A DNA stretch of 64,000 nt from Flavobacteriaceae bacterium (lineage in GTDB: Bacteria > Bacteroidota > Bacteroidia > Flavobacteriales > Flavobacteriaceae). Shown piece after piece: positions 1-64,000 of this stretch. The stretch is from contig JABXHX010000051.1 in NCBI GenBank assembly GCA_013373385.1, positions 1 to 64,000 on the forward strand, written 5' to 3'. The notes below the pieces were generated by a model. It was not told where the DNA came from and did no database searches. It was given only the letters and a program-made list of their open reading frames with translations. Positions within the stretch are counted from its first letter, which is position 1; each line of letters begins with the position of its first letter. The position numbers and the translations under genes were made by a program.

Positions 1-371
1 AATATTCCTCACTGCTGCCTCCCGTAGGAGTCTGGTCCGTGTCTCAGTACCAGTGTGGGGGATCTCCCTCTCAGGACCCCTACCTATCGTTGCCATGGTA
101 AGCCGTTACCTTACCATCTAGCTAATAGGACGCATAGCCATCTTTTACCAATAAATCTTTAATCAAATAATCATGCGAAAATTTGATACTATGAGGTATT
201 AATCTTCATTTCTAAAGGCTATCCCTCTGTAAAAGGTAGGTTCTATACGCGTTACGCACCCGTGCGCCGGTCGTCAGCAAAAAAGCAAGCTTTTTCCTGT
301 TACCCCTCGACTTGCATGTGTTAAGCCTGCCGCTAGCGTTCATCCTGAGCCAGGATCAAACTCTTCATCGT
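1..371 (-). rRNA. rrs: 16S ribosomal RNA, 5' portion (truncated by window edge)
   Basis: The reverse complement carries the universal 16S 5' landmarks: AGAGTTTGATCCTGGCTCAG at about 347-366, the CATGCAAGTCGA segment after it, and CTCCTACGGGAGGCAGCAG near the window start. Only about the first 370 nt (V1-V2 region) are present; the rest of the gene lies outside the window. The 5' end is placed by analogy with the usual distance from the AGAGTTTGATC motif, so it may be off by a few bases. Three tandem promoters for this operon lie at 618-886. The V2 sequence resembles Polaribacter/Tenacibaculum-type Flavobacteriaceae. Confidence 0.97.
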
Positions 372-617
372 ATATTTTAATAATATTTAATGATGTGTTT
401 CAAAAGAATTAACCTCTTTAAGAGGTCTGTTATTCTACTCTTTGTTTACGCTGTCAATTTCAATATTTTCAATGAACTCTTAGGGTATCTCACTAATGCT
501 TTTAACACAATAATCAATCTCCTAAATCTTGTAGAAATGCTAGAATCGAACTAACTAATTTATCTATAAACTATTCCAAAATTTCTCTGAACTTTTACTT
601 GTTTCTCAAAGCGGGTG

Positions 618-647
618 CAAATGTATAAACTCTTTTTATTTCTGCAA
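618..647 (-). promoter_or_regulatory. rRNA operon promoter P3 (proximal)
   Basis: On the minus strand a -7 element TACATTTG (625 to 618) is preceded by exactly 19 nt and then TTG (647-645), matching the Bacteroidota housekeeping promoter TTG-N19-TAnnTTTG. It is the promoter closest to the 16S start, about 250 nt upstream. Confidence 0.75.
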
Positions 648-723
648 AAACTTTTTTGAGTTTTTTTTTAATTTATTTTTTACACCTTATTTCTTACGAA
701 CGTTTCCGCTTTTAAACGGACGG

Positions 724-753
724 CAAAGATATTAACTTTATCTGTATTTACAA
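724..753 (-). promoter_or_regulatory. rRNA operon promoter P2
   Basis: Minus-strand TATCTTTG (731 to 724), 19-nt spacer, TTG (753-751). It has the same architecture and spacing as the promoters at 618-647 and 857-886, giving a tandem array upstream of the 16S gene. Confidence 0.75.
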
Positions 754-856
754 CTAAAAAAATTACTTTTTTTAAAGCTTTCCCTAAATCTCTATACCTC
801 AAATTAATACCTCTTTGAACTCCACTAAAACCCCTTAAATAAAGCCTTAGCGGCCG

Positions 857-886
857 CAAAGATACAAACCCTTATCACTTACACAA
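857..886 (-). promoter_or_regulatory. rRNA operon promoter P1 (distal)
   Basis: Minus-strand TATCTTTG (864 to 857), 19-nt spacer, TTTG with TTG at 886-884. The sequence just downstream of the -7 box (GCGGCCGC) is unusually GC-rich for this region. This is the most distal of three equally spaced-type rRNA promoters. Confidence 0.75.
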
Positions 887-1187
887 ACCTTTTCTTGCAT
901 TTTTTTATGTCTCAACTACTAAAACGCTACCACAGAACTATTTAAACTAATATAAAAATTGAACTATTGTATACATAAAAAATATAGCGCTGTACAACTG
1001 AACCAAAATCATTCATAAGTATCCATAAACCACTATGATTTTAATTGACTTTAAATACTCAGCACTAATAAATAAGCTTTATTTATTACTAATAAATAAA
1101 CATGATTAAACAAAAAATCAGTATTACATACACATTAATTGTGTTTAGAGCACATATAAAGATCAAAATAATCTTTATACATATATA

Positions 1188-1218
1188 TTGTATGAAATAT
1201 AGTTTTCTAATATCTTTG
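1188..1218 (+). promoter_or_regulatory. thrS promoter
   Basis: TTG at 1188-1190, 20-nt spacer, TATCTTTG at 1211-1218, about 20 nt before the thrS ATG. It fits the Bacteroidota TTG/TAnnTTTG consensus and would drive thrS-infC-rpmI-rplT. Confidence 0.7.
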
Positions 1219-1237
1219 CAGCCTAAATTTATAATTA

Positions 1238-3190
1238 ATGATTAAGATTACATTACCTGACGGAAGCGTTAGAGAGTTCAATCAGAATAGCACACCTATG
1301 GATGTTGCTAAAAACATTAGCGAAGGATTTGCTAGAAACGTGATTTCTGCAAACTTTAATGGACAAACTGTAGAAACAACCACTCCTTTAACCACCGATG
1401 GCGAACTTATCTTATATACATTTAATGATAAAGGAGGCAAAAAAGCGTTCTGGCATTCTTCTGCACATGTTTTAGCACAGGCTATTTTAGAATTTCATCC
1501 TAATGCAAAACTAACCATTGGGCCCGCTATTGAAAATGGCTTTTATTATGATATTGATTTAGGTGATGAAGTTATTTCTGAAAAAGACTTTACACAAATT
1601 GAAAAGAAGTTTTTAGAGTTAGCTAGAGGAAAGCACGAATTTAAATTAAGAGAGATTTCTAAGGCTGATGCTTTATCGTATTATAAAGAAGAAGGCAATC
1701 AGTATAAAGTTGAACTAATTGAAAACCTAAACGACGGTGAAATTACATTTTGTGATCACGCAGACTTTACAGATTTATGTCGTGGCGGTCACATACCACA
1801 CACAGGTTTAATTAAAGCTGTCAAGGTAATGAATGTTGCTGGTGCTTATTGGAGAGGAGATGAAAAAAATAATCAACTTACACGCATATACGGTATTTCT
1901 TTTCCAAAGCAAAAAATGCTTACTGAGTATTTAGAGTTACTAGAAGAAGCCAAAAAGAGAGATCATAGAAAGTTAGGAAAAGAACTAGAATTATTTACTT
2001 TTTCACAAAAAGTTGGACAAGGATTGCCATTATGGTTACCTAAAGGTGCTGCATTAAGAGGTAGTTTAGAAAGCTTTTTAAAAGAAGCACAGAAAAAAGC
2101 GGGGTACGAAATGGTTATGACTCCGCATATTGGTCAAAAAGAACTGTACGTAACTTCTGGACATTATGCTAAGTATGGGGAAGACAGTTTTCAATCCATA
2201 AAAACTCCAAAGATGGATGAAGAGTTTTTATTAAAACCGATGAACTGTCCACACCATTGTGAAGTTTATAATTTTAAACCACATTCATACAAAGACTTAC
2301 CAAAGCGTTTTGCAGAATTTGGCACTGTGTATAGATATGAACAAAGCGGAGAATTACATGGACTAACTCGTGTTAGAGGTTTTACACAAGACGATGCACA
2401 TATTTTTTGTACACCAGAACAATTAGATCAAGAGTTTAAAAATGTAATTGATTTAGTTCTCTATGTTTTTGGTTCTTTAGGATTCAAAGATTTTACAGCA
2501 CAAGTATCTATTAGAGATATGGAAAATCTTGATAAGTATATTGGGGATGTAAAAACATGGGAAATTGCAGAAAACGCAATTCTTTCTGCAGCAAAAGATA
2601 AGGGATTAGATTATGTAGTTGAAGAAGGTGAAGCTGCTTTTTATGGTCCTAAGTTAGACTTTATGGTTAAAGATGCTTTAGGCAGAAGCTGGCAATTGGG
2701 AACCATTCAGGTAGATTACAATTTACCAGAGCGTTTTGAACTAACTTATAAAGGTGCCGATAATGAACTGCATCAACCTGTGATGATACATAGAGCACCG
2801 TTTGGTTCTATGGAACGTTTTATAGCTGTTTTATTAGAGCATACAGGTGGAAATTTCCCATTATGGCTTACTCCAGAACAAGTTATCTTACTGCCAATCA
2901 GTGAGAAATATCAGAAATATTCGGAAAAAGTTTTAGAATTGCTAGAAAATTCCGAAATTCGCGCCCTCATTGATGACCGAAGTGAAAAAACAGGAAGAAA
3001 AATTAGAGATGCAGAAGTTAGCAAAATTCCGTTTATGATTATTGTCGGGGAGAAAGAAGAAAAAGAAGGCACGGTATCTGTAAGAAAACACGGAGAAGGT
3101 GATCTTGGAACTTTTACCATTGATGAATTTATTTTATTAATACAAAAAGAAATAAGAAGTACATTAGTAGAATTTAATGTACAAAGTTAA
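1238..3190 (+). CDS. thrS: Threonine--tRNA ligase
   Basis: Cytoplasmic class II aminoacyl-tRNA synthetase that charges tRNA-Thr and edits mis-charged Ser-tRNA. The 650-residue length is normal. Visible parts are the N-terminal TGS domain (about 1-62), the editing domain with HxxxH (His73, His77) and a CRGGH segment near residue 188, the class II core with the MNCPHH zinc-ligand region (about 340-345), motif 2 around [17 protein letters not shown], and the C-terminal anticodon-binding domain from about residue 550. The ATG lies about 20 nt after a good promoter. It is the first gene of a thrS-infC-rpmI-rplT cluster, the order also known from enteric bacteria. Confidence 0.98.
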
Positions 3191-3218
3191 AACAACGTTT
3201 AATTTAAATTTTTTAGCC

Positions 3219-3782
3219 ATAGCAATTAGAAGAAATAGACCTAGAAGACCCTCTAGAATTATTAAAGAAGATCAACACAGAATTAACCATCATATAAAAT
3301 ATGTTGATGAAGTTCGTTTGGTTGGGGACAATGTTGAAGTAGGTGTTTACCCTATTGAAAGAGCAAGAGCGTTAGCTCAAGAACAGGAATTAGATTTAGT
3401 AGAAATATCTCCAAAAGCAAAACCTCCAGTTTGTAAGATTATTGATTATAAAAAGTTTTTATACGAGCAGAAAAAACGTGAAAAAGCTTTAAAGTCTAAA
3501 GCTACCAAAGTTACCATTAAAGAGATTCGTTTTGGACCTCAAACTGATGAGCATGACTATGAGTTTAAAAAGAAACACGCCATTAAGTTCTTAAAAGACG
3601 GTGCAAAATTAAAAGCTTTTGTATTTTTTAAAGGAAGGTCTATTGTTTTTAAAGAACAAGGGCAAATTTTATTATTAAAATTAGCTCAAGAATTAGAAGA
3701 ATATGGTAAAGTGGAGCAATTACCAAAATTAGAAGGTAAACGAATGATTATGTTTATCGCTCCAAAAAAAATAGGAAAATAA
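3219..3782 (+). CDS. infC: Translation initiation factor IF-3 (probable AUA start)
   Basis: IF-3 binds the 30S subunit and discriminates against non-canonical start codons. Both IF-3 domains are clear: the N-terminal domain with [10 protein letters not shown] and [13 protein letters not shown], then the C-terminal domain from about [16 protein letters not shown] to [13 protein letters not shown]. Flavobacterial IF-3 proteins normally begin Met-Ala-Ile-Arg; here that position reads AIRRNR preceded by an ATA codon at 3219-3221, 28 nt after the thrS stop. The only in-frame ATG upstream (3177) lies inside thrS and would add 14 unconserved residues. I therefore place the start at ATA, giving 187 residues. 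IF-3 genes in other bacteria use rare AUU starts for autoregulation, so an AUA start would fit; start choice is an inference. Confidence 0.93.
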
Positions 3783-3846
3783 TAAAGAGTACTAAAATAA
3801 ATAATAGTACAAAAAATTTTATAAGCAAGATAAAAAAGAAGGAGAA

Positions 3847-4044
3847 ATGCCTAAATTAAAAACAAAATCTAGTGCCAAAAAACGTTTTAAGTTAACTGGC
3901 TCTGGAAAATTAAAAAGAAAGCACGCGTTTAAGAGTCATATCTTAACAAAGAAGTCTAAGAAACGTAAGCTTAAGTTGACACATGCTACATTAGTACACA
4001 AGTCTGATGAAGCAAACATCAAACAACAGTTAAACTTAAAATAA
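3847..4044 (+). CDS. rpmI: 50S ribosomal protein L35
   Basis: A 65-residue, strongly basic protein with the L35 signature at its N-terminus ([20 protein letters not shown]) and a Lys/Arg-rich middle, normal in length. It is a structural protein of the large ribosomal subunit. It follows infC by 64 nt and precedes rplT, the conserved infC-rpmI-rplT order. A GGAG-like stretch (AGAAGGAGAA) sits just before the ATG, which is unusual in this phylum where Shine-Dalgarno sequences are mostly absent. Confidence 0.97.
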
Positions 4045-4080
4045 GTTTAATACAGGGAATTTAATTATTAACCATGGAGT

Positions 4081-4154
4081 TGAGCACAAAAGAGTTTTGA
4101 ATTTTGAGTTAAAAGTTTTTAGTTAAATCAACTAAAAATTAAATGCTCAAAACT
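4081..4154 (+). promoter_or_regulatory. Structured rpmI-rplT intergenic leader (possible L20 control site)
   Basis: The 146-nt gap between rpmI and rplT contains nested inverted repeats: AGTTTTGA (4093-4100) pairs with TCAAAACT (4147-4154), TGAGCA (4081-4086) with TGCTCA (4144-4149), and TTTTTAGTT (4116-4124) with AACTAAAAA (4130-4138). L20 is a known autoregulator in other bacteria through mRNA structures near rpmI/rplT. That this hairpin plays the same part here is an inference; the outer pairings are mutually exclusive, which would allow alternative folds. Confidence 0.4.
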
Positions 4155-4190
4155 AGATAAACCGCCTACTACAAAAAAACAATTTGAATT

Positions 4191-4535
4191 ATGCCAAGAT
4201 CAGTAAATTCAGTAGCTTCAAGAAATAGAAGAAAAAAAATCTTGAAGCAAGCAAAAGGTTACTTCGGACGTAGAAAAAACGTTTATACAGTAGCAAAAAA
4301 TGCGGTTGAAAAGGCAATGCTTTATGCATACCGTGACCGTAAAAACAATAAGAGAAACTTCCGTTCATTATGGATTCAACGTATCAACGCTGGTGCTCGT
4401 GAACACGGAATGTCTTACTCTCAGTTTATGGGTAAAGTAAAAGCTAATAATATTGAGTTAAACCGTAAGGTTTTAGCCGATTTAGCAATGAACCACCCAG
4501 AAGCTTTTAAGGCAATTGTACAGAAAGTAAAATAA
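4191..4535 (+). CDS. rplT: 50S ribosomal protein L20
   Basis: A 114-residue L20 protein with the typical opening [20 protein letters not shown] and the basic helical N-terminal half ([20 protein letters not shown]). The C-terminal globular part is complete and ends at the usual place. L20 is an early assembly protein of the 50S subunit. It is the last gene of the cluster and is followed by a strong intrinsic terminator. Confidence 0.98.
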
Positions 4536-4556
4536 TATAATAATCCTTGCTTATAC

Positions 4557-4588
4557 TAAAAAACCCAAACTTTCGTTTGGGTTTTTTT
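4557..4588 (+). terminator. Intrinsic terminator after rplT
   Basis: AAACCCAAAC / GTTTGGGTTT stem with a TTTC loop and a T-run (4581-4587); it closes the thrS-infC-rpmI-rplT cluster. Confidence 0.85.
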
Positions 4589-4632
4589 ATTAATTTTACT
4601 TTTCAAAATCCCTAACCTAAAAACAAATTATC

Positions 4633-5214
4633 ATGAAATCTTTCATTATTGGTATTGCTAGTATTCTATTAACAACAACTGTATACTCACAACAAGATTC
4701 GATTCCTGCAAATACACTTGACTATCAGTTTAAAACATTGTACAGAAAATCTAGCAGTTATCAAGAATACAAAGTCATTAAAAAAACATCGTATAACCAA
4801 CTACATAAAAACGTACTAGATTCTATTAAAGGATTAACAGGCATCATAAACAATAATTCTCGATTAATTAGCTCACAAGAAGACACTATAAGCAACTTAC
4901 ACAAAACCAAAGCAGCAACCACAAATAAGTTACAAGTTGCGCTACAGAAAGAAAATTCAATTTCTTTATTTGGTATTGTTCTAACAAAAAGTGTTTATGC
5001 TACTATTTTGTTTTCTATTATTTTTATTTTAATTGTTCTTTTACTTTACTTTATCTATAAATTTAAAAACAGTAATGTATTAACTGTTGCTGCTAAAAGT
5101 GATTTACAGATTGTTGAAGATGATTTTAATCTATTTAGAAAGAAATCATTAGAAAGAGAGCAGAAACTTCGCAGACAGCTACAAGACGAAATTATAAAAA
5201 ACAGGGGCAACTAA
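4633..5214 (+). CDS. Secreted/inner-membrane coiled-coil protein of unknown function
   Basis: A 193-residue protein with an N-terminal signal peptide (cleavage likely after residue 19, before QQDS), a polar Ser/Asn/Lys-rich periplasmic stretch predicted helical, one strong transmembrane segment at about 119-142 (ATILFSIIFILIVLLLYFIY), and a charged helical tail (about 155-190) that would face the cytoplasm. I do not recognise a catalytic domain. Similar flavobacterial proteins are sometimes labelled tRNA (guanine-N1)-methyltransferase; nothing in this sequence supports that label. It stands alone after the ribosomal cluster terminator. Its stop codon abuts the upstream motif of the small-RNA-like element starting at 5214. 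Confidence 0.75.
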   Translation: MKSFIIGIASILLTTTVYSQQDSIPANTLDYQFKTLYRKSSSYQEYKVIKKTSYNQLHKNVLDSIKGLTGIINNNSRLISSQEDTISNLHKTKAATTNKLQVALQKENSISLFGIVLTKSVYATILFSIIFILIVLLLYFIYKFKNSNVLTVAAKSDLQIVEDDFNLFRKKSLEREQKLRRQLQDEIIKNRGN

Positions 5215-5306
5215 CTGTTTTCAGTGAATAGCTTCTCCCTGTTTTCGGTGATGTGATTTTTACCATTTATGGGTATTGCGTGTAAAAGATTTACAATATA
5301 GATTTG
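5214..5306 (+). promoter_or_regulatory. Control region of small RNA copy 1 (paired motifs plus promoter)
   Basis: Two CTGTTTTC(A/G)G motifs at 5215-5224 and 5239-5248 (24 nt apart) precede a conserved patch (CCATTTATGGGTATTG, 5263-5278). TTG (5276-5278), a 20-nt spacer and TAGATTTG (5299-5306) form a Bacteroidota promoter. The same arrangement recurs at 57232-57323 and 60231-60323 with identical promoter spacing. Confidence 0.7.
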
Positions 5307-5311
5307 TATCA

Positions 5312-5402
5312 TACAATTACAGCAAAATAAATGTAATTATAGCCCCAACATTTGTTACGTATAAGCGATTAAATTTCTCCCTAAATTTTTAATCGCTTTT
5401 TT
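5312..5402 (+). ncRNA. Predicted small RNA, copy 1 of a three-copy family
   Basis: The predicted transcript of about 90 nt starts a few bases after the TAGATTTG box and ends in a strong intrinsic terminator: arms AAGCGATTAAA (5363-5373) and TTTAATCGCTT (5388-5398) followed by T residues. The 14-nt terminator loop carries CTCCCTA. The body differs from copies 2 and 3 but keeps a C-rich spot (AGCCCCAAC) and a TTTGTTACGTAT segment just before the terminator. No start codon with a convincing reading frame is present. It lies between a membrane protein gene and convergent prfA. The function is unknown; the 5' end is inferred. Confidence 0.6.
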
Positions 5403-5410
5403 ATTGTAAT

Positions 5411-5432
5411 AAAAAAAGCACCAAAAGGCACT
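5411..5432 (-). terminator. Intrinsic terminator of prfA
   Basis: Read on the minus strand, AGTGCC-TTTT-GGTGCT (two G-U pairs) is followed by a run of seven T residues, just past the prfA stop. Confidence 0.6.
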
Positions 5433-5462
5433 TCTATATTATATATAGGTTGAAATAACAGA

Positions 5463-6539
5463 TTAAATAGACTCTCCTAGTTCTTTTAACTTTTCTGTAT
5501 TTTCTGCTAATTTTAATTCCTCTATAATTTTTTGAATATCTCCGTTTACAATATTTTGTAAATCGTACAATGTTAGCCCTATTCTATGGTCTGTTACTCT
5601 TCCTTGTGGATAGTTATAGGTTCTAATTTTTGCTGATCTATCCCCACTTGTCACCATAGAACCACGCTTAGCAGCATCTTCGGCTTGTTTCTTAGCCAAC
5701 TCCATATCGTATAAACGAGAACGTAATACTTTAAAAGCTTTCTCTTTATTTTTGTGCTGTGATTTTTGATCTTGACATTGAGCAACCAAACCTGTTGGAA
5801 TATGCGTCAAACGTACTGCAGAATATGTAGTGTTTACAGATTGACCTCCAGGACCTGATGAGCAAAAGAAATCTATACGAACATCCTTTGGGTTGATTTC
5901 TACATCAAACTCTTCGGCTTCTGGAAATACCATACAAGTAGCTGCTGAAGTATGTACTCTACCTTGGGTTTCTGTTTGAGGAACACGTTGTACACGATGT
6001 ACTCCAGCTTCAAACTTTAAATCGCCATAAACATCATCACCAGTAACTTCAAATTGTATCTCTTTAAACCCTCCATTGGTTCCTTCAGAAAAATCTACCG
6101 TAGAAACTTTCCAACCCCTACTCTCGCAATATTTAGTATACATTCTAAATAAATCGCCTGCAAAAATACTTGCTTCGTCACCACCTGTCCCTGCACGTAA
6201 TTCAACCACTGCATTTTTAGAGTCTTCTGGATCTTTTGGAATTAGTAAAAATTTAATTTCTTCTTCGAGTTTCGGCAGCTTATCACTCGATTCTTCTAGC
6301 TCTATCTTGGCCATTTCTACCATTTCTTTATCCGAACCATCGGCAATAATCTCTTTTGCTTCTTCAATGGTATTTAAAGCCGACTCGTATTCTTTTGTCT
6401 TTTTTACTACTTCGCCTAAGTCTTTATATTCTTTACTTAACTGCACGTAGCGTTTCTGATCCATAATAACTTCTGGCTGAATAATTAAATCAGAAACTTC
6501 ATCGTAACGTTGCTTAACAATTTGTAATTTATCTAACAT
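5463..6539 (-). CDS. prfA: Peptide chain release factor 1
   Basis: A 358-residue RF1 that recognises UAA/UAG and triggers peptidyl-tRNA hydrolysis on the ribosome. The GGQ motif is at residues 231-233 within [17 protein letters not shown], and the codon-recognition loop shows Pro-Gln-Thr at 187-189 in [19 protein letters not shown], the RF1 (PxT) rather than RF2 (SPF) type. Length and the N-terminal coiled domain are normal. It is transcribed alone on the minus strand, with its own terminator at 5411-5432. Confidence 0.97.
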
Positions 6540-6618
6540 CTTCTTGTCTTTTCTTGGAATGCGAATTTACAATTTTTATTGTAACTACTCTAAGTTTAAA
6601 TTGATGTATATTTGAGGT

Positions 6619-6906
6619 ATGCTGCTACAAAAGATAAAAATATTTTTTCTCTTTTATAAAAGAATCGCTTTACTTCCATTAAGTTCTTCTATCTTAATTT
6701 TGGCTACGATAAGTCTTTCTCCTTCAATTATAACTTTGTTATTTACTTCTTTTGTTGTATGGTTTTATCAACATTTTATTGATGATAAAAAAAAGAAAAA
6801 GCTATACTTCTTTTTTAATTTAGGCTTTTCTGAAACTACCTTATATAGTTCTTCTTTTTTTCTTAATCTTTTTATTTTGATTTTCATAAACGAATTCATA
6901 AAATGA
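6619..6906 (+). CDS. Small multi-pass membrane protein (ABC operon)
   Basis: A 95-residue hydrophobic protein with about three membrane-spanning stretches (roughly 8-30, 32-50 and 68-93) separated by a lysine-rich loop (DDKKKKKLYF). I recognise no family. Its stop overlaps the start of the following ABC ATPase gene in an ATGA junction (6903-6906), so the two are translationally coupled. The natural reading is a small membrane partner of the ATPase, perhaps a reduced permease, but it is far shorter than normal ABC permeases. Confidence 0.65.
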   Translation: MLLQKIKIFFLFYKRIALLPLSSSILILATISLSPSIITLLFTSFVVWFYQHFIDDKKKKKLYFFFNLGFSETTLYSSSFFLNLFILIFINEFIK

Positions 6907-7559
6907 ATGTTATAGAAATAGACAACATAGAATTGAACTTCAATAATACAGAAATATTAAAAGCTGTATATTTAAAAGGTCAAAAAGGTAAAGTATCTGG
7001 AATTCTGGGAAGAAATGGTTCTGGAAAGACATCATTACTAAGAATAATTTTTGGCGAACTAATTCCTAACAATAAGTTAATTAGAATTGATAGAATGCCT
7101 ATTCTGAAACCTCTTTACAAGAAAGGGTTGATTAAACATTTACCTCAATTTCATTTTATCCCAAACTCTACCTTTTTAAAAAAAGTTTTTAGGTATTACA
7201 AGGTTTCTTTTAATGCTTTTCTAATGGAATTTTCCAATTTTAAAGAATATAAAAACAGTAGGCTTTTGGAACTTTCAGGTGGAGAAAAAAGAATTATTGA
7301 AACTTATTTAGTTTTAAAACCTCCTTCAGAAATTGTATTGTTAGATGAGCCTTTTTCTCATATTGCTCCTCTCTATATTGAAAGTATAAAAAACATAATC
7401 CTACAAGAAAAGGAAAATAAGATTATCTTTATCACTGACCACCTTTATAAAGATGTTTTAAATATTTCTGACACTCTAAACCAAATTAAAGATGGTTGGT
7501 GTAAACAAATCAACTCACCCGAAGACTTGATTCGGTTTAAATACATAAATTCATTATGA
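6903..7559 (+). CDS. ABC transporter ATP-binding protein
   Basis: A 218-residue single ABC ATPase. It has Walker A GRNGSGKT at 36-43, signature LSGGEKR at 124-130, Walker B IVLLDEP at 144-150 and the switch histidine in ITDH at 180. All catalytic elements are intact. It is coupled by ATGA overlaps to the small membrane protein before it and to the lipoprotein after it, forming a three-gene operon. The substrate cannot be told from the sequence. The middle region (residues 60-115) is divergent and rich in Phe/Tyr/Lys, unlike the well-known lipoprotein (LolD) or multidrug subfamilies. Confidence 0.85.
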   Translation: MNVIEIDNIELNFNNTEILKAVYLKGQKGKVSGILGRNGSGKTSLLRIIFGELIPNNKLIRIDRMPILKPLYKKGLIKHLPQFHFIPNSTFLKKVFRYYKVSFNAFLMEFSNFKEYKNSRLLELSGGEKRIIETYLVLKPPSEIVLLDEPFSHIAPLYIESIKNIILQEKENKIIFITDHLYKDVLNISDTLNQIKDGWCKQINSPEDLIRFKYINSL

Positions 7560-7987
7560 AAAAAATAATTTTACTTTTATCTGTTGCTTTTCTTTTTGGG
7601 TGTACTACAGAAACAAAATCTAAACAACCTGATTTCTTACTAGGTAAATGGATTCGAGTGAATGATAAACCTGATAAAGTAACTTATGAAATTTGGAATT
7701 CAGACTTTACTGGATTAGGAATTACTTTAAAAAATAAAGATACCATTTTTAAAGAAGTACTAAGTATAGTTTCTATTAATGACACACTCACTTTAAAGGT
7801 TGAAGGCGTAAATGCAGTTGCAACATTATTTAAGTTTACATCACAAACTGACACTTCTTTTGTTGCTGAAAACCCAGGGCATGATTTTCCTACCAAGATT
7901 GAATACTGGTTAGAAAACCAACAACTAAAAGCCAAAGTTTCAAATAAAGAATTTGGAATTGATTTTGTTTTTAAAAAGAAAAATTAA
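7556..7987 (+). CDS. Lipoprotein, DUF6265-like
   Basis: A 143-residue protein with a lipoprotein signal peptide and lipobox ending at Cys16 (FLFGC). The mature part (FLLGKWIRVND, YEIWN, FTGLGITLKNKDT, FVAENPGHDFPTKIEYW) looks like a small beta-barrel of the DUF6265 type, from memory and moderately sure. Its start overlaps the ABC ATPase stop (ATGA). As an envelope lipoprotein co-translated with an ABC ATPase it might be an accessory part, but similar proteins also occur alone. Confidence 0.7.
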   Translation: MKKIILLLSVAFLFGCTTETKSKQPDFLLGKWIRVNDKPDKVTYEIWNSDFTGLGITLKNKDTIFKEVLSIVSINDTLTLKVEGVNAVATLFKFTSQTDTSFVAENPGHDFPTKIEYWLENQQLKAKVSNKEFGIDFVFKKKN

Positions 7988-8057
7988 CACTCATTAACAA
8001 TGGTTAACTAAATGCCTATCGAGATTTTACTAGTATTACATTCTTAAAATCTTGAAC

Positions 8058-8522
8058 ATGAAAAAAACCATTATTCTACTATTTACCATTTTGCTTTCTG
8101 CTAATTCGATTTTAGCCCAGGAAAATGAAAAAGATATTGAAAAAGCTGTATTATCTTATATCGAAAATTTCTTTGAGAATAAATTTGATGCAATGAATTC
8201 AGTCTTGCACCCAAGGCTATCTAAAAGAGGATTAAACCCAAATGGGCAAATCAATGAAGATTTACCTCCAAAAAAGTTAAAGGAAATGATGCAAAAGAAA
8301 CGTCCTTTACTTTTATCAAAGCAACAAAACAAAGTAGAAGATATTCGTATATTTAAAAACACTGCCCAAGCAACATTAATTACAGGCTATCCAAACATGA
8401 AATGGAAAGAGTACGTCACCTTAGTAAGAATTAATGGAAAATGGAAATTGATAGATATATTTTGGGAATACTTTCCAAGAAAAAAAGGAATGAAACCTCA
8501 AAAGAGAAAAAAAAGAAACTAA
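8058..8522 (+). CDS. Secreted NTF2/SnoaL-like (putative lumazine-binding) protein
   Basis: A 154-residue protein starting at the ATG at 8058; an in-frame TTG at 8052 is less likely. A signal peptide of about 20 residues ends at LSANSILA before QENE. The mature protein has the cone-shaped NTF2-like pattern: helix EKAVLSYIENFFENKFDAM, then LHPRLSKRG, and closing strands AQATLITGYPNMKWKEYVTLVRINGKWKLIDIFW. Such proteins often bind small ligands, but the ligand is unknown. The last 20 residues are very basic (FPRKKGMKPQKRKKRN), which is unusual for the family. A terminator follows directly. Confidence 0.75.
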   Translation: MKKTIILLFTILLSANSILAQENEKDIEKAVLSYIENFFENKFDAMNSVLHPRLSKRGLNPNGQINEDLPPKKLKEMMQKKRPLLLSKQQNKVEDIRIFKNTAQATLITGYPNMKWKEYVTLVRINGKWKLIDIFWEYFPRKKGMKPQKRKKRN

Positions 8523-8534
8523 ATACTTAACAGA

Positions 8535-8566
8535 AAAAACTTGCTAAACTTTAGCAAGTTTTTATT
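8535..8566. terminator. Bidirectional terminator
   Basis: ACTTGCTAA / TTAGCAAGT stem (8539-8547 and 8551-8559) flanked by A-run and T-run; it sits between the convergent genes ending at 8522 and 8562 and overlaps the end of the latter. Confidence 0.75.
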
Positions 8567-9428
8567 TTAGTTCTAGCTTATATCCCACACCATGCACATT
8601 ACTTATCTTAATGGTGTCATCACCTTTTATTTTTTTTCGCAGCTTTGAAATATAAGTATCTAAACTTCTTCCTACAAAAACACCATTATCTTCCCATACT
8701 TTTTTTGTAAGTTCTTCTCGCTTAATAATTTCATTGGGTCTTGAAACAAAAATAGTCAATAACTCACATTCTTTTTTAGAAAGACGAATCTCTGTTGCTT
8801 GCATTACCAGTTTATTTTGCTCTGGATAAAACTGATAGCTACCAATATTAATCGCATCTTGTACTGTATTCACTTCTTTTTTTACTGCTTTTTGCCTTAG
8901 AAAAGTAGCATCTATTATAAAAACTAACATCATGAATAGCAAAGCAAACAAAAAGAACTGCTTATCAAGATACAATGAAGTTGTATTGGTAAATTTCACT
9001 TCAATAGTATAACAATTTTGTGGCAAGACTCTTCCTTTACAAGGAATAATGTTTCGTTCTAACTCATTTTTCATTTCATAACTATACGCAACTTCACCAT
9101 CAACACATTGCTTAACTTCTACTCGGTAATAATTGTGCAGTTTATTTTTTTTAAAACTATTCTTTACAATTTCAACTAAAAAACTAGGTTCAAAAGAAAG
9201 TTGGTGTTGAAATGATAGTTTAAACTTATAGCTACTTAGTTCAATAATGGGCAAGACCAACGAAGTTGAATCTTGGTTAGATAACAATAATTGGTTTCCT
9301 GCATCGCGTAACGATACTTTTACACGTTCTGCAAAGTCTTCATTTTTTTGATTTGAATCTGAAAAAATCCATCCAAAAAAAAGAACAACACATAAGCTAC
9401 TATATATGTAAATTTTCTTTTTACTCAT
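8562..9428 (-). CDS. Membrane-anchored OmpR-type winged-helix regulator (ToxR-like topology)
   Basis: A 288-residue protein (ATG at 9428; the upstream TTG at 9440 is unlikely). Order: transmembrane segment 1 (about 6-22), a periplasmic domain of about 125 residues with three cysteines, transmembrane segment 2 (about 153-175), then a cytoplasmic C-terminal Trans_reg_C winged helix (about 190-288) with the recognition part RSLDTYISKLRKKIKG and the wing NVHGVGYKLEL. There is no receiver domain and no kinase, so the periplasmic domain probably senses directly and the anchored DNA-binding domain acts at the membrane. It is divergent from the S41 peptidase/YceI operon, its likely target. Confidence 0.85.
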   Translation of the reverse strand: MSKKKIYIYSSLCVVLFFGWIFSDSNQKNEDFAERVKVSLRDAGNQLLLSNQDSTSLVLPIIELSSYKFKLSFQHQLSFEPSFLVEIVKNSFKKNKLHNYYRVEVKQCVDGEVAYSYEMKNELERNIIPCKGRVLPQNCYTIEVKFTNTTSLYLDKQFFLFALLFMMLVFIIDATFLRQKAVKKEVNTVQDAINIGSYQFYPEQNKLVMQATEIRLSKKECELLTIFVSRPNEIIKREELTKKVWEDNGVFVGRSLDTYISKLRKKIKGDDTIKISNVHGVGYKLELK

Positions 9429-9494
9429 AATTGGTAGCAAAGAACTTACAATTTCTTTAATTTTTACAACTCTTTACACTTCTTTTACATTTTT

Positions 9495-9528
9495 TTGACA
9501 CTTTTCTTAAACCGCTAAAATAGTTTTG
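9495..9528 (+). promoter_or_regulatory. Promoter of the S41 peptidase operon
   Basis: TTG (9495-9497), 23-nt spacer, TAGTTTTG (9521-9528), 22 nt before the ATG at 9551. It lies in the 122-bp gap shared with the divergent membrane regulator. Confidence 0.5.
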
Positions 9529-9550
9529 AGCAAAACTTAAATTAAATCAT

Positions 9551-11242
9551 ATGAAAAAAATTATTCTTTTAATAATGGTTTCCATTATTTTCTGTTGTAA
9601 AAATATTGGACAAAATTCTTCAGAAAAAGGCATTCAAAAAAAATCTATTTCAATGAAACTTAAAGAGAACAATCATTTAAGTATAAAAAAACAAATAGAA
9701 TTGTATAAAAAACTAAAAAAAGAAAAATTAAACGAATATAATTTTGAGAATGAAGATGAGCTCACCATGTATGCTTATTCTTATTTATGGGGTAATCAAC
9801 CAAAAAATGCTTTAGCTATTTTCTTATTAATTGCAGAACAGTTTCCTAATTCTGCAAATGCCTATGACAGTTTAGGTGAAGTATATTTAGCTTTAGGAAA
9901 CAAAGAACTTTCTTTATTTAATTATACGAAAGCCTTAAGAATGAATCCTGACAATTTTAATGCTGAAGATCAGATTGAACTTATTAGAAACCCAAATAAA
10001 AAAACACTAACACCTTCAGAAAAATTCAACAAAATTTATACCGTTGAAGGATATAAAAATGATTTAGATGAGCTCGGGAAAAAACTTATTGAAGTAAATC
10101 CAAGTACCTTAAAATTTATTTCTAAAAAAAACTTTTGGCAATTAATAGAAAATAAAAAAGCCTTAATATCAAAGAATACAACATTTGGAGATTTTATTTG
10201 GCATTGCAATGAAATTATTGCAAGTATTAATTGCTCACATACATCTTTAGATAGTTTTAGACAAGAAAGTAGCATGCTTAATACGGCTCAAATTTTTCCT
10301 TTACAAACGCGTTGGGTAAATAATAAACTATACGTGATTGACGCATTAACCAATTCTGACAAAGTAAAAATTAAGGATGAAATAACTCATATCAATAACA
10401 TATCAGTTTCAACAATAATTGACAATATTTATAAGCATATTCAATCACAAGGCTACACGAAGTCTCCAAAGAGAGCTTTTTTTAATAAGTGGTCAACAGA
10501 AATGATTCCATATGAATTAGGTTTTCCAACCTCATATAAAATAAAAATTAAAGGAAATAGATTTCCTATAGCTTTAAATAAAGCTAAAAAAACTATTGCT
10601 CCATATGAGGACACATCAATTCAAAAACATAAAAACAACTTACATCTTGATTTTATTGATAGTACAAAAACTGCAGTTTTAACTATATCATCATTTAATT
10701 ATTACGTTTGGAATAACTTAAATGAGTTTCAAAATTTTATTAATAATAGTTTCAAAAAAATTAATGACAAAAAAACAAAAAACCTTGTTTTAGATTTACG
10801 TTTTAATGGGGGAGGTTCAGCAGAATCAAGTATCTATTTATTAAAACATCTTGTTGACAAACCTTTCACTTATTTTTCTAAATCAACACATAATAACATA
10901 AAAGGATTTAATGGGAAAATGTATTTCATCATTGATGGAAATGGAGAGTCTACAACTGGTCATTTTATGTCAAAAGTAAAAGAACTAAATCTTGGTAAGA
11001 TAATCGGTGAAGAACTTGGATCTAATCATTTTTGTACTGCAGGTCAAACTGTTTTAAGATTAAAAAACACAAAGCTTGTTTACTATGTGGCCAACACTGC
11101 TTCCAGCTTACATTCTAAATTCCCTTTTGATTACTTAGGAGTGCAACCAGATATCTTCATCACTCAACCAATAGATGATTATTTAAATAATTACGACACA
11201 GTAAGAATACAAACACTTAATTTAATTAAAAATGAAAAATAA
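9551..11242 (+). CDS. S41 family peptidase with TPR region, lipoprotein
   Basis: A 563-residue protein with a lipoprotein-type signal (Cys16/17 in IIFCCKN), a TPR-like segment (about 70-140: AYSYLWGNQPKNALAIF, then YDSLGEVYLALGNKEL) and a C-terminal tail-specific-protease (S41) domain. The catalytic region shows LVLDLRFNGGG, then IDGNGES with the likely nucleophile Ser467, and GEELGSNHFCTAG. It is predicted to act in the periplasm or on the envelope as a peptidase or peptide-binding protein; the substrate is unknown. It is first in an operon with YceI (11-nt overlap) and an unknown secreted protein, divergent from a membrane-bound regulator that probably controls it. Confidence 0.85.
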   Translation: MKKIILLIMVSIIFCCKNIGQNSSEKGIQKKSISMKLKENNHLSIKKQIELYKKLKKEKLNEYNFENEDELTMYAYSYLWGNQPKNALAIFLLIAEQFPNSANAYDSLGEVYLALGNKELSLFNYTKALRMNPDNFNAEDQIELIRNPNKKTLTPSEKFNKIYTVEGYKNDLDELGKKLIEVNPSTLKFISKKNFWQLIENKKALISKNTTFGDFIWHCNEIIASINCSHTSLDSFRQESSMLNTAQIFPLQTRWVNNKLYVIDALTNSDKVKIKDEITHINNISVSTIIDNIYKHIQSQGYTKSPKRAFFNKWSTEMIPYELGFPTSYKIKIKGNRFPIALNKAKKTIAPYEDTSIQKHKNNLHLDFIDSTKTAVLTISSFNYYVWNNLNEFQNFINNSFKKINDKKTKNLVLDLRFNGGGSAESSIYLLKHLVDKPFTYFSKSTHNNIKGFNGKMYFIIDGNGESTTGHFMSKVKELNLGKIIGEELGSNHFCTAGQTVLRLKNTKLVYYVANTASSLHSKFPFDYLGVQPDIFITQPIDDYLNNYDTVRIQTLNLIKNEK

Positions 11243-11798
11243 GCTATTATTATTTTTATTACTACTAAGTCCTTTAGTAATAAATAGTCAAGAAAAATTA
11301 AATATTGATATTACAAAAAGCTCCATTAAATGGATTGGAGAACTTTCTTTTCGTTTTGGAGGACATGATGGATATATCAATTTTAAACAAGGATATTTTA
11401 TAAAAAATGGTGATGTAATTACAGGTGGAGAATTTATTGTTGATATGAATTCTATTACAAATACTGATATTAAAGAGAAAGTAGGAAAGGATAATTTGGT
11501 AGATCATTTAAAAAAATCAGATTTTTTTGATGTAAAAAAATATCCCATTGCAACACTAAAAATCACCTCTGTTGAATATTTTGAAAATAATGGAGCAAGA
11601 TTTTATGCTAATATGACTATAAAAGGAATTACAAAACCAATACAGTTTTATAGCAAGTTAGATTACAAAAATAAAACGATGAAAACTCGTTTTAAAATTG
11701 ATAGACAAGAATGGAATATTAACTATCAAAGTAAATTTAAGAACAGTTTTATTTCTGATGCAATTGGCTTTGATGTAACCATACAACTACAACCATGA
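11232..11798 (+). CDS. YceI family periplasmic protein
   Basis: A 188-residue lipocalin-like YceI protein with a signal peptide ending near INSQ. The YceI pattern is clear: SSIKWIGE, GYFIKNGDVITGGEFIVDMNSI, HLKKSDFFDVKKYPIATLKITS, then the TIKGITKPI strand and closing beta strands. Family members bind long isoprenoids or amphiphilic lipids. Its start overlaps the S41 gene by 11 nt, so they are co-expressed. It ends by overlapping the next gene (ATGA). Confidence 0.93.
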   Translation: MKNKLLLFLLLLSPLVINSQEKLNIDITKSSIKWIGELSFRFGGHDGYINFKQGYFIKNGDVITGGEFIVDMNSITNTDIKEKVGKDNLVDHLKKSDFFDVKKYPIATLKITSVEYFENNGARFYANMTIKGITKPIQFYSKLDYKNKTMKTRFKIDRQEWNINYQSKFKNSFISDAIGFDVTIQLQP

Positions 11799-12370
11799 GA
11801 AACTACATTATATTACTCATACTATTTTATTCAACTGTTGCTTTCGGTCAAAAGAAAGAATTTGATTTGATAGACTTAGATACTACTTGGGGAAAAGAAA
11901 TATTGCATTTTCCTGCAAGAAATATGAATTACACTGGTGTTGGCGAAGTAAGATTTCCTCCCAAAGGATGGAGAAACCCTAAGCATAACAATTTCTGGTC
12001 TTACACATATGCTTGGAGCATTGATATCGCTAGAAAAATACCTGAAAAAGAATTGGCAACAGATTTAGTAAAGTACTTTAATAGCTTGAATCATATTGAT
12101 ATGAGTGCTGTAAAGAACAAGCATTATAGTTATGCTACCGTGTCTAAAATCAAACAAAAAAATACTATAACTTTCTTCAAAGGAAAAGTAAAAATCTTTG
12201 ATCGTTTTGCCACCAATAAAATGATACTTCTCAATGTCTTAATAGAAAGCCATTACTGTAAAAAGAAGAAAAAAACAATACTACTATTTAAATTTTCTCC
12301 TAAAGAATTTCAACATCAAACTTGGGAAATGCTAGAAAAAATACAGTTAAAATCTGACTTGTGTGAATAG
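11795..12370 (+). CDS. Secreted protein of unknown function
   Basis: A 191-residue protein with a signal peptide (cleaved near VAFG before QKKEF). The mature part is rich in aromatic and basic residues (EVRFPPKGWRNPKHNNFWSY, WSIDIARKIPEKEL). I do not recognise the family. The start overlaps the YceI stop by ATGA, and the gene ends the operon before a strong terminator. Co-expression with S41 and YceI proteins suggests an envelope role. Confidence 0.75.
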   Translation: MRNYIILLILFYSTVAFGQKKEFDLIDLDTTWGKEILHFPARNMNYTGVGEVRFPPKGWRNPKHNNFWSYTYAWSIDIARKIPEKELATDLVKYFNSLNHIDMSAVKNKHYSYATVSKIKQKNTITFFKGKVKIFDRFATNKMILLNVLIESHYCKKKKKTILLFKFSPKEFQHQTWEMLEKIQLKSDLCE

Positions 12371-12371
12371 C

Positions 12372-12404
12372 AAAAAAAAGCCTCAAAAATTTGAGGCTTT
12401 TTTA
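12372..12404. terminator. Bidirectional intrinsic terminator
   Basis: AAGCCTCAAA / TTTGAGGCTT stem with A and T tracts on either side; it serves the plus-strand operon ending at 12370 and possibly purM on the minus strand. Confidence 0.85.
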
Positions 12405-12507
12405 TTGTTCTTTTTAATGATTATCCATAATTGAGAATAAACCGTAACTGTCCACTTAAACTTATTTCAAGTTCTCATCATAAATGCTTATTTTATAACA
12501 GGATGTA

Positions 12508-12532
12508 ATTCCGAAATAAATTCGGAATGACG
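12508..12532. repeat. Short flavobacterial palindromic repeat (CGTCATTCCGAA type)
   Basis: AATTCCGAA-ATAAA-TTCGGAATGACG is a compact palindrome. Read in reverse it begins CGTCATTCCGAA, the same end sequence as the repeat inside icmF (32593-32678). It lies in the intergenic space downstream of purM. Confidence 0.6.
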
Positions 12533-12577
12533 TAAATAGTATGATGATGAATAGTTACGAACAATCCGTTTTTTACT

Positions 12578-13756
12578 CTAATACTCAAAAGTTCCAAATT
12601 CACTTTTAATGGTTAGTTTTTTACTTTCAGAAGCTTCAACGCTACCAACAATTTGAGCATTTACATTGAATGATTTTGAAATAGCTATAATATCTTCGGC
12701 AATTTCTGGAGACACATACAGTTCCATTCTATGTCCACAGTTAAATACTTGATACATTTCTTTCCAATCTGTTTTTGATTGCTCTTGTATCAATTTAAAT
12801 AAAGGCGGAATTGGAAACATGTTGTCTTTTACGATGTGTAAATTATCTACAAAGTGTAAAATTTTAGTTTGGGCTCCACCAGAACAATGTATCATTCCGT
12901 GAATAGAATCAGCCTTGTATTTTGATAAAATTGCCTTAATAATAGGTGCATACGTTCGTGTAGGAGACAACACTAATTTACCTGCATCAATTGGTGAGCC
13001 ATCAACTGCATCAGTCAATTTAGTACTCCCTGAGTACACTAATTCTTGAGGAACTTCAGCATCAAAACTTTCTGGATATTTTTCTGCCAAATATTTATGA
13101 AACACATCGTGTCTTGCAGACGTTAGTCCGTTAGACCCCATCCCTCCATTATATTCAGTTTCATACGTTGCTTGTCCAAAAGATTCCAAGCCAACAATAA
13201 CATCACCTGCTTTGATATTTGCATTGTCAATTACATCTGCTCGTTTCATTCTTGCAGTTACGGTAGAATCAACAATAATCGTTCGTACCAAGTCACCAAC
13301 ATCTGCTGTTTCACCACCAGTAGAGTGAATGGTTACTCCGAATTTTTTTAAATCATTAATCAACGCTTCAGTTCCATTGATAATTGCCGACAATACTTCT
13401 CCAGGTATTTTGCTTTTATTTCTACCTATGGTAGATGATAACATAATATGATCTGCAGCACCCACACACAACAAATCATCAATATTCATAATCAATGCAT
13501 CTTGAGCAATGCCTTTCCACACTGAAACATCTCCAGTTTCTTTCCAATACATATAAGCTAATGAAGATTTTGTTCCTGCACCATCTGCATGCATAATCAA
13601 GCAATACTCATCATCGTTGGTTAAGTAATCTGGAACAATTTTACAGAAAGCTTTTGGAAATAACCCCTTGTCAATATTCTTAATAGCGTTATGCACATCT
13701 TCTTTTGATGCAGATACTCCACGTTGTGCGTATCGTTTAGAAACTTCTTGACTCAT
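12578..13756 (-). CDS. purM: Phosphoribosylformylglycinamidine cyclo-ligase (AIR synthase)
   Basis: A 392-residue PurM of the Bacteroidota type, starting at the ATG at 13756 (MSQEVSKRYAQRG). An 18-residue upstream extension to 13810 is not conserved. It makes AIR from FGAM and ATP, the fifth step of purine synthesis. Visible are the DGAGTKSSLAY motif, the glycine-rich TGGETADVGDLV motif and the C-terminal domain ending in GSVEAS. Homologs in this phylum are somewhat longer than the E. coli enzyme. It is monocistronic. Confidence 0.92.
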   Translation of the reverse strand: MSQEVSKRYAQRGVSASKEDVHNAIKNIDKGLFPKAFCKIVPDYLTNDDEYCLIMHADGAGTKSSLAYMYWKETGDVSVWKGIAQDALIMNIDDLLCVGAADHIMLSSTIGRNKSKIPGEVLSAIINGTEALINDLKKFGVTIHSTGGETADVGDLVRTIIVDSTVTARMKRADVIDNANIKAGDVIVGLESFGQATYETEYNGGMGSNGLTSARHDVFHKYLAEKYPESFDAEVPQELVYSGSTKLTDAVDGSPIDAGKLVLSPTRTYAPIIKAILSKYKADSIHGMIHCSGGAQTKILHFVDNLHIVKDNMFPIPPLFKLIQEQSKTDWKEMYQVFNCGHRMELYVSPEIAEDIIAISKSFNVNAQIVGSVEASESKKLTIKSEFGTFEY

Positions 13757-13929
13757 ATGTTTGTGTTGTTGTTTTTGTTGTCGCGAAATTACTCTAAAAA
13801 CAGGAAACATTCAAAGTTATTAGAACTTTTTACTTCTTCTTTCATACATAACAGTATCTCTCCAAATTTCATCTTATTGTGCTATTTTTCTCCAATGCTC
13901 TTCTGTCAATGAGGTAATATCCATATGAA

Positions 13930-13962
13930 CAAATCCCGCTTAAATAAGCGGGATTTGTTTTT
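13930..13962. terminator. Terminator between GSIII and purM
   Basis: A CAAATCCCGCTTA / TAAGCGGGATTTG stem (12-13 bp) directly after the glutamine synthetase stop. The T-run is better on the plus strand than on the minus strand, so direction is uncertain, but the nearest finished gene is GSIII on the minus strand. Confidence 0.65.
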
Positions 13963-13964
13963 AA

Positions 13965-16148
13965 TTATCTTGTAAACAATAATTCTCTATATTTTGCCAA
14001 TGGCCACAGCTCATCATCTACCATCATTTCTAATTTATCTGAATGATAACGGATTTGGTCAAAATATGGCTTTACCTTATTACAATAGGCATCTGCAGCT
14101 TTTTGCCCTGTTAGCTTGTTTGCTTTTCTACGTTCTTCTACCATAGCTTCAATTTTAGAGTTGATTCCTGCAATATGTTCAGATATTTTCTCAATTAAAT
14201 CTATCTGCTCTTTTGCATGCTTTCTAAAATTATCTCCGAAAATATTTTTCAGTCCGCTTACATTTTCAATCAATGTATTTTGGTATTTAACGGCTGTAGG
14301 AATTACATGGTTTCTAGCTATATCTCCCAATACTCTACCTTCTATTTGAATACGTAAAATATACTCTTCTAACTCTATTTCATGTCGTGCTTCTACTTCT
14401 ACCTTATTCATTACACCCATTTCTTCATGTAAATCAATAGCTTTTTTAGAAATTTTTGCTTTTAATGCTTCTGGAGTTGTTTTGTTATTACTCAATCCGC
14501 GTTTTACTGCTTCTTTTTCCCACTCTTCTCCATAACCATTTCCTTCGAAACGAATTTTTTTAGAAGCTTTGATATACTCTCTTAATACATTAAATATAGC
14601 CTCATCTTTCTTCAATCCTTTTGTATTAATTAATGCATCAACTTCTACTTTAAAATCTTTTAATTGCTTTGCAATAATTGTATTTAATGTAGTCATTGGT
14701 CCAGCACAATTAGCCCAAGAACCCACCGCTCTTAACTCAAATTTGTTACCTGTAAAAGCAAAAGGCGATGTTCTGTTTCTATCTGTATTATCAAGTAAAA
14801 TTTCAGGAATTTTACCAACAATATTCAGTTTTAAGTCTGTCTTTTCTTCTGGAGATAATTTCCCTTTGGTTACATTTTCTAGCTCATCTAACACAGAAGA
14901 AAGCTGCGAGCCAATAAATACAGAAATAATTGCAGGTGGCGCTTCGTTTGCTCCTAACCTGTGATCATTACTTGCACTTGCAATAGATGCTCTAATCAAC
15001 TCTTCATAATCATGCACAGCCTTGATAGTATTTACAAAGAAGGTTAAGAATTGTAAATTCTTCATTGGTGTTTTACCTGGACTCAATAAATTCACTCCTG
15101 TATTTGTAGACAATGACCAGTTATTGTGTTTACCTGAACCGTTGATTCCTGCAAAAGGCTTTTCGTGGAATAACACTCTAAATCCATGTTTTTCTGCTAC
15201 CTTTTCCATTACATCCATCAATAATGAATTATGGTCTACGGCTAAATTTGCTTCTTCATATATTGGCGCTAACTCAAACTGATTTGGAGCAACTTCATTA
15301 TGACGTGTTTTAACAGGAATACCTAACAAAATAGATTCTTGCTCTAAATCTCTCATAAAACTCATCACTCTGTTTGGTATAGAACCAAAGTAATGATCGT
15401 CCAATTGTTGTCCTTTTGCTGGCGAATGACCTAACAAAGTTCTTCCTGTTAAATTAATATCTGGCCTTGATGCTGCTAAAGCAGAATCAATTAAGAAATA
15501 TTCTTGCTCCCAACCTAATGAGGCATTTACTTTAGTAACATTTTTATCAAAATATTTACAAACAGCTGTTGCTGCATTGTCAACAGCTTGTAATGCTCTT
15601 AACAAAGGTGCTTTATTATCTAGTGCTTCACCCGTATATGCAACAAAAACTGTTGGTATACATAGGGTTGTTCCATAAATAAAAGCTGGAGAAGTTGGAT
15701 CCCAAGCAGTGTAGCCTCTAGCCTCAAAGGTGTTACGAATTCCTCCGTTAGGGAAACTAGATGCGTCTGGTTCTTGCTGCACTAATTCTCCACCTGCAAA
15801 TTTTTCCATAGCTCTACCATTACCAATAGTTTCAAAAAAGGCATCGTGCTTTTCTGCAGTTGCACCAGTTAATGGTTGAAACCAGTGTGTGTAGTGTGTA
15901 GCACCTTTAGACAATGCCCAATCTTTCATTCCGGCAGCTACTTGATTTGCCGTTGCCCTGTCTATTTTAGTTCCAAATTCAATCGCATTCATTACACTTT
16001 CGTAAGCTTCTTTGGTCATAAACTGACGCATTGAATGTTCATTGAACACATTTTTACCAAAAGATTCTGATTTTCTTTCGGTATCAAAAACTTCTACAGG
16101 TTTTCTGTTTACTGTTTCTCTTAATGCACTAAATCTAATATTTGACAT
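13965..16148 (-). CDS. glnN: Glutamine synthetase type III
   Basis: A 727-residue GSIII, the large dodecameric glutamine synthetase typical of Bacteroidota; it makes glutamine from glutamate, ammonia and ATP. Landmarks are WFQPLTGATAEKHDAF near the N-terminus, the LGWEQEYFLID segment, HNEVAPNQFELAPIYEEANLAVDHN, EKPFAGINGSGKHNNWS and NRTSPFAFTGNKFELRAVGS. I start at the ATG at 16148 (MSNIRFSALRE); the upstream TTG at 16169 is less likely. The promoter side carries CCCCTA-type motifs (16203-16275) that resemble sites near the NarL-type two-component operon at the window end. Confidence 0.95.
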   Translation of the reverse strand: MSNIRFSALRETVNRKPVEVFDTERKSESFGKNVFNEHSMRQFMTKEAYESVMNAIEFGTKIDRATANQVAAGMKDWALSKGATHYTHWFQPLTGATAEKHDAFFETIGNGRAMEKFAGGELVQQEPDASSFPNGGIRNTFEARGYTAWDPTSPAFIYGTTLCIPTVFVAYTGEALDNKAPLLRALQAVDNAATAVCKYFDKNVTKVNASLGWEQEYFLIDSALAASRPDINLTGRTLLGHSPAKGQQLDDHYFGSIPNRVMSFMRDLEQESILLGIPVKTRHNEVAPNQFELAPIYEEANLAVDHNSLLMDVMEKVAEKHGFRVLFHEKPFAGINGSGKHNNWSLSTNTGVNLLSPGKTPMKNLQFLTFFVNTIKAVHDYEELIRASIASASNDHRLGANEAPPAIISVFIGSQLSSVLDELENVTKGKLSPEEKTDLKLNIVGKIPEILLDNTDRNRTSPFAFTGNKFELRAVGSWANCAGPMTTLNTIIAKQLKDFKVEVDALINTKGLKKDEAIFNVLREYIKASKKIRFEGNGYGEEWEKEAVKRGLSNNKTTPEALKAKISKKAIDLHEEMGVMNKVEVEARHEIELEEYILRIQIEGRVLGDIARNHVIPTAVKYQNTLIENVSGLKNIFGDNFRKHAKEQIDLIEKISEHIAGINSKIEAMVEERRKANKLTGQKAADAYCNKVKPYFDQIRYHSDKLEMMVDDELWPLAKYRELLFTR

Positions 16149-16202
16149 ACTGTTGTTATTTTTTGACAAAATTAATCAAAATATATATTTAAACAACAAA
16201 CA

Positions 16203-16276
16203 CCCCCTAATTTTTATTATCAACAATTGTTAAAAACAAAACTAAACTTAAAATACCCCTATTTATTTTAGGGGTG
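16203..16276. promoter_or_regulatory. Putative NarL-type operator upstream of GSIII
   Basis: A palindrome ACCCCTA-TTTATTT-TAGGGGT (16255-16275) and a single CCCCCTAA (16203-16210) lie 55-130 nt upstream of the glutamine synthetase start. The half site TACCCCT fits the known NarL heptamer pattern TACYYMT. Similar CCCCTAAATA copies lie at 63810-63855 next to a LuxR/NarL-type regulator gene. Function is inferred. Confidence 0.4.
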
Positions 16277-16492
16277 TGATATTTTATAATAGCTTTTATT
16301 AATATATTGCAAATTTATAATGTAGGTTAACTATAAGAATCATAAAACAGCAGAAACTATCAGTAGTTCGTTTATTGTTTGTGGAGGATTCATGTTAGTT
16401 TTCAGCAAAAAAAATCGATTATCAATAATATGATAACAACTCATATCATCACTAAAAAAAGCGATGACACTATCTTGCCAATCAATTGCATT
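16277..16492. other. Intergenic region between the exchanger gene and the GSIII promoter
   Basis: The gap between the two minus-strand genes is 344 bp in total (16149-16492). Apart from the CCCCTA motifs at 16203-16276 I see no promoter of the usual type, no terminator and no convincing gene in it. Confidence 0.5.
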
Positions 16493-17428
16493 TTAATTTA
16501 GAGTGGTAATTATAAATACAATGTATAAACCCAAAAGCACAAAACCATCTTTCCAGTCTAATCGAAGTTTTTTTGGAAAAAACACTAAAGGTAAAATCAA
16601 AAATGAGATTCCTAACATCCAAAAAAGGTCATAATTCAATAACTCACTATCCTTTAATTGTATTGGAGTAATCATAGAGGTTATACCGATAACAACCAAA
16701 ATATTAAAAATATTAGAACCTATTAGGTTACCTATAGAAATGGCTTTTTCTTTTTTAATGATTGCAACAACAGATGCTGCTAACTCAGGTATACTCGTTC
16801 CTACTGATACTACAGTTACCCCAATGATACGCTCACTAACACCTACTTCTTTTGCGAGGTTTACAGCACCATCAATTAACAGTTCTGAGCCAGCCCAGAG
16901 CCCTAGTCCACCAACTACCAAAAACAATGCGATTTTATAAACAGGCAACTGCTCATCATCTTCTGGCATTTCATCAACTACTGCTTGTTTCTGGAATTTT
17001 AAAAGGTAAATTAAAAAAATAGCCAAAAGAGAAAATAAGATAGCTCCTTCATTAAAGTTAATTATCAAATCGTCTGATAAGAAAACATATAATAATATAG
17101 AGGCTATCATCATTACTGGCCAATCTGTTCTGTAAAAACTTTTTTGAATATCTATTTTTGATAAAAAAAGGACGATTCCTAATACCAATCCTATATTGGC
17201 AACATTTGACCCCACTACATTTCCTAATGCCAAATCTGGAAAACCATCTAAAGCCGACTTGATGCTCACAATTAATTCTGGTGCAGAAGTTGCAAAAGAT
17301 ACCACTGTCATACCAATTACAATTTTAGGAATGTGTAATTTTAATGATAAACCAACTGCTGCTTTTACCAACCAGTTCCCTCCTACGATTAACAATAACA
17401 ATCCTGCAGCTATATAAAGAAAATTCAT
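16493..17428 (-). CDS. Calcium/sodium antiporter (CaCA family)
   Basis: A 311-residue integral membrane exchanger with about ten transmembrane segments and the two inverted alpha repeats of the family: SFATSAPELIVSIKSA in the first half and SVGTSIPELAASVVA in the second, each followed by a GNVVGSN/GNLIGSN motif. These acidic motifs bind the transported cations. A short acidic cytoplasmic loop (VDEMPEDDEQ) separates the halves. It resembles E. coli YrbG and should exchange Na or H for Ca across the inner membrane. It is transcribed alone. Confidence 0.93.
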   Translation of the reverse strand: MNFLYIAAGLLLLIVGGNWLVKAAVGLSLKLHIPKIVIGMTVVSFATSAPELIVSIKSALDGFPDLALGNVVGSNVANIGLVLGIVLFLSKIDIQKSFYRTDWPVMMIASILLYVFLSDDLIINFNEGAILFSLLAIFLIYLLKFQKQAVVDEMPEDDEQLPVYKIALFLVVGGLGLWAGSELLIDGAVNLAKEVGVSERIIGVTVVSVGTSIPELAASVVAIIKKEKAISIGNLIGSNIFNILVVIGITSMITPIQLKDSELLNYDLFWMLGISFLILPLVFFPKKLRLDWKDGFVLLGLYIVFIITTLN

Positions 17429-17471
17429 TCAGTAGTTTTTTGCGAAGATAGTATAATTTGATTTTTTCTAA

Positions 17472-17479
17472 TAACTTTG
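17472..17479 (+). promoter_or_regulatory. -7 promoter element TAACTTTG
   Basis: A TAnnTTTG box 36 nt upstream of the ATG at 17515; no clear TTG at the -33 position. Confidence 0.4.
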
Positions 17480-17514
17480 CACCAATTACATTTATTAAAA
17501 TACTATTAAACTTT

Positions 17515-17907
17515 ATGAGCGTTTATCGTTGCTTTTTATTATTTCTATTATTAACAACTTTTACATTGCACTCTCAAGAAAAAAGAACTTTTTTACAGCA
17601 TCGGTTTGATGGTTATAAAATGATTTTAACTAAAGACCATAGCACAACAAAATTAACAGCTATTAAACATAAACTTGAGAGTATTGGAGTTTTATTTACG
17701 TTTACTAATGTAAAACGGAATCGCAAAAAAGAAATTATTGGTGCTGTTTTTACTATTAGAAATAAAAAAAGTAATGCTACCGTTCGGTTTGAAAACGGAA
17801 AACCAATTCCAGATATATTAATTGGAGAGGTTAACGACATTGTTTTTATAAAGCCTAGCAATAAAATTAAAACTGATGTAAAAAACATATTACATCAGAA
17901 GAATTAA
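17515..17907 (+). CDS. Small secreted protein of unknown function
   Basis: A 130-residue protein. The ATG at 17515 gives a clean signal peptide (MSVYRCFLLFLLLTTFTLHS before QEKR) and follows a TAACTTTG box, so the longer frame from 17458 is not used. The mature part is basic, with alternating strands (KMILTKDHSTTKLTAIKHKL, GAVFTIRNKKSNATVRFENG). No family is recognised. The pattern of a compact alpha/beta fold with peptidase-propeptide-like strands is only an impression. Confidence 0.7.
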   Translation: MSVYRCFLLFLLLTTFTLHSQEKRTFLQHRFDGYKMILTKDHSTTKLTAIKHKLESIGVLFTFTNVKRNRKKEIIGAVFTIRNKKSNATVRFENGKPIPDILIGEVNDIVFIKPSNKIKTDVKNILHQKN

Positions 17908-17933
17908 GTATCTTTTTTGTATATTTAACTACA

Positions 17934-18086
17934 ATGAAAAAACGTTTTTTTAAATTTTTAGCGAAGCTTAACAAGCTTGTTTTGCCTTCGTACACTAAAC
18001 GACAACTAGACATAACAAAAGCTACCAAAGTACAGTTAGCAATTATTGGCTGGAGAGCTTACGTAACATTACAATCTTTAGATTAA
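17934..18086 (+). CDS. Conserved 50-residue basic microprotein
   Basis: A 50-codon frame from ATG to TAA encoding a basic peptide starting MKKRFFKFLAKLNKLVLPSY and ending AIIGWRAYVTLQSLD. I recall near-identical small proteins in many Flavobacteriaceae, at times mislabelled as SsrA-binding protein; it has none of the SmpB fold. The N-terminal half is an amphipathic, Lys/Phe-rich helix, the C-terminal half more hydrophobic. It sits 11 nt before the DUF2007 gene and is likely co-transcribed with it. Confidence 0.7.
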   Translation: MKKRFFKFLAKLNKLVLPSYTKRQLDITKATKVQLAIIGWRAYVTLQSLD

Positions 18087-18096
18087 ATTTTTTATT

Positions 18097-18327
18097 ATGG
18101 AAAAAGAACATATTTTAGTTTTTACAGATATTTCTGTACTTGTAAATAGATTGCAAAATTTACTTCTATCTGAAGGAATCAAGTCAATGGTTAAAGACAA
18201 TGTTGAATCTGCAAGACTTGGAGGTTATGGTTCATTTCAAAATTCAGTTGAATTATATATTTTAAATTCTGATATTGACAAAGCAACTCCAATAATAGAA
18301 AACTTTAAAAAAGAAATCGCAGAATAG
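18097..18327 (+). CDS. DUF2007 domain-containing protein
   Basis: A 76-residue protein matching the DUF2007 pattern: a ferredoxin-like beta-alpha-beta start (HILVFTDISVLVNRLQNLLLSEGIKSMVKD), a short loop (SARLGGYGSFQNSVELYI) and a final helix (DKATPIIENFKKEI). Family members are called putative signal-transducing proteins, with no fixed function. It lies 11 nt after the 50-residue microprotein and before tRNA-Arg. Confidence 0.85.
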   Translation: MEKEHILVFTDISVLVNRLQNLLLSEGIKSMVKDNVESARLGGYGSFQNSVELYILNSDIDKATPIIENFKKEIAE

Positions 18328-18351
18328 GTTTTATAATTTAAAAAATGCTGT

Positions 18352-18359
18352 TATATTTG
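18352..18359 (+). promoter_or_regulatory. -7 promoter element of tRNA-Arg
   Basis: TATATTTG ends 11 nt before the tRNA 5' end, fitting a Bacteroidota -7 box; the -33 TTG is not evident. Confidence 0.55.
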
Positions 18360-18370
18360 CACCCGCTTAC

Positions 18371-18444
18371 GGCCACGTGGCGCAACTGAATAGCGCATCT
18401 GATTACGGCTCAGAAGGTTATAGGTTTGAATCCTATCGTGGTCA
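18371..18444 (+). tRNA. tRNA-Arg (anticodon ACG)
   Basis: All four arms fold: acceptor GGCCACG / CGTGGTC with A as discriminator, D arm GCGC...GCGC, anticodon arm TCTGA-TTACGGC-TCAGA giving anticodon ACG (18404-18406), and T arm ATAGG-TTTGAAT-CCTAT. CCA is not encoded. A TATATTTG box stands upstream and an intrinsic terminator downstream, so it is a single-gene unit. Confidence 0.97.
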
Positions 18445-18451
18445 CAACAAA

Positions 18452-18480
18452 AACGCACCAAAATGGTGCGTTTTTTATTT
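18452..18480 (+). terminator. Terminator of tRNA-Arg
   Basis: AACGCACCA-AAA-TGGTGCGTT followed by a T-rich tail, 8 nt after the tRNA. Confidence 0.9.
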
Positions 18481-18518
18481 TACACTATCTCGTTCTATAC
18501 TGAATGTAAATCGTTATA

Positions 18519-18713
18519 TTACTTACTATTCTTTATTTTTTTTACTGCAAAAATTAATCCGCCTAAAAGTAAGTAGACAACTCCACCATCTATTGGCAAC
18601 CCAGGAGGTGGCGGTGGCGGGATTGGTGGCGGAACTACTTGTGCAAACATCTGAACAGATATTACACCCAATACGAAAGTTATATATAATTTTTTATTTT
18701 TCAATTTTAACAA
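18519..18713 (-). CDS. Very small PID-CTERM-like sorting-signal protein
   Basis: A 64-residue protein made almost only of targeting parts: an N-terminal signal peptide (about 1-25, ending MFAQ), a proline run (PPPIPPPPPPG), the motif PIDGG (41-45), a hydrophobic segment (VVYLLLGGLIFAV) and a basic tail KKIKNSK. This matches what I recall of the PID-CTERM protein-sorting domain of Bacteroidota. There is no globular domain between the signal peptide and the sorting motif. Confidence 0.7.
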   Translation of the reverse strand: MLKLKNKKLYITFVLGVISVQMFAQVVPPPIPPPPPPGLPIDGGVVYLLLGGLIFAVKKIKNSK

Positions 18714-18777
18714 ACTATCTATTTATTTTGACCCACAAATTTTAAAAAAGTCACAGCCAAATATTATAATTTGATAT

Positions 18778-19050
18778 CTATTCAAAATAGCGTCTTAATA
18801 TTATTCGGTGTTCTGGTAAACTTTTATTGTATTCTTTAACTAACAACTCTACTATTTCTGGTTTTTCTTTTCCAATTGCTTTTTTTGAACTAAACTTTGA
18901 AACATACAGATTATATACATCGTTATTCTTTTCAAAAACTAAAAAATGTTTAGCGTTTAATTCACTAAAGCATATTTCATGATGATTAAAAGCACCCGAT
19001 TCATCTTTAAAAAAAGCTCCAAAATTATAATACAAAAAAATGTTTGTCAT
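18778..19050 (-). CDS. Hypothetical protein downstream of clpS
   Basis: A 90-residue soluble protein, no signal peptide, with mixed strands and helices (FLYYNFGAFFKDESGAFNHHE, KHFLVFEKNNDVYNLYVSKF). I do not recognise it. It starts one base after the clpS stop on the same strand, so it belongs to the end of the clpS-prmA-tpiA operon. Confidence 0.65.
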   Translation of the reverse strand: MTNIFLYYNFGAFFKDESGAFNHHEICFSELNAKHFLVFEKNNDVYNLYVSKFSSKKAIGKEKPEIVELLVKEYNKSLPEHRIILRRYFE

Positions 19051-19051
19051 A

Positions 19052-19327
19052 CTAAACTAATTCTGCAGACAACCCTAAAGATAATAATTTAGAGCATCTC
19101 GGTTTTAAGTCTTTATACTCGCCCGTTTTAACCGTACATTTACCTTTGTAATGCACTAAAACTGTACATTGTTCAGCTTGTTCTAATGTATGCTCACAAA
19201 CATCTATCAAAGAATCTATCACAAAATCAAAGGTATTCACATCATCATTATACAACACTATTTCGTGTTGATTTACTTCTTTTTCTAATACATCAATTTC
19301 TTCTTGTATTTTTTCTTTTGTACTCAT
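19052..19327 (-). CDS. clpS: ATP-dependent Clp protease adaptor ClpS
   Basis: A 91-residue ClpS, which hands N-degron substrates to ClpAP/ClpCP. The core shows IVLYNDDVNTFDFVIDSLIDVCEHTLEQAEQ, the family NDD...T motif that binds the N-terminal residue, and the VHYKGKCTVKTG strand. It lies 16 nt downstream of prmA in a minus-strand operon. Confidence 0.95.
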   Translation of the reverse strand: MSTKEKIQEEIDVLEKEVNQHEIVLYNDDVNTFDFVIDSLIDVCEHTLEQAEQCTVLVHYKGKCTVKTGEYKDLKPRCSKLLSLGLSAELV

Positions 19328-19343
19328 TTAAAAAATAAATATA

Positions 19344-20180
19344 CTAACTTTTATAATATTTTAAAGAAATCCAATTATTTCTTTCTAATGTTTTTTGAAG
19401 TGTTAAACCATACTTAATTACTTCTGTATCTAAAATAGAAATATCTTCTTTATAAAAACCACTCAATAATAAAAAACCATTATTATTTAAACATTTTGTA
19501 TATGTTTCCATATCATTAAGCAATATGTTACGGTTAATATTTGCTATAATTACATCAAATTTTTGCTTACTTAACAAGCTTGCATCTCCTTCAAAAAACT
19601 GAATATGCTTACAATTGTTTCTTGTTGCATTTTCTAGAGAGTTAAGATAGCACCAATTATCAATATCAATTCCCTCAATAGGTTTTGCTCCTTTCATTTC
19701 TGCAAAAATGGCTAAAATTCCAGTTCCACAGCCCATATCTAAAACCGATTTATTCTCTAAATCTAACGCCAGTAATTGTTGAATCATCATGTGTGTGGTT
19801 TCATGGTGCCCCGTACCAAAACTCATTTTTGGTTCTATCACAATATCGTATTGCAATTTTTTATTTTCGTGAAATGGCGCTCTTACACTTACCAAACCAT
19901 CAACTTCTATAGGTTCAAAATTCTTCTCCCATTCACTATTCCAATTGGTTTGCGCAACTTCTTTTTGTTGATATGAAATTTCAAATTCAGAAGATTTTAG
20001 AATTGCAATATCTTCTATTATACCCGCAAACCAATCTTGTTGTTGTATGTATGCTGTTACTCCATTTTCGTTTTCAACAAAACTTTCAAATCCTGCTAGC
20101 CCTAATTCTGCTATTAAAATTTCTGTTGCAGGCTCTTTGGGGCTTACAACAAAGTTGTATTCTTTATAAATTGCATCCAT
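19344..20180 (-). CDS. prmA: Ribosomal protein L11 methyltransferase
   Basis: A 278-residue SAM-dependent methyltransferase that trimethylates L11. The N-terminal substrate-binding domain is followed by the methyltransferase core: FGTGHHETTHMM, VLDMGCGTGILAIFAEMKGA (SAM motif I) and DVIIANINRNILLNDM (NIN motif IV). The start overlaps the tpiA stop by one base (TAATG), so translation is probably coupled. Confidence 0.96.
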   Translation of the reverse strand: MDAIYKEYNFVVSPKEPATEILIAELGLAGFESFVENENGVTAYIQQQDWFAGIIEDIAILKSSEFEISYQQKEVAQTNWNSEWEKNFEPIEVDGLVSVRAPFHENKKLQYDIVIEPKMSFGTGHHETTHMMIQQLLALDLENKSVLDMGCGTGILAIFAEMKGAKPIEGIDIDNWCYLNSLENATRNNCKHIQFFEGDASLLSKQKFDVIIANINRNILLNDMETYTKCLNNNGFLLLSGFYKEDISILDTEVIKYGLTLQKTLERNNWISLKYYKS

Positions 20181-20938
20181 TAAATAGCTTTGATAATTTC
20201 TGTAAAATCTTCTACTTTTAATGAGGCACCTCCAATTAATCCTCCGTCTACATCTTTTTTAGAGAATATTTCTTGAGCATTATTTGGCTTCACACTACCC
20301 CCATATAAAATTGATGTGTTTTCTGCTACAACTGTATTGTATTTTTTTGCCAACACATCTCTTATAAACGCATGCATTTCTTGGGCTTGCTCTGGAGTAG
20401 CAGTTTCTCCTGTACCAATTGCCCAAACAGGTTCGTAAGCAAGTACAATATTGACCCAAGCTATTGGTTCTAAATGAAATAACGCATTTTTTAGTTGGTT
20501 TTCTACAACGGTAAAATGATTTTCTGATTTTCTATCTTCTAATAATTCTCCAAAACAAAAAATGATTTCTAATCCGCTTTCTAATGCTGCATTAACTTTT
20601 TCAGCTAAAATAACATCTGTTTCTCCAAATAAAGTTCTCCTTTCAGAATGCCCAAGAATTACTGTTTGAATTCCGATACTCTTCAACATTGATGCAGAAA
20701 CTTCTCCTGTAAAAGCTCCGCTCTTTGCTTGATGCATGTTTTGAGCAATCACCTCTACTTTTGATTTTTTTGCTTTTTTAAGTCCTGCTGTTAAGTTTAC
20801 AAATGTTGGCGCTACTATTACACGAGTATTCTTTAACGATAATTTTTTAATCGACTTTCGTACTCCCTTAATAAGTGTTTTCGTTTCTTTACTATCATTA
20901 TGCATTTTCCAGTTTCCTGCAACAATTTTATGTCTCAT
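20180..20938 (-). CDS. tpiA: Triose-phosphate isomerase
   Basis: A 252-residue TIM-barrel enzyme of glycolysis interconverting DHAP and GAP. Catalytic parts are GNWKM (Lys near residue 11), VILGHSERR (His electrophile) and AYEPVWAIGTG (general base Glu), then the phosphate loop YGGSVKPNNA. I start at the ATG at 20938 (MRHKIVAGNWKM); an ATG two codons upstream at 20944 is also possible. It is coupled to prmA. Confidence 0.96.
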   Translation of the reverse strand: MRHKIVAGNWKMHNDSKETKTLIKGVRKSIKKLSLKNTRVIVAPTFVNLTAGLKKAKKSKVEVIAQNMHQAKSGAFTGEVSASMLKSIGIQTVILGHSERRTLFGETDVILAEKVNAALESGLEIIFCFGELLEDRKSENHFTVVENQLKNALFHLEPIAWVNIVLAYEPVWAIGTGETATPEQAQEMHAFIRDVLAKKYNTVVAENTSILYGGSVKPNNAQEIFSKKDVDGGLIGGASLKVEDFTEIIKAI

Positions 20939-20992
20939 TACCAACTATTTTTATTCGTTAAAAAGTATTTTTGTTTGAGCAACAAATGTAAT

Positions 20993-21472
20993 TTATTTTT
21001 TTAAGGCCTCAACTATGCTGGAGTCGGTAATTCTTTTGGCTTTAAATAAATCTAAGAAACCGTTTTCATTAATCACCAAGTACCTCGGAATCCAATTAGA
21101 GTTTAAAAAATCTCCAAAATCACTATCCATCCCTTTACTCATATAATAATGATTTCCTTTAAGGTTGTATTTTTCTAAAGCTTTTTTCCACCTAAAAACA
21201 CTTCTATCGGAAGAAATAAACACATAAACTACACCTGGATATTGTATTTGTAGCTGTTTTAAACCTGAAAAACTCACAATGCAATCTTTACACCAAGAAG
21301 CCCAAACATTCACCAGTATTTTTTTTCCTTTATTTACTTCGATTATTTCTTTAAACTGAATTGATTTTCCATCTAAAGTAATAAATGTATCATTCAGCGC
21401 TTTTTCGCTAAAAGATTTTGGTGTTGTACAACTTGCTAACACAATAAAAAACAACAAGAAACTTTTATACAT
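20993..21472 (-). CDS. Thioredoxin-like (TlpA/AhpC-TSA type) lipoprotein
   Basis: A 159-residue protein with a lipobox (FIVLASC, Cys15) and a thioredoxin fold with WASWCKDC as the CxxC redox site near residue 58-65. Strands ILVNVWA and GVVYVFIS and the cis-Pro region WIPRYLVI are present. It probably acts as a thiol reductase or disulfide handler in the periplasm. It is the first gene of the minus-strand run leading to tpiA-prmA-clpS, 48 nt upstream of tpiA. Confidence 0.88.
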   Translation of the reverse strand: MYKSFLLFFIVLASCTTPKSFSEKALNDTFITLDGKSIQFKEIIEVNKGKKILVNVWASWCKDCIVSFSGLKQLQIQYPGVVYVFISSDRSVFRWKKALEKYNLKGNHYYMSKGMDSDFGDFLNSNWIPRYLVINENGFLDLFKAKRITDSSIVEALKK

Positions 21473-21574
21473 ATTTTAAGTTTGATTATCGGTAGTCTGT
21501 AAACGCTGTAAATACTTACAAAAACTCACAACAAAGTGATTTAAAACAAATATAGATAAACTATCAAAAATAAG

Positions 21575-21582
21575 TACATTTG
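21575..21582 (+). promoter_or_regulatory. -7 promoter element of pyrF
   Basis: TACATTTG, 22 nt before the pyrF ATG; a -33 TTG is not clear. Confidence 0.45.
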
Positions 21583-21604
21583 CATAATTATATTCCTGTT
21601 TTAA

Positions 21605-22426
21605 ATGACTACACAACAACTTATTGAACAGATTCAGCTAAAAAAATCATTTTTATGTATTGGATTAGATGTTGACTTAGCTAAAATTCCGACACATTTA
21701 TTAAAAGAAGAAGATCCTATTTTTGCATTTAATAAAGCTATTATTGAAGCTACCCATCATTTATGTGTTGCATACAAACCAAATACAGCCTTTTATGAAG
21801 CATACGGATTAAAAGGCTGGAAATCTTTAGAAAAAACCATACAATATATCAACAAAAATTATCCAGAAATTTTTACTATTGCTGATGCCAAACGTGGTGA
21901 CATTGGTAATACATCTAGCATGTATGCTAAAGCTTTTTTTGAAGATTTAGCTTTTGATTCAGTTACTGTAGCTCCTTATATGGGAAAAGATTCTGTAGAA
22001 CCTTTTTTAGCTTTTAAAGATAAACATACCATTATGCTAGCCCTTACATCTAACGAAGGTGCTTTTGATTTTCAAACGTTAAGCGTCAATAATAAAGAGC
22101 TTTACAAAGAAGTTCTTGAAGCGTCTAAATCTTGGGAAAATTCCGAGAATTTAATGTATGTCGTGGGTGCTACCAAAGCAGAGTACTTTAAAGAAATTAG
22201 ACAAATTGTTCCTCATAGTTTTTTATTAGTTCCTGGAGTTGGAGCACAAGGTGGCAACTTGCAAGATGTTTGTAAATACGGAATGACATCAACTGTTGGA
22301 TTGCTAATTAATTCTTCTAGAGGAATTCTTTACGCCGCTAATGATTCTACTTTTGCTGAAGCAGCCAAGCAAAAAGCTGAAGACTTACAAAAAGAAATGG
22401 AGTTAATTTTAACTGCTAAAAAATAA
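21605..22426 (+). CDS. pyrF: Orotidine 5'-phosphate decarboxylase (type 2)
   Basis: A 273-residue OMP decarboxylase of the longer subfamily, the last step of UMP synthesis. Motifs are [12 protein letters not shown] at the N-terminus, [11 protein letters not shown], the catalytic [17 protein letters not shown] and the phosphate-binding [10 protein letters not shown]. Its stop (22424-22426) lies inside the in-frame 5' extension of the following metal/cobalamin receptor gene. Confidence 0.96.
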
Positions 22427-22478
22427 GGTTTTCAATTCTTTTAGAATCATATCGTTAGTTCCGTCTCAAACCGAATTA

Positions 22479-23180
22479 TTGGTTGATTTAGGATTGGAAG
22501 ACTGTATTGTTGGCATCACTAAATTTTGCATTCATCCTACACATTTAAAACAAGAAAAAGCAATTGTTGGGGGAACTAAAAATTGTAATTTTAAAAAAAT
22601 AAAAGATTTAAAACCTACCCATATTCTTTGCAATAAAGAAGAGAATACTCAAGAGATTGTTGCAAATTGTTCTAAAATTGCAACCACACATATTTCCGAT
22701 ATTTATACAGTTGCAGATGTGTTACAACTAATTAATGCCTACGGCACATTTTTTTCTACAAAAACAACTGCAAAGCAACTTATCACTAAAATTAAGTCAA
22801 AACACAATAGTTTTATTGATTTTATAAAAAACAAACCTCCGTTACATGTTGCTTATTTTATTTGGAAAGCCCCTTGGATGGTAGCAGCTAGTAACACTTA
22901 TATCAATCATCTATTAGAACTTAACAATTTTAAAAACATTTATGCAAACTGTAACAGATATCCAGAGATATCAATTGAAGATATAGGCACGAACAAAAAT
23001 TTAGATTTTATCTTATTATCATCTGAGCCTTACCCTTTTAAAGAAAAACACATTACTGAGATTAAAAAAATAAACCCTAAGCTAAAAGTTATGTTAGTAG
23101 ATGGAGAAATGTTTAGCTGGCCTGGAAGTAGGTTATTAAAAGCGTTTGATTATTTTAAAACATTACACAATCACCTTTAA
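22479..23180 (+). CDS. Helical-backbone metal receptor / BtuF-like protein, 5' end uncertain
   Basis: A 233-residue part of a type III periplasmic-binding-type fold (cobalamin or siderophore receptor like BtuF/FhuD). The conserved start RIISLVPSQTELL is encoded in the same frame at 22443-22478, upstream of the first usual start codon (TTG at 22479), but no ATG, GTG or TTG exists between the in-frame stop at 22410-22412 and that point. Either a rare start is used just after the pyrF stop or the 5' end has been lost. There is no signal peptide, which soluble cytoplasmic Bacteroidota homologs also lack. Later motifs include HILCNKEENTQEIV and LLLSSEPYPFKEKH-like strands. Confidence 0.75.
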   Translation: MVDLGLEDCIVGITKFCIHPTHLKQEKAIVGGTKNCNFKKIKDLKPTHILCNKEENTQEIVANCSKIATTHISDIYTVADVLQLINAYGTFFSTKTTAKQLITKIKSKHNSFIDFIKNKPPLHVAYFIWKAPWMVAASNTYINHLLELNNFKNIYANCNRYPEISIEDIGTNKNLDFILLSSEPYPFKEKHITEIKKINPKLKVMLVDGEMFSWPGSRLLKAFDYFKTLHNHL

Positions 23181-23487
23181 AAGTTTATTCAAAACCGAAT
23201 ATTCAAATACTATTAGTTTTTCTTTGATGTAGGCAGTAATTCACGTAAATGAATTCAACTCGTGTCAACTTACTCTAGTTCCTAACGTTTTAAAAAATTA
23301 AAAGCCGAGTTTAAAACTCGGCTTTATATTAATTCATAACAAATTACTTTTTATTCTTTAGTTGTTTGTTTAATTCAAAATAACTACTCAACGAGAACAA
23401 TGTTTAATGTAATTCATTCCGAAAAAATATTTTTTCTGTAATTTTAAAACAAAGAGTCTACATCAAAATGTAAACCCTTAATCATAT
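23181..23487. other. Intergenic region between convergent genes
   Basis: 307 bp holding the bidirectional terminator at 23299-23330 and otherwise AT-rich sequence in which I see no gene, repeat or promoter. Confidence 0.6.
23299..23330. terminator. Bidirectional intrinsic terminator
   Basis: A 12-bp stem AAAGCCGAGTTT / AAACTCGGCTTT around a single base, flanked by A- and T-rich sequence, between convergent genes ending at 23180 and 23488. Confidence 0.8.
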
Positions 23488-24975
23488 TTACCATCCAGCA
23501 TTTTGTTGTCCAATATTTGGATTTGCTGTAATTTCTAGTGTTGGAATACCCCAAGTAAATTTAGGATCACTTGCAGTTCTTACCATTGCATCAAAATCTG
23601 AACCAGTGTTAATCAATGTCGTATTTTGAGGAAGCCTACGTGTAAAGCCTAAATTCCATCTACGTAAATCATCTAAACGAAACCCTTCAAAAGCCAATTC
23701 TCTAAATCTTTCATCTCTGACAGCATCTGTAAGTACAGGGCCAGTAATTCCAGCTAATGCTGTTAAATTTCTTGCTGTTCTTAAAGCATTCAATGGTGTT
23801 AAAGCATCTGCTCCTGGAATATTTAATGCAGATTCCGCTGAAATTAAATACATTTCGGCAATTCTGAATAGTATAGGCGAATGCGCATAATTAGTATTTC
23901 CAGAATACAACGCTGGGTTTCCTGGGTATTTATTTACAGCCCAAACTCCTGGATATGTAACTGCATTTTGCTCAACAACTTTCTGCTCAAAATAAACATT
24001 TTTTCTAAAATCATTTGCATCGTATTTATCAACTACCCACTGAGAAGGCAAAAAATCTGGAGCGAAATTTTTTGTAGCTGAAATAAAGCCTAAATAAATG
24101 ATATTTACATTTGGTAACTCATTTGGATTCGACACTTTTAAAGCAGTAATTACTTCTTGGTGAGAATCTGTATGCCACATTGCTTTTAATCCTGCAGCAG
24201 TTTTTATTAATGGATACTTTCCAGATCCTATTAACTCATCAGCAATAGTTTTCGCCCCTTTCCAATCTTGCATATAAAATTTTACACGCGCTTCTAATGC
24301 TTTCACAGCATCAATACTAAGTCTTGTTGCTCCTGCTGTTCCAGCTACAGAAGCCAATTTACTTTTAGCTACAGAAATATCACTTAAAACTTGGTCATAA
24401 ACTGCTTTAACAGATTTTCTTTCTCCAAAGACAGTAACGTCAAAATCTAAGTAAATTGGCACCCCTAAATCTGTAGCAGCTGATGATGGATTGTACATTT
24501 TACCATACCTTACTACTAAATTATGGTAATAAAGTGCACGAACAAAATGAGCTTCTCCTTCATATCTAGAGAGTTCTGCTGTTTCTGAAGCATCACTTGG
24601 TTTTATATTTTTAAACCCATTAATTGCTACATTAACATCTGCTATACCTCTATAATAACCTAACCAAACTGTTTGTAATATACCTGTATTTGCTAAAAAC
24701 TCAGTCCACCTATGTGGCGATCCATTTCTATTACCATAGGTTAAGGTTGCGTTTAACTGATCTGCTTGAATGTCTAAAGTAAACATTCTACTACCGTATA
24801 GATTTCCTCTTAATCTTGCATACATTCCATTATTCCAGCTTTTAGCATCAGCAAGTGTTTCAAAAGATTGACTTCTTTCTATTTGATTTGTAGGAAATCG
24901 TTCTAACTTATCACATGATACAACAAGTAGTACTAGTAAAAAAGCTGAAAACAATAATTTTATTTTATTTTTCAT
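23488..24975 (-). CDS. RagB/SusD family outer-membrane nutrient-binding lipoprotein
   Basis: A 495-residue SusD homolog with lipobox LVVSC (Cys21). SusD features: N-terminal LERFPTNQIERSQSFETLADAKSWNNGMYARLRG, the TPR-like helices with EAHFVRALYYHNLVVRYGKM, and the C-terminal FRIAEMYLISAESAL, LNALRTARNL and RFRELAFEGFRLDDLRRW motifs. It forms the lid of the SusC channel 12 nt upstream. No glycoside hydrolase or peptidase gene accompanies the pair, so the substrate cannot be inferred. Confidence 0.95.
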   Translation of the reverse strand: MKNKIKLLFSAFLLVLLVVSCDKLERFPTNQIERSQSFETLADAKSWNNGMYARLRGNLYGSRMFTLDIQADQLNATLTYGNRNGSPHRWTEFLANTGILQTVWLGYYRGIADVNVAINGFKNIKPSDASETAELSRYEGEAHFVRALYYHNLVVRYGKMYNPSSAATDLGVPIYLDFDVTVFGERKSVKAVYDQVLSDISVAKSKLASVAGTAGATRLSIDAVKALEARVKFYMQDWKGAKTIADELIGSGKYPLIKTAAGLKAMWHTDSHQEVITALKVSNPNELPNVNIIYLGFISATKNFAPDFLPSQWVVDKYDANDFRKNVYFEQKVVEQNAVTYPGVWAVNKYPGNPALYSGNTNYAHSPILFRIAEMYLISAESALNIPGADALTPLNALRTARNLTALAGITGPVLTDAVRDERFRELAFEGFRLDDLRRWNLGFTRRLPQNTTLINTGSDFDAMVRTASDPKFTWGIPTLEITANPNIGQQNAGW

Positions 24976-24987
24976 AATTATCTGTTT

Positions 24988-27945
24988 TTAAAATTTAATT
25001 TCTACACCCAAAGACATTTGCTTTGTGTTAGGATTAGATCCTAGTGCAATATTCGAATCTACTTCTGGATCAACTCCTAAGTACTTCGTAAACGTCAACA
25101 AGTTTCTACCAACTAAAAACACTCTTAAGTTTTTGAATCCTGTTTTTGACATCACTTCTTTCGGCAGATTATATCCTAAGGTTAAGGTTTTTAATCTTAC
25201 GAATGAAGCATCTTCTATTAAAGTTGAATCAAATTGGGTAAATCTTGGTCCATCATATCTTGGAAATGTAGTAACATCTCCTGGTTTTTTCCAGTAATCA
25301 AGAACTCTTTTTGATGCATTAAATCCTCTAAATAAGTTTGGGTTTTCAGAAAAGAATCTATCATTATTTAATAGATATTTTCCTAAAGAAAAAGAAAAAT
25401 CTGTTTGAAGAGTAATTCCTTTATAACCAGCGCTAAATCCAAAACCACCATTTAAAGGAGGTTGCCTTTTAATTCCTAAATTTTGCTGTAATGCAGCAGT
25501 ATTAAAACTAGAAGTTACGTTATTTTTATCTTTATTTGTTACTGTGTTATCAGAACCAGGCACATACCACTCAGATAAACCTGTTTGAGGATTAACACCT
25601 GCATGTATTGGGTAAAAATATGAAACTGGTTGTCCAACTATCCATGCTACCCCTGTATTAGGTATAATCCATCTATCTAAACCATTAAATAGTTCCGTAA
25701 CTTTTTGGCTATTATAGTTAAATGTTAAATATGGTGTTATGTATGCTTCTTTTGATTTTAAAACATCAAAATTTAACTCTACGTCAATTCCTCTATTTGT
25801 TAACTCTCCAACATTTTTTGTTATTGAAGTAAATCCTGTACTAGGCGCTAACGGAACGCTAACTAATTGGCTTTTAGTTATTCTATTATATCCTTCAAGA
25901 TTTAATCTAACTCTATCAAATAATGTCATATTTAACGCTAAGCTCGCTTTAGATTGCTTTTCCCAAGTTAACGCTGGATTACCAGGGTTACCAATTTGAA
26001 AACCTGTTGAACTATCGTATTGATTTGCACTAACTGTAGCTAAGCTTTGGTAGTTTCCTAAACCTGAATTTCCACTTGTTCCATAACTTGCTCTAACTGT
26101 TAAATCTGTTAACCAATCGACATCTTGCAAAAATTGTTCTTTCTTTGCTTTCCACATTCCACCTACAGACCAAAATGTAGCTTTTCTATTTTTTGCTCCA
26201 AAACGAGAAGAACCATCTTGTCTTACAGAAGCATCTGCAAAATATTTTTCATCATAGTTATATTCTAAACGTGAAAATAGCGATTCAAAAACATACTCAC
26301 TACTAGACTGATTTACTGTTATATTATTTGATCCAGCGTCAAGTTCTAATAAACGATCATCTGTTTGACCTCTAGAAGCTCCGTCAAAAGACCTAAAATC
26401 ATTATCAACAAGCTCATGTCCAGCCAAGAATATAAAATTATTTACATCATTTAAACTGTATTTATACTCTAGTGTACTTGTTATTGTTTTTGTTGTATTC
26501 CTTGCAAAACTCTCAAATGCACTACCATTTCCGGGGCTACCAATAAAAGATGGCAATGTTTGAGTAGAAACCGTAAAATCAAAAAAATCTATACCAGCTT
26601 GAGTCTTAATTGTTAGATTATCAATTGGTTTTATACTTACGTATCCAGAAGGATTAAATTGTAAGTTTTTACTTATTGATGGAAAAACTTCTTCTCTATA
26701 TGCTGGATGATATCTACCCCAACCAGGTATAAAATCATATCTTTCTCCAGTTGTTGGATTAGTAGGAGAAAACCATGGTTGAGCTAACCAAGACAACCCT
26801 CTATTTGTACTATTTCTACCAGATGGATTTAATTGACGCTCATCATAACCTATAGATAAATTTACTCCTACAGACACCCAATCTTTTACTTTAGAGTCTA
26901 TATTAGATCTAAGCGTATATCTTTCAAAATCTGATTGATAAGCTAACCCTCCTTGCTCAGTATGGCTAGTAGAGATAAAATAACTTGTTTTTTCACCTCC
27001 TCCAGAAATAGAAACGTCATTTTGTATAATTGGCACATCACTTTTGTAATATACTTTATACCATTTAGTATCACTAGGATTATTTTTAAGTAAATTATCT
27101 ACAAAAGCTTGACTTCTATAACCTGTTGCCACCCAAAATTTTGACAACTCATCTCTATTCATTGCATTTTCAAAGAAATCTGTATTTGCCAAATTAGAAA
27201 TACCATATTGTGTTCTTACTGTAATAGTAGCATCTTGATTTCTTCTACCTTTTTTGGTTGTAATATATACTACTCCATTTGCTGCTCTTGATCCATAAAT
27301 TGATGTCGATGAAGCGTCTTTTAATATGGTTACACTTTCAAAATCATTTGGATTTAAAGAAACAATAGCTCCACTAGAAATAGGAACACCATCTAAAACA
27401 ACTAATGGCGTTGAACTACCTCCTAAAGAACCAACACCATGTAGTCTAAATGACGATGATGCAGATGGCTCTCCAGAAGAAGTAAACACCTGTAAACCAG
27501 CCACCTTACCTTGAAGCCCATCTAACATATTAGGGCTAGGTTTTTCTTTAAGTTCATCTGAATTTACTGTTGTTATAGAACCAACAACACTAGTTATTTT
27601 CCTTGCTGTACCATAACCAACAATAACCACTTCTTCCAATATGTTATCTCCTTCTTCTAGAGTAACATTAATAGTACTAGAAGCACCAACAAGTTTTTCA
27701 ACTGTTTTTTTCCCTACAAAACTAAACACCAATACGCTGTTTTGTTTTACCTTAATTGCATACTTTCCATCAAAATCTGTTTCAGTACCTTTCTGCGTAC
27801 CTTTTATTAAGACACTAACCCCTGGCAATGTCTCACCTGTAGCATCTGTAACCGTACCAGAAACCATCCTTTCTTGTGCTTGCATTCCTAGAGAAGCACT
27901 AAAAAACAGTAAAATGAAAAGTATACTTTTGTACTCTTTTCTCAT
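24988..27945 (-). CDS. SusC/RagA family TonB-dependent outer-membrane transporter
   Basis: A 985-residue TonB-dependent receptor. Start at ATG 27945 (MRKEYKSILFILLFFSASLG...), giving a signal peptide ending at MQAQ; the longer frame to 28026 is unsupported. Domains: carboxypeptidase-like domain (about 27-115: SGTVTDATGETLPGVSVLIKG), plug domain (about 120-230: EVVIVGYGTARK, LQGKVAGLQVFTSSG, PLVVLDGVPI, LKDASSTSIYGSRAANGVVYI) and beta-barrel to a C-terminal aromatic (EIKF). It imports a ligand captured by SusD using TonB energy. The LytTR two-component system is divergent at 28137 and may regulate the pair. Confidence 0.96.
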   Translation of the reverse strand: MRKEYKSILFILLFFSASLGMQAQERMVSGTVTDATGETLPGVSVLIKGTQKGTETDFDGKYAIKVKQNSVLVFSFVGKKTVEKLVGASSTINVTLEEGDNILEEVVIVGYGTARKITSVVGSITTVNSDELKEKPSPNMLDGLQGKVAGLQVFTSSGEPSASSSFRLHGVGSLGGSSTPLVVLDGVPISSGAIVSLNPNDFESVTILKDASSTSIYGSRAANGVVYITTKKGRRNQDATITVRTQYGISNLANTDFFENAMNRDELSKFWVATGYRSQAFVDNLLKNNPSDTKWYKVYYKSDVPIIQNDVSISGGGEKTSYFISTSHTEQGGLAYQSDFERYTLRSNIDSKVKDWVSVGVNLSIGYDERQLNPSGRNSTNRGLSWLAQPWFSPTNPTTGERYDFIPGWGRYHPAYREEVFPSISKNLQFNPSGYVSIKPIDNLTIKTQAGIDFFDFTVSTQTLPSFIGSPGNGSAFESFARNTTKTITSTLEYKYSLNDVNNFIFLAGHELVDNDFRSFDGASRGQTDDRLLELDAGSNNITVNQSSSEYVFESLFSRLEYNYDEKYFADASVRQDGSSRFGAKNRKATFWSVGGMWKAKKEQFLQDVDWLTDLTVRASYGTSGNSGLGNYQSLATVSANQYDSSTGFQIGNPGNPALTWEKQSKASLALNMTLFDRVRLNLEGYNRITKSQLVSVPLAPSTGFTSITKNVGELTNRGIDVELNFDVLKSKEAYITPYLTFNYNSQKVTELFNGLDRWIIPNTGVAWIVGQPVSYFYPIHAGVNPQTGLSEWYVPGSDNTVTNKDKNNVTSSFNTAALQQNLGIKRQPPLNGGFGFSAGYKGITLQTDFSFSLGKYLLNNDRFFSENPNLFRGFNASKRVLDYWKKPGDVTTFPRYDGPRFTQFDSTLIEDASFVRLKTLTLGYNLPKEVMSKTGFKNLRVFLVGRNLLTFTKYLGVDPEVDSNIALGSNPNTKQMSLGVEIKF

Positions 27946-28136
27946 AAATTCTAAATTTAATTGATTAATATTAATAGCTAATTTATCTAAATAGACACTT
28001 CGTGTATTAAGATCTGATGTGAGCAACTGTTATTTTGATTTGAATAACTTTATATTTTAACTGACTTTAATTATATTGGTCTAAATTATTTACACTTAAA
28101 TATTTAAGTATATTTTTTAACTAATTACATGGCTTT

Positions 28137-28916
28137 ATGGAAATAACTACGCTTATTGTTGATGATGAATATTTAGCTAGACAGCGACTAAAAAACTTGG
28201 TTTCTCAAGTTCCTGAATTGCTACTAATAGGTAACTCTAATACAGGGAGAAACGCTGTTAAAAAGATTAACAACCTACAACCTGATTTGGTTTTTTTAGA
28301 TATCAGGCTAAAAGACATGAATGGCTTTGATATTATTGAGCAATTAAACACTACTAAAAAACCATTAATCATTTTTGTTTCTGCTTATGATGAATATGCG
28401 CTTAAAGCTTTTGATTACTTTGCTTTTGACTACTTACTAAAACCATTTAAAGACAATCGCTTTTTTAAAACAATTAACAACATTGTCAATTACTTCAAAC
28501 ATGATGAGTATATTGATTTAGAAAGTAAATTAAATAACCTAATTGAATTTGTAAAAAAAGACAAGAACATAAATATTAAGAATTCTGTAAGCGAGAAATT
28601 AGCTATTAAATTAGGTAATAAAGTTAATTTCATTAACACAGAAGACATCAAATACATTATTGCTTCAGGGTATTATGCAGAAATTTATACCGAAAAGAAA
28701 AAGCATGTTTTAAGAGAGTCTTTAACAAATCTATCTCAAAAGTTAGATCCTGATCTATTTGTAAGAATACATCGATCTACCATTATTAATATAAATTCAA
28801 TATTAGAACTTATCCATTCAAGTTATGGAGAAATAGATATTAAAACCTTAGACAATAAAGTTTTTAGAATTAGCAAAAGCTATAAAAAAGATTTTCAAAA
28901 TTTAATGAACCTATGA
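28137..28916 (+). CDS. LytTR-family response regulator
   Basis: A 259-residue regulator: receiver domain (1-120) with acidic DDE at 9-11, phospho-acceptor Asp55 in LVFLDIRL and Lys in LLKPF, followed by a LytTR DNA-binding domain (about 155-257) with NFINTEDIKYIIASGYYAEIY and FVRIHRSTIININSI. It pairs with the histidine kinase whose start overlaps its stop (ATGA at 28913). Divergent to SusC/SusD with a 191-bp shared upstream region; control of that locus is a reasonable guess. Confidence 0.95.
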   Translation: MEITTLIVDDEYLARQRLKNLVSQVPELLLIGNSNTGRNAVKKINNLQPDLVFLDIRLKDMNGFDIIEQLNTTKKPLIIFVSAYDEYALKAFDYFAFDYLLKPFKDNRFFKTINNIVNYFKHDEYIDLESKLNNLIEFVKKDKNINIKNSVSEKLAIKLGNKVNFINTEDIKYIIASGYYAEIYTEKKKHVLRESLTNLSQKLDPDLFVRIHRSTIININSILELIHSSYGEIDIKTLDNKVFRISKSYKKDFQNLMNL

Positions 28917-30016
28917 ACCAATCACTTTTAAAAAGAATCTCTTCTAAGTTATTTTTATTAATAGCCACTTTTTACGCAATATCTTTAGTTTTAAGCTTTA
29001 TTAAATATGCGTACTTTAAATATTTAGGTTACCATTACAAAGACATTACATGGCTAGATTTTTTTATAGAATATTTTGTTGTTGATTATATTGCTGTAAT
29101 GGTTTTTGCGCTTTTTGTATTGATCACAACTCGGTATATGATTTATAAAAAGTTGAGTTTAAAATTAATTCTTTTAATTCATTTTTCTTTATCTATTTTT
29201 ATTGGCTTCTTTATTTATAGTGGCACTAAAATTCTTTTAATTCTTATAGGAAAGCAAAGTATTTCTCAAATAAACTTTCTTGATTATTTGAATCATATCA
29301 TCCAAGATTTAGATGTCAACTTTTTAGTGTACTTAACCATGGTATTAATTATTTACAGCTACTACTATGTTAAAAGAATTAAAAAAATTCAACTAGAAAA
29401 AAGTACCATTAAAGAACAATTAGCAAACACAAAACTTAGCTTATTAAAATCGAATCTTCAACCTCATTTTTTATTTAATACATTAAACAGTATTTCATCT
29501 TTAATTGACACCAATGCTAAACAAGCACAGAACACCATTGCAGATTTGGCTGATTTACTTAGAGAAATATTAGATTTAGGTAATCAAAACTTAATTCCTT
29601 TAGAAAAAGAATTAAATATGTTAGAAAAATATCTAAATATAGTTCGTATTCGTTTTTCTGATCACTTTGAGTTTAGCAGTCATATAGATAGTGAATTAGT
29701 AAAAACTAAAATTCCTAGCTTGTTGCTTCAGCCCATTATAGAAAACTCAATTAAACATGGCTACGGTTATTATGTTACAGATTTAAGTGTACATCTTTCA
29801 GTGAAAAAAATAAACGATAGAATAGAGATATCTGTTTCTAACAATGGTTGTCCTTTAACTTACAAACCAAAAAAATCTAGTAATAATATTGGTTTAAAAA
29901 ATATTGTTGAGAGATTGAGAGCTATTTACAAAGAAAATTATAAATTTTCTATAAAAAACAAAACAGATAACACTGGGGTAATTACAAACATTGATATCCC
30001 ATTATTACATTATTAA
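28913..30016 (+). CDS. LytS/YehU-type sensor histidine kinase
   Basis: A 367-residue kinase with four predicted transmembrane segments in the first 160 residues, a short coiled linker, and a His_kinase (PF06580-type) domain with the phospho-acceptor in QPHFLFNTLNSI and an ATPase domain with LLLQPIIENSIKHGY and GLKNIVERLRAIY. There is no extracellular sensor domain of note, so sensing probably occurs in the membrane. Translationally coupled to the LytTR regulator. Confidence 0.94.
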   Translation: MNQSLLKRISSKLFLLIATFYAISLVLSFIKYAYFKYLGYHYKDITWLDFFIEYFVVDYIAVMVFALFVLITTRYMIYKKLSLKLILLIHFSLSIFIGFFIYSGTKILLILIGKQSISQINFLDYLNHIIQDLDVNFLVYLTMVLIIYSYYYVKRIKKIQLEKSTIKEQLANTKLSLLKSNLQPHFLFNTLNSISSLIDTNAKQAQNTIADLADLLREILDLGNQNLIPLEKELNMLEKYLNIVRIRFSDHFEFSSHIDSELVKTKIPSLLLQPIIENSIKHGYGYYVTDLSVHLSVKKINDRIEISVSNNGCPLTYKPKKSSNNIGLKNIVERLRAIYKENYKFSIKNKTDNTGVITNIDIPLLHY

Positions 30017-30031
30017 CTTAATACGATTGTA

Positions 30032-30223
30032 TTACCGAATTAATACATCATGATTTAAATAATCAACCCTATTTAATTTTTCTTTAATTTTCATTGCTTT
30101 AAAAGCAGCATTATCACTTTCCATTTCATCAATAATACGATACGAAGCTGATTTTTCTATCAACTTTCTATACCTACTTTCTAGGTGTCCTTTAATAATA
30201 TTGAGTTGAGTTTTACGTGACAT
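30032..30223 (-). CDS. Small conserved helical protein
   Basis: A 63-residue soluble protein starting at the ATG at 30223 (MSRKTQLNIIKGHLE). It is charged and likely all helical (HLESRYRKLIEKSASY, NAAFKAMKIKEKLNRV). No family is recognised. It is convergent with the kinase gene and follows the DUF5522 gene on the same strand. Confidence 0.55.
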   Translation of the reverse strand: MSRKTQLNIIKGHLESRYRKLIEKSASYRIIDEMESDNAAFKAMKIKEKLNRVDYLNHDVLIR

Positions 30224-30289
30224 TTGGTTAATTTCAATCATTAAATATAATCAAATAATTGAAATCCAATAAATTAATTTCAACTAAAA

Positions 30290-30496
<207 letters not shown>

Positions 30497-31030
30497 CTAT
30501 TTAGTTTCTTTTTCTAGAGGATAATTTTTCAAAATCTCTTTTACAAAGAGTTGAATTCTTTCTCTTTTTTTATATCCAGATGTTGATCTTAAAGTACCAG
30601 AACCTATTCCTTGCCAAATCAACTTCTTTGCATCTTTATCTATAAAGTCAATAAATAATGTTCCTTCTGTATGTTTTGTAATTCGTATTCTATCTCTTTC
30701 AAAATAATAAGGAGGGTACCAGTAATAATTTGGATAATAGAATCTTTTGTCAACATTAACTTTTTTTCGTGATTTTGTAAAGATACTAATCAACACATCG
30801 GGATTTTCAGATTTCTGATACCCTTTAGCTAACATTTCTACTTCAATCGCTCTTAAAATTCTGCGCTTATCTATGTCAGAAATCTTGGCTTTATCAATAC
30901 CCTTCTTATAAAAAGCAAAAGTCTTATATTGAGAGAAATCTGTTTTCGAATCATAATCAGTCACAACTTTTATTGAAGTACAAGAAATAAAAAACAGCAA
31001 AGTCAAAAATAAAACAGCACACCTTTTCAT
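30497..31030 (-). CDS. DUF4136 domain-containing lipoprotein
   Basis: A 177-residue envelope lipoprotein with lipobox FFISC (Cys17). The mature part shows the DUF4136 pattern: VVTDYDSKTDFSQYKTFAFY, LRAIEVEMLAKGYQKSENPDVLISIF, a Tyr/Pro-rich stretch, then GTLFIDFIDKDAKKLIWQGIGSG. Its function is unknown. Single-gene unit with its own terminator. Confidence 0.9.
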   Translation of the reverse strand: MKRCAVLFLTLLFFISCTSIKVVTDYDSKTDFSQYKTFAFYKKGIDKAKISDIDKRRILRAIEVEMLAKGYQKSENPDVLISIFTKSRKKVNVDKRFYYPNYYWYPPYYFERDRIRITKHTEGTLFIDFIDKDAKKLIWQGIGSGTLRSTSGYKKRERIQLFVKEILKNYPLEKETK

Positions 31031-31192
31031 AAATTACAAGATTTAAATTAGTCTAAAAATATCAAAAAACATACCAAAAAGAAACCCATACAACTACAAC
31101 CAAACTAATAAAAATTTAAAACTACTTAAAGATTCTAAATATTTTTTAAGATTTCCGTAAATTGCGTACCCAAAAATTAAGACAATTTACGA

Positions 31193-34100
31193 ATGGAACA
31201 AATAGCTCCTTATAAACCAAAACATAAAGTACGAATTGTAACTGCAGCCTCTTTATTTGACGGGCATGATGCAGCTATTAATATAATGCGTAGAATTATT
31301 CAATCTACTGGGGTTGAAGTAATTCACTTAGGACACGACAGAAGTGTTGAAGAAGTAGTAAACTGTGCTATTCAAGAAGATGCAAATGCTATTGCAATGA
31401 CTTCTTATCAAGGTGGACACAACGAGTACTTCAAATATATGTATGATTTACTACAAGAAAAAGGTGCAAGTCATATCAAAATCTTTGGTGGCGGTGGCGG
31501 AGTAATTCTTCCAGAGGAAATTAAAGAATTAATGGATTACGGAATTACTCGTATTTACTCTCCTGATGATGGACGTGAAATGGGATTACAAGGAATGATT
31601 AACGACCTTGTTCAACAATCTGATTTTGCTATTGGTGATGTGTTAAACGGAGAAGTAAATCATTTAGTAGATAAAAAAATTGGAAGCATTGCTCGTGTAA
31701 TTTCTTCGGCTGAAAACTTCCCAGAGGTTGCAAAAGAAACAATGGATATTATCCATAAGAAAAATAAAACATCAAAAACACCGGTTTTAGGAATTACAGG
31801 AACAGGTGGAGCAGGAAAGTCTAGTTTAGTGGATGAATTAGTGCGTCGTTTTTTAATTGATTTTCCAGAAAAAACTATAGGATTAATTTCTGTTGATCCT
31901 TCAAAAAGAAAAACCGGAGGAGCTTTATTAGGAGATAGAATTCGTATGAATGCTATTAACAACGAACGTGTGTACATGCGTTCATTAGCAACGCGTCAGT
32001 CTAATTTAGCTTTATCTAAATATGTAAACGAAGCGGTAGAAGTTTTAAAAGCAGCGGAGTTTGATTTAATCATTCTAGAAACTTCAGGTATTGGTCAATC
32101 TGATACCGAGATCATCGAACACTCAGATACTTCATTGTATGTAATGACTCCAGAATTTGGAGCTGCGACTCAGTTAGAGAAAATCGACATGCTTGATTTT
32201 GCTGACTTAGTTGCTATTAACAAGTTTGATAAAAGAGGTGCGTTAGATGCGTTACGTGATGTAAAAAAACAATACATGCGTAACAATAACCTATGGGATA
32301 TTCATATGGATGATATGCCGGTTTTTGGAACGATTGCTTCTCAATTTAACGATCCAGGAATGAACTCGTTATACAAAGCAATTATGGATAAAGTTGTTGA
32401 GAAAACAGGAGCTGATTTAAAATCTACTTTTGAAATTACAAAAGAAATGTCTGAAAAGATATTTGTAATTCCTCCTGCAAGAACTCGTTATTTATCTGAA
32501 ATCGCTGAGAACAATAGAGCTTACGATAAAACTGTTGATGAACAAGAAAAAGTAGCTCAAAAATTATATGGAATCTATCAAACTATCTTATCTGTCATTC
32601 CGAACGAAGTAACAGAATCATTCCTTACCAAAAATGGAATTGATCAAGATGAGCTTCTGAAACAAGTTCAGAATGACGAACAACCATTTGCTAAATTGTT
32701 ATTTGCACAGTTCGATAAAGTAAAAATGAACTTAGACCCATACAATTGGGAAGTCATTTTAAATTGGGCGACTAAAGTTCAAAAATATAAAGATCCTATC
32801 TACTCATTTAAGGTTAGAGATAAGGAAATTAAAATTGAAACACATACGAAATCACTTTCTCACTCTGATATTCCAAAAGTAGCCTTACCAAAATATCAAG
32901 CTTGGGGAGATTTATTACGTTGGAATTTACAGGAAAATGTTCCTGGTGAATTCCCATATACTTCAGGGTTATATCCTTTCAAAAGAACAGGTGAAGATCC
33001 GACAAGAATGTTTGCCGGTGAAGGTGGACCAGAACGTACAAACAGACGATTCCACTATGTTAGTTTAGGAATGCCAGCAAAACGTTTATCGACTGCTTTT
33101 GATTCGGTTACACTTTATGGAAATGATCCAGGACACAGACCAGATATTTATGGAAAAATTGGTAATGCTGGAGTTTCTATTTGTTGTTTAGATGATGCAA
33201 AGAAATTGTATTCTGGATTCGATTTAAGTCACGCTATGACTTCTGTATCGATGACAATCAATGGACCAGCACCAATGCTTTTAGGATTCTTTATGAATGC
33301 TGCTATTGATCAGAACTGTGAAAAATACATAAAAGAACATGGTTTAGAAGCAAAAGTTGAATCAAAGCTTAAAGAATTATATGATAATAAAGGAATTGAC
33401 AGACCTAAATACAATGGAGAGTTACCAGAAGGAAATGATGGGTTAGGATTATTATTATTAGGGATTACTGGAGATCAAGTTTTACCAGCTGATGTATATG
33501 CTGAAATTAAAGCAAACACATTATCTCAAGTAAGAGGAACAGTTCAAGCGGATATTTTAAAAGAAGATCAAGCACAAAACACGTGTATTTTCTCTACGGA
33601 ATTTGCTTTACGTTTAATGGGAGATGTTCAAGAATATTTTATTGACAAAAACGTACGTAACTTCTACTCGGTATCGATTTCTGGTTACCATATTGCTGAG
33701 GCTGGTGCAAATCCTATTACGCAGTTAGCATTGACTTTAGCGAATGGGTTTACTTATGTAGAATACTATTTATCAAGAGGAATGGATATCAACGCATTTG
33801 GACCAAACTTATCGTTCTTCTTCTCTAACGGTATTGATCCTGAATATGCAGTAATTGGACGTGTAGCTCGTAAAATATGGTCAAAAGCTTTAAAATATAA
33901 ATACGGAGCAAACGCACGTGCACAAATGTTGAAATATCATATTCAAACTTCTGGACGTTCGTTACACGCTCAGGAAATTGATTTTAATGATATTCGTACT
34001 ACATTACAAGCATTGTATGCTATTTATGACAATTGTAATTCATTACACACAAATGCATACGATGAAGCCATTACAACCCCTACTGAAGAAAGTGTTCGTA

Positions 34101-34633
34101 GAGCAATGGCGATTCAGTTGATTATTAATAAAGAATTAGGATTAGCTAAAAATGAAAATCCTATTCAAGGTTCTTTTATTATTGAAGAATTAACAGATTT
34201 AGTAGAGGAAGCTGTATTAACTGAATTCGATAGAATTACTGAACGTGGTGGAGTTTTAGGAGCGATGGAAACTATGTACCAACGTTCTAAAATTCAAGAA
34301 GAAAGCTTGTATTATGAAACTTTAAAACATACTGGTGAATTCCCAATTATTGGTGTAAACACATTCTTAAGTTCTAAAGGATCTCCAACGGTTACTCCAC
34401 AGGAAGTAATTCGTGCAACAGAAGAAGAAAAGCTATTCCAAATTAAAACGAAAGAAAACTTAAATAAGGCTAATAAAGAAAAAGTAGCCGAAGAATTAGC
34501 AGAAATTCAAACAGCAGCTGTTCAAAATGAAAATATTTTTGAAAAACTAATGGAAGCTTCTAAAGTATGTTCTTTGGGGCAGATTACTTCAGCTTTATTT
34601 GAAGTAGGTGGTCAATACAGAAGAAATATGTAA
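31193..34633 (+). CDS. icmF: Fused isobutyryl-CoA mutase IcmF (methylmalonyl-CoA mutase family)
   Basis: A 1146-residue single-chain mutase: B12-binding domain (about 1-140) with [10 protein letters not shown] and the Gly-rich IFGGGGGVI, a G3E/MeaB-type GTPase chaperone (about 190-440) with Walker [10 protein letters not shown] and NKFD, then the acyl-CoA mutase barrel (about 560-1080) with [33 protein letters not shown] and [14 protein letters not shown]. This order defines IcmF, which interconverts isobutyryl-CoA and n-butyryl-CoA (or related acyl-CoAs) with built-in GTPase reactivation. An 86-bp palindromic repeat (32593-32678) is translated in frame at about residues 467-495, in the linker between the GTPase and mutase parts. 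Codon use in this gene is slightly richer in GC than neighbours, consistent with high expression. Confidence 0.95.
32593..32678. repeat. Palindromic intergenic-type repeat inserted in icmF
   Basis: Terminal inverted repeats TGTCATTCCGAAC (32593-32605) and GTTCAGAATGACG (32666-32678) differ at two positions. The right half (GATGAGCTTCTGAAACAAG) resembles common flavobacterial intergenic repeats. The element keeps the icmF frame open and codes for a segment starting [15 protein letters not shown]. Confidence 0.7.
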
Positions 34634-34657
34634 GTTATTCTTGCAAAATAGTTATAA

Positions 34658-34690
34658 AGACCTCGCTTAAAATTAAGTGAGGTTTTTTTT
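34658..34690. terminator. Intrinsic terminator after icmF
   Basis: CCTCGCTTA / TAAGTGAGG stem (one G-U pair) and a run of eight T residues; it also overlaps the end of the convergent lipoprotein gene. Confidence 0.85.
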
Positions 34691-35324
34691 AATATTTATC
34701 ATACTCAGTCTTCCCCGATTTTAAATAATTGACAATATGAGTAATTGATCTTTCTTTAGCTTTTTGTAATGCTTTGGTAAAATCAAAAAAGAACACAGAA
34801 CTCTCTCCGGTGGATAAAAACTCAAGAACTCTTTTTTTCTTTTTCATGTCGTACAAAACAACCTTTACATTTACAACACAGTATTCTGTTGAGGTGGTCT
34901 GCATTCCTCCAAAATTATTAGGCCCACCTGTAACTACACGAGTAGTTTCTATTCTATTGTTAATTTCAAAAAATGGAATATCAATAATATAATCTGTAGT
35001 ACTATTTTCTTTTAAAAAATCCCAATTGTTTACTTTACCTATTTGTACACTAGAAAAAACACGATTATTTTTTAACGCTATAGAAATAGCATCCGTATAA
35101 CTTTTTGCAAACACTTTATCGTCAGAAAAATTCTTTTTATAAGTCTTCTTAAAGTCTTTTAAATCTACATTATCAGCAACGGTAACCACAACAGTTTTTG
35201 ATGCAAGCTCTTCAATAGTCTCTTTTTTTATTACTTGATTTACATAGTGCTTTTTTGCTATACAAGAAGTAAAGAATACTACCCCAACACAAAGAGTAAA
35301 TACTTTTCTTAAACCATTTTTCAT
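34689..35324 (-). CDS. Lipoprotein of unknown function
   Basis: A 211-residue protein with a lipobox (VVFFTSC, Cys21). The mature part begins with VVVTVADNVDLKDF, continues with AISIALKNNRVFSSVQIGKV, then a central strand-rich region with a Gly/Asn loop (TGGPNNFGGMQ) and a basic tail. The layout, with a conserved pair of strands and a loop, recalls outer-membrane assembly-type lipoproteins, but I do not assign a family. Convergent with icmF. Confidence 0.7.
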   Translation of the reverse strand: MKNGLRKVFTLCVGVVFFTSCIAKKHYVNQVIKKETIEELASKTVVVTVADNVDLKDFKKTYKKNFSDDKVFAKSYTDAISIALKNNRVFSSVQIGKVNNWDFLKENSTTDYIIDIPFFEINNRIETTRVVTGGPNNFGGMQTTSTEYCVVNVKVVLYDMKKKKRVLEFLSTGESSVFFFDFTKALQKAKERSITHIVNYLKSGKTEYDKY

Positions 35325-35449
35325 GACAAAACATTTTTAAAATTCAATATGCTAAATAACACAATTAAGTTACTACTAGCAACAAAACAACTTACAAAAT
35401 GCATCTTTTTTTGAAATGCATTGTCTTCTTTATTAAAAAAGAAAAAATC

Positions 35450-35784
35450 ATGAAACACAAACATTTAAAAACTGAATTTTACAACCAGCTAACACTCGGA
35501 AAAATAGCCCTACAAAAAAGAATTTTAAAACGGCTTTTTATCATTTTGAAAACGCACATATACTTGGGCAAAAACATGTTTAGCGTCATACAGTAAGTCA
35601 CTATTGGATGCTTATATTTGGTCTTAAAACTAAAAACACAAAAGAAATTGTTGGGCAAGTATTTAGAATCTTAGCCTCCCTGCTCTTTACATTAATTTGG
35701 GTTCCTACAGGTAATACAGGAGGTAGCAACATTTCTCCCATCAAACCAATTCCGATTAGGAAAGAAATTCAAAAATATTTTTAA
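35450..35784 (+). pseudogene. Broken DUF3703 family gene (frameshift plus nonsense)
   Basis: Three pieces in series match one DUF3703 protein. The first (from ATG 35450: FYNQLTLGKIALQK) reads in one frame to the A6 run at 35514-35519. After a one-base shift the text continues NFKTAFYHFENAHILGQKHV, hits TAG at 35581-35583, then continues RHTVSHYWMLIFGLKTKN and on to LIWVPTGNTGGSNISPIKPI, ending at TAA 35784. The ERAHxLGQ, HxxHWxML and VPxGNTGG patterns are the family hallmarks as I recall them. Two independent lesions argue for a decayed gene. The last part alone is a 58-codon frame from ATG 35608. The neighbours (metallothionein-like peptide and SigZ) suggest a metal-related locus. Confidence 0.8.
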
Positions 35785-35843
35785 AAAGGTGCATCTTTTT
35801 TGTACCTTTTTTGTCTATTAAGTGAACCTTAAAATTTAAAATC

Positions 35844-35942
35844 ATGAAAAATGAATGTACCTGTAATTGTGACGGATGCAAATCTGGAAACTGTGCTAAT
35901 TGCACTTGCGAAAATTGTTCTTGCAACAATTGCAATTGTTAA
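35844..35942 (+). CDS. Metallothionein-like cysteine-rich peptide, 32 residues
   Basis: The frame from ATG 35844 to TAA 35942 encodes MKNECTCNCDGCKSGNCANC followed by TCENCSCNNCNC: 11 cysteines in 32 residues, as repeated CxC and CxxC units, with no aromatic or hydrophobic core. This is the pattern of a metal-thiolate cluster peptide. It is too short for usual gene finders. It lies 60 nt after the broken DUF3703 gene and 120 nt before sigZ, whose protein also ends in a cysteine cluster. Metal binding is inferred from composition. Confidence 0.8.
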   Translation: MKNECTCNCDGCKSGNCANCTCENCSCNNCNC

Positions 35943-35947
35943 TATAT

Positions 35948-36047
35948 TGTCAGTTTGAGTAATTTTTGTTAAAAAATTGTATCGAGAAGTCTTTAGAATA
36001 GGTTCTCGATACAATTCTGATTTACATCAGAATTACTCGAAATGACA
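35948..36047. mobile_element. MITE-like 100-bp palindromic element
   Basis: Ends TGTCAGTTTGAGTAATT (35948-35964) and AATTACTCGAAATGACA (36031-36047) are inverted copies with two mismatches. Inside are a perfect 12-bp inverted repeat TTGTATCGAGAA (35978-35989) / TTCTCGATACAA (36003-36014) and a second hairpin AATTCTGAT-TTAC-ATCAGAATT (36013-36034). It has no coding capacity. A 19-bp internal stretch recurs at 53492 and 60504. It lies directly upstream of sigZ and may carry or block its promoter. Confidence 0.7.
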
Positions 36048-36062
36048 TTTTAAATCATTATA

Positions 36063-36602
36063 ATGACTACTCAACAAGTTTGGGCTCAATATGCAGATGA
36101 CTTAAAACGGTTTATCTTTAGTAAAATTAAAGATGAAGCTGTAGCTGATGATATTTTACAAGATTCATTTATAAAGATTCATACAAAACTCCACACACTT
36201 AAAGACTTAAATAAACTCAAATCGTGGATATTTTCAATCGCTCGAAATTCGGTATTAGATTATTTTAAAGCAACCAACAAAACTTTTGAATATGCTAATT
36301 TTGAAGCTGAAACTTTTATTGAAGAAGATGTTCATACAGAAAAAGATTGTTTACGTGGCATATTGCAAAACTTACCAAAAAAATACCGAGATCCTATTTT
36401 TTTATCAGACATCAAAGGGTTAAAACAAGCTGATGTTGCCAAACAATTACACCAAAATATCACCACTACAAAATCTCAAATCCAACGTGCACGAAAACTC
36501 ATTGCCAAAGGTTTTATAGACTGCTGTGGGTACCGTTTAAATAATGATGGTAAATTGGTTGGTGAAATACAAGAGAAGGAAGATTGTAAAGTTTGTGGGT
36601 AG
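36063..36602 (+). CDS. sigZ: RNA polymerase sigma factor SigZ
   Basis: A 179-residue ECF sigma factor. Region 2 is seen at about 8-70 (LKRFIFSKIKDEAVADDILQ, LKSWIFSIARNSVLDYF) and region 4 at about 105-150 (LPKKYRDPIFLSDIKGLKQADVAKQL, with TTTKSQIQRARKLI). The C-terminal extension has Cys154-Cys155 and Cys175-x2-Cys178, typical of the SigZ group. The cysteine tail could sense metals or redox state (inference). No anti-sigma gene is next to it; a metallothionein-like peptide gene lies just upstream. Confidence 0.92.
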   Translation: MTTQQVWAQYADDLKRFIFSKIKDEAVADDILQDSFIKIHTKLHTLKDLNKLKSWIFSIARNSVLDYFKATNKTFEYANFEAETFIEEDVHTEKDCLRGILQNLPKKYRDPIFLSDIKGLKQADVAKQLHQNITTTKSQIQRARKLIAKGFIDCCGYRLNNDGKLVGEIQEKEDCKVCG

Positions 36603-36666
36603 AACACTGACAATATGGCTTAAATTCTTTTTTGAATAGTTTTTGATAATTGTATGTAAAAACCTT

Positions 36667-36888
36667 ATGAAATATCTTATTGTCTCTCTTTTTATTTTGT
36701 CTTTTGTTGGGGGTATTCTTTATATCAGAAAAAAAATAAAACAACAAAAAACCACTCCTGAAAGTAGAATAAGTGTTTATAAACATCCGAGTATGTTTAA
36801 AAAGCCTTCAATAGAAATGACCAATAAGAGTATTCAAAAAAAAGAAATACACAAAGCTTTTGTTCTTAAAACTAAAAATAACAGCTAA
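36667..36888 (+). CDS. Small single-pass membrane protein
   Basis: A 73-residue protein from the ATG at 36667 with a strongly hydrophobic N-terminal segment (LIVSLFILSFVGGILYI) followed by a basic, soluble tail. No family is recognised. It lies 64 nt after sigZ on the same strand and might be co-transcribed; a role as a SigZ partner is only possible, as it lacks cysteines in the tail. Confidence 0.5.
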   Translation: MKYLIVSLFILSFVGGILYIRKKIKQQKTTPESRISVYKHPSMFKKPSIEMTNKSIQKKEIHKAFVLKTKNNS

Positions 36889-36903
36889 AAGCCACTTACA
36901 AAA

Positions 36904-38859
36904 TCACCTTCTCCTTTTCTTTTTAGGCGCTCTAGAAACTTTCTTTTTTCTGCGATTAAAAGGCACAGCATCATCAAAGGTGTTTTTAGCTGTAGTTGCT
37001 TTCTTATTCTTTTTCCAAGAATTGTTATCTGGCAGTAACACTTTTAGTAAATCTTGTCGTCCAACTTTATTTAGTGTGTTTCTAATCCAATCTTTATTTT
37101 CTTTTTTATACCAAAAGAAAAAACGATGCTGATCTTCTCGTTCTCTTTTTGTTTTTGGTGTTTTGGTTGGTTTTAATGTATAAGGATGATACCCTGAATA
37201 ATAAATTACCGTTGCAACCGTCATTGGCGTTGGTGTAAATCCTTGAACCTGTTCTAACTGAAAACCCATATCTTTTGTTTCAGCTGCCAAATTTGCCATA
37301 TCTTCTACTTCACTCGCTGGATGACTCGAAATAAAATACGGAATCAATTGTAGGTTTAACCTCTTCTTGATGTTTATTTTATCAAAACGCTTTTTAAATA
37401 AATGAAAATATTTAAAAGAAGGTTTACGCATCAGTTTTAACACAGGGTCAGAAGTATGTTCTGGCGCTACTTTTAATCGACCAGAAACATGCTTAGTCAT
37501 CACCTCTTCAGTATATGCGTCTAACTCTTTTGGGTCTGCATTTTTATTGAATTCTGGCACTAACATATCATGTCGAATTCCACTTCCAATAAATGATTTT
37601 TTAATTTTTGGATGCTTGTCTACTGCTTGATACAACTGTGTTAACGGCTTATGAGAAGTATCTAAATTACTACAAATAACTGGCGAAATACAAGATGGTG
37701 CCACACACTTATCACAAATAGATTGTATCTTTCCTTTCATTTGATACATATTAGCCGAAGGCCCACCAATATCAGATAAATAACCTTTAAAATCTGGCAT
37801 ATTAGCAACTGCATCAACTTCCTTTAAAATAGATTCTTGACTTCTACTTGCAATAAACTTTCCTTGATGTGCAGAAATGGTACAAAAACTACATCCTCCA
37901 AAACAACCTCTATGAATATTAATAGAAAACTTAATCATTTCAAAAGCAGGAATTGGACCACGTTTGTCATACTTTGGGTGTGGCAAACGTGTAAATGGCA
38001 AGTCAAAAGAAGCATCAATTTCTTTTTCTGTCATTGTAGGAAAAGGTGGATTAATCATCAATAACTTTTCTCCTACTTTTTGAAAGATTCGCCGAGCTTT
38101 TAATTTATTTGACTCTTGCTCTATTACTTTAAAGTTAGATGCAAATGTTTTTTTATCAGCCAAACAAGCTTCATGTGAATGGATTTCTACATCTTGCCAA
38201 TTTTTTACTACGGGTATTTTCTCTTTATCAGTATGAATCAATACCGCAGTTTGCTTGATATTTTTTAAGCTGGAAAATGGCACACCCTTTTGCAATAATT
38301 CTACAATTTCTCGTAGTGGTTGTTCTCCCATTCCATACACCAGCATATCAGCCTTAGATGTTTCTAATATGGTTGGCAATAATTTATCTGACCAATAATC
38401 GTAATGAGTTACTCTACGCAAAGAGGCTTCAATTCCTCCAATTAACACTGGTATATCTGGAAACTTATCTTTTAAAATTTTAGAATATACTGAAGTAGCA
38501 TAATCAGGTCTAAAACCTTTATCGCCATTTGGTGTATAAGCATCTTTGTCTCTACGTCTTTTACTAGCGGTGTAATTACTCACCATCGGATCCATACATC
38601 CACCAGTTACCGCAAAGAACAATTTTGGAGTTCCGAGTTTTGTAAAATCTTGTAAATTGTCATGCACACTCGGTTGCGGTACTATAGCTACACGTAAACC
38701 ATAACTTTCTAGAATTCGACCAATAACAGCCGGTCCAAAAGAAGGATGATCTACATAGGCATCTCCACTAAATAATATAACATCTAGCTCCTCCCAACCA
38801 CGAAGTTTTACTTCTTTATTTGTAGTTGGCAACCAATTTGACAATCTTAATTCACTCAT
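36904..38859 (-). CDS. YgiQ family radical SAM protein
   Basis: A 651-residue YgiQ protein: N-terminal B12-binding-like part (VILFSGDAYVDHPSFGPAVIGRILE), radical SAM core with the cluster motif CFGGCSFC at about 322-329 in INIHRGCFGGCSFCTISAHQG, and the DUF3362 C-terminal part (QVQGFTPTPMTVATVIYYSGYHPYT). The last 20 residues are very basic. Its function is not settled in the family. Divergent from the M61 peptidase. Confidence 0.95.
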   Translation of the reverse strand: MSELRLSNWLPTTNKEVKLRGWEELDVILFSGDAYVDHPSFGPAVIGRILESYGLRVAIVPQPSVHDNLQDFTKLGTPKLFFAVTGGCMDPMVSNYTASKRRRDKDAYTPNGDKGFRPDYATSVYSKILKDKFPDIPVLIGGIEASLRRVTHYDYWSDKLLPTILETSKADMLVYGMGEQPLREIVELLQKGVPFSSLKNIKQTAVLIHTDKEKIPVVKNWQDVEIHSHEACLADKKTFASNFKVIEQESNKLKARRIFQKVGEKLLMINPPFPTMTEKEIDASFDLPFTRLPHPKYDKRGPIPAFEMIKFSINIHRGCFGGCSFCTISAHQGKFIASRSQESILKEVDAVANMPDFKGYLSDIGGPSANMYQMKGKIQSICDKCVAPSCISPVICSNLDTSHKPLTQLYQAVDKHPKIKKSFIGSGIRHDMLVPEFNKNADPKELDAYTEEVMTKHVSGRLKVAPEHTSDPVLKLMRKPSFKYFHLFKKRFDKINIKKRLNLQLIPYFISSHPASEVEDMANLAAETKDMGFQLEQVQGFTPTPMTVATVIYYSGYHPYTLKPTKTPKTKREREDQHRFFFWYKKENKDWIRNTLNKVGRQDLLKVLLPDNNSWKKNKKATTAKNTFDDAVPFNRRKKKVSRAPKKKRRR

Positions 38860-38889
38860 GCTTTTGCAAAAATACCCAAATTAAACTGA

Positions 38890-38922
38890 TTGGACTATTT
38901 TTTATTTATTGCATTACTTTTG
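38890..38922 (+). promoter_or_regulatory. Promoter of the M61 peptidase gene
   Basis: TTG (38890-38892), 22-nt spacer, TACTTTTG (38915-38922), about 80 nt before the ATG at 39006. Confidence 0.5.
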
Positions 38923-39005
38923 TGAAATATATGTTAAAGCATGAAACGAATTATACTAATATGCGTCTTCTAAGTATCTTTAACCCAAATTTTAGAATTT
39001 ACATT

Positions 39006-40862
39006 ATGAGAAAATTATTATTAGCGATAGTGAGTATCGCTTTTTTAGCTAGCTGTTCTACATCTAATATAGCTGTTAAAAAAAATTTAATTGAAGTTGG
39101 TATTGACTTAAATACTGTTGTTGATGACAAAGTAAAAGTAGAAGTAAATCCTCAAAAAATAAAAGAAGAATCTGTAGTTTACCAAATCCCTGCTATTGTG
39201 CCTGGAACTTATGTTATAAGTGATTACGGTAAGTTTATTTCTGATTTTAAAGCTTATGATTATAAAGGAAATGAACTTGAAGTTAAAAAATTAGACACCA
39301 ATTCGTGGCAAGTTAATAACGCTAAAAAACTAGATAAGATTTCTTACTGGGTTGATGACACTTTTGACACCAAAGAAAAACATAAAATCTATGTAATGGC
39401 AGGAACCAATATAGAAGAAGGTAAAAACTTCTTTTTAAACCTACCAGGTTTTATTGGATACTTTAAAGGAAAGAAAGAATTACCATATCAAATTAATGTT
39501 TCTCACCCAGCACATTTATATGAAACTTCTTCTTTGATAAATAAGAACACAACAAAAACAGATAACACAAAAGATGTTTTTGTAGCTTCCCGTTATGATG
39601 AAATTTCTGATAATCCAATTATGTATGCTCCATTAAACAATGTTAGCTTTACTATGAATGGAATTGAAGTAAACTTTGCCGTGTATTCTCCAAACGGAGT
39701 GCATTCTGCAAAAGACATGGAAGCTGATTTAAAGAAAATGGTGAAAGCACAAACCAATTTCTTAGAAGGTTTTGCTACTACTGATGAATACAATATCTTA
39801 TTGTATTTATTTGATCCTAAAGTATACAAATGGAATAGCTTTGGAGCATTAGAACACCTATCTTCTACAACTGTTGTATACCCAGAAAGCTACTCTAAAA
39901 AACAATTGGCTAACGGAATGATTAACGGAACTGTTTCTCACGAATTCTTCCATATTGTAACGCCTCTTTCTGTGCATTCTGAAGAAATTCATTCATTTGA
40001 TTTCAACAAACCTAACATGTCTAAACACTTATGGATGTATGAAGGAATTACTGAATATTTTGCAAATTTATTCCAAGTAAATCAAGGATTAATCTCAGAG
40101 CAAGAATTCATCGATGAAATGAAATCTAAGATTACAACTTCTATGCGATTTGATGATGCGATGTCGTTTACAGAAATGAGTAAAAACATATTAGACCCTA
40201 AGTATGCTAAAAACTATAGTAATGTTTATATGAAAGGTGCTCTAATTGGTATGTGTTTAGATATTATTTTAAGAGAAGAAAGTAATGGAACTTACGGTGT
40301 AAGAAACTTAATGCTTGATTTATCTAAAAAATACGGAGCAAAAAAAGCTTTTAAAGATGATGAGATTATTGATGAAATTGTAAAAATGACATATCCTGCT
40401 GTTGGAGAATTTTTCAAAAATCATGTTCAGGGAAATACACCAATAAATTATAATGACTTCTTTGCAAAAACAGGAATTGTAAGTAAAGTTGCTGAAGTAA
40501 ACTCTAGATATTTTATTGATGCTAGTAATCAGCCTTTTATTAGTGTTAATCAAAAAAGAGAAATCTATTTTACAAAAAGAACTAATACTGGTTTAGTTGC
40601 ATTAGGTGTAAAAGAAGGAGATGTTTTAAAGAAAGTAAACGGAGAAGAAATCACATTGCAAAATGCTAACAATATTATTGTAAAAACTTTTGGTTGGAAA
40701 CCTGGAGATAAAATTACAATGGATGTTGTAAGAGACGGTAAAAATATTTTACTTAATGGAACAGCTATTGTTCCTAAGACGAAACAAAAAACATTAGTCG
40801 TTGAAGATTTACCAGCAGATAATCCAAAAGCTAAATTGAGAAATGCTTGGTTAAAAGGATAA
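39006..40862 (+). CDS. M61 family metallopeptidase with PDZ domain, lipoprotein
   Basis: A 618-residue protein from the ATG at 39006, which gives a lipobox LASC (Cys17); the longer frame from 38826 has no support. It shows the M61 layout: N-terminal beta domain, zinc site HEFFH in GTVSHEFFHIVTPLSVH with the downstream Glu in WMYEGITEYFAN, and a C-terminal PDZ domain (TGLVALGVKEGDVLKKVNGEEI). Family members are glycyl aminopeptidases or similar; here it would work on the outer face of a membrane. Monocistronic. Confidence 0.93.
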   Translation: MRKLLLAIVSIAFLASCSTSNIAVKKNLIEVGIDLNTVVDDKVKVEVNPQKIKEESVVYQIPAIVPGTYVISDYGKFISDFKAYDYKGNELEVKKLDTNSWQVNNAKKLDKISYWVDDTFDTKEKHKIYVMAGTNIEEGKNFFLNLPGFIGYFKGKKELPYQINVSHPAHLYETSSLINKNTTKTDNTKDVFVASRYDEISDNPIMYAPLNNVSFTMNGIEVNFAVYSPNGVHSAKDMEADLKKMVKAQTNFLEGFATTDEYNILLYLFDPKVYKWNSFGALEHLSSTTVVYPESYSKKQLANGMINGTVSHEFFHIVTPLSVHSEEIHSFDFNKPNMSKHLWMYEGITEYFANLFQVNQGLISEQEFIDEMKSKITTSMRFDDAMSFTEMSKNILDPKYAKNYSNVYMKGALIGMCLDIILREESNGTYGVRNLMLDLSKKYGAKKAFKDDEIIDEIVKMTYPAVGEFFKNHVQGNTPINYNDFFAKTGIVSKVAEVNSRYFIDASNQPFISVNQKREIYFTKRTNTGLVALGVKEGDVLKKVNGEEITLQNANNIIVKTFGWKPGDKITMDVVRDGKNILLNGTAIVPKTKQKTLVVEDLPADNPKAKLRNAWLKG

Positions 40863-40880
40863 TGAAATCTATTTAGAAAT

Positions 40881-40909
40881 AAAAAAAGTGACTTATAGTC
40901 ACTTTTTTT
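40881..40909. terminator. Bidirectional terminator
   Basis: AAAAAAAGTGACT-TAT-AGTCACTTTTTTT between the convergent M61 and PfpI genes. Confidence 0.9.
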
Positions 40910-41645
40910 ATTTCTTTATTACAAGATGCGGAACTTTATCTACATCCCAATCAATTACTAAGCCGCCAGCCAATTGTTGTGCAATCTCTTTTCCATATAA
41001 ATACTCACACAAATACAAGGCAGCTTCAAAAGATTTAGCACCACCTGCAGAAGTAATGTATTTTCCGTCATGTACAAACAAGACCTTCTTTCTAATATCT
41101 AAATCGGGAAACATCTCCCTCATTTTATCAATATCTGAAGGAAATGTTGTTGATACCATTCCTTTTAAAACTCCTGCTTTAGCTAATACAAACGCACCGT
41201 CGCAATGCGATGTAATAAACTCAGCCTCTTTATCAACTCGTCTTACAAAGTCAAGCATGGCTTTGTCTTCTAAATCAGTATCTAAGTGATGTTCTGCACT
41301 TGGCACAACCAAAATATCAATTTTTGGCAGGCTATCTTTTAAATAATTAAAATCAGGAATAATTTTCATTCCTTCAAAAGTCGTTATAGGTTTATCTGTA
41401 TTAGCAACAGTAAACACATTCATTTGTTTTATTCCTTCTCTAAAAATAGTATGTTGAAAAATATCAAAAGGAGCTGTTAACTCGGTATTATATGTCCCGT
41501 TCATAATTAAAAACGCTACATTATATCGCCCCTCCTTTAAGCTTGGAAACTGCTTTAATTCTGTTGTTTGTTGATCATTTTTAATATTAAAATTGCAGCT
41601 AATCATGGTTATCAAAGCCACAACAACAATACTATATTTTTTCAT
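40908..41645 (-). CDS. DJ-1/PfpI family protein with lipoprotein signal
   Basis: A 245-residue class I glutamine-amidotransferase-like protein. The nucleophile elbow is SHCDGAFVLAKAG (Cys near 152), with DILVVPSAEHH before it and a following GKYITSAGGAKSFEAALYLCEYLYG. A lipobox (TMISC, Cys17) implies export, unusual for this mostly cytoplasmic family. The role could be a chaperone, glyoxalase or amidase; it cannot be decided here. Confidence 0.88.
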   Translation of the reverse strand: MKKYSIVVVALITMISCNFNIKNDQQTTELKQFPSLKEGRYNVAFLIMNGTYNTELTAPFDIFQHTIFREGIKQMNVFTVANTDKPITTFEGMKIIPDFNYLKDSLPKIDILVVPSAEHHLDTDLEDKAMLDFVRRVDKEAEFITSHCDGAFVLAKAGVLKGMVSTTFPSDIDKMREMFPDLDIRKKVLFVHDGKYITSAGGAKSFEAALYLCEYLYGKEIAQQLAGGLVIDWDVDKVPHLVIKK

Positions 41646-41759
41646 TCTCTTTTATCTTATGTTTCGATAAAAGTATTAAAATCAGATTTAAGCTGCTAAA
41701 TGATTCTAAAAATGTTTTTTCTTTTGTAGATTTACTTCAAAATCAACCAATTATTCATC

Positions 41760-43703
41760 ATGAAAAAACAAGTCATCAAAACCATTCTATTGTTCTGTAG
41801 CATTGCGTTATTTGTAAGCTGCAATTCTAACTCAAATGATACAGCTAATATTAAGAAACCGGACACCTATGTTCAAGACAATTATACAAAAAAAGAGGTA
41901 ACTATAGCAATGCGAGATGGAACAAAATTACACACCGTAATCTACGCTCCAAAAGACACCAGTAAAAAATATCCTATTCTACTTCAAAGAACACCCTATA
42001 GTTGTACGCCCTATGGAGAGGGTAAATTCAGAACACGTATTGGTCCTAACTCTCAGTTGATGAAAGAAGGAAATATTATTGTGTATCAAGATGTTCGTGG
42101 ACGTTGGATGAGTGAAGGTGTGTATGATAATATGCGTGCATATATTCCAAATAAAACAGGAAAGCAAACTGATGAAACTTCTGACACATACGACACCATA
42201 GATTGGTTAGTTAAAAATGTAGAAAATAACAATGGTAAAGTCGGTACTTGGGGTATTTCTTATCCGGGTCATTATGCAACAATTTCTACAATTGATGCAC
42301 ATCCTGCGTTAAAGGCAGCTTCGCCACAAGCCTGTATTGGAGATTTCTTTTTTGATGACTTTCACCATAATGGCGCTTTTCTATTAAGTTATTTTAGAGC
42401 TATAAAATTATTTGGAACTTACAAAGATAAACCAACAGATACAGCGTGGTATTCTTTCCCTAAAATGAATTCTCAAGATCAGTACCAATTTTTCTTAGAT
42501 GCTGGCCCTCTAAAAAATCTAAACAAATATTTTAGAAACGAAACGGTAGATAATTCAGCTCCTCAAAACAATAATAGAATTGATGATTTTTTCTGGAAGG
42601 AGATTGTTGAGCATCCAAATTACGACTCAGTATGGAAAAGCAAAGGAATCATTCAACATTTAAATAAAGTTCCATCTACAGTTGCAACTATGGTAGTTGG
42701 TGGTTGGTTTGATGCAGAAGATTTATACGGGCCTTTAGAAACTTATAAAGGTATTGAGAAGCACCAACCAAACAATTATAACATTTTAGTCTTTGGGCCT
42801 TGGGATCATGGAGGATGGTCTAGAAGTACTGTAAAAAACACTGTTGGAAATTACTATTTTGGAGATTCCATCTCACTAAAATTTCAAAAAGAAGTTGAAT
42901 CTAAATTCTTTAATCATTTCTTAAAAGGTAGCGGAGATAAAAACTCAGGTTTGCCAGAAGCTTATGTATTTGATTCTGGAAAAAAAGAATGGAAAAGCTA
43001 TGATATTTGGCCTCCAAAAGAAGCTAAAAAGCAAAATTGGTATTTATCTGAAAATCAAAAATTGATAATTGCCCCACCTGTACATAAAAATTATATTAAG
43101 CCTATAAAGTTTATTAGTGATATTAAAAGGCCTGTACCTTACTCTGAAGATATTAAAACTGTATTTACTCCAAGAAAATATATGACAGACGATCAACGTT
43201 TTGCTGCTCGAAGACCAGATGTATTGGTTTTTGAAACGGATGTATTACAAGAAGATTTTACGTTGGCAGGAGATATTTTAGCAAAACTTAAAGTTGCAAC
43301 TACAGGAACCGCTGCTGACTGGATTGTTAAAATAATTGATGTGCATCCAACAGACACAAAGGATAATAATGATAAGATGCAATCGCATTTAAAAATGAGC
43401 AACTATCATTTAATGGTACGTAGTGAAGTAATGCGAGGTAGATTTAGAAATAGTTTTGAGAAACCCGAGCCATTTACACCAAACAAAAAGACACAAGTAA
43501 ACATCAAACTACAAGATGTTTTTCACACCTTTAAAAAAGGACATAAATTACAAATTCAAGTACAAAGTACTTGGTTTCCTTTAATAGATTTAAATCCGCA
43601 GACCTATGTAGACAACATCTATAAAGCAGATGCAAAAGACTTTAAAACGCAAACGCATACGGTGTTTACAGATTCTAGTATCGAGTTTACCGTTTTAAAA
43701 TAA
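41760..43703 (+). CDS. CocE/NonD family hydrolase, lipoprotein
   Basis: A 647-residue alpha/beta hydrolase of the X-Pro dipeptidyl-peptidase/cocaine-esterase family, with lipobox FVSC (Cys21). The nucleophile is Ser167 in VGTWGISYPGHYA; the acid and His are likely in GGWFDAEDLYGPLETY and FGPWDHGGWSRS. A C-terminal jelly-roll domain (from about 460) ends in KKGHKLQIQVQSTWFP. It should cleave an ester or acyl-Pro amide outside the cytoplasm. First gene of the four-gene hydrolase operon; 7 nt before the acylase. Confidence 0.93.
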   Translation: MKKQVIKTILLFCSIALFVSCNSNSNDTANIKKPDTYVQDNYTKKEVTIAMRDGTKLHTVIYAPKDTSKKYPILLQRTPYSCTPYGEGKFRTRIGPNSQLMKEGNIIVYQDVRGRWMSEGVYDNMRAYIPNKTGKQTDETSDTYDTIDWLVKNVENNNGKVGTWGISYPGHYATISTIDAHPALKAASPQACIGDFFFDDFHHNGAFLLSYFRAIKLFGTYKDKPTDTAWYSFPKMNSQDQYQFFLDAGPLKNLNKYFRNETVDNSAPQNNNRIDDFFWKEIVEHPNYDSVWKSKGIIQHLNKVPSTVATMVVGGWFDAEDLYGPLETYKGIEKHQPNNYNILVFGPWDHGGWSRSTVKNTVGNYYFGDSISLKFQKEVESKFFNHFLKGSGDKNSGLPEAYVFDSGKKEWKSYDIWPPKEAKKQNWYLSENQKLIIAPPVHKNYIKPIKFISDIKRPVPYSEDIKTVFTPRKYMTDDQRFAARRPDVLVFETDVLQEDFTLAGDILAKLKVATTGTAADWIVKIIDVHPTDTKDNNDKMQSHLKMSNYHLMVRSEVMRGRFRNSFEKPEPFTPNKKTQVNIKLQDVFHTFKKGHKLQIQVQSTWFPLIDLNPQTYVDNIYKADAKDFKTQTHTVFTDSSIEFTVLK

Positions 43704-43710
43704 TCAATCA

Positions 43711-45906
43711 ATGAAAAAATTACTTGTCCTATTTGTTATTTCCATTGTTAGTTGTACATCTAATACTAAATTAACAGAGTATGAACGTTGGGAATTGCAT
43801 GCTAAAAACACAGAAATTATTAGAGATGATTTTGGCGTACCACACATATACGGAAAAACAGATGCAGATGCTGTTTTTGGAATGTTATATGCGCAGGCAG
43901 AAGATGATTTTAACAGAGTAGAACGCAATTATATTTGGGCAATAGGAAGATTGGCAGAAATTGAAGGTGAAAAATCATTGTACAGTGATTTACGTGCTCG
44001 TTTATACATGACCCAAGAAGAAGCAAAAAAACATTTTGATGAAAGTCCAGAGTGGTTACAAAAATTATGTGTTGCTTTTGCTGATGGATTGAATTACTAC
44101 TTAGCTACACATCCAGAAGTGAAACCAAAATTAATTACTCGTTTTGAACCTTGGATGCCAATGTATTTTAGCGAAGGCTCTATTGGTGGAGATATAGAAA
44201 GAGTTTCTACCAGAAAAATTGCAGCCTTTTATGGCAAACAACATCCAAAAAACGCAACAGCTATTCATAATGGATTGATAAGGTTAAAGGATGATGAACC
44301 AAGAGGTTCTAATGGATTTGCTATTGCAGGAACAAAAACAAAATCTGGTAATGCAATGCTTTTAATCAATCCTCATACTTCATTTTTCTTTCGTGGAGAA
44401 TTACATGTTGTAAGCGAAGAAGGATTAAATGCATACGGAGCTACTACTTGGGGACAGTTTTTTATCTATCAAGGATTTAATGAAAAAACAGGTTGGATGC
44501 ACACCTCTACTGGGACAGACATAATTGATGAATTTGAAGAAACCGTTGTAAAAGATGGTTCAAAAACTTCTTACAAATATGGAGAAGAAACCAGAGCAAT
44601 GGACTCAATTAAAGTCAACTTAAAGTATAAAACAACTGATGGTTTGAAAGAAAAATCTTTTATGACCTACAGAACACATCGAGGTCCTATTACGCATGCA
44701 AATGGGGACAAATGGGTAACTACTGCTTTAATGTGGAGTCCAGTAAAAGCATTGACACAATCATTTACAAGAACTAAAAAAGCAAATCATAAAGAGTTTT
44801 ATGAAATGATGAACATCAGAACCAACTCTTCTAACAATACGGTTTACGCAGATGCAGACGGAACGATTGCTTATTACCACGGCAATTTTATCCCAAAAAG
44901 AAACGAAAAATTTGATTATACCAAACCTGTTGATGGTAGTAACCCAGAAACAGACTGGCAAGGATTACATCCTTTAGAAGACAACATTTTGGTGTTAAAT
45001 CCTCCAAATGGGTGGATTCAGAATTGCAACTCTACTCCGTTTACTGCAGCTGCTGCCTATAGTCCAAAAAAAGAAGATTATCCTGCATATATGCATTCAT
45101 TCCCAGAAAATTTTAGAGGAATGCATGCTATTCCGTTATTAACAGAAGCTAAAGATTTAACCTTAGATTCTTTAATTGACCTAGCTTATGACACTTATTT
45201 ACCTGGTGCTGACGTATTAATTAGTGGATTACTAGACGCAGCAAAAAAATCACCTGTTAAATCTAGAAAAGCAAGAGAGGCAATTGCATTATTAAAAAAA
45301 TGGGATTTTAGAGTATCTGTAACATCTGTTGAAATGACCTTAGCACAATTTTACTTAAATGCTTATTATGCATCTAGAAAAATTCCAAGAATGGCAGGCA
45401 ATAAAAGAATGAGTAGATTAGGGAGGTTTGAATATATGAGTAAAACTTCATCTCCTAAAGAACGATTAGCAGTTTTTCAACTTGCCTTAGATAAGTTAAA
45501 AACTGATTTTGGTTCTTGGAAAACTCCTTGGGGTGAATTTAATAGATACCAAAGAAATGATGGAAAAATAAGACAAGATTTTAACGATGCAAAACCAAGT
45601 ATTCCTGTTGGCATGGCCTCTGGAAGATGGGGTGCTTTAGCTTCTTACGGAGCAAGGTTTGGTAAAGACACTAAACGTCAGTATGGTACTTCTGGAAACA
45701 GTTTTGTAGCAGTTGTAGAATTTGGAGATAAAGTAACCGCAAAAACCATGTTGGCTGGTGGGCAAAGCGGAGATCCAAAATCGCCACATTTTAGCGATCA
45801 AGCGCAACGTTATGTGAACAAACAATTTAAAGATGTTGCCTATTATAAAGAAGATGTATTAAAAAGAGCAAAAAAAACATATCACCCAGGAAACAATAAC
45901 CACTAA
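43711..45906 (+). CDS. Penicillin acylase family protein (Ntn hydrolase), lipoprotein
   Basis: A 731-residue precursor of the penicillin G/AHL acylase type with a lipobox (VISIVSC, Cys15). Autocleavage is expected before Ser200 in PRGSNGFAIAGTKTKSGN, separating the alpha chain from the beta chain. Further conserved parts are LLINPHTSFFFRGELH and the NNTVYADADGTIAYYHG segment. It should remove acyl groups from amines (beta-lactams, N-acyl homoserine lactones, or N-acyl amino acids). It sits between two CocE/NonD hydrolases in one operon. Confidence 0.93.
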   Translation: MKKLLVLFVISIVSCTSNTKLTEYERWELHAKNTEIIRDDFGVPHIYGKTDADAVFGMLYAQAEDDFNRVERNYIWAIGRLAEIEGEKSLYSDLRARLYMTQEEAKKHFDESPEWLQKLCVAFADGLNYYLATHPEVKPKLITRFEPWMPMYFSEGSIGGDIERVSTRKIAAFYGKQHPKNATAIHNGLIRLKDDEPRGSNGFAIAGTKTKSGNAMLLINPHTSFFFRGELHVVSEEGLNAYGATTWGQFFIYQGFNEKTGWMHTSTGTDIIDEFEETVVKDGSKTSYKYGEETRAMDSIKVNLKYKTTDGLKEKSFMTYRTHRGPITHANGDKWVTTALMWSPVKALTQSFTRTKKANHKEFYEMMNIRTNSSNNTVYADADGTIAYYHGNFIPKRNEKFDYTKPVDGSNPETDWQGLHPLEDNILVLNPPNGWIQNCNSTPFTAAAAYSPKKEDYPAYMHSFPENFRGMHAIPLLTEAKDLTLDSLIDLAYDTYLPGADVLISGLLDAAKKSPVKSRKAREAIALLKKWDFRVSVTSVEMTLAQFYLNAYYASRKIPRMAGNKRMSRLGRFEYMSKTSSPKERLAVFQLALDKLKTDFGSWKTPWGEFNRYQRNDGKIRQDFNDAKPSIPVGMASGRWGALASYGARFGKDTKRQYGTSGNSFVAVVEFGDKVTAKTMLAGGQSGDPKSPHFSDQAQRYVNKQFKDVAYYKEDVLKRAKKTYHPGNNNH

Positions 45907-45909
45907 AAA

Positions 45910-47781
45910 ATGAAAAAACAATTCACATTATTACTATTATTCTTAGCGACTATTAGTATTCAAGCACAAAAAACAACACCTATTTTTAAAGATGGAGAAG
46001 CTCAAATTGTAGAAGCTTTTAAGAACCCTAAAGATTGGATACGACACGATTTGTGGGTAGAAACCACTTTTGATACCGATGGAGATGGAAAATTAGATAG
46101 AATGCACGTATCAGTTACCAGGCCAAAACAAACAGAAACCGAAGGTTTAAAATTGCCAATTGTTTATGAGTCTAGTCCATATTATGCTGGTACTGCTGGA
46201 AATGCGCCTATTTTTTGGGATGTGAAACATGAGTTAGGCACAAAACCAAAACCTCGAAATCATGCAGAGGTAAAAAGAACAGGAAAGCGTCCTATTATTT
46301 CAAATTCTCAAATCAGAACTTGGGTACCAAGAGGATATATTGTAGTACATTCTTCTTCACCAGGTACAGGTTTATCAGATGGTTCGCCAACTGTTGGAGG
46401 TGATAATGAATCGCTTGCACCAAAGGCTGTAATTGATTGGCTATGTGGAAGAGCTAATGGTTACACAAGTAGAACGGGGAACAAAAAGGTTAAAGCGTAT
46501 TGGTCTACAGGAAAAGTAGGTATGACTGGAACATCATACAACGGAACCATACCGTTAGCAGCAGCCACAACGGGAGTTAAAGGTCTTGAAGCAATCATTC
46601 CTGTTGCTCCAAACACTTCGTATTACCATTACTATCGTTCTAACGGGTTGGTACGTTCTCCTGGCGGATATTTAGGAGAGGATATCGATGTATTGTATGA
46701 TTTTATCCATAGTGGCGGTGAAGATATGATTCCGAATAAAGGCTATATGAAAGACAATAACAACTCTAAAAAGTTTATCAGAAAAAGAGATTATAGCAAT
46801 GCGAAAGTACGTGATACCGAAATGGCAAACGGAATAGATAGAGCAACTGGAGATTATAACGATTTTTGGGCTGGAAGAGATTATCTAAATGATATGAAAC
46901 CAATGAAAGCTGCCCTGTTAATGTCGCATGGATTTAACGATTGGAACGTAATGCCAGAACACAGCTACAGAATCTATAAAAGAGCCAAAGAAATGGGACT
47001 GCCAACACAAATTTATTATCATCAAAACGGACATGGTGGACCACCACCAATGAAAATGATGAACCGTTGGTTTACACGCTATTTACACGGTATACAAAAC
47101 GGCGTAGAAAATGATGCCAAAGCTTGGATTGTAAGAGAAAATGACGATAGATTACAACCAACATCGTACAAAGATTACCCAAATCCACAAGCAATACCTG
47201 TAACATTTTACTTACACCCTGGTGCTCCAGAAACAGGTAATTTAACAACTACAAAGTCGAATAAAAAAACAAAAGAAACATTGATTGATAATTATTCTTT
47301 CTCTGGTGAAATGCTAGCGCAAGCAGAAAATACAAATCACAGATTATTATATCTTACTCCTACTTTAAAAGAAGATCTCCACATTTCTGGGTTAGCTTCT
47401 ATTACTGTTAAAATAGCGAGTAGTAAACCAGCAGCAAATCTATCTATTTGGCTCGTATCTTTACCATGGAATAAAGGACGTAGAACTAAAATTACCGACA
47501 ATATTATCACACGTGGTTGGGCAGATTTACAGAACTACAAATCGTTACGTAAAAGTGAGCCATTAAAACCAGGTAAGTTTTATGAAATGACGTTTGATTT
47601 ACAACCTGACGACCAAGTGATTAAAAGAGGACAGCAAATAGGTTTAATGATTTTTTCTAGTGATAACCAATATACATTATTACCAAAACCAGGAACAAAA
47701 TTGACCGTTGATTTAAACGGAACTTCAATTTCAATTCCTGTAGTAGGTGGTAAAAATGCTGTTCAAAAATCAATCAAATAA
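45910..47781 (+). CDS. CocE/NonD family hydrolase (Xaa-Pro dipeptidyl-peptidase type)
   Basis: A 623-residue exported hydrolase; signal peptide ends near SIQAQ. The nucleophile is Ser209 in KVGMTGTSYNGTIPLAA; the His region is HQNGHGGPPPMK. The long insert with HDLWVETTFDTDGDGKLDRM and SPYYAGTAGNAPIF resembles Xaa-Pro dipeptidyl-peptidases rather than the first CocE gene of this operon, so the two paralogs probably have different substrates. The start is 4 nt after the acylase stop. Confidence 0.92.
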   Translation: MKKQFTLLLLFLATISIQAQKTTPIFKDGEAQIVEAFKNPKDWIRHDLWVETTFDTDGDGKLDRMHVSVTRPKQTETEGLKLPIVYESSPYYAGTAGNAPIFWDVKHELGTKPKPRNHAEVKRTGKRPIISNSQIRTWVPRGYIVVHSSSPGTGLSDGSPTVGGDNESLAPKAVIDWLCGRANGYTSRTGNKKVKAYWSTGKVGMTGTSYNGTIPLAAATTGVKGLEAIIPVAPNTSYYHYYRSNGLVRSPGGYLGEDIDVLYDFIHSGGEDMIPNKGYMKDNNNSKKFIRKRDYSNAKVRDTEMANGIDRATGDYNDFWAGRDYLNDMKPMKAALLMSHGFNDWNVMPEHSYRIYKRAKEMGLPTQIYYHQNGHGGPPPMKMMNRWFTRYLHGIQNGVENDAKAWIVRENDDRLQPTSYKDYPNPQAIPVTFYLHPGAPETGNLTTTKSNKKTKETLIDNYSFSGEMLAQAENTNHRLLYLTPTLKEDLHISGLASITVKIASSKPAANLSIWLVSLPWNKGRRTKITDNIITRGWADLQNYKSLRKSEPLKPGKFYEMTFDLQPDDQVIKRGQQIGLMIFSSDNQYTLLPKPGTKLTVDLNGTSISIPVVGGKNAVQKSIK

Positions 47782-47792
47782 AATTTAAATAG

Positions 47793-49265
47793 ATGAAGCG
47801 TTTACTCTTATTTTTTACTCTTGTCTGTTTTTACACCAACGGATTTTCTCAACATGGAGAAGAACGTTATGTACCAGAAACCAACCCATTAGTTGTAAAG
47901 AAAATTGCTGAATGGCAAAACATTAAGTTTGGGTTGTTAATGCATTGGGGTGCCTATAGCCAATGGGGTATTGTAGAATCTTGGTCGTTATGTCCAGAGG
48001 AATATGGCTGGTGTGTACGTACAAAAAGTTCGAACCCTAATGATTATAATGTGTATACTAAAGAATACGAAGCATTAAAAGATTCGTTTAATCCATATAA
48101 GTTTAATCCAGATAAATGGGCAAAAGCTGCAAAATATGCGGGGATGAAATATGTAGTTTTTACTACCAAGCATCACGACGGATTTAGCATGTTCGATTCT
48201 AAATATACAGACTATAAAATAACGAATACTAAATCACCTTTTTCTAAGCATCCTAGAAGAAATGTAGCCAAAGAAATATTTGATAGTTTTAGAAAAGAGG
48301 GCTTATGGGCTGGCGCTTATTTTTCTAAACCCGATTGGCATTCGCCCTATTATTGGGATCCAAAATATCCGCCAAGAGATAGAAATGTAAATTATGAGCC
48401 AGAAGCCAATCCAAAAAAATGGCAACAGTTTATTGATTTTACTCATAATCAAATATTAGAATTACTTACAGATTACGGAAAGATTGATATTCTTTGGTTA
48501 GATGGTGGTTGGGTTGCAAAAAACACGAAAGAAGAAATTACCAGCTGGTACGATCAACAATTTAAGAGTTCTAAAAACGGATATATAAAACATCGAATGG
48601 TTAATCAAGACATTCTGATGGATGAACTTGTAAAAAAAGCAAGACAAAAACAGCCAGAATTAATTGTAGTTGACAGAGCTGTCTATGGAAAAAATCAGAA
48701 TTATTTAACACCAGAAAATCGTGTTCCAAAAAAACCATTACCGTATCCTTGGGAATCTTGTATTATTTCTGGTGGAGGTTGGTCTCACACCAAAAATGCC
48801 AAATACATGAGTGGTAGACAAGGGGTACAATTATTGGTAGATATTGTTGCAAAAGGTGGCAATTTATTATTGAATGTTGCACCTACTCCAGAAGGAGAAT
48901 GGCAACAAGGAGCTTACGATTTACTGAAAGAGTTTGGTGATTGGATGCACATAAACAGCGAAGGAATTTACAACAGTAAAGTACTTGCTCCCTACAAAGA
49001 AAATAACATTTGCATGACAAAACAAGCGAATGGGAATGCTTATTTTTTCTATTTAGCTAAAGAAGGAGAAACCAATATTCCGGCAGAGATTTTTATAGAA
49101 TCTCATCAACCGACAAAAGACGCAAAAGTAACCTTACTAGGTAGTAAAAAGTCACTTTCTTGGAGAAAAGTAGGCAGCGGATTTAAAATTAAAATTCCGA
49201 AGCGCTTACAGCATAATCCGCCAAGTAATTATGTTTGGACTTTTAAAGTTTCCTCTTTAAAATAA
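47793..49265 (+). CDS. Alpha-L-fucosidase, GH29
   Basis: A 490-residue GH29 enzyme with a signal peptide (ends near GFSQ). Family motifs: KFGLLMHWGAYSQWG (45-59), TTKHHDGFSMFDSKYTDY (124-141) and the catalytic nucleophile Asp237 in ILWLDGGW. The C-terminal part carries GGNLLLNVAPTPEGEW and a beta-sandwich. It hydrolyses alpha-L-fucosides from outside polymers. It is the last gene of the hydrolase operon, 11 nt after the second CocE gene. No sulfatase or other glycosidase accompanies it. Confidence 0.93.
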   Translation: MKRLLLFFTLVCFYTNGFSQHGEERYVPETNPLVVKKIAEWQNIKFGLLMHWGAYSQWGIVESWSLCPEEYGWCVRTKSSNPNDYNVYTKEYEALKDSFNPYKFNPDKWAKAAKYAGMKYVVFTTKHHDGFSMFDSKYTDYKITNTKSPFSKHPRRNVAKEIFDSFRKEGLWAGAYFSKPDWHSPYYWDPKYPPRDRNVNYEPEANPKKWQQFIDFTHNQILELLTDYGKIDILWLDGGWVAKNTKEEITSWYDQQFKSSKNGYIKHRMVNQDILMDELVKKARQKQPELIVVDRAVYGKNQNYLTPENRVPKKPLPYPWESCIISGGGWSHTKNAKYMSGRQGVQLLVDIVAKGGNLLLNVAPTPEGEWQQGAYDLLKEFGDWMHINSEGIYNSKVLAPYKENNICMTKQANGNAYFFYLAKEGETNIPAEIFIESHQPTKDAKVTLLGSKKSLSWRKVGSGFKIKIPKRLQHNPPSNYVWTFKVSSLK

Positions 49266-49267
49266 GA

Positions 49268-49332
49268 CGAGGCGGTTTGAAAAGTGATTCTTCAATTACT
49301 TTCAGAATAACACTTTTTAAACCGCTTGTTTA
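49268..49332. terminator. Long bidirectional hairpin terminator
   Basis: GCGGTTTGAAAAGTG (49272-49286) pairs with CACTTTTTAAACCGC (49311-49325), one G-U pair; an inner ATTCT/AGAAT stem lies in the loop. It separates the fucosidase from the convergent MFS gene. Confidence 0.75.
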
Positions 49333-49333
49333 T

Positions 49334-50542
49334 CTAATTTGTCTTTTCTCTTTGTACCATTTGCATCAACACAAACAAAAGCAGTATTCCAACCATAGAT
49401 ACTCCAGTAATAATATACCAAGTTGCATCAAATCCTAAAGAGTTGATCATTTGCAACCCAGAATTATGTCCAAAAATATGGGCAATTGAAAACGCAATGC
49501 TATAATATGCCATATATTCGCCTTGTTTTCCTCTTTTTGCTCTTTCCATTACAAAAGCATTAGAAAAAGGAAACGCAATCATTTCTCCTATGGTCATTAA
49601 AAACATTCCAACTACTAAAATACCTGACCATGAAAAAATGTTTAACACAATAAAACTCAACCCTGTTAAAAACAAGCCAAACAACATTAAAAATTCTTTG
49701 CTGTATTTACTTTCTTCTAACCATTTAATCAAAGGCATTTCAAGAACAAAAATCAACAACCCATTAAAACCAAGCAACAAGCCTATTTGCAATTCGGTTA
49801 AAACATGTATGTCTTTATAGTACAATGGCATTGATGAAAAATACTGTAGAAAGGTAACTCCAAAAATAACCATGGCAATGAAAAACACCCAAAATGCCTT
49901 GTCAGAAAATATTGAATGTGGATCTTCTACTTTAACCTCATCTATAACTTTTGCTTTTTTAGGATGCAATACAACAGACAGCAACACTGTTGCTAAGATA
50001 CATGTAACTCCATCCACCCAAAATAATCCGTTGTAACTTATATACGTAATAATTAAGCCACCAATGGCTGGACCAGCAGAAAAACCTAAATTAATTGCCA
50101 ACCTTATTAAAGTTACCGAGCGTGTTTTGTTTTCTGGCTTACTATAAGCACTTAATGCCACAAACATGGCTGGTCTAAATGCGTCTGCTATCAACGTAAC
50201 CATAAATATTCCAAAGCAAAACTGATAGAAATTAGTTGCTAATTGAAGTAGCATAAATGCAATTCCGGTAAAAAATAAACTAATCTTCATTACTTTAAAA
50301 GACCCTATTTTATCTGTTAATTTACCCCCTATCCAAGAGCCAGCAACTGAGCCTAAACCAAAAAAGGACATTACCCAGCCAACATCTTTAATTGTAAATT
50401 GTAAACTTTCTGTAAGGTAAATAGATAAAAATGGTAACACCATGGTTCCGGCTCTATTGATGAGTGTTACTAAGGCTAGCCACCAAACCTCTCTTGAGAG
50501 GCCTTTAAAAGTTTTTAAGTAGTTAGAGTATAATTTTTTCAT
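49334..50542 (-). CDS. MFS transporter
   Basis: A 402-residue major facilitator with 12 predicted transmembrane segments. The loop 2-3 motif appears as GKLTDKIGSFKVMKI and the loop 8-9 side as KWLEESKYSKEFL. Drug-exporter and sugar-type MFS proteins share this look, so the substrate is unknown. The gene is convergent with the hydrolase operon and could export or import its product, but no link is proven. Confidence 0.9.
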   Translation of the reverse strand: MKKLYSNYLKTFKGLSREVWWLALVTLINRAGTMVLPFLSIYLTESLQFTIKDVGWVMSFFGLGSVAGSWIGGKLTDKIGSFKVMKISLFFTGIAFMLLQLATNFYQFCFGIFMVTLIADAFRPAMFVALSAYSKPENKTRSVTLIRLAINLGFSAGPAIGGLIITYISYNGLFWVDGVTCILATVLLSVVLHPKKAKVIDEVKVEDPHSIFSDKAFWVFFIAMVIFGVTFLQYFSSMPLYYKDIHVLTELQIGLLLGFNGLLIFVLEMPLIKWLEESKYSKEFLMLFGLFLTGLSFIVLNIFSWSGILVVGMFLMTIGEMIAFPFSNAFVMERAKRGKQGEYMAYYSIAFSIAHIFGHNSGLQMINSLGFDATWYIITGVSMVGILLLFVLMQMVQREKTN

Positions 50543-50564
50543 GTTTTTGGTTGTTGTTATAAAA

Positions 50565-50715
50565 ATAAAAAGTCCGACTGTGAAGTCGGACTCTTATTGA
50601 TAGTTATATTTTATTAAGATATAATTACATTACATAAGGTACACGACTTTGTTTCGTCTTAACGACGACTTTTGACATGTATATGTAATGACATTCCTCA
50701 TTTTTTCTTTTTTGA
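50565..50715 (-). ncRNA. Predicted short minus-strand transcript with a 17-codon frame
   Basis: On the minus strand a TAGATTTG box (50728-50721), the same -7 sequence as small RNA copy 1, is followed about 130 nt later by a strong intrinsic terminator: AGTCCGACT-TCAC-AGTCGGACT with a T-rich tail. The terminator lies upstream of the MFS start, so the unit ends before that gene. Inside is an ATG-to-TAA frame of 17 codons (50678 to 50625) encoding the basic peptide MSKVVVKTKQSRVPYVM. Whether the RNA or the peptide matters is unknown. A -33 TTG is not evident. Confidence 0.45.
50566..50592 (-). terminator. Terminator upstream of the MFS gene
   Basis: A perfect 9-bp GC-containing stem AGTCCGACT (50571-50579) / AGTCGGACT (50584-50592); T-run on the minus strand side. 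Confidence 0.8.
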
Positions 50716-50778
50716 TGCTTCAAATCTATAAAATTATTTTGTAAAGTTGTACTTTTATTTTTTAAAATTATTTTTCTG

Positions 50779-51384
50779 ATGAAAAAAGCCTTACTACTTC
50801 TTATCTTTCTTTCTTCAGTTTCTTTAACGGCACAAGACACTTATATTAAAGAAATTAAAAACTATCAGTACAAAGAAAATTTAAAGTTTAACGATAAGAA
50901 TACTTCGCCCTTAACAGCTAAAGATTTAAGAAAATTCAGCGCATTGAGCTTTTATAAAATCGACAGAAAATATAAAATTGTAGCTAAATTAGTAAAAGAA
51001 AAAAATCCAGTAATTTTTGCAATGCCAACTACTACTGAGAGAAAACCTTTGTATATAAAATACGGAACTTTATTTTTTACGTTGGATGGGAAACAACAGC
51101 AATTAAATATTTACCAAAACAAAGATTTAGGCAGAAACCCTATGTATAGAGATTATTTATTCTTGCCTTTTACGGACAAGACCAGCGGAAACGGATCTTA
51201 TGGCGGTGGACGTTATATTGATGTCTTAACAACTGATGAAAAAACAGATGGAACAATTAATATTGACTTTAACAAAGCGTACAATCCGTATTGTGCCTAT
51301 AGCGATAGATATTCTTGCCCAATAACACCTAAAGAAAATCATATTAGTGTTGAGGTAAAAGCAGGCGTAAAAGCGTATAAATAA
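50779..51384 (+). CDS. DUF1684 domain-containing secreted protein
   Basis: A 201-residue protein with a signal peptide (ends near SLTAQ). The DUF1684 pattern is clear: FNDKNTSPLTAKDLRKFSALSFYKIDRKYKI, then LFFTLDGKQQQLNIYQ, FLPFTDKTSGNGSYGGGRYIDV and YNPYCAYSDRYSCPITPKENH. Its function is unknown. Convergent with the crotonase gene. Confidence 0.92.
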   Translation: MKKALLLLIFLSSVSLTAQDTYIKEIKNYQYKENLKFNDKNTSPLTAKDLRKFSALSFYKIDRKYKIVAKLVKEKNPVIFAMPTTTERKPLYIKYGTLFFTLDGKQQQLNIYQNKDLGRNPMYRDYLFLPFTDKTSGNGSYGGGRYIDVLTTDEKTDGTINIDFNKAYNPYCAYSDRYSCPITPKENHISVEVKAGVKAYK

Positions 51385-51390
51385 TTATGA

Positions 51391-52092
51391 CTACGGATTA
51401 ATTGCTATCTCTTCAGATAAATCTAATTGTATGGCTTTTTCTAGCGCTTCTAAATGTGGCTTTCTCACTTTTATTTTAGTTGCTGCGTGCGCTTTTGTAT
51501 TGAGTTTCGAAAACATTTCTGCTACATAAACTGCTGTAGTCATCAACTTATCTTCTGTAACTAGAGTATCAAAAAAACCAGCTTTCATGGCTGTTTTAGG
51601 ATTAAACATTTCGGCATTACTTACACTTCTATCTAGATAGGTATTCACTAACCTTGCTTTTGCTATAGCAACACCTGCATGGTGCATAGTCATACCAATT
51701 TGTACTTCATTCATACAAATTTTGTAATCTCCTTCTACTCCAATTCTATAATCTGCTGACAGTAATAAAAAAGCACCTTTAGCTACTGCATGCCCGTTAC
51801 ATGCAATAATTATAGGCATCGGAAAAGACAACATTCTTAAAGATAATTTTGAGCCTTTTGTTACCAATTCTTTTGCTGCTTCTGGACTTTTAGTCATCAC
51901 TTTTAAATCAAATCCCGCAGAAAATATTCCTGGCTGACCAGTTAGAATTACAACTTTATTTTCTTCTAGTGCTTTATCTAATGCTTTGTTTATTCCTTCA
52001 ATTACTTCATGCGAAATAGCATTCGCTTTTCCATTATTAATGGTAACTAATGCATATTTGTCTTCACTCTTGTATTGTACTACTTCATTCAT
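51391..52092 (-). CDS. Enoyl-CoA hydratase/isomerase family protein
   Basis: A 233-residue crotonase-fold protein from the ATG at 52092 (MNEVVQYKSED); the TTG at 52131 would add 13 residues encoded by a repeat. The oxyanion-hole segments are ILTGQPGIFSAGFDLKVM and NGHAVAKGAFLLLSADYRIG. A second catalytic Glu as in true enoyl-CoA hydratases is not evident, so hydratase activity is unsure. Minus-strand run with fluC and the DoxX protein. Confidence 0.85.
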   Translation of the reverse strand: MNEVVQYKSEDKYALVTINNGKANAISHEVIEGINKALDKALEENKVVILTGQPGIFSAGFDLKVMTKSPEAAKELVTKGSKLSLRMLSFPMPIIIACNGHAVAKGAFLLLSADYRIGVEGDYKICMNEVQIGMTMHHAGVAIAKARLVNTYLDRSVSNAEMFNPKTAMKAGFFDTLVTEDKLMTTAVYVAEMFSKLNTKAHAATKIKVRKPHLEALEKAIQLDLSEEIAINP

Positions 52093-52109
52093 TTCTAATA
52101 TTGTATTAT

Positions 52110-52140
52110 TTGTGATTTCGACTACGCTCAATCACCAATT
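52110..52140. repeat. Short flavobacterial repeat remnant
   Basis: TGATTTCGACTACGCTCAATCA (broken here as TGATTTCGACTACGC + TCAATCA) has TGATT/AATCA ends and resembles the TTCGACT-CGCTCAATC repeats common between flavobacterial genes. It sits between crcB and the crotonase start. Confidence 0.45.
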
Positions 52141-52141
52141 A

Positions 52142-52507
52142 TTATTTTATCAAATACATTCCTGCAAAAACAGCTAGAAATCCAACTACAAAACTTGCTA
52201 TGGTATAGATTGCGAAACTGGTAAAATCTCCTGATTTTAAAAACACATGATTTTCGTAAGCAAAGGTAGAAAAGGTTGTAAAACCTCCACAAAAACCTGT
52301 TGCCAAGAGCAAAGTGTGATTTTCTGTTAGTGCATCGTTTTTAGCAGCAAAACCTAAGAGAATCCCGATGAATAAACTCCCTAAAATATTGGCTAAAAAT
52401 GTACCTAATGGAATTCCGTTTTCTTGATTATTCAACCATTTACCGACTACAAAACGCAACGCACTACCAAAACCTCCTCCAATAAAAACCAAGAGTAATT
52501 GTTTCAT
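52142..52507 (-). CDS. crcB: Fluoride-specific channel FluC/CrcB
   Basis: A 121-residue four-helix membrane protein of the Fluc family, which exports fluoride as a dual-topology dimer. Hallmarks are GGGFGSALRFVVGKWL, PLGTFLANILGSLFIGIL and ATGFCGGFTTFSTFAYEN. No fluoride riboswitch is seen in the 4-nt gap to the DoxX gene, with which it shares an operon. Confidence 0.96.
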   Translation of the reverse strand: MKQLLLVFIGGGFGSALRFVVGKWLNNQENGIPLGTFLANILGSLFIGILLGFAAKNDALTENHTLLLATGFCGGFTTFSTFAYENHVFLKSGDFTSFAIYTIASFVVGFLAVFAGMYLIK

Positions 52508-52511
52508 AAAC

Positions 52512-53474
52512 CTACAGTTCTATATCATCAACATCTTTCCAGTTCCACTTACCAGTAATGGTTCCTTTGTTGAGCATCATAATTCCTGGGTTTGCTCTTA
52601 CCATTGTTTTTAAAGTGGTTCCATCACAGAATAAAAAATCGAACGGCAATTGGTATTTTTCTTTGGCTAAAATTAATTCATCGGTAAATGAAGCTGACGC
52701 CCCATAGACTGTATAGCCTTTTTTAATTGCTTTTTCTGTAATTACTTTTATCGCTTTAAATCCGTTTACATCTGCTTTTTCTAAAGCATAAACTATTACT
52801 AGCAATACCTTTTCTTTTTTTAGAATTTCTGGCGCTAAATCGCTTTGTGCATCTTCTAAATAAAAATCGTGAATTTTAGGAATCTCGCCATCGTCTTTGT
52901 ATTGCATTCCTTCTGGGATATTATTTCCAACAGCATACGGTCTAAAATCTATAATAGGTAAATGAGCCAAGGCATGGTAGGTAATGTATCCAGAAATTAA
53001 GAATGATAACAGCATTGCTATGGCTGGTAGTTTACCAGAAGACATAGGTGTGATGTCTTTTACTCTAACTACCAAAACTACTATTAAAACGGTTAGTAAC
53101 ACATCTTTATAAAACGATTGCCAAGGTGTTAACTTGATTGCATCTCCAAAACAACCACAATCTGTAACTTTGTTATAATAGGCAGAATACCAAGTTAAAA
53201 AAGTAAAAATAATAATCATGACTAGCAAGCTCCAAACGGTAGCTTTGGGTTTATACCCTACTAAAATTGCCACTCCTAATACAATTTCAGCAATTATTAA
53301 TAGAATTGAAAAACCAAGCGCATAAGGCACTAAGAATTCTATATTTAATACACTCTCGCTAAAATATTCTTCAAATTTAAACTGTGAACCCATTGGGTCT
53401 ACCAATTTTACAAAACCTGAAAATATAAATAAGGCTCCGACGATTACTCTTGAAATGTGTGTTAGTAGTTTCAT
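52512..53474 (-). CDS. BT_3928-type DoxX family membrane protein
   Basis: A 320-residue protein: an N-terminal four-helix DoxX/MauE-like domain (about 1-145) with FSGFVKLVDPMGSQFKFEEYF and the cysteine motif TDCGCFGDAIKLTPW, a fifth transmembrane segment, and a soluble thioredoxin-like C-terminal domain (about 200-320) without an intact CxxC. The cysteine pair suggests thiol redox work linked to periplasmic disulfides. It lies 4 nt upstream of crcB on the same strand. Confidence 0.9.
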   Translation of the reverse strand: MKLLTHISRVIVGALFIFSGFVKLVDPMGSQFKFEEYFSESVLNIEFLVPYALGFSILLIIAEIVLGVAILVGYKPKATVWSLLVMIIIFTFLTWYSAYYNKVTDCGCFGDAIKLTPWQSFYKDVLLTVLIVVLVVRVKDITPMSSGKLPAIAMLLSFLISGYITYHALAHLPIIDFRPYAVGNNIPEGMQYKDDGEIPKIHDFYLEDAQSDLAPEILKKEKVLLVIVYALEKADVNGFKAIKVITEKAIKKGYTVYGASASFTDELILAKEKYQLPFDFLFCDGTTLKTMVRANPGIMMLNKGTITGKWNWKDVDDIEL

Positions 53475-53491
53475 GTGTTTCTTTTTTTAAT

Positions 53492-53565
53492 AAGACTTCT
53501 CTATACAATTTTCGTATTCTTACCTACGCTCGATTTGACAGAGAACTAATGGTGATTGCTTTACT
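53492..53565. repeat. Dispersed repeat (AAGACTTCTC family)
   Basis: AAGACTTCTCTATACAATT (53492-53510) matches the inner part of the MITE-like element at 35975-35993 (reverse strand, one mismatch) and 60504-60522 (one mismatch). It is in the gap between the DoxX and DUF1599 genes. Confidence 0.5.
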
Positions 53566-53611
53566 TTTTTTAGGTTTCTTGGGTCTTTTCTCTATTTTAT
53601 TTGCTTCAAAA

Positions 53612-54145
53612 CTAAGTCATATGAATCATAGCAAAAACTGCATAATTAATCATGTCTTGGTAATTAGCATCAATTCCTTCAGAAACAATAGTTTTCCCTT
53701 TATTGTCTTCAATTTGTTTTACTCTCAATAGTTTTTGTAATATCAAATCTGTTAACGAAGAAATGCGCATATCACGCCAAGCTTCTCCATAATCATGGTT
53801 TTTGTTTTCCATCAACTCTTTGGTAATCCCAATATGTTTGTCATATAGTTTGGTTGCTGCTTCAGTTGATAAATCTGGGTTTTCAACAACTCCCAATTCT
53901 AATTGAATTAATGCCATGATAGAATAATTGATAATACCAATAAATTCTGGTCTTTCTCCTTCATCTACTTTTCTAGTGGCATTCTCTTGCAATTGCCTTA
54001 TGCGTTGTGCTTTGATAAATATTTGGTCGGTTAATGATGGTAAACGCAAAATCCGCCACGCACAACCATAATCACTCATTTTTTTAATAAACAAACTTCT
54101 ACATTCTTCAACTACTGCATTGTATTGCTCTGATGTGTTTTGCAT
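53612..54145 (-). CDS. DUF1599 domain-containing protein
   Basis: A 177-residue protein built from two similar halves: FIKKMSDYGCAWRILRLPSLTDQIFIKAQRI in the first and MENKNHDYGEAWRDMRISSLTDLILQKLLRVKQIE in the second, the internal duplication typical of the family. It is probably related to nucleotide-pyrophosphohydrolase (MazG-like) helical proteins; activity is unknown. Confidence 0.93.
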   Translation of the reverse strand: MQNTSEQYNAVVEECRSLFIKKMSDYGCAWRILRLPSLTDQIFIKAQRIRQLQENATRKVDEGERPEFIGIINYSIMALIQLELGVVENPDLSTEAATKLYDKHIGITKELMENKNHDYGEAWRDMRISSLTDLILQKLLRVKQIEDNKGKTIVSEGIDANYQDMINYAVFAMIHMT

Positions 54146-54233
54146 AAATCTTAAATAAAGTATTTCCTCAAAAATAGTAAATCTTCAATGCTTTTCATTT
54201 ATTTTTACGCAAGAAATTTTGAAATCATTTTAT

Positions 54234-54815
54234 ATGGATAAAGTTGCTGTTTTCTGCGGGTCGAGTACTGGGTTTAATTCGTTGTACAAAGATGCAGCTA
54301 TTGAATTAGGAAATTATTTTGCTGAAAATAGTATTACTATGGTTTATGGTGGAGGGAAAATTGGAATGATGGGAATTATTGCTGATGCAATTCATGTTAA
54401 AAATGGAAAAGTAATCGGTGTTATTCCTAAACTATTAGAACATGAAGAAGTAGTTAACAGAGAAGCTTCTGAGTTGATTATCACAAAAAAAATGAGTGAA
54501 CGTAAGGTTATTATGAGTAAGCTCATTGATGGTTATATTACACTACCTGGTGGGTTTGGAACGTTAGATGAGTTGTTTGAAGCCTTGACTTTAGGGCAGC
54601 TACATATAGAACAAAAACCAGTAGGCCTATTAAACATCAATGGCTTTTTTGATTATACATTACAACAATTAGATGTGATGGTACAAGAAGGTTTTTTAAA
54701 ACAAAAAAACAGAGATTTGTTATTGGTTGATAAAACTGTAAATGGACTAATGCAACAAATGTTAGCTTATAAAGCTCCAGAAGTATCTCATATAATTAAC
54801 AAAGTAGTACGCTAA
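54234..54815 (+). CDS. TIGR00730/LOG family Rossmann-fold protein
   Basis: A 193-residue protein from the ATG at 54234 (MDKVAVFCGSSTG); the TTG at 54219 is less likely. Catalytic motifs are GGGKIGMMG and LPGGFGTLDELFEALT (PGGxGTxxE), which define the LOG phosphoribohydrolases that split nucleoside 5'-monophosphates to base and ribose phosphate. Its stop overlaps the folP start. Confidence 0.94.
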   Translation: MDKVAVFCGSSTGFNSLYKDAAIELGNYFAENSITMVYGGGKIGMMGIIADAIHVKNGKVIGVIPKLLEHEEVVNREASELIITKKMSERKVIMSKLIDGYITLPGGFGTLDELFEALTLGQLHIEQKPVGLLNINGFFDYTLQQLDVMVQEGFLKQKNRDLLLVDKTVNGLMQQMLAYKAPEVSHIINKVVR

Positions 54816-55639
54816 TGATGACGATTAACTGCAAAGGTAAACTGATTGATTTTTCTACTCCAAGAGTAATGGGCATATTAAACATTACTCCAGATTCTTT
54901 TTTTGATGGTGGTAAGTACAAAAATGAATCTGATATTCTGAACCAAACAGAAAAGATGTTGTTAGAGGGAGCAACTTTTATTGATGTTGGTGCCTATTCT
55001 TCAAGACCAGGAGCTGCACACATTTCTGAAGAAGATGAGCTTCGGCGTATTGTTCCAGTAATTGAATTATTGATAAAGAATTTTCCTAAAATAATTATTT
55101 CAGTTGATACTTTTAGAAGTAAAGTAGCAACACAAACTATTAATGCTGGAGCAGCTATTGTAAATGATATTTCTGGCGGTAACATGGACACGGAAATGTT
55201 TACAACTATTGCTAATCTACAAGTCCCATATATTATAATGCATATGTTGGGCACTCCACAAAATATGCAACAAAATCCGCAATACAAAGATGTAACTCAT
55301 GAGGTAATCTCGTTTTTTGCTAATCAAATTAACAAACTACATCAATTACAAGTAAATGATGTACTAATTGATGTTGGTTTTGGCTTTGGAAAAACCATTA
55401 ACCATAATTATGAGCTACTTAAAAATTTAGCGTTATTTAAAAATTTAGATACTCCTATTTTAGCTGGAATTTCAAGAAAATCAATGTTGTACAAACCCTT
55501 AGAAGCCTCTCCAAAAACAGCATTAAATGCAACCACAGCTGCAAACACCATTGCTTTGTTAAATGGCGCAAATATATTACGCGTGCACGATGTAAAAGAA
55601 GCTATAGAAGCTATTAAAATAGTGCAATTGTTGTCTTAA
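54815..55639 (+). CDS. folP: Dihydropteroate synthase
   Basis: A 274-residue TIM-barrel enzyme of folate synthesis joining p-aminobenzoate to the pterin. Motifs: VMGILNITPDSFFDGGKY, FIDVGAYSSRPGAAHISEEDELRR, VDTFRSKVA, VNDISGG, ILAGISRKSML and the C-terminal LRVHDVKE. The start overlaps the LOG gene stop by one base. dacA follows after an ExbD gene; folP-dacA linkage is common in the phylum. Confidence 0.96.
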   Translation: MMTINCKGKLIDFSTPRVMGILNITPDSFFDGGKYKNESDILNQTEKMLLEGATFIDVGAYSSRPGAAHISEEDELRRIVPVIELLIKNFPKIIISVDTFRSKVATQTINAGAAIVNDISGGNMDTEMFTTIANLQVPYIIMHMLGTPQNMQQNPQYKDVTHEVISFFANQINKLHQLQVNDVLIDVGFGFGKTINHNYELLKNLALFKNLDTPILAGISRKSMLYKPLEASPKTALNATTAANTIALLNGANILRVHDVKEAIEAIKIVQLLS

Positions 55640-55732
55640 ATTTTTCGGCACTCTTTTTGTTTATCTCTTACTAACTTCCAAATTTTAATTAGTAACCAAA
55701 CGATTACTATTTACTAATTTAAAATTAAAAAA

Positions 55733-56332
55733 ATGCTACGAAGAAACTCCTCAGAAATCAATACTGGTTCTATGGCTGATATTGCCTTTTTATTATTAAT
55801 CTTTTTTTTAGTGACTACTACTATGGAAGTAGATTCCGGGATTTTAAGAAAAATTCAACAAAAACCAGAAACTCAAGAAAAAACAATCATAAAAGAAAAA
55901 AATATTCTAGATGTGGTTATTAATTCTAAAAATGAATTACTTGTAGAAAATAAAACTATCAACATCAACAATTTAAAACAAATTGCAATTAATTTTATTG
56001 ACAATGGCGCAGGTTTAGACAAAAACAAACTACCTTGTGACTGGTGTAACGGATTCAAAAATCCAAATTCTTCAGACCATCCATCAAAAGCATTTATAAC
56101 TATACAAACTAATAGTAATACAAATTATGGTGTTTATATAAAAGTCTTGAATGAATTAGTTGCTGCCAATACATATTTAAGAAATAAACTTTCTAAGAAA
56201 AAATATAGAGTATCATACAACCAATTATTAGATCGATTTAAAATAGATAAAAGTAAAAGTCTCATAAACAAAATTGAGAATATTAAGAGTAAATACCCTT
56301 TATTAATCGCTGACATTGAAAATACAAATTGA
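55733..56332 (+). CDS. ExbD/TolR family biopolymer transport protein
   Basis: A 199-residue ExbD-like protein with a short cytoplasmic tail (MLRRNSSEINTGSM), the single transmembrane segment bearing the proton-relaying Asp (MADIAFLLLIFFLVTTTME; Asp near residue 18) and a periplasmic domain. No exbB or tonB gene is adjacent. The periplasmic insert has a pair CDWC (about 102-105), unusual for ExbD. It stands between folP and dacA. Confidence 0.9.
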   Translation: MLRRNSSEINTGSMADIAFLLLIFFLVTTTMEVDSGILRKIQQKPETQEKTIIKEKNILDVVINSKNELLVENKTININNLKQIAINFIDNGAGLDKNKLPCDWCNGFKNPNSSDHPSKAFITIQTNSNTNYGVYIKVLNELVAANTYLRNKLSKKKYRVSYNQLLDRFKIDKSKSLINKIENIKSKYPLLIADIENTN

Positions 56333-56389
56333 AACAACTAAATGTTAAACAATTATTAGTATTTTTACCTCTAGAACAGCAAAAAATCT

Positions 56390-57163
56390 ATGTTAGACTT
56401 TATTGATTTTTCTATTTTAGATATACTAGACATTCTTCTGGTTGCTGTGTTGCTATTCTACATTTATAAACTTTTAAAAGGCACAGTAGCTATCAATATT
56501 TTTTTAGGGATTGCCTTTATTTTCTTGATTTGGAAAGTTACACAAGCTCTTAAAATGGAGATGCTAAGTGGAATTTTAGGCTATTTATTAAGTGGTGGTG
56601 TTATTGCTTTAATCATTGTTTTTCAGCAAGAAATCCGTAAGTTTTTATTGATGATAGGAACTACGAACTTTTCATCAAAAAGGAGTTTCTTAAAACAACT
56701 AAAATTTTTACAATCTGAAATTGAATCTGAAATTGATGTTGAAACCATTGTAAATGCTTGTATTAAATTGTCAAAAACAAAAACTGGTGCATTGATTGTA
56801 ATTGAACGTACCAATAGTTTAGATTTTTTAATCACAACTGGTGACCCTATGAATGCAGTTGTAAATCAAGCTATTTTAGAAAGCATTTTTTACAAAAACA
56901 GTCCGTTACACGATGGCGCAACCATTATTAGAGATAACTATATTGTGGCAACTCGTGTGGTATTACCCCTCTCTAGTGAAAAAATTCCTGCTAGGTTTGG
57001 CTTACGTCACAAAGCAGCCATTGGAGTTTCAGAAAAAACAGATGCTGTTTGTCTTTTGGTTTCTGAAGAAACAGGCGAAATCTCTTATGTAAAAGATGGT
57101 GCTTTTGTTTTATACAAAGACACTATCGATTTGATTAAGAAAATTACTTCTGATGTACAGTAA
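56390..57163 (+). CDS. dacA: Diadenylate cyclase CdaA (DacA)
   Basis: A 257-residue membrane-bound enzyme making cyclic di-AMP. Three transmembrane segments fill the first 85 residues, followed by the DAC domain with DGA in SPLHDGATIIRD and the second motif as RHK in ARFGLRHKAAIGVS (RHR in many homologs). c-di-AMP controls osmotic and wall homeostasis. It follows folP and exbD on the same strand and is followed by small RNA copy 2. Confidence 0.95.
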   Translation: MLDFIDFSILDILDILLVAVLLFYIYKLLKGTVAINIFLGIAFIFLIWKVTQALKMEMLSGILGYLLSGGVIALIIVFQQEIRKFLLMIGTTNFSSKRSFLKQLKFLQSEIESEIDVETIVNACIKLSKTKTGALIVIERTNSLDFLITTGDPMNAVVNQAILESIFYKNSPLHDGATIIRDNYIVATRVVLPLSSEKIPARFGLRHKAAIGVSEKTDAVCLLVSEETGEISYVKDGAFVLYKDTIDLIKKITSDVQ

Positions 57164-57231
57164 TTGAATGTCTGAATTCATTTTCTATTAGCTACAACTC
57201 TGATTTACTTTACCACTACTCGATTACACTC
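57164..57231. other. Short leader of the small-RNA-like element, no gene
   Basis: Together with 57435-57588 this flanks small RNA copy 2 in the 425-bp gap between dacA and the ABC exporter; no other feature is seen apart from a faint partial CTGCTTTCG copy near 57520. Confidence 0.5.
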
Positions 57232-57323
57232 ACTGCTTTCGGTACTATAGACTCACTGTTTTCGGTGATGCCATTTCTCCCATTTATGGGTATTGTATGG
57301 CTTGGTTTTCCGATATATATTTG
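57232..57323 (+). promoter_or_regulatory. Control region of small RNA copy 2
   Basis: CTGCTTTCGG (57233-57242) and CTGTTTTCGG (57256-57265), 23 nt apart, the second inside TCAC-TGTTTTCG-GTGA. TTG (57293-57295), a 20-nt spacer and TATATTTG (57316-57323) form the promoter. Confidence 0.7.
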
Positions 57324-57328
57324 AAATG

Positions 57329-57434
57329 TAATAAATATCTAAAAAGATTTTCATTGACATAAATTATCCCCTCTCTAATAATTATTTGTACTCGAAGCGA
57401 TTAAATTTTTCCCTAGATTTTTAATCGCTTTTTT
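57329..57434 (+). ncRNA. Predicted small RNA, copy 2
   Basis: A transcript of about 106 nt. The last 60 nt (57375-57434) are identical to 60377-60436 of copy 3. An unpaired TATCCCCT lies mid-way, and the terminator arms AAGCGATTAAA / TTTAATCGCTT enclose a loop with TCCCTAG. No reading frame is convincing. It runs toward the minus-strand ABC exporter gene. Confidence 0.65.
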
Positions 57435-57588
57435 ATTTGCTTATTTTTTTTAATAAAGGAGTAAAGAAGCAGGGCAATGACAAGTTTCTTTTTGATACTT
57501 TAAACTACTATTATAGATTACTGCTTTCGTAGAAACAACAGTATAAGAGCCATAAATTGTAATGCTACAATTCTTATTATAACTACAT

Positions 57589-59355
57589 CTATATAGCTTC
57601 TAAGCTACTAAATTGCTTATCGTATAAATTTTTGTAGTAGCCGTTTTCTTTTTCTAACAATTCTTGATGAGTGCCTTCTTCTACAATCAACCCTTTATCC
57701 ATTACAATAATTTTATCCGCTTTTTTAATTGTTGCCAATCTATGCGCTATAACAATTGATGTGCGACCTTTTGTAATAGTATCTGTTGCAAATTGAATCA
57801 TTTGTTCTGAATAAGAATCTACAGATGATGTGGCTTCGTCTAAAATTAAAATACTAGGTTTGCTTACATAGGCTCTTAAAAAAGCAATGAGTTGTCGTTG
57901 CCCAGAAGACAGCATAGCGCCTCGCTCTTTTACATTGTAGTTATAACCATTGGGTAAGCTCATAATAAACTCATGAATTCCGATTTTTTTTGCTGCTTCT
58001 TGTACTTCTGCTAAAGAAATTGCATCATCTTTTAAAGTAATATTGTTTAAAATACTATCAGAAAACAAAAAGACATCTTGCAATACTATGGCTATTTGAT
58101 TTCTTAATGAATTTATTTCATAATCTTTTACTGAAACTCCATCAACACAAATTTGCCCAGCATCTATCTCATAAAAACGATTGATTAAATTGATGATGGT
58201 AGATTTCCCTGCTCCTGTAGCACCAACAATAGCAACAGTTTGCCCTTTTTCTACTTGTAAAGAAATGCCTTTTAAAACTTCTTCATCCTTTACATAACTG
58301 AAATGAACGTCTTTAAATGCTATTTTTCCTTCAAGATTTTTTGCAATTAATGTTCCGTTTTTATCAATACTACTTTGAGTATCCATAACACCAAAAACAC
58401 GTTCACCAGAAACAATTCCCATCTGCAAGGTGTTAAACTTATCAGCAATTTGGCGTAATGGTCTAAACAGCATTTGAGTCATCATAATAAAACTCATAAT
58501 TTCTCCAGGCTGTACTTCTACATTATTAACAGATTGTAAACCTCCATACCAAACCAATAATCCAATTGCTATTGAAGATAAAACTTCGGCAACTGGAAAG
58601 AAAATGGAATAATACCAGACTGCTTTGATGTGCGCTTTTTTATGTTTCTCATTAATTGCTACAAAATTGTCGTATTCAATTTTCTCTCTACCAAACAATT
58701 GCACAATTCTCATTCCTGTAACACGCTCTTGTACAAACCCGTTTAAGTTGGCTACTTGATTACGTACCTCTTGAAAAGTTGCCTTTATAGCGATTTGAAA
58801 TAATTTTGTGGCATAAATTAAAATAGGTAATACTGCTAATGCTATTAAGGCCAATTGCCAATTCATAATTAACATAAAAACAATAACAACTAGCATTTTA
58901 AGAATATCACTTATTATCATAAACAAGCCTTGACTAAAGGAACTTGCAATTGTTTCGATGTCAGAAACCACCCTAGTAACCAATCTACCCACAGAAGTTT
59001 TATCGAAATAAGACATCTTAAACTGTAAGATTTTACGAAATACTTTTGCTCTGATATCTCTAATAATATGTTGCGCTATCCAATTGGCAAAGTAGATAAA
59101 TGTTACTTGCAATATTACTTCTACAAGTAATACAGCTAACATTAGCAAAATATAGTTTAACAGCGTATTTTCATCTTTGTTTATTGTAAAATCGTTTACT
59201 GCTTCTTTTAATAAGTAAGGTCTTAGTGCAGAGAGTAATGCTGTGATAATTACTGATAAAGCAGCAACGATAAAGTGAACTCTATAACTTTTTGCAAAGC
59301 TTAAAATCCTCATAAATATTTTAATATCAAACGCTTTTCCTGACTCTTTACTCAT
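57589..59355 (-). CDS. ABC transporter, fused permease/ATP-binding (MsbA-like)
   Basis: A 588-residue half-transporter: six transmembrane segments (about 25-320) and an ATPase with Walker A GATGAGKST, signature LSSGQRQ (instead of the usual LSGGQ), Walker B ILILDEATSS and the His switch AHR. It should form a homodimer exporting lipid or drug. Its start overlaps the truA stop by 8 nt, so it follows truA in one transcript. Confidence 0.93.
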   Translation of the reverse strand: MSKESGKAFDIKIFMRILSFAKSYRVHFIVAALSVIITALLSALRPYLLKEAVNDFTINKDENTLLNYILLMLAVLLVEVILQVTFIYFANWIAQHIIRDIRAKVFRKILQFKMSYFDKTSVGRLVTRVVSDIETIASSFSQGLFMIISDILKMLVVIVFMLIMNWQLALIALAVLPILIYATKLFQIAIKATFQEVRNQVANLNGFVQERVTGMRIVQLFGREKIEYDNFVAINEKHKKAHIKAVWYYSIFFPVAEVLSSIAIGLLVWYGGLQSVNNVEVQPGEIMSFIMMTQMLFRPLRQIADKFNTLQMGIVSGERVFGVMDTQSSIDKNGTLIAKNLEGKIAFKDVHFSYVKDEEVLKGISLQVEKGQTVAIVGATGAGKSTIINLINRFYEIDAGQICVDGVSVKDYEINSLRNQIAIVLQDVFLFSDSILNNITLKDDAISLAEVQEAAKKIGIHEFIMSLPNGYNYNVKERGAMLSSGQRQLIAFLRAYVSKPSILILDEATSSVDSYSEQMIQFATDTITKGRTSIVIAHRLATIKKADKIIVMDKGLIVEEGTHQELLEKENGYYKNLYDKQFSSLEAI

Positions 59356-60082
59356 GCTCGTATGTTATTGATGTTAAAAACAGTCCTTTTGCTGGCACAG
59401 ACAAGCCTGCATTTGATCTGTCTTTACTCAAAATAATTTTCCTAAAATCTTCTTTGGTAATTTTATGCTTACCAACATCTACCAAAGTACCCACAATTGC
59501 CCTTACCATATTACGCAAAAACCGATTGGCTGTAATGTGAAAAGTTAAATTATGATCATCTAAAATCCATTTAGCTTCTGTAACAGTACACAAAAATGTC
59601 TTTACATCTGTTTTTACCTTAGAAAAAGCTTGAAAATCTTGGTATTCTAATAAGATGGAAGCAGCAGCATTCATGGCTTCAATATCTAATTTTTTATGAT
59701 AAAATTGCCACGTAGTATCTAAGTTAAACGGATTTCTACCTAACCAAATTCTATACTCATAACTTCTCGTAACAGCATCAAAACGTGCATGTTTGTTATC
59801 AGCCACTTTTTCTAGATGATAAACTACTATGTCTTCTGGTAAAACGGAGTTAAATTTAAACACAAAGTTAGCGTCTAAATTTTTACTAGTATCAAAATGT
59901 GCAAACATTTGTGTTGCATGCACTCCTGTATCAGTTCTCCCTGCTCCAACTACACTAATTTCTTCTTGTAATACCACACTAACAGCTTTATTCAATTCTT
60001 CTTGAACCGAATTTGCATCTGGTTGTATTTGCCATCCGTGGTAATTTTTTCCGAAGTATGAAAGCTCTAAAAAATATCTCAA
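59348..60082 (-). CDS. truA: tRNA pseudouridine synthase A
   Basis: A 244-residue TruA, which makes pseudouridine at tRNA positions 38-40. The catalytic Asp is in GAGRTDTGVHA (near residue 52), and the conserved RFLRNMVRAIVGTLVDVGKHK near the C-terminus is present. It overlaps the downstream ABC exporter gene. Confidence 0.96.
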   Translation of the reverse strand: MRYFLELSYFGKNYHGWQIQPDANSVQEELNKAVSVVLQEEISVVGAGRTDTGVHATQMFAHFDTSKNLDANFVFKFNSVLPEDIVVYHLEKVADNKHARFDAVTRSYEYRIWLGRNPFNLDTTWQFYHKKLDIEAMNAAASILLEYQDFQAFSKVKTDVKTFLCTVTEAKWILDDHNLTFHITANRFLRNMVRAIVGTLVDVGKHKITKEDFRKIILSKDRSNAGLSVPAKGLFLTSITYEHE

Positions 60083-60230
60083 AAACTAGTACTTTTGTAA
60101 GTATCAAAACTACATAAATTAATTGGTTTTCACCTGTTGTTCATTTTATAATAATATTGTTTGATTAAAGTAATAAAATACATCATTCAACGATTCTTAA
60201 TTCATTATCTATAATCACTTTTTTCAAGTC

Positions 60231-60323
60231 CCTGTTTTCAGTGAACCCTTAATCACGGTTTTCGGTGATGTCATTTTTCCCATTTTTGGGGATTGCACAC
60301 CCTAACATTCTGCTATATATTTG
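60231..60323 (+). promoter_or_regulatory. Control region of small RNA copy 3
   Basis: CTGTTTTCAG (60232-60241) and CGGTTTTCGG (60256-60265), 24 nt apart, the second within ATCAC-GGTTTTCG-GTGAT. TTG (60293-60295), 20 nt, TATATTTG (60316-60323). Confidence 0.7.
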
Positions 60324-60328
60324 AAGTG

Positions 60329-60438
60329 TACAAAACAAGAACAAGTAAAAGAATTTCATTGACATAAATTTATCCCCTAATAATTATTTGTACTCGAAGC
60401 GATTAAATTTTTCCCTAGATTTTTAATCGCTTTTTTTT
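60329..60438 (+). ncRNA. Predicted small RNA, copy 3
   Basis: A transcript of about 110 nt with the shared TTTCATTGACATAAATT block, an ATCCCCTAATAA segment and the common terminator (arms 60397-60407 and 60422-60432, T8 tail). It lies alone between truA (minus) and the phosphodiesterase gene (plus), so it is not a leader of either. Confidence 0.65.
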
Positions 60439-60707
60439 GTCTAGTAATGAAGCTTTACTCCCTCTAAAATAATATAGATTCAAAGACAAGAGCGCTCAAT
60501 AAAAAGACTTCTCTATGCAATTCCGATTAAAACCGGAACCACTAGAAGTATCTGCGTTGATGGTAATTATTATACAAAACGACTTAGGTAATAAATTTGT
60601 AATTCATAATTTGTAAAATGAATTAGTTTACCTTTACAACACTAATTTTGTTCTAAACCAATACGAGCTAAGAATACACAACCGTTTAATTTTATGAATT
60701 CTTATAT
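60439..60707. other. Remainder of the truA-phosphodiesterase gap
   Basis: Contains the AAGACTTCTC-type repeat at 60504-60522 and otherwise no clear feature. The phosphodiesterase promoter is not obvious. Confidence 0.5.
60504..60522. repeat. Dispersed repeat (AAGACTTCTC family)
   Basis: AAGACTTCTCTATGCAATT, one mismatch to 53492-53510 and two to the reverse of 35975-35993. Confidence 0.5.
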
Positions 60708-61202
60708 ATGAAAAGGATTTTACTGCTTTCTGACACACATGGCTATATTGATGCGCAAATTTTAAAATTTGTAGAACAAGCTGATGAAGTTTGGCATGCA
60801 GGAGACATTGGTGATTTACATGTAACTGATACCATAAAAAAACAAAAACCTTTACGAGCGGTATATGGAAATATTGATACCAATGAGGCTCGGTTAGAGT
60901 TTCCGTTAGACAATAAATTTACCGTAGAAAATGTAACGGTATGGATAACACATATTGGTGGCTATCCAAGTAAATACAACCAACGAATTAGAGAAGAAAT
61001 TAAAAAAAATCCGCCAACAATTTTTATTAGCGGACATTCTCATATCTTAAAAGTGCAATACGATAAAACATTAAACTTATTGCATTTAAATCCTGGAGCA
61101 GCAGGCAAGCATGGTTTTCATAAAGTTAGAACCATGTTGCGTTTTACCATAGACAAAAGCGACATTAAAGAACTAGAAATTATAGAATTGGCTAAGCGTT
61201 GA
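60708..61202 (+). CDS. YfcE/MJ0936 family metallophosphodiesterase
   Basis: A 164-residue calcineurin-like phosphodiesterase with the metal-site motifs SDTHGYID (Asp, His), HAGDIGD, YGNIDTNE, THIGGYP and SGHSHILK. It should cleave phosphodiester model substrates in the cytoplasm; the natural substrate is unknown. Its last 11 nt overlap the convergent histidine kinase gene. Confidence 0.93.
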   Translation: MKRILLLSDTHGYIDAQILKFVEQADEVWHAGDIGDLHVTDTIKKQKPLRAVYGNIDTNEARLEFPLDNKFTVENVTVWITHIGGYPSKYNQRIREEIKKNPPTIFISGHSHILKVQYDKTLNLLHLNPGAAGKHGFHKVRTMLRFTIDKSDIKELEIIELAKR

Positions 61203-63003
61203 CTTTTGTTTCTTTTTCTACAATTGGCAGTTCAATCTCTATAATAGTCCCGGTTTTTGAATTTGAATTGATTTCAAATTTTCCTTTCATCATTTGTATT
61301 CTTGCTTCAATTTGATTGATTCCTAAACCATCTTTATTTGCAATGGTGCTTTTATCAAAACCATCTCCATCATCTTGTATGGCAATTAACAACCTATCCT
61401 TTTTTTGATGCACTTTTACCAAGGCCTTTTTTGCGTTACTATGTTTTAAAATATTATTTACCAACTCTTGGATAATATTATAAACTTTTATTTCAAAGTT
61501 TTGTTGGTAACGTTTTACTCCTTTAATATCTGTTTCTATCTCTATTTTTGAATTTGAATATTTATCTGCCATATCTTTAATAGCAAAAGCCAATCCAAAT
61601 TTTAACAGCACCGAAGACACTAGTGTATGAGACAAGTCTCTAATTTTTTGTGAGGCTTCTACAATTATTTTTTGAGTTTTATCTATTTCTATAGGTGTAG
61701 TACCGTTAAACTGCATTTTGGTTGCTTGCAAATGTAAATTTGCAGAAGATAATAGAGAGCTTACACTATCATGCAAGGTTTCTGCAATTTGTTTACGCTC
61801 AGTTTCTTTACCATCTAAGGTAGCATTTAAAATACGAGTTTGAGATTCTGATTTGAGTTTATCTATTTTACTTTTTTGATCTAATTCGTTTTGTTTTATT
61901 TTTAGCTTTAAGTTACGTTGACGTAATTTATAGTTGTATAAAATTACCCCAGAACTTATCAAAACCAACAAACTTAAAACTCCAAAAAACCAAGCTTTTC
62001 TTTGTTCTTCTGCTTTGGCTTTTTCAGTTTTTTCTTTTGCTAATCTTAAATTGTATTTCTCGTAAATTTCATTAATAATATGATTAATTTCTGCGTTTCT
62101 TAAACTATCTTTAATTAAATAGGACTTTTCTTGATAATCATATGCAGTATAGTCTTTTAATAAATATAAAGTCCAAGCCAAGTTATAATATACTTGCTCT
62201 TTATATTTTACACCACTATTAGTTTTGTTATTCTCTATTAAAGCCAACGCATCTATATATGTTTCCTTAGCTTTTATGTAGTTTTTTTCACCTAAATGTA
62301 TGTTTGCTAAATTTATTAAAGCAGCAGATTCAGAAACTTTGTCATTATTTCTCTTATGAATATTAATAGCTTTAATTGCATAATCTCTTGCTAAATCAAA
62401 AACTGAATCCTGAGTATATATCCCAGATAAATTTGTATAGGCTGATGCCTTCAATGATTCAATTCGGTTATCAAAAGTTGGCATTTTTATAATTTTATTA
62501 TAAAACTGTAATGCACTATCTCTCTTTCCTAATCTATAATATTCTGCTCCAATTCTTAAATAATTACTAGCTGTAAGCCTCTGACTACTAAATGACTCTA
62601 CATAACTACTCTCTTTTAAATTAATTAATTGATTGCTTTGTAAGATATTTAAAGATTTTTTAAAATATAACAACGCTTTTTTATGATTGTTTAATTTAAT
62701 AAAAATATCGCCAATTAAAAAACTACATAAATATTCAAGCTCTTTATCTTCATATTTTTTAGCCTTTTCAATTAATATTAAAGAAATTTCTAGCGATTTG
62801 GAATATTCTTTTTTCCTAAATAAAGTTTTAGCTTTCTCTAAGTCTCTCTTAAATATATTATTTTTTTCTTGTTGTATAGTAAATGTTAAAGGAGAGACTT
62901 TTAAAGTCTCTCCTTTAACATTATTAATAATAGCATACACTTTTATCAGGGGCGTCAATATCATTAACCCACAAAGGATAAAAATTCTCATATTTTTTTG
63001 CAT
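61192..63003 (-). CDS. TPR-containing sensor histidine kinase (NarX/HisKA_3 type)
   Basis: A 603-residue kinase with signal peptide (MRIFILCGLMILTPLIKVYA), periplasmic TPR repeats (about 50-310: KALLYFKKSLNIL, LRIGAEYYRLGKRDSALQFY, AALINLANIHLGEKNY), a transmembrane segment at about 334-352, a coiled linker, HisKA_3 with RKQIAETLHDSVSSLL and HATPase with ELVNNILKHSNAKKA, DDGDGFD and GLGINQIEARIQMM. It should phosphorylate the NarL/LuxR-type regulator ending at 63864. A perfect 41-bp palindrome lies at codons 28-41, just after the signal peptide. Confidence 0.94.
   Translation of the reverse strand: MQKNMRIFILCGLMILTPLIKVYAIINNVKGETLKVSPLTFTIQQEKNNIFKRDLEKAKTLFRKKEYSKSLEISLILIEKAKKYEDKELEYLCSFLIGDIFIKLNNHKKALLYFKKSLNILQSNQLINLKESSYVESFSSQRLTASNYLRIGAEYYRLGKRDSALQFYNKIIKMPTFDNRIESLKASAYTNLSGIYTQDSVFDLARDYAIKAINIHKRNNDKVSESAALINLANIHLGEKNYIKAKETYIDALALIENNKTNSGVKYKEQVYYNLAWTLYLLKDYTAYDYQEKSYLIKDSLRNAEINHIINEIYEKYNLRLAKEKTEKAKAEEQRKAWFFGVLSLLVLISSGVILYNYKLRQRNLKLKIKQNELDQKSKIDKLKSESQTRILNATLDGKETERKQIAETLHDSVSSLLSSANLHLQATKMQFNGTTPIEIDKTQKIIVEASQKIRDLSHTLVSSVLLKFGLAFAIKDMADKYSNSKIEIETDIKGVKRYQQNFEIKVYNIIQELVNNILKHSNAKKALVKVHQKKDRLLIAIQDDGDGFDKSTIANKDGLGINQIEARIQMMKGKFEINSNSKTGTIIEIELPIVEKETKVNA
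62882..62922. repeat. Perfect 41-bp palindrome within the kinase 5' coding region
   Basis: Arms AATGTTAAAGGAGAGACTTT (62882-62901) and AAAGTCTCTCCTTTAACATT (62903-62922) are exact complements around one T. In RNA it gives a 20-bp hairpin resembling a terminator, 81 nt after the start codon and 90 nt after the preceding lipoprotein gene. Confidence 0.85.
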
Positions 63004-63011
63004 ATGTTATT

Positions 63012-63722
63012 TTAAATTGCACTTAAAATTGTTTCTGAATTTGAAGTTCCATCATCAACAACGATAACAGGTTTGCTTACAGTATATTCAGCTGTCAATC
63101 CTTTTCCGTATAATTTATGATGGTTTACAAAATCTAATTTTACAGGTTTATCATCTTCACTTTTTGGGAATGTTCTTGAAAATTTAGTTTCATTTGTTGT
63201 GCCTTTTGATAAATGAATCTCGTAAGCTTCTTTTTTATCATTGTATTGAAAATCTACTTCAATATTATCTTTTACTTCAAAGTCTAACAGAATAGTACCA
63301 TCTTCATTCACAGATAACTCATAGGTTTTTAAAAACTCTTTAGATTCTCCTTTTGCAAATTTAATATTTTCATCTTCAACAGAAAGTTTTGTGTATTTAC
63401 CTGACTCTCCATCAATAAAACCAATACTTAACTTATTGTTGTCTAATGTAAAATCTTCTCTAAGGTTGGCTTCAGTGTTATGATTCACTTTAGATAAATG
63501 AATCTCATTTGTTAATGAACTAGCATCTAGGCGTTTGTTAGAAACTGTGTTTTCTGCTACAACATAATCAACAGAATAAGCTCCTGATGCATCTCTTTTT
63601 AATTTTGCTTTCTTTAATAATGTTTCTTGTGGTGCAACATATGGGTCAGTATCGTTCATTGTACAAGATGCAGAACTTAATGCTATTACAAGAGCTAAAA
63701 GGGCAACGCTTAATTTTTTCAT
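63012..63722 (-). CDS. Lipoprotein of unknown function in the two-component operon
   Basis: A 236-residue lipoprotein with lipobox SSASC (Cys20). The mature protein is acidic and strand-rich with repeated patterns: LTNEIHLSKVNHNTEANLRED and AYEIHLSKGTTNETKFSRTF share EIHLSK, so it may hold two related beta modules (about 75-140 and 165-236). No family is recognised. It ends 9 nt before the kinase start and lies between it and the response regulator. Confidence 0.75.
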   Translation of the reverse strand: MKKLSVALLALVIALSSASCTMNDTDPYVAPQETLLKKAKLKRDASGAYSVDYVVAENTVSNKRLDASSLTNEIHLSKVNHNTEANLREDFTLDNNKLSIGFIDGESGKYTKLSVEDENIKFAKGESKEFLKTYELSVNEDGTILLDFEVKDNIEVDFQYNDKKEAYEIHLSKGTTNETKFSRTFPKSEDDKPVKLDFVNHHKLYGKGLTAEYTVSKPVIVVDDGTSNSETILSAI

Positions 63723-63809
63723 GATAACTTAGTTTAGAGATATTTTTATTTATTTTTATTTGTTTTTAAAAAAATGCATGGGTTAGCTTTGATAAATTCT
63801 AATAAAGGC

Positions 63810-63855
63810 TAGGGGTTTTAACTATTTAGGGGGCTATTGTACCTTTATTTAGGGG
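63810..63855. promoter_or_regulatory. CCCCTA direct-repeat operator in front of the lipoprotein gene
   Basis: Three TAGGGG copies on the plus strand (63810-63815, 63827-63832, 63850-63855) read as CCCCTAAATA-type repeats on the minus strand, in the 141-bp gap between the regulator gene and the lipoprotein gene. They resemble the NarL heptamer-like motif upstream of GSIII. Confidence 0.4.
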
Positions 63856-63863
63856 ATAGAATT

Positions 63864-64000
63864 TTAAATCATTCTGTGCTTAACAGCAAACATTGCTAAA
63901 CCCACCGCATTTTTTACTTTTAGTTTTTTTAATAATTTTTTTCTATACGTTTCAACTGTATTTGTACTTATTAATAATTGATCTGCTATTTCTGGTGTAC
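63864..64000 (-). CDS. LuxR/NarL-type response regulator, C-terminal end (cut by window)
   Basis: The last 45 codons of a LuxR helix-turn-helix domain: TPEIADQLLISTNTVETYRK then KLLKKLKVKNAVGLAMFAVK, ending HRMI at the TAA 63864-63866. ISTNTVETYRKKLLKKL is the recognition-helix region typical of NarL/FixJ regulators. The receiver domain lies outside the window. It is upstream of the lipoprotein and histidine kinase genes on the same strand, making a three-gene signalling locus. Confidence 0.92.
   Translation of the reverse strand, partial: TPEIADQLLISTNTVETYRKKLLKKLKVKNAVGLAMFAVKHRMI

Follow-up and report, generated by a model that had tools for sequence, protein, structure and literature searches.

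What are the short elements that recur between the genes of this stretch of flavobacterial DNA, and what controls them? In a preliminary description of the window (by which the whole analysed stretch of 64,000 nt is meant), three intergenic elements were placed at 5214-5402, 57232-57434 and 60231-60438, and renewed reading has borne out both these positions and the order of the parts within each element.

Three intergenic elements and their relatives

The three elements are 69-82% identical to one another in pairwise comparison (E 1e-15 to 1e-46). Against the whole 2.94-Mb genome, copy 1 found copy 3 (E 7e-16) and copy 2 (E 2.5e-15) and, beyond these, no match under E 0.007; copy 2 matched copy 3 at E 1e-46 with 82% identity. 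A fourth, degenerate copy with mismatched terminator pairs and weak operators is located on another contig (G000:C23), at 19697-19757 in the search with copy 2 and at 19612-19755 in the search with the covariance model R1 (see below).

The promoter had been described as TTG, exactly 20 nt and TA(G/T)ATTTG. This is exact in 3/3 copies, and TTG-N20-TAnnTTTG occurs in all 24 genes of a first set, collected by genome scan and terminator pattern with spacers of 19-21 nt permitted (the three of this window and 21 from relatives). The upstream motif CTGTTTTC(A/G)G, said to stand twice in each copy, mostly does so, but it is replaced by CTGCTTTCGG once in copy 2 and by CGGTTTTCGG once in copy 3. These motifs are parts of 18-bp palindromes of the TCACTGTTTTCGGTGA type, 5' of the promoter. 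The patch noticed before TTG is also present, but it has to be corrected to a third, imperfect palindrome, CCATTTATGGG, which abuts TTG.

In copy 1, all parts of which lie on the plus strand, the distal operator O3 (CTAACTGTTTTCAGTGAA) occupies 5211-5228, the same position as O3 of the regulator promoters treated below, and overlaps the stop codon of the preceding ORF (4633-5214). It is followed by the palindromic, co-varying operator O2 (CTCCCTGTTTTCGGTGAT, 5235-5252), by O1 (ACCATTTATGGGT, 5262-5274), which abuts the -33 box, and by the promoter TTG-N20-TAGATTTG (5276-5306). The predicted small RNA (sRNA) of about 94 nt extends from a putative start at 5311 to 5404 (R1 E 1.9e-12), with a C4 run at 5343 and an intrinsic terminator at 5363-5398 that has CCC in its loop. 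Copy 2, also on the plus strand, has a degenerate O3 (57229-57246), O2 (CTCACTGTTTTCGGTGAT, 57252-57269), then O1 (CCCATTTATGGGT) and the promoter within 57279-57323 (TTG at 57293, N20, TATATTTG at 57316-57323), and an sRNA predicted at 57328-57436 (R1 E 8.8e-14) with its terminator at 57395-57430. Copy 3 is built alike on the same strand: O3 at 60229-60246, O2 (ATCACGGTTTTCGGTGAT) at 60252-60269, O1 (CCCATTTTTGGGG) and promoter within 60279-60323 (TTG at 60293, N20, TATATTTG at 60316-60323), and an sRNA from a presumed start at 60328 to 60438 (R1 E 1.4e-14) that includes the terminator at 60397-60432.

Flavo-1 had been named as a possible Rfam relative. This did not hold: the elements have no match at gathering score in the window, and no credible family, that of LhrC included, was found when six loci were searched at E up to 5. 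The only gathering-score matches of the window are a 16S rRNA cut off by the contig start (1-371, minus strand) and one tRNA (18371-18444, plus strand).

Relatives of the elements were found in 8/97 genomes of the genus by a first scan. A terminator-only pattern was too strict as a search tool (16/166 genomes) and was given up. The covariance model R1, built only from sRNA genes, the 24 of the first set, matched 62 of the 166 genomes of the genus with a limit of E 0.01, a count that includes weak matches and matches to regulator promoters. The genus is Polaribacter according to the named loci, and the same match pattern is seen in Polaribacter sp. Hel1_85 (G120), P. irgensii 23-P (G106) and Polaribacter sp. 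BM10 (G108). Among 35 named genomes, R1 matched 10 of the 11 from Polaribacter, and in the other 24 gave only two weak matches (E 0.01 and 0.04). In a sample of 299 genomes of the family, two members of the genus matched, and one genome outside it did so weakly (E 0.001).

A working set of 68 sRNA genes from 40 Polaribacter genomes was taken from 54 loci, with N20 required. The predicted sRNAs are about 72-126 nt long. As had been stated for the three copies, the bodies drift while promoter, operators and terminator are conserved, and no reading frame is kept: the longest complete ATG frame has 16 aa, and one of at least 15 aa is present in only 1/68. Terminator covariation was dropped as evidence, being too weak (1/11 pairs changed on both sides). 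In genome G128, two sRNA-like genes (L172, G128:C85:45983-46941) have TCTCC(C/T)TGTTTACA(T/A)GGA-like operators and changed terminator stems that look re-paired by eye; no regulator ortholog was found in this 100% complete genome, by a search run without its own positive control, and its two sRNA matches are weaker.

Most of the copies share one syntenic place. The prfA locus holds 62/68, of which 56 have prfA downstream and 6 were recognised by the upstream gene only; four more lie between carbonic-anhydrase-like and CvpA-like genes (named by eye), and copies 2 and 3 of the window make up the rest. Tandem arrays of three to five copies have grown in place, with five in Hel1_85, five in G037 and four in G132, at a spacing of about 234-385 nt. 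prfA beside copy 1 was confirmed with NCBIfam. Copy 1 is thus the one at the syntenic place and probably the ancestral one; the other two are additional and lie near a regulatory operon. The statement that the neighbour genes are unrelated applies to copy 1 only; copies 2 and 3 flank an ABC-transporter gene and truA, near a two-component operon whose promoter bears the same operators as the sRNA genes.

The covariance search in relatives had been suggested in order to tell a family with a conserved promoter from a scattered repeat. The copies do keep their promoter, and their concentration at one syntenic locus argues against a mobile repeat. Together with the conserved operators and terminator, it supports the preliminary reading of the elements as paralogous, stand-alone regulatory RNAs, on the premise that they are transcribed.

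The response regulator and its operators

The preliminary description overlooked that the upstream motifs are operators common to a response-regulator gene at the window edge. The 3' part of this NarL/GacA-type gene occupies 63864-64000 on the minus strand; the gene continues on the same contig (C38) to 64538, and its promoter and operators lie past the end of the window. It is the ortholog (81% identity) of a response-regulator gene in one relative (L019), which is preceded by the same palindromes, and 133 of the 166 genomes of the genus have an ortholog with a limit of E 1e-60. The product has a receiver domain (PF00072, E 1.7e-23) and a GerE helix-turn-helix (PF00196, E 8.9e-18), as is characteristic of the NarL/LuxR type, and scores 131 bits against the NCBIfam equivalog model for UvrY/SirA/GacA, below its cut-off of 280. 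The second gene of the operon (63012-63722, minus strand) encodes a lipoprotein-like protein of 236 aa with no match in Pfam or NCBIfam and with a KRDASG stretch. The third (61192-63003, minus strand) was assigned by Pfam and synteny to a TPR histidine kinase with HisKA_3 and HATPase_c domains. In ten inspected loci from several genera, with genes identified by eye and several loci yielding only a short kinase frame by ORF picking, the lipoprotein-like gene directly follows the regulator in eight; in T. finnmarkense it is displaced, and in Lutibacter flavus that place has no such gene. A rho-like gene (L056:3691-5301, plus strand, in one of them) is divergent and upstream of the operon in 10/10, again by eye.

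TTG-N20-TAnnTTTG is present in 54/57 regulator promoters; the spacer is N21 in G024, and G040 and G072 have no match. Most of them carry the palindromes of the sRNA genes at the same distances, and palindromes are weak or unclear in G110, G112, G013, G010 and G055. In Tenacibaculum, the regulator promoters keep the layout, and their palindromes are different ones, of the type TTAGGGTTAACCCTAA. Two other candidates, sigma-54 boxes and LytTR sites, were dropped after the palindromes of the relatives came to view. Two side observations belong here. In one genome (L062, G153:C4:670377-671015), which has the operators and an sRNA, the regulator gene contains an in-frame TAA beside the recognition helix. 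On a 4.9-kb contig of the present assembly, a further regulator gene of the NarL type (L028, C80:4102-4722) has tandem CTCCCTGTTTTCGGGGA palindromes (L005, G000:C80:1995-2035) at a distance of about 2 kb; the two may belong to a second system with autoregulation, or the contig may be foreign.

The operators of the sRNA genes and of the regulator gene change together. In the 37 genomes with both promoters, the 18-mer at -43 has on average 15.5/18 identities between sRNA and regulator promoter of the same genome vs 11.9 between genomes; the values are 14.1 and 11.3 for the 18-mer at -65, and 14.2 and 11.5 for O1. No permutation out of 20,000 was as good as the observed pairing in any of these comparisons. 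For example, ATCCCTGAGCTCAGGGAT is found at both the sRNA and the regulator loci of G012 and G020, and ATCCCTGAATTCAGGGAT at those of G025 and G052. The permutation test ignores shared ancestry, to which two observations are offered as an answer. One is the N20 promoter spacer, which as a control gave no agreement within genomes (7.2 within vs 7.7 between); a further control, the 10-mer at -55, overlaps the operators and was left out. A rougher operator picker, by which 41/63 sRNA genes have at least 12/18 identities with their own regulator promoter (3% for random DNA), at times took the wrong palindrome and is superseded by the fixed-position comparison.

The other observation is that the predicted recognition helix of the regulator changes along with the operator. 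In a table with 39 of 48 rows usable (G143 was misread, G012, G020 and G035 were unreadable, and five had no countable half-site), the helix has Glu in 27/27 genomes whose half-site ends in G and Asp in 10/12 whose half-site ends in A. By class, the helix is NT[VI]ETYR in all 20 genomes with CAC[GTC]G, NT[VI]DTYR in the three with CACCA, and HTVESYR in the seven readable genomes with CCCTG only; Asp is found in 7/9 with CCCCA or CCCTA, the exceptions with Glu being G014 and the mixed G078. Half-sites are also mixed in G150, with one of each kind, and in G000 and G028, with one CACCA. R1, too, places 17 of its 41 weak matches (E 1e-5 to 0.01) on regulator promoters. By this comparative evidence, several sRNA copies stand under one two-component regulator, as in LhrC-like systems, and the family consists very probably of multicopy sRNAs driven by that system.

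How far does the regulon extend? Operator-plus-promoter patterns were searched in 37 genomes picked by operator class (21 TCAC and 16 CCCTG). The 84 matches, sorted by hand, fall into 29 regulator promoters, 38 sRNAs and 17 others, with no match for the reversed pattern and 3/37 genomes without any match to the true one. The others include, in the present genome (C60), a site with an outer-membrane beta-barrel/TonB-dependent receptor downstream, according to Pfam; subtilases, of which two were confirmed with Pfam and a further two look similar by eye; secreted proteins of the sortilin-like kind, two of them searched (one below the Pfam cut-off) and two more seen by eye; small lipoprotein-like and secreted proteins; and a few sites with no clear adjacent gene. 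A perfect operator-promoter of this kind precedes a helix-turn-helix protein of about 71 aa, identified by eye, in one genome (L384, G019:C1:2567569). In 15 Tenacibaculum genomes, the operator search gave 18 matches, 12 taken as regulator promoters and six others, of which five stand before a readable protein gene. At four Tenacibaculum loci (L314, L321, L317 and L323), the operator form precedes genes for secreted or lipoprotein-like proteins, judged by eye, and not sRNAs.

An sRNA match at E up to 1e-5 occurs in 43 of the 133 genomes with the regulator and 3 of the 33 without (Fisher p 0.008), and at E up to 3e-5 in 46 and 4 (p 0.011), in a cross-table that is confounded by genome incompleteness. 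The three without it are G145, G126 and G032 (completeness 95, 70 and 68%), where the search that did not find an ortholog was again run without its own positive control. Since 90/133 regulator-bearing genomes lack an sRNA match at E up to 1e-5, the sRNAs are either a lineage-specific addition or have diverged beyond the reach of R1.

CCCC runs in the sRNAs and in an operon leader

What the drifting bodies have in common is a run of C. CCCC is present in 59/68 bodies, where 1.1 would be expected after shuffling. Runs of at least three C are found in 60/68 bodies and CCC in 47/68 terminator loops, with both in 42/68; eight bodies are without even CCC. The predicted probability of being unpaired is 0.96 for the C-runs of the body and 0.95 for those of the terminator loop, vs 0.44 for the other bases of the body, so that unpaired C-rich motifs are present in body and terminator loop as in LhrC-like sRNAs. 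The bodies are poor in G (8.9%, with GGG in 1/68) and contain eight GGA motifs in all 68, unlike RsmX/Y/Z with multiple GGA motifs per RNA.

The same motif appears in the regulator operon itself. The intercistronic leader of the lipoprotein gene (63723-63863, minus strand) has three runs of at least four C, seen as G-runs of the plus strand at 63812, 63829 and 63852, and is the sole one with C4 among 35 leaders of the window. C4 is present in 27, and G4 in none, of 29 corresponding leaders of 22-656 nt, hand-picked from 80 named loci; the two without C4 belong to P. irgensii, which has an sRNA yet no C4 run in the leader (L243), and Lutibacter flavus. Again, the C-runs are mostly unpaired (0.94 vs 0.57, n = 25). 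Around 18 Polaribacter regulator loci, 23/152 leaders contain C4, 17 of them at the lipoprotein gene, and 14 contain G4. In 400-kb samples of two genomes, with 230 leaders each (all pieces of G019 on an even grid, and 2/20 of G037 placed so as to take in the regulator and the sRNA locus), at least two C4 runs occur in 2/230 and 1/230 leaders, and the lipoprotein leader is the richest in both genomes. Single C4 runs are no commoner than G4 (12 and 5 leaders vs 12 and 13), and thus only the array stands out. Leaders in Tenacibaculum have the motif as well, and so do leaders of Polaribacter in which no sRNA was detected, for example in P. glomeratus (L264, no R1 match); the motif is therefore either older than the sRNAs detectable here or unconnected with them. 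C-runs of sRNA and leader cannot pair with each other, which makes a common partner the economical reading. That the operon's own mRNA leader has the motif of the presumably transcribed sRNAs suggests a new RNA feedback circuit.

Possible modes of action and known systems

In the proposed circuit, the TPR histidine kinase, with the small lipoprotein, would phosphorylate the NarL/GacA-type regulator, as family membership suggests. The regulator is predicted, with strong comparative evidence, to bind the two or three 18-bp palindromes and the palindrome abutting the TTG box, and comparison further suggests that it activates the sRNA genes and, besides its own operon, a few genes whose products are surface or secreted proteins. 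The sRNAs, if transcribed as predicted, would expose CCCC runs in an unpaired stretch of the body and in the terminator loop. We are highly confident of these three steps taken together. In a fourth step, the CCCC runs may bind and titrate a putative CCCC-recognising regulator, protein or RNA, that would otherwise act on the CCCC array of the operon's own lipoprotein-kinase leader. Such a decoy is our first choice for this step, tentatively and at somewhat less than an even chance, with antisense action as the main rival. The wider proposal, in which Bacteroidota independently evolved a Gac/Rsm-like circuit and CCCC decoy RNAs close a feedback loop on the sensor operon, is plausible, with the balance tilting against it.

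Readings in which no RNA acts fare worst. A mobile or palindromic intergenic repeat might be thought of from the several copies per genome and the 82% identity of copies 2 and 3, but it is largely contradicted by growth in place at the prfA locus and by operators that co-vary with the regulator promoter, and we regard it as barely tenable. It is also very improbable that the elements are DNA decoys for the regulator, with the transcript a by-product: two or three operator-like palindromes in most copies would suit that role, but the -7 box, the terminator and the unpaired CCCC runs are conserved too. Rho prefers C-rich RNA. The C-rich, G-poor leader could therefore be a Rho-loading site, with sRNAs that affect Rho or merely resemble the site in composition, and the mostly unpaired C-runs of leader and sRNA and the rho-like gene beside the operon would agree with this. 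It is nevertheless unlikely, as the C-runs are short and discrete and the sRNAs, short themselves, have intrinsic terminators at their ends.

A more serious alternative is antisense action of the LhrC kind, in which exposed CCCC would base-pair with runs of G close to target start codons and block translation, and the array in the lipoprotein leader would be a further sRNA-like or sponge region. The G-poor bodies fit, as do C-rich motifs under two-component control, reported for LhrC in the available part of one paper (PMC4132741). On the other hand, G4 near start codons (-30 to +15) is rare, in 2/230 and 0/230 sampled genes, which is a mild objection that concerns G4 and not shorter or G-U pairing; within -40 to +30, five protein-coding places with G4 were seen in 17 sources and none looked conserved. 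Antisense pairing alone also leaves the same motif in the leader of the regulator operon unexplained. We consider it possible but rather doubtful, and give preference to the decoy.

Knowledge of sRNA control in Flavobacteriaceae is sparse. In the present case, a regulator, its operators, an sRNA family and a shared RNA motif can all be made out from sequence. The genus is marine and has named strains (Polaribacter sp. Hel1_85, P. irgensii), and the circuit from two-component system to sRNA is directly testable. A new RNA-binding regulator may be involved, and in these loci one can follow how a NarL-type helix has changed in nature along with its operators.

Among the open matches listed in the literature on small RNAs of Polaribacter and Tenacibaculum, on flavobacterial sRNAs and regulators and on two-component sRNAs of Bacteroidetes, the system was not described. 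The csRNA/CiaRH system of pneumococcus differs from it in regulator class, sequence and phylum. There, five similar sRNAs are under one two-component system, according to the available part of one report (PMC4132741). Within Bacteroidota, the well-studied FopS family of Bacteroides (FopS/RbpB) has multicopy sRNAs with canonical promoters of the phylum that have a single-stranded 5' stretch and end in an intrinsic terminator, and FopS is deposited in Rfam, as given in the accessible part of its description (PMC11697453). That part reports no response-regulator operators and calls the stress-responsive regulator unknown (PMC11697453). As far as this partial source goes, the Polaribacter sRNAs resemble FopS as multicopy sRNAs of the same phylum with phylum-type promoter, single-stranded stretch and intrinsic terminator, and differ in having response-regulator operators, in a comparison by description and by Rfam, where no family matched. 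Rfp18 of Flavobacterium psychrophilum is a flavobacterial sRNA linked to protease expression; compared by description, the available part of the source mentions neither a multicopy family nor a response regulator (PMC9723704).

The Polaribacter circuit is distinct from Gac/Rsm in its CCCC motifs, as opposed to GGA, and in that its titrated partner is only putative. GacA is a LuxR-type regulator with an upstream palindromic element, and RsmX/Y/Z titrate by a repeated short motif a protein that acts on mRNA leaders. In the portions available of two reports, GacA activates the several sRNA genes RsmX/Y/Z, with a duplication into rsmX-1 and rsmX-2 (PMC2375449, PMC7911923). A close likeness is with LhrC1-5 of Listeria, multicopy sRNAs that all depend on the two-component system LisRK and are G-poor, with C-rich motifs exposed in loop, linker and terminator loop, according to the part of the report at hand (PMC4132741). 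On that account, the Polaribacter sRNAs are likewise multicopy, predicted to be under one two-component system, G-poor and C-rich where exposed. They differ in having no Rfam match, in a regulator of the NarL type that has mapped palindromes and is apparently autoregulated, and in the leader of the regulator operon, which carries the same C-run motif. Taken together, these comparisons suggest a new family of two-component-controlled multicopy sRNAs, a kind already known, in which the CCCC motif shared with the operon leader is new and hints at feedback.
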